This document shows positions 1 to 32,543 of a stretch of 32,543 nt of DNA, piece after piece. How positions within the stretch are numbered: position 1 is the first letter of the stretch; every line of letters starts with the position of its first letter. This stretch comes from Defluviitaleaceae bacterium (GTDB taxonomy: Bacteria; Bacillota; Clostridia; Lachnospirales; UBA5962): positions 1-32,543 of the forward strand of contig WRGD01000137.1 in NCBI GenBank assembly GCA_009787355.1, given 5' to 3'. Position numbers and translations under genes: made by a program. Under the pieces are notes generated by a model. That model was not told the origin of the DNA, ran no database searches, and saw only the letters and a list, made by a program, of their open reading frames with translations.

Positions 1-1
1 T

Positions 2-97
2 AAAAATCTATTATCTGAAAATATGAGTAATGAACTTATAGCAAAAGTTACAGGTCTTGGACTAGAAGAGATACAGAAACTACAAGAAGAAATGTAA
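2..97 (+). CDS. C-terminal end of a probable Rpn family PD-(D/E)XK nuclease/transposase-like protein (5' end outside window)
   Basis: The window opens inside a reading frame that runs to a TAA at 95-97. The 31 visible residues end in AKVTGLGLEEIQKLQEEM. This helical tail, with a 'TGL..EEI.KL' pattern, is what I know from the C-terminus of Rpn (recombination-promoting nuclease, PD-(D/E)XK transposase-like) proteins, which are common and multicopy in clostridia. The catalytic domain is not in the window, so the assignment rests on the tail only. A good intrinsic terminator follows about 70 bases after the stop. Confidence 0.5.
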   Translation, partial: KNLLSENMSNELIAKVTGLGLEEIQKLQEEM

Positions 98-167
98 GAG
101 AACTAACAGTGCAACTAAAAATAAGCCTATTTTAAATAACTAATTAAGAAAATTGATTAATCTATAT

Positions 168-198
168 AAAAACCACCTATTATAATAGGTGGTTTTTT
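168..198 (+). terminator. Intrinsic terminator after the Rpn-like gene
   Basis: AACCACCTATTA (171-182) is followed directly by its exact reverse complement TAATAGGTGGTT (183-194). Flanking A and T runs lengthen the stem, and the hairpin ends in TTTTTT. It lies about 70 bases after the upstream stop codon in the correct orientation. Because A residues precede the stem it could also act weakly on the minus strand. Confidence 0.85.
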
Positions 199-302
199 GA
201 CCCTAGCGGAATAAGTAAATTGATAAAATTCAAGAAATTCCATACACTCATTTAGAATATATCAGGAAATAAATGTATCAAATTTTGTTTATTGTGTCAA
301 GT

Positions 303-330
303 ATTTTATTTAAAAAATTTTATTTAAAAA
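303..330. repeat. Perfect 14-bp tandem duplication, two copies
   Basis: ATTTTATTTAAAAA occurs at 303-316 and again at 317-330 with no spacer. It lies in the non-coding stretch between the Rpn-like gene and the broken transporter. It is low-complexity DNA, so replication slippage is the simplest origin. Apart from the terminators at 168-198 and 322-359, I see nothing else in 98-378. Confidence 0.7.
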
Positions 331-359
331 AATTAGGATGTTGGAAAATACTAATTTTT
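322..359 (-). terminator. Intrinsic terminator of the MFS locus (minus strand)
   Basis: Read on the minus strand, AAAAATTAG (359-351) pairs with CTAATTTTT (336-328) around a 14-base loop. The stem runs into a T-rich tract. It sits about 20 bases after the stop codon of the minus-strand transporter at 379, which is where a rho-independent terminator for that gene is expected. Confidence 0.6.
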
Positions 360-378
360 CAACAGATTAAACTTTCAT

Positions 379-1590
379 TCATAATAAACTTTTATTTTTA
401 TTAGTTAACAAATAGTAAAACAAAGAAAATACAGCCAAACTTATTGACAAAACTACATACGTTTGACTTATACCTCTTAAATCTATAAAGGCTCCCACCA
501 GAGGGTCTATTACAATAGAGAAACCTCCTTTGATAAATGCAATTGCACCTAATATGGTTGCTCTATTATCATTATCTATATATCTATTTCTATTTTCAGA
601 AAAAACGGGTCTTAGTATACCCATTATAACCCTTGCTATTACAAGTAAAAGTGCTACTAATACGAAATTATCTACACTTGCTAAGCCAATTACAAAAGCC
701 AAAGCCAACATCATAACAAGGTATATTTTTTCTTTAAACTTATCTTTTAATATCTGGGATTTTCTGACACAAAAAGATACAATTAAGCTACCCAAAAACA
801 TATACAATCCTATAATAGCTACAGGCATCCCTAAACTAATCATGTAAGCATTTGCAAAATACATTGTATTAGAAATGATAATCATATACACAGCATCTAA
901 AAGTGTAATTTCTCTTAACTCCTTTTTACTAAATACGCTAGTAAATGCTGTTTTAGAATACTTAAAACCTTCTTTTATAATATTTTTATTGGATTATATT
1001 TCTGTTGTTCCTTTCTCTTCTTCCAATCTAAATAGGTACAAATTGGAAAGTAATAGAGCAACTATAGACATAATAAAAGGTAAATATATATTCTGATTAT
1101 AGATAATAGTTGCTGTTATGCCTATAATAGAGCTGATAATATAGAGTTTGCTATCTTTAAATGCTTCATAATCTATATAATGCTCATCTACACCATATTT
1201 TTTAAACTTACTGTACATAAGTGCCGCTCCGTGGTTAGACGATGCTCCAATTACCAATATCAATTCTGCAAAGATAAAGAAAATAAACACAGGATATATA
1301 ATATATAATGCAATACCAATAGCACTAATAATATTACCTAATATAGTTGTTTTTTTTCTTCCCCATGTATCTGCCAATATGCCTGCTGGGACGTTTGTTA
1401 TCATTCCCCCAAAACTCTCAACACTACTTAATATCATAATCATTGTAAAAGTAAGGTTATATTCTAAAAAAAACAGAACAATTATACTGTAAATAAATAC
1501 TGATTGTTTAATAATAGCGTAAATATAATATTTATTAATTTCAGATATAAGAGTTTGTGGTATATTGGGATTTTTATAACTTAATTGCAC
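379..1590 (-). pseudogene. MFS transporter interrupted by one in-frame stop codon
   Basis: Two open segments, 1590-994 (198 aa) and 993-379, lie in the same frame and are separated only by a TAA at 996-994. Read through, they give one protein of about 403 codons, the normal size for a 12-helix major facilitator. The N-terminal half has about six membrane helices and the MFS motif A loop GILADTWGRKK between helices 2 and 3. The stop falls in the central loop between the two halves, after EEEKGTTEI. The second half carries six more helices, and its first ATG is at 891. Translation probably begins at GTG 1590 behind a GGGGGAG ribosome site. No shift or insertion is visible, so this is a nonsense mutation, a split gene or read-through. 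No well-placed ribosome site for a separate second half was seen. The substrate cannot be told. Confidence 0.8.
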
Positions 1591-1703
1591 AAGCTAAGTC
1601 TCTCCCCCATAGTAATTACCATACTGACGATAGTTTCTATATGGACAACCTCCCTTGCAATTTGTTACAAAAAAATTATACAATAATAATTAAATCATTA
1701 CCA

Positions 1704-1719
1704 TAGACAAATTTGTCTA
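1704..1719. promoter_or_regulatory. 16-bp perfect palindrome, candidate operator between divergent genes
   Basis: TAGACAAATTTGTCTA is a perfect palindrome in the AT-rich gap between the minus-strand transporter and the plus-strand ylbJ gene. A TATAAT-like sequence for the transporter lies at 1680-1675 on the minus strand, so the palindrome sits just upstream of that promoter's expected -35 region. Its shape fits a dimeric repressor or activator site, for example of the TetR or MarR type. No regulator gene is adjacent, so the partner is unknown. Confidence 0.4.
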
Positions 1720-1745
1720 AATAATATAAACATACCTCATTATCA

Positions 1746-1788
1746 AGCAAATTTAATAATTCTTACAAACAGTAATATTAAATTTGCT
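1746..1788 (+). other. 13-bp inverted repeat (hairpin) in the ylbJ 5' leader
   Basis: AGCAAATTTAATA (1746-1758) and its exact reverse complement TATTAAATTTGCT (1776-1788) enclose a 17-base loop. The repeat ends 18 bases before the ylbJ ATG. No T run follows, so a simple terminator is unlikely. It may be a leader hairpin affecting translation or a DNA operator. The function is not known. Confidence 0.4.
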
Positions 1789-1806
1789 AGTTTCATAAAA
1801 TCTAAA

Positions 1807-2838
1807 ATGAATAAAAACACAAATATGAAATCAAAAATAAAAAATAATTTAATAATTGTAACAATAGCAATGCTTATATTTAATGTATTTATAGTTATTT
1901 TTCCAGAAAATATAGTAAACGCTTCTAGAGAGGGTTTACTTCTATGGCTTTCAAATGTTTTACCTGCACTATTTCCATTTATTTTTGGGATAAACCTACT
2001 TATGAGTCTTGGGATAACACATTTTTTTGGAAAATACATAGGTTTTTTTACAAAAAAAATATTTAATGTTCCAAATGTATCAGGATTTGCAATGGTTGTA
2101 GGATTTACAAGCGGTTATCCTATAGGTGCAAAAATAATATCAGAACTACGAGAAAGAGAAGAAATAACAAAAACACAGGGTGAGAGACTTCTATCTTTCT
2201 GTAACAATTCCGGTCCACTTTTTATATTAGGTACTGTTGGTACTGCAATGTTTCAAAATAGATATATAGGTATATTTATACTAATAACACACTATATAAG
2301 TGCTATAATAACTGGTATTTTGTTTAAATATTATAAGATAGGAGAAAAAGAAAAGGAGTTCATAAACACAAAAAAAATTTTAGGGAAGAACTACAAAATA
2401 GAAAAAAAAGAAAACTTTTTTTTTATTTTTACGGAAAGCATAGTAAAAAGTATGGGGTCTATGATAACAATAGGCGGTTTTATAATTATATTTAATGTTG
2501 TTATAGAAATTGTGAAAATTTCTAATGTTATATATTATTTGTACATTTTTTTAGATAATTTTATAACATTAGAATTTTTAAATGGTTTAATTTTCGGTTT
2601 TATAGAAATAACAAATGGTATAAACAATTTAAATTATTCTATATCCTTTGCAAATATTTTAGCTGTAAGCTGTATCATTTCATTTGGTGGACTTTCTATA
2701 CATGCACAATCTATTAGTTTTATTGCAAAAACAGATATGAGCATCAAAATTTATTTTTTAGGAAAGTTAATACATAGTTTTATTACTTTTTTTGTAGGTA
2801 TTGGATTGTATTATTGGTTTTTTATAAACTTTTTTTAG
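1807..2838 (+). CDS. ylbJ: Sporulation integral membrane protein YlbJ
   Basis: This 343-residue polytopic membrane protein is of the YlbJ family (nucleoside-recognition/Gate type), required in Bacillus for normal spore cortex or coat assembly and expressed in the mother cell. The family signatures GFTSGYPIGAK (near residues 98-108) and LLSFCNNSGPLFILGTVG (near 127-144) are intact. About eight hydrophobic helices are spread along the chain, and the length is slightly below that of the Bacillus protein. No clear Shine-Dalgarno precedes ATG 1807, and the internal ATG 1825 is no better. A 13-bp inverted repeat lies immediately upstream. The gene is monocistronic in layout and followed by a separate promoter for the HAD gene. 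With Spo0A and SpoIVFB elsewhere in the window, it supports a sporulating organism. Confidence 0.88.
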   Translation: MNKNTNMKSKIKNNLIIVTIAMLIFNVFIVIFPENIVNASREGLLLWLSNVLPALFPFIFGINLLMSLGITHFFGKYIGFFTKKIFNVPNVSGFAMVVGFTSGYPIGAKIISELREREEITKTQGERLLSFCNNSGPLFILGTVGTAMFQNRYIGIFILITHYISAIITGILFKYYKIGEKEKEFINTKKILGKNYKIEKKENFFFIFTESIVKSMGSMITIGGFIIIFNVVIEIVKISNVIYYLYIFLDNFITLEFLNGLIFGFIEITNGINNLNYSISFANILAVSCIISFGGLSIHAQSISFIAKTDMSIKIYFLGKLIHSFITFFVGIGLYYWFFINFF

Positions 2839-2873
2839 AGATTTTTTTTACAATTTTTTTTAACAATGATTTG

Positions 2874-2882
2874 TGATATAAT
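2874..2882 (+). promoter_or_regulatory. Extended -10 promoter of the HAD phosphatase gene
   Basis: TG-A-TATAAT at 2874-2882 matches an extended -10 element, where TG one base upstream of TATAAT can replace a good -35. It lies about 38 bases before the TTG start at 2920. The nearest -35-like hexamers (TTTACA at 2847 and TTAACA at 2860) are at poor spacings. Confidence 0.45.
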
Positions 2883-2919
2883 TAAAAGTAAGAACTAAAG
2901 AAAAAATGGAGGCAAAATA

Positions 2920-3759
2920 TTGAAATATAAACTAATAGCAATAGACGTAGATGGAACATTAAACAAAGATGACCACACCACAAGTATAGAAAATATAAAC
3001 GCTATAAAAAAAGCAATCGAAAATAATATAAAAGTTATTTTATGTAGTGGACGTTCTCCTGCATCTCTACATTATTTTGAAGAAATAATAGGCTTAAATA
3101 TACCGAACAGTTACGGTATTGGATTTAATGGTGCCTGCGTATACGATGCGTACATAAAGCAAAATATATTTGGAGAGTTTATAGAAAAAAGTGTTGCAAA
3201 AAAAATAATAAAAAAAATCAAAAATTTAGATACAAATATAAAATTAGCATTTTATTCAGAAAACGATATTTTAATTGCAGAAAAAGGACTCGAAAAAATA
3301 TTAACAACGTATACGGAAGGTTCAGATATTAATATACAATTTTCAGATGAAATAACAGAAGATAGTATTAAAAGCGATATTTTAAATATTTATTTTATAC
3401 AAGAACGTACTTATCTAGAGCCTATATTTGAAACTTTTAAAAACGATGAAATTTTAGGATATACAGTTTCATTTACACAAGAAAATTTAATAGAATTTAT
3501 GCCACTAAAAATAAATAAAGCAAATGGACTATTAAAATTGTGTAATCATTTAAACATTACAATGAATGAAGTTGTAACAGTAGGAGATAATTACAACGAT
3601 ATAGAAATGGTAAAAGAGGCTGGTTTGGGTATTGCTGTATCAAATGCAGTGAAAGAACTAAAAGACATAGCGGACTATGTAACAAAAAGAAATAACAACA
3701 AAAGTGCAATAGAAGAGGTTGTAGATTTAGTAATACAAAGAAACAACGAATATAATTAA
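2920..3759 (+). CDS. Cof-type HAD-IIB family phosphatase
   Basis: This 279-residue cytoplasmic phosphatase is of the haloacid dehalogenase superfamily, Cof/YidA subgroup. These enzymes usually act on sugar phosphates, pyridoxal phosphate or flavin intermediates; the substrate cannot be read from sequence. Motif I is DVDGTLN near residues 9-15, with nucleophile and acid/base Asp. Motif II is the Ser in LCSGR. The motif III Lys is in the PLKINKANGL region, and motif IV is VGDNYNDIEM. The C2B cap lies between motifs II and III. The start is TTG at 2920, chosen because GGAGG at 2908-2912 is 7 bases upstream and the protein then begins, typically, directly before motif I. It stands alone between ylbJ and pncB. 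Confidence 0.9.
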   Translation: MKYKLIAIDVDGTLNKDDHTTSIENINAIKKAIENNIKVILCSGRSPASLHYFEEIIGLNIPNSYGIGFNGACVYDAYIKQNIFGEFIEKSVAKKIIKKIKNLDTNIKLAFYSENDILIAEKGLEKILTTYTEGSDINIQFSDEITEDSIKSDILNIYFIQERTYLEPIFETFKNDEILGYTVSFTQENLIEFMPLKINKANGLLKLCNHLNITMNEVVTVGDNYNDIEMVKEAGLGIAVSNAVKELKDIADYVTKRNNNKSAIEEVVDLVIQRNNEYN

Positions 3760-3791
3760 AAAAATTAAATATTAAATATTAACATTTTTTT

Positions 3792-3815
3792 AGCCTAGTA
3801 CAATTGTACTAGGCT
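3792..3815. other. Perfect 24-bp palindrome between the HAD gene and pncB
   Basis: AGCCTAGTAC and GTACTAGGCT flank a central AATT, giving a perfect palindrome able to form a 10-bp stem. It lies 33 bases after the HAD stop. A T run (3784-3791) precedes it rather than follows it, so on the plus strand it lacks a terminator's U tract, and on the minus strand it would be followed by A residues. It could still be a weak terminator, or an operator for pncB. The role is unresolved. Confidence 0.5.
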
Positions 3816-3982
3816 TAGAGGGGGATATTAATTTCACTAGATAGCTATAATATCTAGCTATAGCTTTGTAACTTTTGGTTATCTCGGCTACAATATATAT
3901 TATAACCTAAAATGTAGTGTTTATACATACAAATAAAAAAATTTTTTTTACTTCCCTGTACCCTGTATTTTTTATACACAAA

Positions 3983-4008
3983 ATGAAAATATGCTAATGA
4001 AAATATGC
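3983..4008 (+). repeat. Tandem duplication carrying ATG codons upstream of pncB
   Basis: ATGAAAATATGC occurs at 3983-3994 and 3997-4008, two bases apart. The first copy opens a four-residue ORF, M-K-I-C then TAA. The second copy is in frame with pncB and could extend the enzyme N-terminally by 21 residues relative to ATG 4060. No ribosome site precedes either copy. This looks like slippage duplication. Confidence 0.6.
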
Positions 4009-4010
4009 AA

Positions 4011-4048
4011 AAGAAAGGACTGTTTGCAAAAGAAAATTTTACAAACAG
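4011..4048 (+). promoter_or_regulatory. Shine-Dalgarno followed by a hairpin before the pncB start
   Basis: The best ribosome-site candidate is AAAGGA at 4014-4019, 40 bases from ATG 4060. Between them CTGTTTG (4020-4026) pairs with CAAACAG (4042-4048), extended by AAAA/TTTT inside. Folding this stem would leave only about 11 unpaired bases between the ribosome site and the ATG. This supports 4060 as the start through a structure-bridged site. It is a structural inference from sequence only. Confidence 0.4.
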
Positions 4049-4059
4049 CTATTAAAATT

Positions 4060-5502
4060 ATGACAGATAAAATATCTATGCTAATGGATTTTTATGAACT
4101 TACAATGGCACAAAGTTTTTTTAAACAAAACAAACATTTAGAAATAGGAATTTTTGATTTTTTCTATAGAGCAAATCCTTTTGGAAATGGATATGCTATT
4201 TTTGCTGGTCTTGAACAATTTATATCGTATATTCAAAATCTTAAATTTTCAGAAGAAGATATATCATATTTAAATAAACTTAAAAAATTCGACAAAGATT
4301 TTTTAGAATATCTGAAAAATTTCAAATTTGATGGGGATATATATTCTGTAAAAGAGGGTAGTGTTATATTTCCAAACGAACCACTTATAAAAATTACAGC
4401 TCCTATATTACAAGCTCATATAATAGAAGGAGCTTTATTAAATATAATAAATCACCAGTCTTTAATAGCAACAAAAGCTAGTCGTATTGTACAATCTGCA
4501 GGAGATAATAATGTTATGGAGTTTGGTCTTAGGCGTGCACATAGCCCTAGTGCTGCTTTGTACGGCTCTCGTGCATCTATTATAGGTGGAATTAAATTTA
4601 CAAGCAATGTAATGGCTGGACAAATATTCGATATTCCTATAGCTGGTACACATTCGCATAGTTGGGTTATGTCTTTCGATACAGAACTTGAAGCATTTGA
4701 GGCATATGCAATAAATGACCCTTGTATACTTTTAGTAGATACTTATAATACTCTAAAATCTGGAGTTCCTAATGCAATAAAAATTTTCGACAAGCTGAAA
4801 AAACAAGGCTCCACTAATAATTATGGAATACGATTAGACAGTGGAGATTTAGCCTATATATCAAAAAAGGCAAGAGAAATGTTAGATAAAGCAGGACATG
4901 AAAATGCTATAATAGCCGCTTCCAACGACTTAGATGAAAATTTAATATCCGATTTGAAACAGCAAGGAGCTAAAATATCCCTGTGGGGAATTGGTACAAA
5001 TCTTATTACATCTTCTCCAAAGCCTTCTTTTGGTGGTGTTTATAAATTGTCTGGAATTTATAAACAAAACAAACTAATACCAAAAATTAAAATATCTGAA
5101 ACACCAGAAAAAATAAATAACCCATCAAACAAAAAATTAATAAGAATATACGACAAACAAACAAATAAAATGATAGCTGATTTAATAACGCTTGAAAATG
5201 AAAATATAAATACAAATGAAGATTTAACGTTGTTCCATCCAATACAAACATGGAAAAAAATGAAAATCAAAAAATCTAATTACTATGTAAAAGATATGCT
5301 AATAAAAATTTTCGAAAAAGGAAATTTGACATACAAAAATCCAAGTGTAATGGAAATACACGAATATGCAAATAAAGAAAAAGAAACACTATGGGAAGAA
5401 TACAAAAGAATAACAAACCCAAATATAATGCCTGTAGATTTAAGCCAAAAGCTATATGATTTAAAGCAGAAGATGATAAATGATATTTATGATACTTTCT
5501 AA
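4060..5502 (+). CDS. pncB: Nicotinate phosphoribosyltransferase
   Basis: This 480-residue enzyme of the Preiss-Handler NAD salvage route joins nicotinate to PRPP, giving nicotinate mononucleotide with ATP hydrolysis. Visible family blocks are the N-terminal MLMDFYELTMAQSFF, the FGLRRAHSPSAALYGSRASI segment, and AGTHSHSWVMSF, which holds the histidine phosphorylated in this family. LVDTYNTLKSGVPNAI and GIRLDSGDLAYISKKAR follow in the phosphate-binding barrel. The frame is open back to ATG 3991, but 4060 is preferred: homologues start a few residues before the 'LMDFYELTM' block, and the upstream Lys/Cys-rich 23 residues look like leader. No other NAD gene is adjacent. A 22-bp stem terminator ends the unit. 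Confidence 0.93.
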   Translation: MTDKISMLMDFYELTMAQSFFKQNKHLEIGIFDFFYRANPFGNGYAIFAGLEQFISYIQNLKFSEEDISYLNKLKKFDKDFLEYLKNFKFDGDIYSVKEGSVIFPNEPLIKITAPILQAHIIEGALLNIINHQSLIATKASRIVQSAGDNNVMEFGLRRAHSPSAALYGSRASIIGGIKFTSNVMAGQIFDIPIAGTHSHSWVMSFDTELEAFEAYAINDPCILLVDTYNTLKSGVPNAIKIFDKLKKQGSTNNYGIRLDSGDLAYISKKAREMLDKAGHENAIIAASNDLDENLISDLKQQGAKISLWGIGTNLITSSPKPSFGGVYKLSGIYKQNKLIPKIKISETPEKINNPSNKKLIRIYDKQTNKMIADLITLENENINTNEDLTLFHPIQTWKKMKIKKSNYYVKDMLIKIFEKGNLTYKNPSVMEIHEYANKEKETLWEEYKRITNPNIMPVDLSQKLYDLKQKMINDIYDTF

Positions 5503-5510
5503 AAATATAA

Positions 5511-5561
5511 AAAAATCTAAAAGAACCTAGAAAATCAAATTCTAGGTTCTTTTAGATTTTT
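5511..5561 (+). terminator. Strong intrinsic terminator of pncB
   Basis: A perfect 22-bp stem (5511-5532 with 5540-5561) encloses a 7-base loop, and the outer stem is A/T so that the 3' arm ends in T residues. The core AAGAACCTAGAA / TTCTAGGTTCTT is GC-bearing. It begins 9 bases after the pncB stop. The A-rich 5' arm means it may also work on the minus strand. Confidence 0.88.
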
Positions 5562-5573
5562 AAGATATAAAAC

Positions 5574-5602
5574 TTGCAAATATAATCCGTTTAGTATATA
5601 AT
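5574..5602 (+). promoter_or_regulatory. Sigma-A type promoter of the antitoxin-like gene
   Basis: TTGCAA (5574-5579) and TATAAT (5597-5602) are spaced by 17 bases, a near-consensus vegetative promoter. It lies directly upstream of an ideal ribosome site, AAAGGAGG at 5611-5618, 7 bases before ATG 5626. The gene therefore looks expressed despite its damaged 3' end. Confidence 0.65.
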
Positions 5603-5625
5603 TTAAATCAAAAGGAGGTAAATAT

Positions 5626-6018
5626 ATGTCTAAAGCAACCACAATTAGAATAGATGAAGAATTGAGAGCAAGTATAGAACCAAAATTCGAAAAATTAGGT
5701 CTTAACCTTACAACATATGTAAATATGGCATTAAAAGCTTTTGATAGAGAAAATGGTATTCCATTTGACGTTTTTTTAATAAGTGAAGAAAATTCAGATT
5801 ACCATGCTAAATTACTGCATTCAATAGAACAAGCAAAAAGAGGAGAAATAATTACGACGATAAATAAAAAAACACCCCCACAAGCAGCGCTTGCAGGGGT
5901 TATTTTTTTGTTTAAAAATTTCTTAAACTTCTGGTGTTTCCATATTACCGTCTTCAAAATCTGGAGTTATAATTATTTCTATTTCCAGCTCTTCGTAAAT
6001 TTCATTTTCAGAATCTAA
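5626..6018 (+). CDS. RelB/DinJ-type antitoxin, orphan and 3'-truncated
   Basis: Residues 1 to about 79 match a RelB/DinJ antitoxin. The ribbon-helix-helix start is TTIRIDEELRASIEPKFEKLG, then LNLTTYVNMALKAFDRENGIPFDV, ending at SIEQAKRGEIITTI. Such proteins neutralise RelE/YafQ mRNA interferases and repress their own operon. The normal C-terminal toxin-binding tail and the toxin gene are absent. The frame instead runs through the terminator of the convergent giant gene and 96 bases into that gene's antisense strand, giving a hydrophobic tail unlike any antitoxin. A transcript ending at the hairpin near 5900 would have no stop codon. Promoter and ribosome site are excellent, so the 5' half is intact and only the 3' end was replaced. 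Confidence 0.75.
   Translation: MSKATTIRIDEELRASIEPKFEKLGLNLTTYVNMALKAFDRENGIPFDVFLISEENSDYHAKLLHSIEQAKRGEIITTINKKTPPQAALAGVIFLFKNFLNFWCFHITVFKIWSYNYFYFQLFVNFIFRI
5866..5905 (-). terminator. Terminator of the giant surface-protein gene (minus strand)
   Basis: On the minus strand ACCCCTGCAAGC (5900-5889) pairs with GCTTGTGGGGGT (5885-5874) over 12 positions, two of them G-U, around a 3-base loop. TTTTTTT follows. It starts about 22 bases after the stop at 5923. The plus strand also has a T run after the hairpin (5902-5909), so it probably terminates convergent transcription too, although two positions become A-C mismatches there. Confidence 0.8.
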
Positions 6019-9000
6019 TTCGTTTAAATCATCTTCCAAACCGTTTAATAAATCTAGAAGTTCTGGTGTAATAGTAACATGTATAAGTTCTTGCAAAGAT
6101 GTTCCACGTAGCTGTACTGTAACAATTACTGTTATAGGCTCATCTACATCTGTCATTGCTGTTACCATTCCTGCAAAAACAGAAAGTGAAGAATCGCTAC
6201 TAAACCAATCAAATTCATGATTATCGATTAAAACCTCGCCAAATTGGTCGAGTACAGAAACGCTAATAAAGGAGCTCGAACCTGCTTCTAAAGATATAAA
6301 GTTAGTGCTTACAGAAAGTTTTGTTGCTATTCTTTCTATAGCTTGCTCTATTTCTTGTTCTAGTTCTTCTAAGTCTTCTATTTCGATAATTTCTTCGATA
6401 ACTTCATCGTCTTCGTCATCTAGCTCTTCGTCTTCCAAAGTATCTTCATTTCCAGAACCTAAATCTGGTAAAACTGGAGATACAACTTCTGGCTCTGGGC
6501 TAGTAGGCAACCCTGGTTCTGGTAATTCTGGAGCTACAACTTCTAAATCTGGATTAGTTGGTAACTCTGGCAATATAGGAGCAGGTGCTGGGATTGTCTC
6601 TTCTGGTGCTATTGGTAGTATTGGTGCACTTATAATATTTATAGCAGCTGTTATTGTTATAGGTACAGTAGCTGTTACTGTAGTAGCATTAGCCCCAGTC
6701 CCAACTGTTACAGTCGCTATTAAATCAAATGTTTGACCAACTAAATTATCAGCTGCAAACATTAAACCAGAAAATACAATAAGCCCTTCATTATTACTAG
6801 AACTAAATATGATATTGTGGTTTCCAGGTAACGGTATACCAAACTGGTCTAATACTGTTCCTGAAACAAGTCTCATTTCTCCAAAAGGAAGATTAGTTGA
6901 ACCACCTGTATCTACAGTTATTGTAGTTGCACGCCTTGGTGGGTCTGTAATAAGAATATCTCTCTCTACAAAGTTTGCAGGGTCATTACTTACTGTTGCT
7001 CTAACTCTAATAGTTGTATTGATTAATGATATATCTGTACTATTAAAGTTTAAAAGTCCACTAGATGGGTCAATTGTTATACCTGTTGGTACTGTAGATG
7101 GTGAAGATATACTCCATACAACTGTTGGTGCTCCTGCACCTGTTACTAGTGTATTAAATCTATCTCTTATCTCTGCATTTAAAGTAACACTATGACCCAA
7201 ATGAAGCGAAGTAAGGTTAGCTGGAGATGTTATAGCAATAGTAAGCCTGTTCATAACAGCTATTGTAACTGGTGTACTAGCTGTTCTTGCTGCTATTTGA
7301 GCTGCGTCTAACCCTTGTGGTGCATTGTCTAATGTAGCAACTACATTAAATCTATTTCCTTCTAAATCTTCGTCATCTATTACTGTTACAGTACCTGTTG
7401 AACTATTAATACCAACTCCTGTTATATTTCCATTAGGTGTAATATTGTTATTTATAGTCCATGTTATAGCTGCGTTTGCTACTGCATCGCCAAATCTATC
7501 ACGAGCTTCTGCTCTAAATGTATTTGGTGATTCATTATTTGGAGAGTTTATATCTACTTCATGGCGTACTGTTGTTTCACCAGTTACAGGTAAAATTGCT
7601 ATAGTTATAGCTTCACGTACTGCTGGTATCACAGTTATTGTTATTGTATCTGTTACTGTTGTAGCAGTCACCCCTGTACCAAGTGTAATATATGCTTCCA
7701 CTGTTACAGTTCCTGCTGTTGCATTGTTCGGTACTGTTAATGTAGCTGTTGGTCCCGTTCCAGATATAGTTGCACCTGTATTATTAGTACCTGTAATTCT
7801 CCATCTTATAACACTGTTTGCACTTGCTGGTATACGTAAATCTCCAAATTGGTCAAGTGCACCTGCTGTTAAAGTAACACTCGATAATACTTCCGTATTA
7901 AGCGTTCTTGGAGATAATGGCAATGTAATTGCAAAGTCTGTTGTTACTGGTACTCTACCAGTTACATTTGTTACAGCACTTCTTATTGCTACATGCTCTG
8001 TTACAAGTGTTGGAGCCGGTATTGTTATTACAACGCTGTTGCTAGCCGTTATATCTGTTTGCCCTGTAGCTGTATTTGCTGGTATTGTTGCTGTTGCCAC
8101 TACATTGAATGTACCTAATGGAGTAGTTGCTGGAACAGTTACAAAACCTGGGTTTGTTACTGGAGCCACTGTAGCTGTGTTAGTTACTGTAACTCCTTGA
8201 CCAGAAGTACCATTTGTTATACTCCATGTTACTGGGTGGCTATCACCAAAACGGTCTACTGCTGTTACTGTAAACTGGTGGCTTCTAGTTTGTTCTATTC
8301 TGTTTTGTGTTGGTAAAGAACCTATTGTTACAGTTAATTCGTTTGGTCTTACCGTTGGTGCTACTACTGGTACTAAAATAATTGTTTGTACATATTCATT
8401 TTGGTTTGGATATGGACGCATTATTCTTTGTGGGTTCGGACCAGTTGTATATGCTATACCACGTACTGCTATTGTAGAACCTACACCTACATGTCTGTTT
8501 GTAGTAAGTATTCCCGTTATAGGGTCTATAGATACTATACCTACTCTACCATCGCTTGTATCGGAAGCTGGTCTACTACTTTGTCGTATATCGTGTTGCT
8601 GATAAGTTTCAAATATATCCCAACGCACTTGCGTATTTGGTACTACTGCATGTGGCAACGAAGCATCTAGCCTATTGTGAACAACCGCTGTAAAGCGAGT
8701 TATACTATCTAGTGGCTGTATTGTTGGTATTACTTGTGGTGTTAATGTTAACCCTGCTGGACCAGTCAAATGTATTCTAGTTGCTGGTAATGGAGTCGGG
8801 TCTATTGTTATCGTAACAAAAGCATTTGTTACATTGGCTTGTGGTACTTCTGCATTTACTCTAAATGTACTACTTGGTGGTACATGCTCGTTTACTGTTA
8901 CTGTTACAACATTTGTTTGGTTATTTATTGTAGCTGTTCTTGATGCTTGAGGATTATTTGCACCTGTTATATTACTTACAGTAACAGTTGGCTGTGTACT

Positions 9001-12000
9001 TCCTGTATATGGTCTACCTAACCTATCTGTCATTGTAACATTAAACAATGCTGTACTATCTATTTCCATTATATTGCTTGGCGGTGTTGCAGCCGAAGCT
9101 ATAGCTATAGAATGTAATACATCCGATGGTGTTGCATTTACTACTAAAGTTACTTCTGTAAATAATCCATAAGGTAATGCTTGTGTTACTGTACCTGCAA
9201 CTGTTGCACGAACAACTATTGTTCCACCAGTTACTGCAAGTGTTGCTCTATTTTGTGCATTGTTTGGTATATTTACAGTACCATTACTATTTACAGTTAT
9301 ACCATAAGTACCTGTTGGAGTAATGTTTTGTATTGTCCAATTTATCGTTGGATTTGTTGCTGGTTGATTTTGCAATGGTAAAGGTCTATTAAACCTATCT
9401 CTTACGTCTGTTGTTAGATTCCTATCTATTGCAACTTCCATTGGATTTGGCTGACCTGCATTTGCATGAGGTGCTACAAATAAATGTCCTGTAACAGTTA
9501 TACTGTATGGGCTTGGGTCTGCTGGGTTTATTGTAACAACAGATGAACCACTTATTGCATTTGGTCCAGTTGCTGGACTTGCTGTTATACCTGGGCTAGC
9601 AGCTATACTTGCCGTTGCTGTTACATTAAATGGATTACCATTGTTAAATGCATTGTTTGCTGGTTGATTTGGTATTACTAAGTTTGTAGTAAGACCTGTA
9701 GCTGTTCTTGTAGTTATATTTGCATTTGTTATAGGGTTTGGAACTGGTGTTACAAATCCTATTCCTGTTGGTGCTGTTGTACTCCAATCTATAATAAGAC
9801 CTGGTACATTGTTCATACTAGAACCGAATTGGTCGTAAACAATTGCTGTAAACTCTCTGCTACTCATTATATCCATAGGTACACTTGTAGCTGGATATGT
9901 TGGCATTGGGCTTACCCTAACTGCGGATATAGTTCTGTCTGCCTCTCTTACTGTTATTGTTAAAAGTACACTATCTATTCTTGCTGGTATATAAGGTGCA
10001 TGAGATGCTTGAGTTCCACCTGCTGGTACAAATGCACGTACCACTATTGTACTATTTGCTCCTACATGACGGTTTACTGTTAGTACACCTGTGTCAGAGT
10101 CTATACTTACTGCTGCTGCATTACCTGTATCCCATGTTGGTCTTGTATGACCTGCTTGAACTGGTGTTCTATCTGTAAAGTTTAGATTTGGTGTTCCAAC
10201 TATTTCCCAACGTATTGGCAAGTTTAGATTTAATCCAGGGTTTGCGTTCATGTTACGGTTTATCTGGTCAAAAATTGTTGCGTTTAACGTTGTTTGTGTC
10301 ATTGGGTCTACAGTAAGTGCTGTTATAGCTGGGTTTGGAGGAGTAGCCGGTTGTGTTACTGTTGTTCCTGCTCCTGTTATTGCTACAGTTGTTGCTATTG
10401 GGTTTGGTATTGTTGGTGTAATATTTACTTGGTTAGTAATATTACCAGTTGTTATATTCCCTGGAGCCGAATTTGCTGGAGCCGTAGCTGGTGTACTTGC
10501 TACAAGTACAATTCTTGGCTGTGGCGGACCTGCAAGAGTCTGGTCGTTTGGAAGTGTAATAACTGTGCTATTACCTGTAGTAGTGCTTAAAGTTACACCA
10601 TTTGGTGTAGTACCTTGTATAGACCATGTTATAGGTGATGTACCTGTGTATTCTCTACCTAGTCTATCTACTATTGTTGCCACAAATGTTTCATTTGTGT
10701 ATATATTCATAGAATGGTCTAATGCTGTAGTTGGTAATGTTACTGGGAAGCTCAAAGCTGGAGTTTGACCCTGTCTTCTTACTACTATACTGTGTGGAAA
10801 ACTTAAAGCATCTATTACAGTTAAGCCTGTACTGTCTGATACAATACCACCTGTAGGAGCTGTTTGTACCCCTTGTGCATTTAATACTGGTCTTCCTGTT
10901 TGCCCAGTTACTGGTACTACCGATACAGATACTGTATAACCACCTATTCTATTTGCCTCTGCAGGTATTACTATTGTATTAGTGCTTGCCCCTGCTGCTG
11001 TAATGGCAGTTGTTGTTGCTGTGTTAAACGCTAAATTTACTCCAGTAGGTCTTGTTACATTCCATGTAAATGTGTGCGGAGCTGTTATTGGATGTCCAAA
11101 TCTATCTGTAACCGTTGCAGTATATTCTATACTTGTTCCTATTTCTCTTGTTGCATTAACAGGAGTTAGAACTACTGTATGAGCATTACGATTTGGAGGT
11201 ATTATTGTAACTGTTGCTGTTGCTGTGTGTGTTGTATTCGCACCAGTTGCATCTGTACCTGATACTGTCGCTGTTACATTAAAGTTGCCTGTAAGAGTTA
11301 GGTTGTTTGGTATTGTTAATACATTTGTGTTTACTGGTGCATTTGTATGCGTACCAACTGTTGCAGTACCTGCTGTACCCGTAGTGCTTGCAAGCGTACC
11401 ATATGTTGCACTAGATACTGTCCATGCCCAATCACTACCTGGAACTGGTGCCACTGGTAAACCAAACTGGTCGAATGCTGTTACAGTAAAGCTGTGTGTT
11501 GTATAAACTTCTGTAGATAAAGTACTTGGAGTTATTGTAACAGTTCTTGGACTTCTGTCTGGTTCTATTACCGTTACTTGTACTCTATCATATATAGCAG
11601 GGTTGCTAGTTACTGCTACTCTAACCCAGAAAGTTGTTCCAACTGGTACATAACGATTTACTGTTACAACACCTGTGTTAGATATTGTTATAGCTCTTTG
11701 TCCACCCGGTACTATTGGTGCTGTACTGCTCCAGTTTATACCTTCGATAGTCCATGTAAGTGCTGGTCTTGGGTTTAATGTTGTGTTCATTGGTCTACCC
11801 AAAATTTCAAACACTATTGCATCAAAATCACCTGTACCTGCTACCGGTATTTGAGATATTACTGGTTGATTTTGAACTGGGTTTGAACCCGGCACTGTAG
11901 CTGGGTTTATTATTTCCACTGTATGTGGTACCCAAGGTAAATCTTCTATAGTAATAGCTGATGTAACAGTTGCATTGTATGTTTCAGTTCTTACATAAGT

Positions 12001-15000
12001 TGGATTAGTTGTACCATTTGTTGCAGTAGCACTTGTATTAGCTGCTAAACTATTGTTTGCTCTTGCTCTAAGTGTAAAAGTACCACCTATAAGTGCTGGA
12101 TTACCCGGTATTGTTACCGTACCACCTGAATACGTTATACCGTGATTTGCTATACTTTGTAGCCCATTTGCTAAACTTTCAATAGTCCAAGTAATAGGTC
12201 CTGTATAATTTCTACCTAGCCTATCTGTTGCTACAAGTGTAAATACTTGGTTTGCAGATATTCTAATATTTGCAGTAGTTGGAGTAAGTGTAAAATTATG
12301 CGGAGTTCTTGGTATATCTATTATTCTTACTGCTACTTCTGCTGGAGTTATTGCATTGTTACCTTGTACTGCCGCTCTAACTGTAAATGTCCCACCTATT
12401 AAGTTTGCATTTGCTGGTATAGTTACGGTTCCTGCATTTATTGTTACACCTGCTGCACCACCTGCTGGTATAGACCATGTTACGCCTGCATTTGGTATCA
12501 CACGACCTAGCCTATCTAATACTCTAGCAGTAAATACATTTGATGTTCCATGTGGTATTACTTCTATTTCTGTTACACTATTTACTAGTTCTATGCTATG
12601 AGGCGTTGGAGGTGCATCTATTACCGTAACAGTTGCTGTAGCTGATACATCGTAAGCTACCGTTCCACTTGGAGGGTCAATAGGGTTTGGTACCGTTCCG
12701 CTAACGCTTGCACGAACACCAAAAACTGTACCTACTGGAACATATCTATCTACCGTAACAACACCATTAGCAACAGTAACACCTGCTATTGTTATAGGGT
12801 TTCCTGAAGCATCTACTATAGTCCATGTTATATCTGCCGCTGGACGTGTAACAGCTTGCCCAAAACGGTCTGCCATAGCTATTGTAAAAGTATGATTGCT
12901 TTCTATTTCCATGTTTCGAGTTGTTGGAGATATTGTCATACTTACAGGTGGTCTTGCTGGAGCTACTATTTGCACTATTACATAATCGTAATGTATAGTT
13001 GGCGAAATAAGTGTGTTGTTTTGTATTTCTGCTGGTGTTGGTTCTCTCCAGTTAAACATTGAAGGTATATCTCTTACCCAAGCTGCACTGGATATAGGAG
13101 TTAAAAGTCTACCATTATGAACAACAAAACTACCAAGCGAAACAGCTGAATTTGGATTGGCATTACTTACATCTACTACATTCGACAAGTTAATGCTCGG
13201 TATTCCATCTACTTCTACTCTTACTCTAAAAGTAGAACCTGCAGCTGCATTTGCCAAAATAGTTAAAACTTCATTTGAAGTTAATACTCTGTTAGGACTA
13301 GAACTAACAGATACACCACCTACCGTAACAGGGTTTCCCGTTGCTTCATCTCTTATAGACCATCTATATACTGCAGCTACTTCAGTTCCACCTACTGGCA
13401 TATCGTAAGCTTGTGCTTCTATATTAGCAGTTCTTAACGGCTCAATTAAATACGTAGTAGTACCTGGATTTATACCTACATGAGTGTTTGCCAAGAAATG
13501 CGTTCTATCTATTTCTACACGTTGTGGCAATCTCTCCCAGTGTATGTCTATCCAGTTTCCTGCATTTGCACGTGTAAAACGAAGTTCTGGATTAATGTCT
13601 ACCAATCCAGTCAATGCTCCCGCACCACCACGATTATTTCCACTTAGTAAAAAGCTACGTACACCGTTACCATGGTTATGTCCACCATTTACTATAGAAT
13701 CTGTACCTTGGTATCTACCGTAGGACGCTCCAGGAACTGGAGGGTTTACTGTTACTTGTTGTCCCTGTGGAGTTCTTGTTGTAAACCTTGAAACTGTTGT
13801 AAAACCAGTATTTCCTAGGGTATGGTTTTCTACGTGGATGTTTGGAAAATTACCATTAGCAACCGTAACAGGTATTGTCATTATGTCGTGATTATTAAAT
13901 GGGTGTAAAATTTGGTTGGCTGTTCCCGACTCTGTAAGAATCTGTGGCCATATACCACCATTTGCAGGTACTGGAGGTTGACCTGGTACACGGATATAAC
14001 TACCCAAATGGTTACCTATTAAAGCTCCTCTATCACCAACATCCCAAAACAATTGGTCGTTTACAAGTGTACCTGCTCTAGTTGCAGTTGCAGTATTATC
14101 TCTTAATATAACATCTGAACCAATAAAAACACGGTCTCTTAATACATTAAGAAAGTTGGTTCTTATTGTATTCTCAGTACCACCTGTTTGGTTTGTATTT
14201 GGTACTGTCATATTATTATCTGGGATAATACCTATACCACCACCAAAACCATTTGTTCCTCTAGCTTCGTTGTTAGATATTATACCACCATTTATTCTTA
14301 CAGTAGCATTACTATTTAGTGCTATACCACCACCACGACCTGCAACATTGTTTGTAATACTACCACCGTTCATTATAAATGTTGCAACAGTATTTGCAGC
14401 TGTTCCAGAACCTAGTACGGCAATAGCACCACCAACACGTGGTCCATTATTCCAAGCATTATTGCCAGCTGGAATTACTATTGGTTGTGTAGAATTTAGA
14501 GCATTCATTATAGCATTTGCTCCAGTATGATTATTCCCGTCATGGTTCATTACTACGTTGCCTGTTATACTACCATCGTTTAGTATAAAAGTACCACCAG
14601 CATTTATTCTAACACCACCACCAGCAATACCAGAACCAGTACCATGAGAAAAAGCATCTATAGCTGCATTTTCTCGTATAGTACCACCATTCATTGTTAC
14701 AGTAGAACCACTACCAACAAAGATACCACCAGTGTTAGATCTACCAAAAGAACCATCGCCTGAAGGATGCGAAGCCACATTGTGTTCTATTACTACATTT
14801 CCAGAAATATTTAGCGTTCCGCCTTCTAATGATATACCACCACCACGAGCAGAAATATTTCTAGCGATGCGAGCATTCCCACTTAGGTTTGCAGTAGCAT
14901 TGTGTATAAATAAACCACCTCCACCTGTTCCGTTTCCTGCATCTGTTCCTATAGCACCATTCCATCTAGGTACATGACCCGGTCTTGCATTTCGCTCTAT

Positions 15001-16935
15001 AGAACCATCAGTCATGTTAAATATTGCATTATTTATAACAGCTACACCACCTCCACCTTGATGCTCTGTATTATCTCCACCTGCATTATTTACATTGTTG
15101 TAAATGGTACCACCGTGCATATGAAAATTAGTGTTAGCACCAGCTACAAGTACTCCCATACCTGCACCTGCATGACCACCACCTACACCGTCGAAGTTAC
15201 CGCCGTTTCGACCTGCTCTATGATTTCGTATTATTCCATCGTGCATTGTAAAAGTAGCACCATTGTCTACTCGTACACCACCTCCACCGACATTACTACC
15301 TGTGTTTACATGATTACTTTCTATTATTCCACTAGTCATGGTAAATGTGGAGCCTGCTCCTCTTACAAGCACACCACCACCACCATTGTTGTTTGCATTG
15401 TTGGTTACTCTATTTCCTGCTATTGTTCCACCTGACATAGAAAATGTAGCACCGTTTATAACGGCTACACCACCACCAGAATGTGCAGAAGCATTTGTGT
15501 CTGCAGTTGCAAGGCTTGTAAATCCACTCCATGTTGGCGTTGGAGAACCTATACGACCACCGCTCATATTGAAAAAGGAGTTTTGACCTGCTACATGTAC
15601 ACCACCTGCACGTGCAGTTGCAGCTGCTATTGTATTAACGTTATTTTGTATAGTACCACCGTGCATATTAAACGTTCCGTTTTGTACATCTACTCCTGTT
15701 TGGCTACCACTTATTGTTCCTGTTACAAGATTTACTGTACTACCATTTAATATATTTACACCACGGTTACCATTATTATTAATAGTACCACCGTGCATAT
15801 TAAACGTTCCGTTTTGTACATCTACTCCTGTTTCAGTTCCATTTGATATGGTACCAGCAAGCATATTAAACGTTCCGTTTTGTACATCTACTCCACGTAT
15901 AGCAGTGTTTATAGTACCGCCCTGCATTTGGAAAGTACCACCGTTTTGAATTTGTACACCACGTTGAGTTCTAGTTGCATTTGTATTAGCAGCACCTATA
16001 GTAACATTTGGACCCATTACAAGTGTTGCATTTGAACCTGTTACTGTAAATACAGCTGCATTTGCTGCATTACTTAGCAGTTGATTATTTCCTGTACCTC
16101 TACCACTTACATATACTAGTTCTGTTACTTGCATACCATTCCCTGTACCAAGAGCGTTCGAGTTACTATTTACAACAATATGAATATCGCTAAAAATTCT
16201 GTTTAAATTCCAAGCTAAAGCTCCAGAAACAAGTGCTGTATTAAGGTGAATAGTAATAGGTATATTACTTAATTGATTTCTTAATTCATTTCTAACAACA
16301 TCTTGTTGAGTTCCAGGACCCGGAAAAACGCCACCATTAGCTGAAGTTGTTACATTGTTAAATGGATAGCTATTGTAAGGAGAATTTGCTGGAAAATTAC
16401 TACTTCCAATAACAAAATCGAAACCATTTCCAGTAACTTGCCCATTAAACAAGAAACGTTGAAGTCTGGCAGTAGTAGTAGCTCCATTTACGTTTGCATC
16501 TTGTATAACATAGTGAAACCTACCACCATACCAACCACTAACTGTACGAGTTGGTCCTATATCTGGAATTGTTATAGGAGTGCTAGTCGGTGCTATAGGC
16601 ACAGACGTTGTTACTACAGAAGTTGAAGTTGGCATTATAGGAGTTGACATTGGGGCAATTCCAATACCTTGCTGTGTATAACCACCTTCTTCATTGGTTA
16701 TACTACTACTATCATCATTCGATGAAATATCGTAGTCTTCAAAGTCGTATACAGAATTAGAATCTTCGTCTATACCTTGTATATCGCTTTGTATATAAAT
16801 ATTATTGTTGTTTTGCTCTGCTGCAAAAACAGTAATATCTATACTGCTTGCTACCATAATAATAACAAGTAGCATGCTTATAAATCTTGAAAATTTAGAT
16901 GTGTGACTCTTTTTAGAGTTTTTATAGTGCGTCAT
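5923..16935 (-). CDS. Giant secreted beta-helix / Ig-like repeat surface protein (3,670 aa)
   Basis: A signal peptide (1-39, hydrophobic core FISMLLVIIMVASSIDITVF, cleavage after FAA) is followed by an acidic Ser/Asn stretch and a Pro/Thr/Ser linker (about 90-130). Residues about 300-945 form a right-handed beta-helix of Gly/Asn-rich rungs (GG.I..N, NGTFNM), locally with a clean 22-residue period. From about 1,330 to 3,430 come 17 Ig-like (BIG2-like) repeats, each with a DRFG/DRLG/DQFG-type signature, W(T/S)I, and often VPVGTTF.VRA. A Pro-rich linker (about 3,435-3,492), a strongly acidic helix (to about 3,530), an 18th repeat and an acidic tail end the protein. No LPXTG, S-layer-homology, choline-binding or transmembrane anchor is visible. 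AAGGGAG lies 8 bases before ATG. Adhesin or surface-fibre function is likely by architecture; the ligand is unknown. Codon use looks more G+C-rich than neighbouring genes. Confidence 0.92.
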   Translation of the reverse strand: MTHYKNSKKSHTSKFSRFISMLLVIIMVASSIDITVFAAEQNNNNIYIQSDIQGIDEDSNSVYDFEDYDISSNDDSSSITNEEGGYTQQGIGIAPMSTPIMPTSTSVVTTSVPIAPTSTPITIPDIGPTRTVSGWYGGRFHYVIQDANVNGATTTARLQRFLFNGQVTGNGFDFVIGSSNFPANSPYNSYPFNNVTTSANGGVFPGPGTQQDVVRNELRNQLSNIPITIHLNTALVSGALAWNLNRIFSDIHIVVNSNSNALGTGNGMQVTELVYVSGRGTGNNQLLSNAANAAVFTVTGSNATLVMGPNVTIGAANTNATRTQRGVQIQNGGTFQMQGGTINTAIRGVDVQNGTFNMLAGTISNGTETGVDVQNGTFNMHGGTINNNGNRGVNILNGSTVNLVTGTISGSQTGVDVQNGTFNMHGGTIQNNVNTIAAATARAGGVHVAGQNSFFNMSGGRIGSPTPTWSGFTSLATADTNASAHSGGGVAVINGATFSMSGGTIAGNRVTNNANNNGGGGVLVRGAGSTFTMTSGIIESNHVNTGSNVGGGGVRVDNGATFTMHDGIIRNHRAGRNGGNFDGVGGGHAGAGMGVLVAGANTNFHMHGGTIYNNVNNAGGDNTEHQGGGGVAVINNAIFNMTDGSIERNARPGHVPRWNGAIGTDAGNGTGGGGLFIHNATANLSGNARIARNISARGGGISLEGGTLNISGNVVIEHNVASHPSGDGSFGRSNTGGIFVGSGSTVTMNGGTIRENAAIDAFSHGTGSGIAGGGVRINAGGTFILNDGSITGNVVMNHDGNNHTGANAIMNALNSTQPIVIPAGNNAWNNGPRVGGAIAVLGSGTAANTVATFIMNGGSITNNVAGRGGGIALNSNATVRINGGIISNNEARGTNGFGGGIGIIPDNNMTVPNTNQTGGTENTIRTNFLNVLRDRVFIGSDVILRDNTATATRAGTLVNDQLFWDVGDRGALIGNHLGSYIRVPGQPPVPANGGIWPQILTESGTANQILHPFNNHDIMTIPVTVANGNFPNIHVENHTLGNTGFTTVSRFTTRTPQGQQVTVNPPVPGASYGRYQGTDSIVNGGHNHGNGVRSFLLSGNNRGGAGALTGLVDINPELRFTRANAGNWIDIHWERLPQRVEIDRTHFLANTHVGINPGTTTYLIEPLRTANIEAQAYDMPVGGTEVAAVYRWSIRDEATGNPVTVGGVSVSSSPNRVLTSNEVLTILANAAAGSTFRVRVEVDGIPSINLSNVVDVSNANPNSAVSLGSFVVHNGRLLTPISSAAWVRDIPSMFNWREPTPAEIQNNTLISPTIHYDYVIVQIVAPARPPVSMTISPTTRNMEIESNHTFTIAMADRFGQAVTRPAADITWTIVDASGNPITIAGVTVANGVVTVDRYVPVGTVFGVRASVSGTVPNPIDPPSGTVAYDVSATATVTVIDAPPTPHSIELVNSVTEIEVIPHGTSNVFTARVLDRLGRVIPNAGVTWSIPAGGAAGVTINAGTVTIPANANLIGGTFTVRAAVQGNNAITPAEVAVRIIDIPRTPHNFTLTPTTANIRISANQVFTLVATDRLGRNYTGPITWTIESLANGLQSIANHGITYSGGTVTIPGNPALIGGTFTLRARANNSLAANTSATATNGTTNPTYVRTETYNATVTSAITIEDLPWVPHTVEIINPATVPGSNPVQNQPVISQIPVAGTGDFDAIVFEILGRPMNTTLNPRPALTWTIEGINWSSTAPIVPGGQRAITISNTGVVTVNRYVPVGTTFWVRVAVTSNPAIYDRVQVTVIEPDRSPRTVTITPSTLSTEVYTTHSFTVTAFDQFGLPVAPVPGSDWAWTVSSATYGTLASTTGTAGTATVGTHTNAPVNTNVLTIPNNLTLTGNFNVTATVSGTDATGANTTHTATATVTIIPPNRNAHTVVLTPVNATREIGTSIEYTATVTDRFGHPITAPHTFTWNVTRPTGVNLAFNTATTTAITAAGASTNTIVIPAEANRIGGYTVSVSVVPVTGQTGRPVLNAQGVQTAPTGGIVSDSTGLTVIDALSFPHSIVVRRQGQTPALSFPVTLPTTALDHSMNIYTNETFVATIVDRLGREYTGTSPITWSIQGTTPNGVTLSTTTGNSTVITLPNDQTLAGPPQPRIVLVASTPATAPANSAPGNITTGNITNQVNITPTIPNPIATTVAITGAGTTVTQPATPPNPAITALTVDPMTQTTLNATIFDQINRNMNANPGLNLNLPIRWEIVGTPNLNFTDRTPVQAGHTRPTWDTGNAAAVSIDSDTGVLTVNRHVGANSTIVVRAFVPAGGTQASHAPYIPARIDSVLLTITVREADRTISAVRVSPMPTYPATSVPMDIMSSREFTAIVYDQFGSSMNNVPGLIIDWSTTAPTGIGFVTPVPNPITNANITTRTATGLTTNLVIPNQPANNAFNNGNPFNVTATASIAASPGITASPATGPNAISGSSVVTINPADPSPYSITVTGHLFVAPHANAGQPNPMEVAIDRNLTTDVRDRFNRPLPLQNQPATNPTINWTIQNITPTGTYGITVNSNGTVNIPNNAQNRATLAVTGGTIVVRATVAGTVTQALPYGLFTEVTLVVNATPSDVLHSIAIASAATPPSNIMEIDSTALFNVTMTDRLGRPYTGSTQPTVTVSNITGANNPQASRTATINNQTNVVTVTVNEHVPPSSTFRVNAEVPQANVTNAFVTITIDPTPLPATRIHLTGPAGLTLTPQVIPTIQPLDSITRFTAVVHNRLDASLPHAVVPNTQVRWDIFETYQQHDIRQSSRPASDTSDGRVGIVSIDPITGILTTNRHVGVGSTIAVRGIAYTTGPNPQRIMRPYPNQNEYVQTIILVPVVAPTVRPNELTVTIGSLPTQNRIEQTRSHQFTVTAVDRFGDSHPVTWSITNGTSGQGVTVTNTATVAPVTNPGFVTVPATTPLGTFNVVATATIPANTATGQTDITASNSVVITIPAPTLVTEHVAIRSAVTNVTGRVPVTTDFAITLPLSPRTLNTEVLSSVTLTAGALDQFGDLRIPASANSVIRWRITGTNNTGATISGTGPTATLTVPNNATAGTVTVEAYITLGTGVTATTVTDTITITVIPAVREAITIAILPVTGETTVRHEVDINSPNNESPNTFRAEARDRFGDAVANAAITWTINNNITPNGNITGVGINSSTGTVTVIDDEDLEGNRFNVVATLDNAPQGLDAAQIAARTASTPVTIAVMNRLTIAITSPANLTSLHLGHSVTLNAEIRDRFNTLVTGAGAPTVVWSISSPSTVPTGITIDPSSGLLNFNSTDISLINTTIRVRATVSNDPANFVERDILITDPPRRATTITVDTGGSTNLPFGEMRLVSGTVLDQFGIPLPGNHNIIFSSSNNEGLIVFSGLMFAADNLVGQTFDLIATVTVGTGANATTVTATVPITITAAINIISAPILPIAPEETIPAPAPILPELPTNPDLEVVAPELPEPGLPTSPEPEVVSPVLPDLGSGNEDTLEDEELDDEDDEVIEEIIEIEDLEELEQEIEQAIERIATKLSVSTNFISLEAGSSSFISVSVLDQFGEVLIDNHEFDWFSSDSSLSVFAGMVTAMTDVDEPITVIVTVQLRGTSLQELIHVTITPELLDLLNGLEDDLNELDSENEIYEELEIEIIITPDFEDGNMETPEV
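6160..12960 (-). repeat. Tandem Ig-like repeat array inside the giant gene (about 18 units)
   Basis: The marker motif D[RQ][FL]G or close variants recurs near 12860, 12500, 12220, 11795, 11465, 11095, 10660, 10260, 9830, 9395, 9010, 8690, 8255, 7845, 7495, 7155, 6840 and 6240. Units are therefore about 95-145 residues apart. Three copies are degenerate at the motif: EILGR, DQINR and NRLDA. The units are divergent at DNA level, which argues for an old array rather than recent copying. Confidence 0.85.
14090..16050 (-). repeat. Beta-helix coil region of the giant protein
   Basis: About 30 short Gly/Asn/Thr-rich coils follow the pattern GGG(V/I).(V/I)..GATF.M.GG.I..N. Regular coils of 22 residues are seen near 15660-15900; elsewhere loops of varying size interrupt them. 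This pattern is typical of right-handed parallel beta-helices in pectate-lyase-like and polymorphic adhesin proteins. No pectate lyase catalytic motif was recognised. Confidence 0.8.
15663..15894 (-). repeat. Three identical 34-bp blocks in 66-bp register
   Basis: The same 34 bases occur at 15663-15696, 15795-15828 and 15861-15894, at offsets of 132 and 66 bases. They encode the rung core GVDVQNGTFNM. The rung between the first two is divergent. Identity at DNA level within a diverged coil array points to recent duplication or gene conversion of single 22-codon rungs. Confidence 0.85.
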
Positions 16936-17019
16936 CTTTACACTCCCTTCTTTCTAGGTATATATTATTACTTTTATATTGTATAACATTTTTATAATTT
17001 TGTACATTGTGTTTCTTGC

Positions 17020-17059
17020 ACATCTAAGAAAATTTTTTATTTAAAATTCTCTTAGATGT
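17020..17059. other. Hairpin between vapD and the giant gene
   Basis: ACATCTAAGA (17020-17029) pairs with TCTTAGATGT (17050-17059), with AATTTT/AAAATT continuing inside after one mismatch. It lies just downstream of the minus-strand vapD stop at 17068, where a terminator would be expected, but the T-rich tract is on the plus-strand side (17061 onward). It may still attenuate transcription between vapD and the giant gene, whose ATG is 85 bases further on. No convincing promoter for the giant gene was found in 16951-17019. Confidence 0.45.
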
Positions 17060-17067
17060 CTTATTTT

Positions 17068-17364
17068 TTACTTTGTTTTTTTCTTTTTTACATTCTGTGT
17101 AAAATCTGACCAATCTTCTACTTTGAAAGCTCTTATATCACGAACACTATCTACAAACCAATCTATTTCTTTTAGCCTATCTATAGCTTCGAATACAGAA
17201 ACCATAGTATTATTATTGCTACGGTTTATATAAAGGCTACCCTGTGTCCATTCAAAGCCAAACTCTAGCATTTCACGTTTTATTTCATCGTAGGCACCAT
17301 TATATGGCTCTCCATAAGATTTTTTTAGGTCATCTATTTTTAAGTCGAATGCTATTGCGTACAT
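17068..17364 (-). CDS. vapD: VapD family ribonuclease (virulence-associated protein D)
   Basis: This 98-residue protein has a close VapD pattern: N-terminal [18 protein letters not shown], then [26 protein letters not shown], and C-terminal [21 protein letters not shown]. VapD proteins share the ferredoxin-like fold of Cas2 and act as small RNases, in Haemophilus paired with the antitoxin VapX. The Asp in IAFDL is the expected metal-site residue. The length is the usual family size, and the tail is Lys-rich. AAAAGAGG lies about 5 bases before ATG. No VapX-like partner is visible; instead a BrnT remnant ends 16 bases upstream on the same strand, suggesting a former mixed toxin cluster. Confidence 0.87.
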
Positions 17365-17380
17365 TTAAACCTCTTTTAAA

Positions 17381-17539
17381 TTAATCATGGTTTCTAAACT
17401 TTTCAGCCCAGTCTGCAAGACAGCTTCTCATTATTTTTTCATATAGAACAATTTCTTGTTTAGTTGCTTTTCTAGCAGAAATTATTCTTGTTATATTATC
17501 TCCATTACGGTAACAAAAACATACAATAATTTCAAACCT
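17381..17539 (-). pseudogene. BrnT toxin C-terminal remnant
   Basis: Directly after the flagellin TAG (17542-17540), the same frame continues for 52 codons to a TAA at 17383-17381. It contains ITRIISARKATKQEIVLYEK, the conserved C-terminal signature of BrnT ribonuclease toxins (DUF497), preceded by FEIIVCFCYRNGDN, which fits the last core strands. The N-terminal half, any start codon and the BrnA antitoxin are missing. The break coincides exactly with the flagellin stop codon, so the flagellin 3' end appears to have been joined into a brnT gene. Non-functional by itself unless made as a read-through fusion. Confidence 0.75.
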
Positions 17540-20488
17540 CTACATATCCCAAAGCAAATCTACAACATTATCACTACTAGTATTGCCTTGCAAAAACATA
17601 AGCATAGCCGATTGGCCTAAAACCTCTAGCCTAACATTCTGCATAGCTTTTTCTGCCATATCTGAATGTCTAAGCCTAGATTCCGAAGAAGTTTGTTCCA
17701 TACTAGCACGTATAACCGAGGCTGCGGTATGCATAAGCCTATTTTCTTGTGCTCCTAGGTTTGCACGAGCTCTAGATACCAACGATTCGGCGTGGTCTAA
17801 CCTATTTAAAAAAGAAGACATTAAAATACCATCTCCATCACCCTCGTACAATACCGAACCTGTGGAAGGGTCTATTACTTCACCATATACAATAGCTCTG
17901 TTTAAATCTCTTACAAAATTATTTAAACCAAGAGAACCAAGCGTCATAGACTCAAGTGTCATATTGTGGCGTTGTCCACTATTGGCACCAGATTGTATTT
18001 GTAGTATAGTAGGACTTCGCATACCCTCCAGTGTATCCATATGGATAAAGTGGTTTTGTAATGCGTAATTAATAAAATCTCTTACAGCAAAGTATCCACC
18101 AGTAGTATTATTCGGTGGTCCAGTGTCGAAAAGGCTAGGTATGTTACCCAAAAATATATATTCTCCACTAGAACCGATAAACGGACCTGCATTTTGCCTA
18201 ATCCAATTTGTTACAGCTTCTGCGTTTATTCTTCCAGCATCTACTGGACCGTTTTGGGCACCTGTCATAGATGTAGGAGTATTTACCCAGTTTGATGCAC
18301 CACGAACATCGTGTATGGTAGGTCTTGGAACTCTTTCAAATACAAAAACGGCATTACCAGTTTGACCTGGATTGACTACTTGGGTGTTATTCGCAGTAAG
18401 TAATGAGTTGTTAAGCCAAGTTGTAACTTGTTGTACTGTTTGAAAACTTCCTTGTGGTGGCCACTGTATATTATTTAGATTCATTGTCCAATTTAAATTG
18501 TTTCCTGCACCATTTGCCCATCTATCGTTTAGCCAGTTTGTAACGTATTGTACATTACGGTTGTATATGTGTTCCTGTGCATTTCGTAGGTTTAGGTTTG
18601 GTGTACCAAGAGTACCCATTAAATCGGCATGGTTTGGATTAAAGTTAAATATGTTTTCAAAACTTGGAGCATTTGGCACATTTCCAGGTATCCAATTTTG
18701 CAAACCACCGCCTATAGGGTTTAGTAAAATACCTTGTGGACCACCTCCCGCAGGTGCAATTGGAGGTAATGGGGAATTCCAATTAAAAACCTGATTACTC
18801 AAAATGGAATTTATAGTACCTGGATTAGCGACACTCCACCCAGTTGGTAAATTGGCAGGGTCTACCCCAGAAAGCCAATTCATAAGCCCTTGTCTATTTA
18901 GATTAATAACTCTATTCGGATTATTCATCAAGTCTAAACCACTAGAAACAAATGTGCCATTATTCACCATATTTTGAAAGTTATTACCCGGGTTGTTAAG
19001 ACCTAACGAGTTTAATATAGCACCTCTGTCTGCCGGTGTAGCCCCCCCAAAAAGGTCTAAAAAAGCCTGGGAATTAAGAAAATTATCAAAATTGGTAGCA
19101 TTGAATTGCTGTGAATTAGCTAAACTTCCTATAACATCTCTAAAATTGCTACTTAAAGTAATACCAGAAGGCAAACTATTTGCAGCATTTTGAATCATAT
19201 TGGCAAGTTTTAATCTATTATAGTTATTAAACATGGTATTCGCATTCGTACCACCAGGGCCTGTCGGAATCGTCCAATCCATGGTATAATTGTTAAGCGA
19301 ACCCGTGTTTAAAGAATTAAGAACATCTTGGAAACCATTGTTAAGGTTAAACTCAAACAAACTTCTAAACGTAGCATTATTGTTGTTTAGAAAATTATTT
19401 ACAAGTGTAGGATTGTGCAAATCTTGATTATTTATTATATCTTGCCAATTTGACACCAATCCCCAACCTGTAGGCAATGTTTGAGCTCCAAGCCAACCTA
19501 TAACAGCAGCTCTATTTTGATTATTTGCTAAATCTATCTCCTCTTGCACTACATTCACAAGGTTTGGTATACTAACACTTACATCAACAAGAGCGTTACC
19601 TGGTCTAAAATTATCCCGTGGGCCAGATGCCCAAGTTCCATTATTTGGTGGTAAATTATTTATAAAAAAGTTTTCAAATGTAGAACCATTTATTATAGAA
19701 TTTACATGGTTGTAATTTTGAAGCATGGAATCCGGGATTGCATCTAAAATTGATTGCAAATCAGCAGAATTGTGCAATATCCAATACCCACCACCTGCTG
19801 CATCCATTGCACCCCTTTGGGAATTTAGCCAATTAAGTATTGCATCCCTATTACGCTGTGCTGCCATAGCTGGTGTAACATTGTAATTTTCTATACCCGT
19901 GATATTGTTTTGCACCCAAGCCATATCTATTGGTCTACCACCCGGCACCAAATGGTTTATAAGATTGGTAAGGTCTGTACCATCTGGTCCAGTGTAGCTA
20001 ATTTGCCCAGGTACTCCTGGTACAAAAGTACCCGGTACAAGTCCTGCCGCAATGGCATTCATATCCAGCTTACCCTCTAGTAAGTTTATTCCATTAAAAG
20101 TTGTTCTTTGTACTATTTCTGTAATAGCGCCTAATGCTTGTTCTATTTCTGTTGCAATAGTTTGCCTATCTGTAACTGTGTACACATCGTTTGCAATTTG
20201 TACATTTAATTCTCTTACCCGAGATATTACAGCAGATATTTCTTGCATAGCGCCTTCGGCTGTCTGAATTAAGCTAATGCCATCGTTTATGTTTCTAGTA
20301 GCTTGGTCCAAACCTCTTATTTGCTGCCTCATCCTTTCACTTACAGAAAGCCCAGCTGCGTCGTCGGCTGCACTATTTATTCGCATACCTGTACTCAGCT
20401 GGTTTCTGATATTATGTTGAGTTCTTTCTATACCTAGTATATTTCTATGAGTATTCATAGACATAAGATTAGTACGTATAGACTGCAT
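17540..20488 (-). CDS. fliC: Giant flagellin with repetitive central domain (982 aa)
   Basis: This is the filament subunit of the flagellum, secreted by the flagellar type III apparatus and so without a signal peptide. Residues 1-140 are a canonical D0/D1 N-terminus: IRTNLMSMNTHRNILG, GMRINSAADDAAGLSVSERM, then NINDGISLIQTAEGAMQEI. The last about 100 residues are the matching C-terminus (LGAQENRLMHTAASVIRASM through LGQSAMLMFLQGN). Between them lie about 740 residues, against under 200 in a typical clostridial flagellin, built from degenerate repeats of about 60-75 residues. No HExxH protease motif of flagellinolysins was found. AAAGGAGG lies 5 bases before ATG. I found no sigma-D type promoter. 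The gene is immediately followed in frame by a BrnT remnant. Confidence 0.93.
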   Translation of the reverse strand: MQSIRTNLMSMNTHRNILGIERTQHNIRNQLSTGMRINSAADDAAGLSVSERMRQQIRGLDQATRNINDGISLIQTAEGAMQEISAVISRVRELNVQIANDVYTVTDRQTIATEIEQALGAITEIVQRTTFNGINLLEGKLDMNAIAAGLVPGTFVPGVPGQISYTGPDGTDLTNLINHLVPGGRPIDMAWVQNNITGIENYNVTPAMAAQRNRDAILNWLNSQRGAMDAAGGGYWILHNSADLQSILDAIPDSMLQNYNHVNSIINGSTFENFFINNLPPNNGTWASGPRDNFRPGNALVDVSVSIPNLVNVVQEEIDLANNQNRAAVIGWLGAQTLPTGWGLVSNWQDIINNQDLHNPTLVNNFLNNNNATFRSLFEFNLNNGFQDVLNSLNTGSLNNYTMDWTIPTGPGGTNANTMFNNYNRLKLANMIQNAANSLPSGITLSSNFRDVIGSLANSQQFNATNFDNFLNSQAFLDLFGGATPADRGAILNSLGLNNPGNNFQNMVNNGTFVSSGLDLMNNPNRVINLNRQGLMNWLSGVDPANLPTGWSVANPGTINSILSNQVFNWNSPLPPIAPAGGGPQGILLNPIGGGLQNWIPGNVPNAPSFENIFNFNPNHADLMGTLGTPNLNLRNAQEHIYNRNVQYVTNWLNDRWANGAGNNLNWTMNLNNIQWPPQGSFQTVQQVTTWLNNSLLTANNTQVVNPGQTGNAVFVFERVPRPTIHDVRGASNWVNTPTSMTGAQNGPVDAGRINAEAVTNWIRQNAGPFIGSSGEYIFLGNIPSLFDTGPPNNTTGGYFAVRDFINYALQNHFIHMDTLEGMRSPTILQIQSGANSGQRHNMTLESMTLGSLGLNNFVRDLNRAIVYGEVIDPSTGSVLYEGDGDGILMSSFLNRLDHAESLVSRARANLGAQENRLMHTAASVIRASMEQTSSESRLRHSDMAEKAMQNVRLEVLGQSAMLMFLQGNTSSDNVVDLLWDM
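18395..19855 (-). repeat. Degenerate Asn/Leu-rich repeat array in the flagellin centre
   Basis: The unit begins NR.A(I/V)..WL (seen as NRDAILNWLN, NRAAVIGWLG, NRQGLMNWLS, NVQYVTNWLN). It continues through LP(T/S)G(W/I) and a 'DI/DVI' helix to a (V/D)NFLN..F..LF or SFENIFNFN element. At least five copies can be traced. They are protein-level repeats, diverged at the DNA level. Confidence 0.65.
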
Positions 20489-20787
20489 ATGTTCCTCCTT
20501 TCAAGATTTCCACCTTACAAAAACAAATTTATAATTATAGTATACGTAGTTTGTACATAATACTACTTACATACTACATATTATAAGTGTATCAATTATA
20601 CATAATTAACTATAGGAGTATGTATAATTATATTCTTTCAAATTAATATCGAAAATTTTCAATAAAATATTAACTGTTTAATTGAAGATTTGCTCAAAAA
20701 AATAAAACCATCAAAAAAAATTTTAATGGTTTTACTTATACTTCGTTTGTGTTTGTATTTATATTTTTATTTATAATAGATGATTTT
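20489..20787. other. Intergenic region between flagellin and spo0A with an 11-bp inverted repeat
   Basis: AATTATACATA (20594-20604) and TATGTATAATT (20619-20629) form a perfect 11-bp inverted repeat with a 14-base loop, about 105 bases upstream of the flagellin ATG. GTAGT/ACTAC (20546-20550 and 20562-20566) is a second, smaller one near a TATAAT on the minus strand (20539-20534). These may be flagellin operator or leader elements. No gene is present. The spo0A terminator occupies 20696-20733. Confidence 0.35.
20696..20733 (-). terminator. Intrinsic terminator of spo0A (minus strand)
   Basis: On the minus strand AAAACCAT (20733-20726) pairs with ATGGTTTT (20711-20704). After one mismatch the stem continues with four A/T pairs. 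ATTTTTTT follows. It lies 55 bases after the spo0A stop at 20788 and correctly oriented for it. Confidence 0.75.
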
Positions 20788-21570
20788 TTACACCATCATA
20801 TTATCTTTTATTTCAAGCCTTAGTCTATCCGCTATTAACGATATAAACTCGCTATTTGTAGGCTTTCCTTTGTTTATATTTACAGTACCTTTAAAATATT
20901 GTATAATTACATCTATATCTCCACGACTCCATGCAACTTCTATTGCGTGGCGTATTGCCCTTTCTACTCTGCTGTGCGATGTGTGGAATTTTTTAGCAAC
21001 AGATGGATAAAGCTCCTTGGTTATGTAATTCAAAATATCAGGATTATCTATACCCATAAGTATTGCTTCTCTCATGTAGTTGTAGCCTCGTATACTAGCA
21101 GGTACACCTAGGTTTTGCAAAATATTTGTAACTTTTGTTTCTAGATTGGGTATTTTTGGGCTATTTATAAAAGCACCACCCATTGGTTCGTCTTTTTTGC
21201 TTTGTTTAAGTTGTCTTATACGACTTACCATTACATCTATATCGAAAGGTTTTACAACATAATATTCTACACCCAATTCCATTGCTCTTTTTATTATTTT
21301 TTCACCTGTCATAGCAGATAACATTATAAATATAGGAATTGGACCATCTTGTTGTTTTAATTTTTCCAAAACGCCCATACCATCCAAATGTGGCATTACA
21401 CCATCTATTAGAGCTACATCTGGTTTTAACTCTATTATTTTGCTATATGCCTCTATACCGTCGTGTGCAACACCAACCATTTTAATGTCGTTATATTTAT
21501 TAAAGCTTTCGCTAATAACATCGCAGAAATCTTTGTTGTCGTCTGCTAAAAAAACGCTTATTGTTTCCAT
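20788..21570 (-). CDS. spo0A: Sporulation master regulator Spo0A
   Basis: This 260-residue response regulator controls entry into sporulation by binding 0A boxes when phosphorylated. The receiver domain (1-120) has the acidic pair D10-D11, phospho-acceptor D56 in DVALIDGVMPHLDG, and K107 in YVVKPF. The C-terminal DNA-binding domain includes NYMREAI, then YPSVAKKFHTSHSRVERAIR, AIEVAWSRGD and NKGKPTNSEFISLIADRLRLE, all diagnostic of Spo0A rather than a generic regulator. GGAGG lies 5 bases before ATG. Unlike the usual clostridial order, no spoIVB precedes it; a flagellin lies downstream and a spoIVF-like pair diverges upstream. The long gap upstream may hold its promoter region. Confidence 0.96.
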   Translation of the reverse strand: METISVFLADDNKDFCDVISESFNKYNDIKMVGVAHDGIEAYSKIIELKPDVALIDGVMPHLDGMGVLEKLKQQDGPIPIFIMLSAMTGEKIIKRAMELGVEYYVVKPFDIDVMVSRIRQLKQSKKDEPMGGAFINSPKIPNLETKVTNILQNLGVPASIRGYNYMREAILMGIDNPDILNYITKELYPSVAKKFHTSHSRVERAIRHAIEVAWSRGDIDVIIQYFKGTVNINKGKPTNSEFISLIADRLRLEIKDNMMV

Positions 21571-21930
21571 TATATCCTCCTATTTTTCGAGCTATTTTTC
21601 CCGAAAAAACTCATATTTTTTATACTATTGCATTTACTAAACAAATTATAGGATATATATCATTTTTTGTCAATATATTTTTAAATTTTTTCCAAAAAAA
21701 TATTTTCGGTTTTATACTCATGAAAATCAACAAAAACAAAAAACTTGCATATATATTAAGTTTATTTTTCGTATTTTTATATGCAAAATGCACAAATTTT
21801 ATATAAAAAACAAAAATCATCGAACATCGTTTGACATATTTCATATTATTTCAAAAAAAATTTGTAATAATTTTTTTACATGCAAAATATATATTTTAAA
21901 TAAAAACATTAAAAGTTTTCTGGAGGGTAT
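21571..21930. promoter_or_regulatory. Divergent promoter region between spo0A and the spoIVF-like operon
   Basis: This gap of about 360 bases is very AT-rich and holds no supported gene. TTTGTCAAT (21666-21674, plus) and TATGTCAAA (minus strand of 21830-21838) resemble the 0A box TTTGTCRAA with one mismatch each, which would fit autoregulation of spo0A. TTTTTCG/CGAAAAA (21583-21589 and 21602-21608) can form a hairpin just ahead of the spo0A ribosome site. I could not define a convincing sigma-H, sigma-E or sigma-A promoter. Confidence 0.3.
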
Positions 21931-22236
21931 ATGAAAAAGAAAAATAAACGATATAAGAGCAAGCAAAAAAATAGTTCTGAAAATAATTTGAAAGAAACAT
22001 TTTTTCTACAAACAACTGCTTGTGGAATAATTATTTTAGGAATACTAGTTGTAACAATGGTTAGTCCTGCTTATAATGTTCGTTCTACAATTGCTAGTAT
22101 AATACAAAACGACGATTTTTTTTATATAGAATTTTTACAAAATACATTTTGGGAAGTAGAAAACACTTACCACGAAGCAGAAGATTTTAGAATAGATGAA
22201 GAGCTTTTGGAAGAAATAAATTGGAGGAATGAATAA
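21931..22236 (+). CDS. Small membrane protein preceding SpoIVFB, possible reduced SpoIVFA
   Basis: This 101-residue protein has a Lys-rich cytoplasmic start (KKKNKRYKSKQKN), one membrane helix at about residues 27-47 (TACGIIILGILVVTMVSPAY) and an acidic outer tail ending EELLEEINWRNE. GGAGGG precedes ATG by 3 bases. It overlaps the SpoIVFB gene by 8 bases, so the two are co-translated. In Bacillus, SpoIVFA is a single-pass partner that anchors and inhibits SpoIVFB and carries an outer LytM-like domain of over 100 residues. Topology and position fit, but that domain is absent and I see no sequence signature, so the role is inferred from context. Confidence 0.55.
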   Translation: MKKKNKRYKSKQKNSSENNLKETFFLQTTACGIIILGILVVTMVSPAYNVRSTIASIIQNDDFFYIEFLQNTFWEVENTYHEAEDFRIDEELLEEINWRNE

Positions 22237-22966
22237 TGTGTCTATAATTGCCCAAAATTTTTTTGTAATATTTTTTCTAGCACTTTCACATGAAATGGGA
22301 CATATTGCTATGGCATTTTTATGTGGAGTGCGACCAAAAAAATTAAAAATAACGCCACTTGGATTTATAGCTTACATACAAGATTTTGAAAAGATATGTT
22401 TTAGTAAAAAAATATTAATTCTAATTGCTGGGCCATTTGTAAATTTTGTATTAACAATTATTTTTTTTTATTTAGATAATAATTTCCTGTTTAATGCAAA
22501 CTTAGTTCTTTTAATTTTTAATTTGTTACCCACATATCCACTAGATGGTAGCAAAATACTTATGGTCATATTAACAAGAAAAATAGGATTAATAAATAGT
22601 AGCACTTTTGTTATGAGAACTAGTTTTTTAATAAATATTACAATATTTTTGATTGGTATCGTACAAACAATATTATTTCCATTTAATATTAGCCTTATTT
22701 TAATTTTTTTGTACCTACAAAAAAAGTCTAAAGACTATTACATAGAAACAACAAAGATATTTTATGACATAATTTTATCTGGGCATAAATTAAACCAGCA
22801 AACAAAAATAAAAAGTATAATAATAGACATGGAAACACCTTTTTTAACAGTAATTAAAAGATTCAATCCAGATAGTTTTTACATAGTTTATATAAAAGAT
22901 AACAAAAAAATTGTGAATATAATGAATGAGTTTGAAATTTTGGAGAAAATAAAAGAAGCAAAATGA
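22229..22966 (+). CDS. spoIVFB: SpoIVFB-type site-2 intramembrane metalloprotease
   Basis: This polytopic zinc protease in Bacillus cleaves pro-sigma-K in the mother cell. The zinc motif SHEMGH is at 21-25, AGPFVN at 67-72, and the third metal ligand is in NLLPTYPLDG (N98 to D106-G107), all as in site-2 proteases. The C-terminal about 50 residues (ETPFLTVIKRF..FYIVYIKDNKKIVNIMNEFEI) look like the CBS-type regulatory domain of this family. Length is 245 residues. GGAGG ends only one base before ATG 22229, so GTG 22238 (residue 4, spacing 10) may be the true start. It overlaps the upstream small membrane protein gene. No sigK gene is in the window. Confidence 0.88.
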   Translation: MNNVSIIAQNFFVIFFLALSHEMGHIAMAFLCGVRPKKLKITPLGFIAYIQDFEKICFSKKILILIAGPFVNFVLTIIFFYLDNNFLFNANLVLLIFNLLPTYPLDGSKILMVILTRKIGLINSSTFVMRTSFLINITIFLIGIVQTILFPFNISLILIFLYLQKKSKDYYIETTKIFYDIILSGHKLNQQTKIKSIIIDMETPFLTVIKRFNPDSFYIVYIKDNKKIVNIMNEFEILEKIKEAK

Positions 22967-22987
22967 TTTATATTTATGATTTATATT

Positions 22988-23024
22988 AAATAGAGTAAAA
23001 AGTCAATTTCTTTTTACTCTATTT
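22988..23024 (+). terminator. Terminator after spoIVFB
   Basis: AAATAGAGTAAAAAG (22988-23002) and CTTTTTACTCTATTT (23010-23024) form a perfect 15-bp stem with a 7-base loop, 21 bases after the spoIVFB stop. The trailing U tract is short (ATTT then AATGACTTT), so termination may be partial. It separates the sporulation pair from the tldD run. Confidence 0.65.
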
Positions 23025-23110
23025 AATGACTTTGCAAAAAATAACAATATTAATTTACTTTAAGGTTACAATTTGGTATCATATAAGTAAAATTCAAAAG
23101 GGAGATAAGA

Positions 23111-24496
23111 ATGATAAATAGAAACGTAGCAAAAAATGTACTCCACACTGCACTCTCTACTGGTGGAGATTTTGCTGAAATTTTTATAGAAAACAGAAAA
23201 ACGAACAACATCTCTTTAATAAATGGCAAATTAGACAAGGCTGTGTCTGGTATAGACTACGGGATTGGTTTGCGTATATTTGTTGGGCATAATGCTATAT
23301 ATACTTATACAAACGATTTATCGGAAAGTAATTTATTATTTATGGCAAAAAACGCAGCAGATGCTGTAAATATTAGTAAACAAAACGAAATAGTTTTAGA
23401 TTTTACAACAAAAAATATAAATAATATACATCCTATAAAAATACTTCCAAGCGAAGTACCTAAAACTGATATTATAGATATCTTGAAATTGGCAAATAAA
23501 TATTCGAAAGACTATAGTAAAAGCATATCGCAAACAGGTGGATACTACACGGATGAAGTTCAAGATATCGTTATTATAAATTCTAAAGGGTTGTGGGTAG
23601 AAGACAGAAGAATACGGACAAGAGTAGAAATAACAGCTGTTGCAAGTAATGGAACAGAAAAACAAACAGGTAAACACGCTCCTGGTTCACATAGTGGATA
23701 TGAATTTGTAAAAAATCTGGATATAGAATTTTTAGCAAAAGACAGTGCAAGAATAGCTGCCACAATGCTTGAAGCAAGTTATGCACCATCTGGAAAAATG
23801 ACAGTAGTAATAGACAAAGGTTTTGGTGGAGTAATACTACATGAAGCTTGTGGTCACAGCCTAGAGGCTACAGCAATAGCAAAAGGTGCTTCTACATTCT
23901 GTAATATGAAAGGCAAACAAATAGCAAGTCCTATAGTAACATATATAGACGACGGTACTATACCAAATGCTTGGGGTTCTATAAACGTAGATGACGAGGG
24001 TACACCAACGCAAAAAAATATACTTATAGAAAACGGAATATTAAAAACTTACCTCGTAGATACATTAAACGGATTAAAAATGGGAGAACCATCCACAGGT
24101 TCTAGTCGTAGGCAGTCATATAAATATGCCCCAACATCTCGTATGACAAACACATATATTCAAGCAGGAACAGATAAAGAAAAGGATATTATATCAAATA
24201 CAGAATACGGACTATATGCTGCAAAAATGGGTGGAGGTTCTGTAACACCAGCTACAGGCGAATACAATTTTTCTGTAATAGAAGGGTATTTAATAGAAAA
24301 CGGAAAAATAACAAAACCAGTAAGAGGTGCTAGTCTTATTGGCATGGGTTCCAGTACACTTAAAAATATAGATGCTGTTGCAGATATAGAAAAGCAAGGA
24401 CAAGGTATGTGTGGCTCTATTAGTGGTTCTATACCTACAAATGTAGGGCAACCAATGATAAGAGTAAAAGAAATGACAGTTGGAGGACAAAACTAA
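23111..24496 (+). CDS. tldD: TldD metalloprotease subunit
   Basis: TldD is the catalytic half of the TldD/TldE heterodimer, a cytoplasmic zinc protease that threads and cuts unfolded peptides. In E. coli it matures microcin B17 and degrades the antitoxin CcdA. The zinc motif HEACGH is at 244-249, with EA shortly after. The third-ligand region lies in the C-terminal half (CGSISGSIPTNVGQPMIRVKEMTVGG closes the protein). At 461 residues it has family length. AAGGGAG sits 6 bases before ATG. The stop overlaps the tldE start by one base, so the two are translationally coupled. It opens the long plus-strand run extending to 32 kb. Confidence 0.94.
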   Translation: MINRNVAKNVLHTALSTGGDFAEIFIENRKTNNISLINGKLDKAVSGIDYGIGLRIFVGHNAIYTYTNDLSESNLLFMAKNAADAVNISKQNEIVLDFTTKNINNIHPIKILPSEVPKTDIIDILKLANKYSKDYSKSISQTGGYYTDEVQDIVIINSKGLWVEDRRIRTRVEITAVASNGTEKQTGKHAPGSHSGYEFVKNLDIEFLAKDSARIAATMLEASYAPSGKMTVVIDKGFGGVILHEACGHSLEATAIAKGASTFCNMKGKQIASPIVTYIDDGTIPNAWGSINVDDEGTPTQKNILIENGILKTYLVDTLNGLKMGEPSTGSSRRQSYKYAPTSRMTNTYIQAGTDKEKDIISNTEYGLYAAKMGGGSVTPATGEYNFSVIEGYLIENGKITKPVRGASLIGMGSSTLKNIDAVADIEKQGQGMCGSISGSIPTNVGQPMIRVKEMTVGGQN

Positions 24497-25839
24497 TGGA
24501 TATACAAACATTCAAAACAAAACTTTTTGAAGCTGCAAAAAATGCTGGTTTTAGTGATTTTGAAATTTATTATGTTAGTAGTAAATCTTTTAGTGTAACT
24601 GTTTTTCAAAATAATGTAAGAGAATATAAAAATTCCTCACCAGTAGGACTTTCTTTTAGAGGTACCTATGATGGAAAAGTTGGATACGTATATACTGAAA
24701 ATATTTCGGAAGAAGTAATCAATTTTTTAATTGAAAATGCAAAACAAAATGCAATAATAAAAGAAGAAAAAAATGAATTTTTATTCGAAGGTTCAAAATC
24801 TTATCCAAAAGTGCCTGACAAAAGTCAATTTTTAGATAAAAAAACATCTAAAGAAAAAATAGATATGGCAAAAGAAATGGAAAAAATAGCACTAGAGATA
24901 GACAAAAGAATAGTCTCTGTAGATGCCTCTGTTATAGCGAATGGTACAGGTCTTATACTTATAAGTAACAGCTACGGTCTTGATGTATCGTTTGAATATG
25001 GAGATGCTGTAGCATATGTTATAACAAGAGCAACAGACGGCACACAAACAAAAATTGGCTACAATTTGTGGTCGGGAGCTGATTTTTCTACTTTCGATGC
25101 TGAAAAAATAGCAAAAAAAGCTGTAAAAATAACAACAGACAAATTAGGAGCTTCATCCATAAAATCTGGAACATACGATATTTTAATAGAAAACAAAGCA
25201 GCTGTACAATTTTTATCTGCTTTTGTATCTAACTTTTATGCAGAAGTTGTACAGAAAGGATTTTCACTTCTAAAAGACAAGATAAACAAAAAAATTGCAA
25301 GTTCAATTATAACAATAAAAGATAATGTAATGCATCCCGATTCTTTAACAGCCGTACCTTTCGACTCTGAAGGTGTAGCAACTTTCGATAAAATTGTTAT
25401 AGAAAAAGGTATTTTAAAAACATATCTATACGATATAAAATCGGCAAAAAAAGATAATTTAAAAAGTACAGGAAATGGTTTTAAATCATCTTTTAAATCT
25501 GCTGTTGGAATAGATGTAAACAACTTTTTTATAGAGCCAAGTACAAAATCTATAGAAGAGATAAAAAAAGACTTTTCAGGAATATTAATAACAAGTTTTG
25601 CAGGTATGCACTCTGGTGTAAATTCTACATCTGGAGATTTTTCATTACAAGCTGGTGGGTTTTTAATAGAAAATGGGGAAACTATAAAACCTGTAGAACA
25701 AATAGTATCCTCTGGAAACTTTTACGACTTATTAAATAATATAGAAGATATAGCTAATGATTTGTATTTTAATCCTATGGGAAAATCTATAGGTAGTCCA
25801 ACGCTACTTGTAAAAAGCATTACTATTTCTGGTGAATGA
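24496..25839 (+). CDS. tldE: TldE (PmbA) subunit of the TldD/TldE protease
   Basis: This 447-residue paralogue of TldD lacks the HExxxH zinc site, as expected of the non-catalytic TldE/PmbA subunit. Family features are the N-terminal FEIYYVSSKSFSVTVFQNNV strand region, PDKSQFLDKKTSKEK, and the C-terminal FSLQAGGFLIENGE followed by GNFYDLLNNIEDIANDL and SIGSPTLLVKSI. Its ATG overlaps the tldD stop by one base, and its own stop overlaps the next gene's ATG. No RiPP precursor peptide was recognised nearby, so a general peptide-clearance role is more likely than maturation of a specific product. Confidence 0.92.
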   Translation: MDIQTFKTKLFEAAKNAGFSDFEIYYVSSKSFSVTVFQNNVREYKNSSPVGLSFRGTYDGKVGYVYTENISEEVINFLIENAKQNAIIKEEKNEFLFEGSKSYPKVPDKSQFLDKKTSKEKIDMAKEMEKIALEIDKRIVSVDASVIANGTGLILISNSYGLDVSFEYGDAVAYVITRATDGTQTKIGYNLWSGADFSTFDAEKIAKKAVKITTDKLGASSIKSGTYDILIENKAAVQFLSAFVSNFYAEVVQKGFSLLKDKINKKIASSIITIKDNVMHPDSLTAVPFDSEGVATFDKIVIEKGILKTYLYDIKSAKKDNLKSTGNGFKSSFKSAVGIDVNNFFIEPSTKSIEEIKKDFSGILITSFAGMHSGVNSTSGDFSLQAGGFLIENGETIKPVEQIVSSGNFYDLLNNIEDIANDLYFNPMGKSIGSPTLLVKSITISGE

Positions 25840-26351
25840 TGAGGAAGAAGAAAAATAAGAATAATACTATAAATATAGATATAAATATAGATGGTGGTTT
25901 GACATATTTCGAATCTCCTATAGGAAATATAGCTATTTCCTGTGTAGATAATTATATAACTAGCCTAAAATTTGGAGATATAACACAAGAAGCATTTAAT
26001 GAAGATATGGAAGTTTTGATAGAATGTAAAAATGAGCTAAAAAATTATTTCCTGGGAAATATAAAAAGTTTTAGCGTACCGTATAAGAACAACGGTACAG
26101 ATTTTTTTAAAAAAGTATGGCAAAATTTAAAAGACATACCATATGGAACAACAACAAGCTACAAAGAAATAGCAAAAAAAATAGAAAACCCAAATGGTAC
26201 TAGAGCCGTTGGTTTAGCAAATAGCAGAAATAATATATGGATAATCGTACCCTGTCATAGAGTTATAGCACATAATGGTAATTTATCTGGCTATTCCGGG
26301 GAAGTTTGGAGAAAAGAGTGGTTGATAAACCATGAAAAGAAGTATAAATAA
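25836..26351 (+). CDS. ogt: Methylated-DNA--protein-cysteine methyltransferase
   Basis: This suicide repair protein takes O6-alkyl groups from guanine onto a cysteine. The active site is VPCHRVI with C140. The DNA-binding helix-turn-helix is PYGTTTSYKEIAKKI...GTRAVGLANSRNNI, where the Arg finger in TRAVG flips the base. The C-terminus is YSGEVWRKEWLINHE in place of the usual GGLWRK. The 171 residues include an Asn/Lys-rich leader of about 20 residues not typical of the family; the alternative ATG at 25839 changes only one residue. The start overlaps the tldE stop by four bases (ATGA), implying coupled translation. Confidence 0.93.
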   Translation: MMRKKKNKNNTINIDINIDGGLTYFESPIGNIAISCVDNYITSLKFGDITQEAFNEDMEVLIECKNELKNYFLGNIKSFSVPYKNNGTDFFKKVWQNLKDIPYGTTTSYKEIAKKIENPNGTRAVGLANSRNNIWIIVPCHRVIAHNGNLSGYSGEVWRKEWLINHEKKYK

Positions 26352-26362
26352 GGAGTTTATTT

Positions 26363-27448
26363 ATGAAAAAAATAATACTGACTATAATAATTTTAATAAT
26401 GTTCCCTTTTCCTCTTCTTGCAAATGTACCGAATCTTACATTAGAGGAGGCAACAAGACTTGCTATAAATAATAGTACACAAATAAGAAATTTGGAAAGT
26501 AATATAACCTTATCGAGAGAGGGACAGCAAAGAATAAGAGACTTAATGTGGACAAATCCACAAATACCAGCATCTGATTTTGTACGTATGCAAGCAGATA
26601 TGATGAGGCTGGATGCAAATCGTGCTGTTAGTCTTAGTAGTATTACTGCTCAAGAGCAAACTTTAGAGTTTATTATTTCTAACCATTTTGCAAATATAAT
26701 AATGGCACAAAACGAATTAGAAATTTTCGACAAAAACATAAGCCTAATACAAAGAGATTTAAATAATCTTAGAATAATGCAAAGCCTTGGTATGGCAAGT
26801 AATTCACAAATAGATAGTGTGGTTACAAGCCATAGACAAGCGTTAAACAATAGAGAAAATTTAATATCTTCTATCGATTCTGCATTTAGAGAATTAAATA
26901 GATTAATGGGTACAAATCAAAACAATGTGTATAATGTTATTTTCGAGCCTACATTTAATAATCTTAATGATATAAATTTAAACGAATTTATATCAAGACA
27001 TCAAAATAATAGTGTACAAATAGAAAATATAACAAATCAACTACGAATAGCAAGGTTCGAATTAGACAATCATAGATTAGATTTTACCCCAGCAAGTGGT
27101 ATGGTATCTCTTACAGAACCTACAAGAAGTGATAGAGAACTACAAGTTACACAAACAAATAGAGATTTACGAGAAGCAAGAGAACAAGTAGAAAATAATA
27201 TTACAGATTTATACAACCAAATAATCAACTTAGAACTTACTATAGAAGGTATGGAGCTACAATTAGCTATACTAAACCAAGAAATTAGAGTTTTAGAAGT
27301 ACAGTACGAAGTAGGACAAATAACAGCTATAGAGCTTGACAGAAAATTATTAGAAAAAGAAAATTTAACAGAAAATATAAGAAGACAAAAAACAAATCAT
27401 TATTTACTTTTGATGAGACTAAACAATCCAAATATTTTGGTAGGATAA
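26363..27448 (+). CDS. TolC-like outer-membrane-efflux family protein
   Basis: This 361-residue secreted protein has a signal peptide (residues 1-20, KKIILTIIILIMFPFPLLA, cleaved before NVP). LTLEEATRLAINNSTQIRN is the classic opening helix of TolC repeats. Long amphipathic coiled-coil helices follow (about 90-180 and 255-350), with a second half resembling the first: AREQVENNITDLYNQIINLE, then YEVGQITAIELDRK, which matches the TolC 'Y..G..s..e' signature. The beta-barrel-forming strands of true TolC are not obvious, and a monoderm has no outer membrane. Such proteins occur in clostridia with unclear function, perhaps as an envelope scaffold for efflux. AAGGAG lies 8 bases upstream. A MATE exporter sits later in the same run. 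Confidence 0.82.
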   Translation: MKKIILTIIILIMFPFPLLANVPNLTLEEATRLAINNSTQIRNLESNITLSREGQQRIRDLMWTNPQIPASDFVRMQADMMRLDANRAVSLSSITAQEQTLEFIISNHFANIIMAQNELEIFDKNISLIQRDLNNLRIMQSLGMASNSQIDSVVTSHRQALNNRENLISSIDSAFRELNRLMGTNQNNVYNVIFEPTFNNLNDINLNEFISRHQNNSVQIENITNQLRIARFELDNHRLDFTPASGMVSLTEPTRSDRELQVTQTNRDLREAREQVENNITDLYNQIINLELTIEGMELQLAILNQEIRVLEVQYEVGQITAIELDRKLLEKENLTENIRRQKTNHYLLLMRLNNPNILVG

Positions 27449-27456
27449 CTTCCAAT

Positions 27457-27753
27457 ATGACAACAATAGAAGAAATAAAAGAAAAAATAATTCCTATAGC
27501 TAAAGAATATGGTATTACTAAAGTTGCTTTATTTGGTTCTTTTGCAAGGGGAAAAGCTACTGAAAATAGTGATATTGATATTTTAATAAATGAAAGTGAA
27601 AAAATACGTGGAATGTTTACTTTTGGTGATTTTATTGTTAAATTAGAAAACACTTTGTCTAAAAAAGTTGATGTTATAACATATTCTGATTTGAAAAATT
27701 CCAGAATAAGGAAATATATTGAAAAAGATGAGGTTATTATATATGGATTTTAA
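27457..27753 (+). CDS. mntA: MNT-type nucleotidyltransferase (MntA antitoxin of a HEPN/MNT module)
   Basis: This 98-residue minimal nucleotidyltransferase has the catalytic GSFARGKATENSDIDILI motif (G-S-x10-D-x-D) and KVDVITYSDL supplying the third acidic residue. MntA proteins neutralise the HEPN RNase HepT by adding AMP to a tyrosine. It starts 9 bases after the tolC-like stop with only a weak ribosome site (TAGGAT). An ORF with HEPN-like start overlaps its 3' end in the typical arrangement, but that partner is cut short. The module is thus reduced to an apparently intact antitoxin inside a housekeeping operon. Confidence 0.88.
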   Translation: MTTIEEIKEKIIPIAKEYGITKVALFGSFARGKATENSDIDILINESEKIRGMFTFGDFIVKLENTLSKKVDVITYSDLKNSRIRKYIEKDEVIIYGF

Positions 27754-27862
27754 AGATAAGGAATACTTAAATTTAATAGTAGATTATGCAATTGAAATAG
27801 ACGAAATAAAAGAATACTGCACGAAAATATTAAATGAATTAGAAAATAAAGAAAGAAATTGA
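27743..27862 (+). pseudogene. Truncated HEPN (HepT) toxin remnant, 39 codons
   Basis: ATG 27743 overlaps the end of mntA by 11 bases and opens KDKEYLNLIVDYAIEIDEIK and EYCTKILNELENKERN before TGA at 27860. The charged helical start resembles HepT/HEPN proteins, and an overlapping HEPN partner is the usual layout. A full HepT is about 110-140 residues and carries an R-x4-6-H RNase motif near its end; neither is here. The TGA sits two bases before the aspS ATG, so the remnant could serve to couple translation into aspS. Assignment depends mainly on context. Confidence 0.55.
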
Positions 27863-27864
27863 AA

Positions 27865-29643
27865 ATGGAAAATTTAGAACAAATGAAAAGAACACATATG
27901 TGTACAGAAGTAAACAAAACTCTTGTTGGTAATTCTGTAACAGTAATGGGCTGGGTACACAAAAGAAGAAATTTGGGACAGCTTATTTTTCTATCTTTAA
28001 GAGATAGGACAGGTTTATTACAAGTAGTCATAAACCAAGAAAAGCAAAGCAATGAAATATTAGAAAAATGTAAAGAAATAAGAAGCGAATACGTAATAGC
28101 TGTTACAGGAAAAGTAATAAACAGAACAGAAAAAAATATAAATCCAGAAATGGAAACCGGTGATATAGAAATAGATGCAGAAGAGATACGTATTTTATCT
28201 GCTTCCGAGCTTACACCTTTTAGTGTTTTAGATACAGGTGTGAAAGATGATTTAAGACTAAAATATAGATATATAGATTTACGTAGATTAGAAATGCAAA
28301 ACAATATAATGATAAGACATAAAGTTTCGAATTTCTTTAGAAATTTCCTTACAAAAGAGGGCTTTATTGATATAGAAACTCCAATGCTTACAAGAAGTAC
28401 ACCAGAAGGAGCAAGAGATTATCTTGTACCTAGCCGTGAATACTCTGGCAGTTTTTTTGCTTTGCCACAGTCCCCACAAATTTTCAAGCAACTTTTAATG
28501 ATAAGTGGTTTCGATAAATACTATCAAATAGTGAAATGCTTTAGAGATGAAGATTTAAGGTCAGATAGGCAACCAGAGTTTACACAAGTAGATATAGAAA
28601 TGAGTTTTGTAGATAGAAATGATATTATAAAATTGATGGAAAGTTTAATATCACAGCTTTTCAAAGAAATTTTAAATGTAGAAATTGCTACACCTTTTAT
28701 ACAAATGCCATATAGCGAAGCTATGGAGCGATATGGTTCAGACAAACCAGATACTAGATTTGGTCTTGAACTTGCAAATATTACAGATATTGTTTCAAAT
28801 TTTGATTTTGAACCATACAAATCAGCTATAAAAAATGGTGGTAGAGTAGGTGGAATAAATGCAAAAAATTGTGGTTCATATACTCGTAAAAAAATAGATT
28901 CTCTTATAGAACTTTCAAAATACCACAAAGCAAAGGGACTTAGCTATATAGTAGTTGAAGAAAATAATAACAAAACCAGTTTATCTAAATTTTTAAATGA
29001 TGAGCAAATAAATAGTATAGTAAAATCACTAAATGGAGAAGCTGGAGATTTACTTTTAATTTGTGCAGATAGTGATAACATTGTTTTCGAAGCACTCGGA
29101 AATATAAGATTAGAAATTGCAAAAAATGAAAATTTGATAGACGAAAATAAATTTAATTTTCTATGGGTTATAGATTTTCCACTATTCGAGGTTGTAGAGG
29201 ATAAATTAACATCTTCTCATCACCCTTTTACAATGCCACTTGCCGAAGATTTGCATTTACTAGATAATGATATAGAAAAAGTAAGGTCTGACTCTTACGA
29301 TATTGTACTAAATGGTTTTGAAATTGGTGGTGGTAGTATACGTATACATGATACAAAGCTACAAGAAAAAATATTTACTCTTCTTTCTTTATCAAAAGAG
29401 GAAACAGATGAAAAATTCGGTTTTTTAATAGATGCATTAAAATACGGTACTCCGCCGCATGGGGGTATTGCTTTTGGTTTAGATAGAATAATAATGTTAA
29501 TAGTAAAATCTACATCTATAAGAGATGTTATTGCTTTTCCAAAAGTAAAAGACACATCTTGTCCACTTACAAACGCTCCTGCAGATGTAAGAGAGGAGCA
29601 AATAGTTGAACTAGGTATAAAAATAGAAAAATTGAAAGTTTAA
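27865..29643 (+). CDS. aspS: Aspartate--tRNA ligase
   Basis: This 592-residue class IIb synthetase charges tRNA-Asp. The order is an N-terminal OB-fold anticodon-binding domain (GWVHKRRNLGQLIFLSLRDR), then class II motif 1. The flipping-loop region is SPQIFKQLLM, motif 2 is FRDEDLRSDRQPEFTQVDIE, a bacterial GAD insertion covers about 290-400, and motif 3 is GIAFGLDRIIMLI. Length is the bacterial norm. ATG 27865 is preferred over TTG 27859: homologues start shortly before the RTHMC segment. No strong ribosome site is present, only AAAGAAAG, so translation may be coupled to the HEPN remnant that stops two bases upstream. Whether it also charges tRNA-Asn cannot be read here. Confidence 0.95.
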   Translation: MENLEQMKRTHMCTEVNKTLVGNSVTVMGWVHKRRNLGQLIFLSLRDRTGLLQVVINQEKQSNEILEKCKEIRSEYVIAVTGKVINRTEKNINPEMETGDIEIDAEEIRILSASELTPFSVLDTGVKDDLRLKYRYIDLRRLEMQNNIMIRHKVSNFFRNFLTKEGFIDIETPMLTRSTPEGARDYLVPSREYSGSFFALPQSPQIFKQLLMISGFDKYYQIVKCFRDEDLRSDRQPEFTQVDIEMSFVDRNDIIKLMESLISQLFKEILNVEIATPFIQMPYSEAMERYGSDKPDTRFGLELANITDIVSNFDFEPYKSAIKNGGRVGGINAKNCGSYTRKKIDSLIELSKYHKAKGLSYIVVEENNNKTSLSKFLNDEQINSIVKSLNGEAGDLLLICADSDNIVFEALGNIRLEIAKNENLIDENKFNFLWVIDFPLFEVVEDKLTSSHHPFTMPLAEDLHLLDNDIEKVRSDSYDIVLNGFEIGGGSIRIHDTKLQEKIFTLLSLSKEETDEKFGFLIDALKYGTPPHGGIAFGLDRIIMLIVKSTSIRDVIAFPKVKDTSCPLTNAPADVREEQIVELGIKIEKLKV

Positions 29644-29671
29644 AATTAATTTATAGAAAGTTTTATTAATT

Positions 29672-30688
29672 ATGATAGATTTACGTTCTGATACAGTTAG
29701 TATGCCAACACAAGAAATGCTAGAAGAAATGATAAAAGCTGAGATGGGAGACGACGTATACGAAGATGACAAGACAGCAAATAAACTAGAAGATCTTGCA
29801 GCAAAAACAATGGGAAAAGAAGCCGCTCTTTTTGTACCATCTGGAACAATGGGTAATCAAATAGCAATAATGTGCCATACAAAAAGAGGAGACGAAATAC
29901 TACTAGACAAAAACTCTCATATAGTTGTACACGAAGTCGGTGCAGCTGCACTTTTATCTGGTGTAGGCTATAGAGTTACAAATAATCCAAAATCGTATAT
30001 AACAAAAGAGGATTTTCTGAAAAATGTACGTGGTGATGATATACACGAACCTAGCACTGGGCTTGTTTGTATAGAAAATGCTCTTGGAAATGGAACAGTA
30101 GTACCACTTAATATAATGAAAGAATTGTATGATGTAGCAAAAGAGAAAAATATACAGGTACATTTGGATGGTGCAAGAATATTTAACGCAGCTACTTATT
30201 TAAAAGTAGATGTAAAAGAAATATCAAAATATGTAGATAGTATTATGTTTTGTTTATCTAAAGGACTTTGTTCTCCAGTTGGTTCCATACTATGTGGTTC
30301 TTTAGAATTTATAAAAAGAGCTAGAAAAACTAGAAAACTTCTAGGTGGAGGTATGAGACAAATAGGCTCTTTAGCATCGTGTGGTATAATAAGTATAGAA
30401 AAAATGACCAAAAGGCTACATATAGACCACGAAAACGCAAAATATTTAGCTTCGGAACTTGAAAAAATACAAGGAATTACAACAGATATAGAAAATGTGC
30501 ATATAAATATGGTTTTTTTTGATTTTGACGTAGATTCAAGTAAATTTGTAAAATATATGCATAAAAATGAGGTAAAAATCCATCCACCTGAATTATTAAA
30601 CACATATAGATTTGTTACACACAATGATATATCAAAAGAAAACCTGGACAAAGTAATAAAACTTATAAAAAATTTTAAAACAATATGA
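29672..30688 (+). CDS. ltaE: Low-specificity L-threonine aldolase
   Basis: This 338-residue PLP enzyme splits threonine or allo-threonine to glycine and acetaldehyde. Hallmarks are the N-terminal MIDLRSDTVSMPTQEM, GDDVYEDD, PSGTMGNQIA, HLDGARIFNAA (D166 holding the cofactor nitrogen) and LSKGLCSPVGS with the Schiff-base lysine K197, then GGGMRQIG. All residues expected for catalysis are present. It begins 28 bases after aspS with no clear Shine-Dalgarno; AATTAAT/ATTAATT could pair around the start. Its final TGA lies in an 11-bp tandem duplication that also supplies the start of the next gene. Confidence 0.93.
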   Translation: MIDLRSDTVSMPTQEMLEEMIKAEMGDDVYEDDKTANKLEDLAAKTMGKEAALFVPSGTMGNQIAIMCHTKRGDEILLDKNSHIVVHEVGAAALLSGVGYRVTNNPKSYITKEDFLKNVRGDDIHEPSTGLVCIENALGNGTVVPLNIMKELYDVAKEKNIQVHLDGARIFNAATYLKVDVKEISKYVDSIMFCLSKGLCSPVGSILCGSLEFIKRARKTRKLLGGGMRQIGSLASCGIISIEKMTKRLHIDHENAKYLASELEKIQGITTDIENVHINMVFFDFDVDSSKFVKYMHKNEVKIHPPELLNTYRFVTHNDISKENLDKVIKLIKNFKTI

Positions 30689-30698
30689 AAACAATATG
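30677..30698 (+). repeat. Perfect 11-bp tandem duplication at the ltaE/MATE junction
   Basis: AAAACAATATG occurs at 30677-30687 and 30688-30698 without a spacer. The first copy provides an ATG overlapping the ltaE stop (ATGA) that opens only M-K-T-I before TGA. The second provides the ATG of the MATE gene. With one copy the two genes would overlap as ATGA, a common coupled arrangement, so the duplication has probably pulled them apart by 11 bases. Confidence 0.8.
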
Positions 30699-32051
30699 AA
30701 AACAAAAAAATACGATTTAACCGAAGGCAGTATACTACCAAAACTAATAAAAGTTGCCATACCTATTATGGCAACATCTTTTATACAAATGCTTCACAAT
30801 TTAGTAGATTTATTTTGGTTAAGCAGGCTATCCACAGAAGCAGTTGCAGCCGCTGGAACAGGTGGTACCTATATTTGGCTTAGTATGGCACTACTTCTTA
30901 TTGGTAGGATGGGAGCAGAAATAGGAGTAAGCCAAAATATAGGTAGTGGTGATAAGGAAACAGCCAAAAAATACGCACAAAATTCCTATTTTTTGGCTGT
31001 AGCTTTTGGTGTTTTATATGCAATGATACTTATATTTTTTAGTGATATCTTAGTTAGTTTTTTTGATATAGCAGATGATTACGTAGTATATTTATCTACA
31101 AGATATTTGATTTTTATAGGAATATCTATACCTTTCACATATATGAAAGCTGTAATAACAGGCTTTTTTTCTGGTTTTGGAAATACAAAAACACCGTTTT
31201 ACCTAAATAGTTTTGGGCTTGTATTAAATATTGCTATTAGCCCTATTTTTATATTTACATTAGACCTTGGAATCGTTGGGGCTGCACTATCTACTAGTAT
31301 TGCACAAATTATTAGCTTTGCAGTGTTTTTGTATATACTTAAAAGATATAAAAATCATCCATTCGAAAATTTCAAACTTATAACTTTACCTAGTACAAAA
31401 TATATAAAAGATATTTTAAAATGGGGCTTACCTGTAGCAATAGAATCTGGACTTTTTACTATATTAACAATGATTGTTATGAGATTTATAGCAAATTTCG
31501 GAAATGAGGCACTAGCAATAAACAGAGTAGGTTCACAAATAGAAGCACTTAGCTGGCTTGTTGGTGGTGGCTTTGCAACTGCTGTAACAGCATTTGTAGG
31601 ACAAAACTACGGAGCAAAGAAGTTTACAAGAATACGCAAGGGTTTCAAATTATCAATTATTTTGATGACTAGTTGGGGACTTTTAGTTAGCCTCGTTATG
31701 TTTGTTTTTGCAATACCTATTATGGGTATTTTTTTTAGCGAACCTAATGAACTAGCTATTTCTTTATCTTATATGAGAATTTTATCTTTTATGCAGATAC
31801 CTGTTTGTTTGGAAGGTGTAGCTGCTGGCTGTTTTAGAGGTAGTGGAAATACCAAAAATCCATCTATTGCAAGTATTACATCTAATGCACTACGTGTTGT
31901 TTTTTGTTTTTTTCTAAGCAATACAGCACTTGGACTAGATGGTATATGGATAGGGCTGACACTTGGGGCTGTAATACGTGGCTTTTGGATACTTATATGG
32001 TATATGGTTTATATGGGGAAATTGACAAAAGTAAATAAGCAAGTATTATAA
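30696..32051 (+). CDS. MATE family efflux transporter
   Basis: This 451-residue inner-membrane antiporter of the multidrug and toxic compound extrusion family normally exports cationic drugs or metabolites in exchange for Na+ or H+. Twelve hydrophobic segments are arranged in two similar halves. Family features are LTEGSILPKLIKVAIPIMAT, DLFWLSRLSTEAVAAAG near helix 2, and the GFFSGFGNTKTPFY and GCFRGSGNTKNPS loops, one in each half. It is of usual length. No ribosome site precedes ATG 30696. Translation may depend on ltaE read-through coupling. It closes the plus-strand run begun by tldD; the substrate is unknown. Confidence 0.93.
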   Translation: MKTKKYDLTEGSILPKLIKVAIPIMATSFIQMLHNLVDLFWLSRLSTEAVAAAGTGGTYIWLSMALLLIGRMGAEIGVSQNIGSGDKETAKKYAQNSYFLAVAFGVLYAMILIFFSDILVSFFDIADDYVVYLSTRYLIFIGISIPFTYMKAVITGFFSGFGNTKTPFYLNSFGLVLNIAISPIFIFTLDLGIVGAALSTSIAQIISFAVFLYILKRYKNHPFENFKLITLPSTKYIKDILKWGLPVAIESGLFTILTMIVMRFIANFGNEALAINRVGSQIEALSWLVGGGFATAVTAFVGQNYGAKKFTRIRKGFKLSIILMTSWGLLVSLVMFVFAIPIMGIFFSEPNELAISLSYMRILSFMQIPVCLEGVAAGCFRGSGNTKNPSIASITSNALRVVFCFFLSNTALGLDGIWIGLTLGAVIRGFWILIWYMVYMGKLTKVNKQVL

Positions 32052-32065
32052 GATTAAAATAAATT

Positions 32066-32245
32066 ATGAAATGTTTTATTTGTAGCAAAATACTAGACAT
32101 TGCACTAATATATATATAATAGTGTAAAAAAAGGTAATGTAGTATATAAAAGCATTGAAGATTTAAAGACTTATGAATGATAGATAAAATATGTTTTTCA
32201 AATGAAATAATTATTCATCAATGCCGTGGACACTATGATGATTAA
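32066..32245 (+). other. Possible decayed small ORF after the MATE gene
   Basis: The stretch 32052-32267 has no intact gene. ATG 32066 gives MKCFICSKILDIALIYI then stop. A shifted frame gives KGNVVYKSIEDLKTYE, and a third segment from ATG 32177 gives MIDKICFSNEIIIHQCRGHYDD to a TAA at 32243. Together they could be one small Cys-bearing protein broken by shifts near a run of seven A residues (32125-32132), but I recognise no family. Chance is not excluded. Confidence 0.2.
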
Positions 32246-32267
32246 TCTAGGTCTTATATTTTATTTT

Positions 32268-32308
32268 AAAATAGCCAATATATGTAATACATATATTGGC
32301 TATTTTTT
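32268..32308 (+). terminator. Strong intrinsic terminator closing the plus-strand run
   Basis: AAAATAGCCAATATATGT (32268-32285) and its exact complement (32289-32306) form an 18-bp stem with a 3-base loop, ending in TTTTTT. It is the first clear terminator after the tldD-to-MATE run. The A-rich 5' arm lets it serve the convergent minus-strand gene ending at 32353 as well. Confidence 0.88.
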
Positions 32309-32352
32309 GATATAATAAATACATTATATATTTATTTTCAGTATCAAGAATT

Positions 32353-32541
32353 TTATTTTGAGTTATGTTCCCAAGACTGCAAAATATTTAACATATTATT
32401 TTTCCACTGCCTAACACTATCAAATTCAGGTCTTGATAATAGAGTGTTAAAATTGTCTGTAACATTGTTTCGTATACTCATTAGGTTTGCATGGTTATCT
32501 CTATGACTTTGTCCTCTTGTATCAAAATTGTTAAAGTTGGC
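32353..32541 (-). CDS. C-terminal end of an unidentified Asn-rich protein (5' part outside window)
   Basis: The minus strand is open from the window edge to a TAA at 32355-32353, giving 62 residues. It is rich in Asn, Arg and Ser, contains VTDNFNTLLSRPEFDSVRQW and ends LNILQSWEHNSK. No family is recognised. The gene would converge on the MATE run and share the terminator at 32268-32308. It could be a surface or phage-type protein, but nothing visible decides this. Confidence 0.5.
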   Translation of the reverse strand, partial: ANFNNFDTRGQSHRDNHANLMSIRNNVTDNFNTLLSRPEFDSVRQWKNNMLNILQSWEHNSK

Positions 32542-32543
32542 TG

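Follow-up and report, generated by a model that had tools for sequence, protein, structure and literature searches.

An efflux-like MFS transporter gene with one in-frame TAA in its central loop: a probable recent nonsense pseudogene in a Defluviitaleaceae bacterium

The window analysed here is a stretch of 32,543 nucleotides (positions 1 to 32,543 of contig WRGD01000137.1, assembly GCA_009787355.1, from a Defluviitaleaceae bacterium). On its minus strand lies an MFS transporter gene whose frame runs from a GTG start at 1590 to a final TAA at 381-379, and translation gives 198 residues, a TAA at 996-994, 204 residues and the closing TAA (Table 1). A "half" in this context is the part of the gene on one side of the internal stop, i.e., the N half before it and the C half after it. 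Searched alone against PF07690, the N half scores 40.2 bits (profile 15-104) and the C half 30.8 bits (profile 195-340), the latter below the 33.4 cut-off, and the two cover consecutive stretches of the MFS_1 profile. In a search of the same genome that read through stops, the gene scored 68.9 bits over positions 15-340 of the 347-position profile (cut-off 33.4) and was flagged '1 TAA'; the genome's other seven MFS_1 matches contain no stop. The N half holds the motif GILADTWGRKK, which we take to be MFS motif A. It also resembles the tetracycline efflux pumps of NCBIfam, and because this resemblance is sub-threshold and limited to the N half, we only infer the label "efflux-type".

Table 1. 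Features of the interrupted gene and its surroundings (window coordinates).
Feature	Position	Strand	Remarks
MFS transporter gene (PF07690, efflux-like)	379..1590	-	404 codons read through, one in-frame TAA
N half, helices 1-6	997..1590	-	motif GILADTWGRKK; MFS_1 40.2 bits and model
In-frame TAA, codon 199	994..996	-	in disordered linker between bundles; translation and model
C half, helices 7-12	382..993	-	204 codons, no interruption; MFS_1 30.8 bits and model
AAAGGAG, candidate Shine-Dalgarno-like site	919..925	-	inside C half
ATT, residue 228, candidate non-AUG start	907..909	-	9 nt past AAAGGAG; inferred
Hairpin	168..197		13 bp, 4-nt loop, A/T flanks; RNA fold -17.9 kcal/mol (75 nt)

The preliminary description of this DNA called the start and terminator of the gene intact, which holds with qualifications. 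Both elements are present, with a ribosome-site match before the GTG of GGAG only, 11 nt upstream, and a hairpin that sits ~180 nt beyond the end of the gene. The hairpin could equally serve a convergent plus-strand gene ending near 97 and is missing from the terminator scan listing; it probably ends transcription from both sides, as the two genes converge on it.

Further along the minus strand, positions 5923-16935 hold a single 3670-codon ORF with roughly 40% GC in a 29% GC genome. Its match to Big_1 is weak (19.7 bits, below the cut-off), and it probably encodes a giant surface protein. A 982-residue flagellin with normal N and C domains and a large middle part lies at 17540-20488 (minus strand). 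Between these two, at 17068-17364 (minus strand), is a 98-residue ORF with a Cas2 match (PF09827, 26.7 bits, cut-off 23.8).

A structural model of the read-through protein (pLDDT 85.2, pTM 0.82; built on an input alignment of four sequences only) shows a linker, residues 188-203, connecting two helical bundles. The claim that the stop separates six helices from six helices is borne out in this predicted structure: residue 199 falls inside the linker, and residues 196-201 have pLDDT values below 50. Foldseek comparison with the PDB returned NorA, LacY and XylE at probability 1.00 among the 50 matches listed, and the nearest solved folds among those matches include NorA, VMAT2, LacY and XylE; searching solved structures by sequence gave one weak match. 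Of the single changes that could create a stop in this gene, 9 of 176 (5%) fall in codons 188-203, and 9% fall in codons 188-222. The central position of the stop is therefore by itself weak evidence.

To place the interruption, we compared the gene with homologues in other genomes. There were 20 matching places in 18 other genomes of the order (392 genomes) and 20 in 16 other genomes of the class (391 genomes). Of these 40 places, 39 were examined and each is one stop-to-stop frame; a match of 105 codons at a contig end (L061) was left out. An N-truncated homologue (L103; 316 codons, query 114-401) was kept out of the alignment, so 38 homologues remain for comparison, and three short matches (L114-L116) were not used. 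Four further homologues from Bacteroidota, Bacillus and Spirochaetia (L111, L112, L113 and L117) are also single open frames. The alignment agrees with the earlier claim of a single same-frame gene parted by the TAA only: against the homologues, the gene shows neither a shift nor an insertion. The comparison with relatives that had been proposed as a check was thus carried out, and the in-frame stop is absent from all homologues examined (38 comparable and 4 more). As all of these are single open frames, the split is, on the sequences compared, private to this genome.

The relatives available for this comparison are distant. The closest whole-length homologue (L047, from genome G294) has the best whole-length identity, ~29%, and none of the relatives found exceeds about 30% over the whole length. 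There was no match in the six members of the family searched and no same-genus genome among the relatives searched. Searching a collection of genome contigs with the N half gave six loci, the best at 36% identity over 122 residues, and the same search with the C half gave no relative. A plasmid search gave one record (37% over 30% of the query). A nicotinate phosphoribosyltransferase-like ORF (3-1268) is found close to L047, as one is close to the window gene (3991-5502), and L047 overlaps a radical-SAM/SPASM-like ORF; both of these L047 neighbours were named by eye.

Several candidates for a second interrupted MFS gene were rejected. Two homologues had been flagged with stops, L047 ('1 TAA') and L089 ('1 TAG'), because the match overran the gene boundary. 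The former is an intact 389-codon ORF and the latter a 408-codon frame, each with its stop at or outside the gene end. An apparent case in genome G040 was likewise an overrun, its ORF (1914-3101 of L119) being intact at 395 codons. One true internal stop was seen among at least roughly 150 matches listed: in G049, a genome of the same order, an MFS gene that is EmrB-like by eye (L118:860-2281, minus strand) has an in-frame TAG and is otherwise open. It shares the single-stop interruption with our gene, but its stop follows residue 144 whereas ours is in the central loop.

The relative conservation of the two halves bears on the age of the lesion. Identity in the C half is 0.778 times that in the N half, compared with a ratio of 0.747 (sd 0.050) for the 38 homologues, of which 27 are lower, so by this measure decay has been no faster in the C half than in the N half. 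Being relatively as conserved as in intact homologues, it points either to a recent lesion or to a C half that is still used. The protein is divergent as a whole, with its terminal branch ranking 41 of 43 for the N half and 39 of 43 for the C half. It has lost 7 of 22 near-invariant residues over both halves, tied for fourth highest of 43. However, equally divergent homologues (L057, L113 and L051, with equally low mean identity) lose as many, so these losses are no proof of relaxed constraint.

The gene also differs from most of its genome in composition. Among 283 genes, the N and C halves stand at percentiles 2.8 and 8.1 of the codon index, and GC3, atypical in both halves too, is at the 96th percentile. 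Its homologues are scattered over families. Atypical codon use together with scattered homologues fits a horizontally gained gene that is being lost. Foreign origin is suggested and no more, because the genome's own intact MFS gene L010 has similar codon use (0.635) and the window's flagellin is lower still (CAI 0.581, GC3 0.268; the most atypical of six other window genes measured). In a survey of prokaryotic pseudogenes, a transferred origin was 2.3 times likelier for pseudogenes than for genes, and a sugar-transporter MFS family was among the top pseudogene families (PMC522871). Our gene resembles the cases enriched there in being a disabled, codon-atypical member of a large transporter family, but that survey required more than one disablement (PMC522871), whereas here there is one lesion, at a domain boundary.

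We therefore favour, with a probability of about 0.7, a recently disabled nonsense pseudogene of a mildly atypical, patchily distributed, efflux-type MFS transporter that was probably gained horizontally. On this view, one nonsense change, at codon 199, would have put the gene out of action recently. Ribosomes would end at the TAA and release a 198-residue six-helix N half, presumably unstable or non-functional, and the C half would go untranslated; it would still look intact because there has been too little time for further lesions. Three observations count against this reading: no second lesion was seen across the 404 codons, the stop lies at the only point that would let a split MFS transporter still work (5-9% by chance), and an initiation-like site follows it. 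Of the two readings in the preliminary description, the recent nonsense mutation is favoured by the unique stop, the lack of extra C-half decay and the absence of any split relative. The other, a functional split or read-through transporter, fared poorly because there is no suppressor tRNA among the tRNAs identified and the first standard start of the C half lacks a good ribosome-binding site.

The first alternative to this pseudogene is that the stop is an assembly or base-call error and that codon 199 of the living gene is a sense codon. The genome is a draft (152 contigs, 96.5% complete), the lesion is a single base with all else intact, and no relative shares the stop, all of which would fit an error. 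A search for same-frame pairs of long segments parted by one stop, run over 432,543 bases of this assembly, gave 36. Five are antisense to longer ORFs, and five ambiguous pairs proved in a family test to be two different genes each. Another 25 have a start codon no more than 20 codons from the stop and were taken as neighbouring genes, with no family test. Once antisense pairs are set aside, every second segment except that of the MFS pair has a standard start within its first 34 codons. The MFS gene was thus the sole stop-split gene recognised, so nonsense errors are not widespread in this assembly, and we consider an error here unlikely.

The second alternative is a functional split, in which translation of the N half stops at the TAA, the C half is made from its own start and the two halves assemble. 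The first ATG, GTG or TTG of the C half is a GTG at 891, 34 codons past the TAA, with a Shine-Dalgarno match of 3 nt. No canonical start in the C half has a good ribosome-binding site, and a good one precedes only a non-AUG codon, the ATT at 909-907, which follows AAAGGAG (the site as a whole spans 925-907). Sites of this grade number 18 in 102,971 codons, a density (0.009 per 50 codons) at which about 1% of stretches of that length would contain one. However, that count admitted four non-standard codons (ATT, ATA, ATC and CTG) alongside the standard starts, as well as various spacings, and the site came to light post hoc, once several features had been inspected; it is less surprising than the figure implies. 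The site also simply encodes Lys-Lys-Glu. No homologue has AAAGGAG-ATT at the same place, and of 39 rows, one of them the window's, 2 have such a site at all; the other (L096) has a 6-nt Shine-Dalgarno match with ATA at another place.

Starts of this kind are documented in other systems. AUU with an extended Shine-Dalgarno sequence initiates in S. aureus at ~10% of the AUG level (PMC13009471). In Y. pestis, the frameshifted rcsD makes a C-terminal domain from AUU, and there too a broken frame is followed by a candidate ribosome-binding site and an AUU for the C-terminal part (RcsD-Hpt); that case, however, involves a frameshift, a signalling protein and experimental proof, whereas the MFS gene is known from its sequence (PMC10191623). 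LacY and XylE, which share this fold, have been divided into halves at the corresponding loop, and separately expressed LacY halves are protease-sensitive unless co-expressed, but those halves were engineered, each cloned and expressed on its own (PMC7272624). The lack of decay in the C half would also suit a split. Against it, reinitiation is unlikely at 84 nt, the distance from the TAA to the ATT, given that coupling is almost lost at ~20 nt (PMC10666635). An AUU start would also lie five residues inside the model helix 223-252 (near the start of helix 7), and no homologue examined is split. Naturally split membrane proteins have been called rare (PMC3464245). Our literature searches on split MFS transporters found no natural bacterial case among the entries listed, from which we do not claim that none exists. 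On balance we regard a functional split as quite improbable, and its fuller form, a natural MFS fission at its first step with a central-loop stop, the C-terminal six helices made from AUU and a two-chain transporter, as slimmer still.

Read-through of the stop could yield some full-length transporter, as the frame is open on both sides of the TAA and low-level read-through has been proposed for rcsD (PMC10191623). However, UAA is the main stop codon in this genome, with TAA ending 152 of 210 long ORFs. None of the 34 tRNA matches in the draft, all read for their anticodon (one, C122, unconfirmed as a tRNA), has a UAA-reading anticodon; this set is incomplete, since no tRNA-Ala or tRNA-Ile was seen. 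These points make read-through very improbable. The only stop-reading tRNA seen is a tRNA-Sec (anticodon tca, reading UGA) at L110:241-333 of the same genome (C128; ARAGORN), so the organism may make selenoproteins. Lastly, it is highly doubtful that the 198-residue N half is kept alone as a functional six-helix protein (a homodimer): it ends neatly past helix 6 in the model and scores as MFS_1 by itself, but no half-length homologue was found among those examined, and L103 and L061, though partial, do not correspond to an N half that stops in the linker.

A nonsense pseudogene of this kind would be routine, i.e., a patchily distributed, codon-atypical transporter in the course of being lost. 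If both halves are made, however, the locus would be a natural and very young case of fission in a transporter, its second chain being made from an unusual start codon.

Follow-up and report, generated by a model that had tools for sequence, protein, structure and literature searches.

A giant, probably adhesive surface protein and the exclusion of lysine from the exposed proteins of a putatively alkaliphilic Defluviitaleaceae bacterium

The giant open reading frame and its neighbors

The window, the whole 32,543-nucleotide stretch of contig WRGD01000137.1 that we analyzed, comes from a Defluviitaleaceae bacterium (genome G000) and carries one uninterrupted ATG open reading frame encoding 3,670 residues on its minus strand; we call the protein P0001. 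The plus-strand reading of the same interval was ruled out, as that frame is full of stops. The features to which the text refers are as follows.

5923–16935, minus strand: gene of P0001, a secreted protein with a predicted beta-helix and Ig-like repeats; one lysine (K3539) and no cysteine after the signal peptide
16819–16935, minus strand: signal peptide assigned by sequence, residues ~1–39; four of the five lysines of P0001, all in the n-region
14056–16188, minus strand: predicted right-handed beta-helix, residues ~250–960, ~22 coils (AlphaFold2 model, VIA and strand count)
13147–13479, minus strand: extra divergent Ig-like unit, residues 1153–1263 (repeat-profile match, iE 1.2e-4)
6646–12969, minus strand: 17 tandem Ig-like (Big_1/Big_2-like) repeats, residues 1323–3430, with a D[RQ][FL]G marker
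6349–6645, minus strand: linker, residues 3431–3529, Pro-rich then Asp/Glu-rich, with a 2 x 18-residue duplication
5998–6348, minus strand: last Ig-like repeat (the 18th by the earlier count), residues 3530–3646, holding K3539
5926–6078, minus strand: acidic C-terminal tail; 19 Asp/Glu and no Lys or Arg in the last 60 residues
17540–20488, minus strand: flagellin, 982 residues, 0.3% Lys; a surface protein outside Sec with the same lysine exclusion
26363–27448, plus strand: exported TolC/OEP-like protein, 1.7% Lys, 7.8% Arg

The first-pass annotation had called the product a secreted protein of 3,670 residues, which stands, the strand now being given as minus. Its signal peptide is borne out by n-region lysines K5, K8, K9 and K14 and a hydrophobic core at residues ~18–36, with an end reading ...ITVFA/AEQ. 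A low-complexity stretch separates the signal peptide from the beta-helix, and the Pro-rich and acidic linker followed by one more repeat was found as annotated. The protein ends ...DFEDGNMETPEV and has a net charge of -94 at neutral pH. Toxin/antitoxin-like genes, both of normal lysine content, flank the gene: a 98-residue Cas2-fold (VapD-like) protein lies directly upstream (17068–17364), and a RelB-like frame on the opposite strand (5626–6018) overlaps its 3' end by ~95 bases.

Predicted folds, relatives and probable role of P0001

The N-terminal region was modeled as a 1,191-residue segment by AlphaFold2 from five sequences (four of them homologues). Mean pLDDT was low (54.6), the flanks being poorly predicted, and regular short-strand rungs at pLDDT mostly 75–95 extended over residues ~325–960. 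The rungs form a right-handed parallel beta-helix, which VIA aligned with a phage Andhra tail protein (Z 23.2, 479 residues, 3.4 A), the Vag8 passenger (Z 22.4) and pertactin (Z 17.4), the alignments to tailspike, Vag8 and pertactin spanning 387–479 residues. Foldseek alone gave weak matches (best E 0.004), and a profile search of solved structures with the helix sequence gave no match. The helix repeat is of the type GG(V/I)xVxxxxxFxMxGGxI. Hence, the long beta-helix annotated earlier is supported as a fold (model, VIA Z 17–23), but its size was put too high, as strand counting on the model gave ~22 coils rather than ~30.

Eighteen repeat markers were located in the Ig-like array, 13 being exact matches to D[RQ][FL]G and five variants (EILG, DQIN, DRFN twice and NRLD). 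The annotated 17 plus one repeats thus agree in count with the 18 found, but five of the 18 markers deviate and one further unit, the divergent one at residues 1153–1263, had been overlooked; the repeat profile brings the total to 19. That profile, which was built from the same repeats, matches each of the 18 at iE 1e-19 to 1e-32, and their mean pairwise identity is 22%. The repeats thus seem to be old but coherent under a profile. The test for a four-repeat superperiod gave p 0.009, uncorrected for the six periods tried; the signal is weak and an exact four-repeat superstructure was dropped. Repeats R4, R8 and R12 (within 6646–12969, minus strand) are alike, hinting that the array grew by four-domain duplication.

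Big_1 was the sole Pfam match to P0001, at 19.7 bits against a cut-off of 34.9 (the best Big_1 score anywhere in the genome is 31.1 bits), and Big_2 gave no match. A model of three repeats, built on an alignment from non-overlapping windows, had a first domain of pLDDT ~92 with the Ig-like beta-sandwich of Big_1/Big_2 domains. Its structural neighbors were the phi29 capsid insertion domain, LigA and the Bacillus Sap S-layer domains (Z 10–11), also SbsC, and a Paenibacillus Big_2 domain (Z 9.9); a profile search of solved structures with the Ig sequence gave marginal phi29 and SbsC matches. The Big_2 profile search that the annotation had proposed as a check was therefore negative, with Big_1 below cut-off, but the structure model favors an Ig fold, and the other proposed check, structure prediction, came out in support of both the beta-helix and the Ig folds.

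A beta-helix followed by an Ig array had been thought unusual in order and size. This view was abandoned when homologues were sought. The genome itself encodes a 1,357-residue paralogue in which a helix is followed by five Ig units and an acidic tail, and the end of a third, partial paralogue precedes it on the same contig. A homologue in genome G004 (Mp193P1bin2, of the same family, from Microcerotermes P1) has the helix and no fewer than two clear Ig units up to the point where the contig breaks off. The same domain order is found in the adhesin-like proteins of methanogens, in which the most frequent architecture is an N-terminal beta-helix with Big-type repeats after it and lengths reach 4,691 residues (PMC11532034). 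Like P0001, these are giant proteins of gut anaerobes with an N-terminal right-handed beta-helix followed by many Big-type Ig domains that Pfam recognizes poorly, and P0001 has the N-terminal beta-helix and tandem Big-type domains by which they are defined. They differ in being archaeal and in nearly all carrying a membrane-anchoring helix, whereas P0001 is bacterial, lacks a recognized anchor, has an acidic C-terminal tail and contains almost no lysine. As paralogue, relatives and methanogen proteins share the domain order, the architecture of P0001 is of a known kind.

Among the relatives, helix proteins have one of two kinds of C-terminus, a sortase-type signal or an acidic tail. Those at three loci (L024, L053 and L055, from P1 Defluviitaleaceae/Oscillospiraceae and G005) share with P0001 the helix repeat and the exclusion of lysine, but have MPQTG/LPATG/LPQTG-type C-termini, are probably sortase-anchored and lack a long Ig array. 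The genome encodes one sortase, but the C-terminus of P0001 lacks the LPXTG-type signal, which combines a hydrophobic segment with a basic tail. Nor was a membrane-anchoring helix found, the sole long hydrophobic segment being the signal peptide, and Pfam matched no SLH domain in P0001, though other proteins of the genome carry them. The P0001-type acidic tail is common to both paralogues and to a Labiotermes P1 helix protein. As this tail takes the place of the relatives' sortase signal, P0001 may be held non-covalently or released. The protein would be exported by Sec; its helix would make up a rigid head close to the N-terminus, and its Ig units a stalk. An Ig domain is ~4 nm long, and ~19 units would give a stalk of perhaps 70–80 nm.

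The host is probably a monoderm, a spore-forming, flagellated clostridium of Defluviitaleaceae type. The annotated monoderm setting fits the lack of Omp85 in the genome, which also spoke against an outer membrane, a hypothesis raised by the TolC-like frame at 26363–27448. With Omp85 missing, that frame represents an efflux protein of outer-membrane type in what looks like a monoderm.

Judged from its architecture, P0001 is most likely a passive adhesin, probably for glycans or for food particles, or a coat fibre of acidic character. That it serves mainly as an acidic coat, or as an S-layer-like component, conditioning the surface at high pH and binding no ligand, seems rather unlikely. The net charge, the acidic tails common to the paralogues and the likeness of the Ig domains to those of Sap and SbsC would agree with such a coat. 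However, no SLH domain was recognized, and the beta-helix head would be foreign to S-layers, as we know of none with a long head of this kind. A precedent exists in SlpA of the alkaliphilic Alkalihalobacillus pseudofirmus OF4, an acidic surface protein like P0001; SlpA is an S-layer protein, and the likeness is one of description rather than of sequence comparison (PMC8992544). We consider it still less probable that the helix is a polysaccharide lyase or hydrolase merely presented by the Ig array. Alginate lyases, pectate lyases and tailspike depolymerases are among its fold neighbors, but the non-enzymatic passengers of Vag8 and pertactin rank among the closest by Z, no enzyme profile of Pfam or NCBIfam matches P0001, and the GG(V/I)..FxMxGG repeat spans the helix with, by eye, no obvious catalytic coil.

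Lysine in proteins that face the outside milieu

The folds of P0001 had been described correctly, but its most anomalous property, the lysine content, had been overlooked. Four of its five lysines lie in the signal peptide, which leaves only K3539, or one lysine per ~3,630 exported residues (log10 P ~ -160 at the lysine rate of the genome's cytosolic proteins). The genome has a GC content of 28.6% and its cytosolic frames average 9.8% Lys (n=140). Within 392 kb sampled from 21 of its contigs, exported frames had a median of 1.8% Lys (n=47), the exported class being assigned by a simple hydropathy rule, and many secreted proteins had 0–1%; SLH proteins had 0.0% and peptide-binding lipoproteins 0.3%. 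Some exported-class frames of higher lysine content are membrane proteins with cytoplasmic domains (FtsH, MrpE) or a CwlD-like enzyme. Three further tests were independent of the hydropathy rule.

Orthologues of the binding protein SBP_bac_5 were compared among seven genomes of one family (G000–G006). Lysine made up 0.28% in G000, 0.89% in G003, 0.35% in G004, 0.52% in G005 and 0.48% in G006, versus 8.3% in G001 and 5.9% in G002, which lack the effect. GC at these loci was 0.32–0.43 in the low-lysine genomes and 0.24 and 0.41 in the normal ones, and hence does not separate the groups. Another 14 SBP_bac_5 proteins from four named P1 metagenome-assembled genomes (MAGs), one of them from Oscillospiraceae, had 0–1.1% Lys, and among relatives of the Oscillospiraceae MAG the values are bimodal. 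The exclusion thus spans families.

Chemoreceptors allow the comparison to be made within one polypeptide. In G000 they contain 0.55% Lys before the second membrane helix and 8.3% after it, whereas ectodomains and cytoplasmic parts show no gap in G001 (11.5 and 8.7%) or G002 (6.1 and 6.8%). The Amidase_3 domains offer a comparison within one enzyme family: those of secreted surface enzymes mostly have 0–1.1% Lys (one in G005 has 2.8%), whereas CwlD-like amidases with a signal peptide keep their lysine (9.0, 10.1, 6.7 and 4.5%). CwlD works within the mother cell, in the spore under development; the best NCBIfam match of the G000 enzyme was spore_cwlD, at 185 bits and below the 221.6 cut-off. 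Flagellin, which is not exported by Sec, has only 0.3% Lys. Given these orthologue, chemoreceptor, amidase and flagellin results, the exclusion tracks exposure and not export, base composition or route, and it is cell-wide for what faces the outside milieu.

Two observations on individual genes may be added. An exported D-Ala-D-Ala carboxypeptidase (L036:8811–10001) with 9.3% Lys is an exception to the lysine rule and could be sporulation-specific. The flagellin at 17540–20488 is very large and carries a long central insert rich in Asn; a second, of 1,020 residues, lies at L031:1997–5059.

An alkaline habitat and other candidate causes

Lysine was not the only residue to change. In log2 units the largest losses in exported orthologues were of Lys (-3.9), Cys (-2.0) and Tyr (-0.8), and Arg (+1.0) and His (+1.2) had risen. 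Lys, Cys and Tyr side chains titrate between ~pH 8 and 10.5. Tyr was hardly depleted in chemoreceptor ectodomains (5.0 vs 5.5%), and avoidance of Asn-Gly was not seen in P0001 (37 occurrences, 33 expected). As Arg fills just 12% of the aligned Lys cells of the SBP orthologues, the rest being taken by many other residues, lysine is avoided rather than exchanged with preservation of charge. Extracellular loss of Lys with gain of Arg and His is also found in an alkaline protease, M-protease (PMC8153356), in which the shift concerns a single enzyme and Asp/Glu decrease. Here, lysine is near zero across the exposed proteome and Asp plus Glu is little changed (~13% in low-lysine and ~14% in normal-lysine orthologues), so that this last part of the M-protease pattern is missing.

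Alkalinity had been named as a candidate cause from composition before the origin of the relatives emerged. A scan of named genomes then gave six loci, all in MAGs with P1 sample codes, the ascertainment not being neutral as the query was itself lysine-poor. These codes denote hindgut compartment P1 of Labiotermes labralis, Embiratermes neotenicus and Microcerotermes parvus, which is highly alkaline and from which 79% of termite Defluviitaleaceae MAGs come (PMC7024585). The P1 pH is described as equal to the highest met in biological systems, L. labralis itself not having been measured (PMC10018900). All five named P1 MAGs have lysine-poor binding proteins and an Mrp antiporter subunit, and within the family the subunit is present in exactly the five low-lysine members and absent from G001 and G002. 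Overall it was found in 14 of 21 low-lysine and three of 19 normal genomes (p 0.0016 without phylogenetic correction), the association being imperfect outside the family. Alkaliphiles often have Mrp antiporters, which also occur in other organisms. A pair of Mrp antiporter E subunits lies at L034 (G000 contig C148; 4319–4810 and 12338–12838), suggesting two mrp operons. The Mrp antiporters and the P1 origin of named relatives are indirect signs that G000 may be an alkaliphile.

Most likely, then, the lysine exclusion is an adaptation to the extremely alkaline P1 of higher termites. At such pH lysine would be largely deprotonated, losing its charge and becoming a reactive nucleophile, whereas arginine would stay charged. 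We give a probability of roughly 75% to the reading of P0001 as a giant secreted surface fibre, probably adhesive, of an alkaliphile that excludes lysine from all that faces the milieu. The wider proposition is about evenly poised: that P1 in practice allows no lysine outside the cell, that different bacterial lineages living there have stripped it from exposed segments along a boundary so sharp that it follows membrane topology and sporulation compartments, and that exposed lysine can serve as a genome-encoded pH meter and topology reader for organisms not in culture.

A variant of the alkaline reading replaces charge by covalent chemistry: in alkaline gut fluid rich in humus and polyphenols, quinones or carbonyls would attack deprotonated amines, thiolates and phenolates, and every exposed lysine would be a liability. 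We regard this variant as possible but the less likely form. It would explain a near-total exclusion rather than a shift, the variety of replacing residues and the depletion of just those residues (Lys, Cys and Tyr) that turn nucleophilic at high pH, but His, also a nucleophile, rises. Polyphenols are abundant in termite diets, but oxidants were absent from the p1 of one litter-feeding termite (PMC6345907). Another reading has lysine avoided, whatever the pH, because host or neighbors produce a protease or cross-linking enzyme specific for lysine; the restriction of the effect to exposed segments would agree with it. This seems very improbable, as Cys and Tyr also fall and the trait occurs in Oscillospiraceae and several Defluviitaleaceae of different termite hosts, all from P1; trypsin avoidance specifically was ruled out by the rise of Arg, the other trypsin site. 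Evasion of ubiquitin was considered on the basis of composition. A last reading treats low lysine as a side effect of base composition, of codon supply, of horizontal transfer or of the chemistry of secretion. Only the GC of the P0001 gene speaks for it (34–41%, versus 24–32% for most surrounding DNA). It is already contradicted by the overlapping GC of SBP loci, by normal lysine within the same chemoreceptor chains and in exported CwlD-like amidases, and by a flagellin low in lysine without Sec, and we give it next to no weight.

Single enzymes losing Lys and gaining Arg under alkaline adaptation are already known. In the limited open-access literature searched we found no report of proteome-wide lysine exclusion, nor of a near-complete, cell-wide removal of any one amino acid from exposed protein that switches along one chain. 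If this holds, lysine content would allow the external pH and the membrane topology of uncultured bacteria to be read from sequence alone and would bear on the concentration of Defluviitaleaceae in P1. It also raises the question of whether the lost charge or the nucleophilicity of lysine is intolerable at very high pH. P0001 itself is a natural large scaffold free of cysteine and, but for K3539, of lysine.

Other giant proteins of this composition were seen. More lysine-poor beta-helix proteins of >2,000 residues occur in relatives (L054:9449–15730 and L023:2339–9046), and two adjacent giant exported proteins of 1,834 and 1,506 residues (L031:8698–14202 and 14324–18844), each with 0.2% Lys, resemble each other at their C-termini, which are possibly of dockerin or S-layer type.
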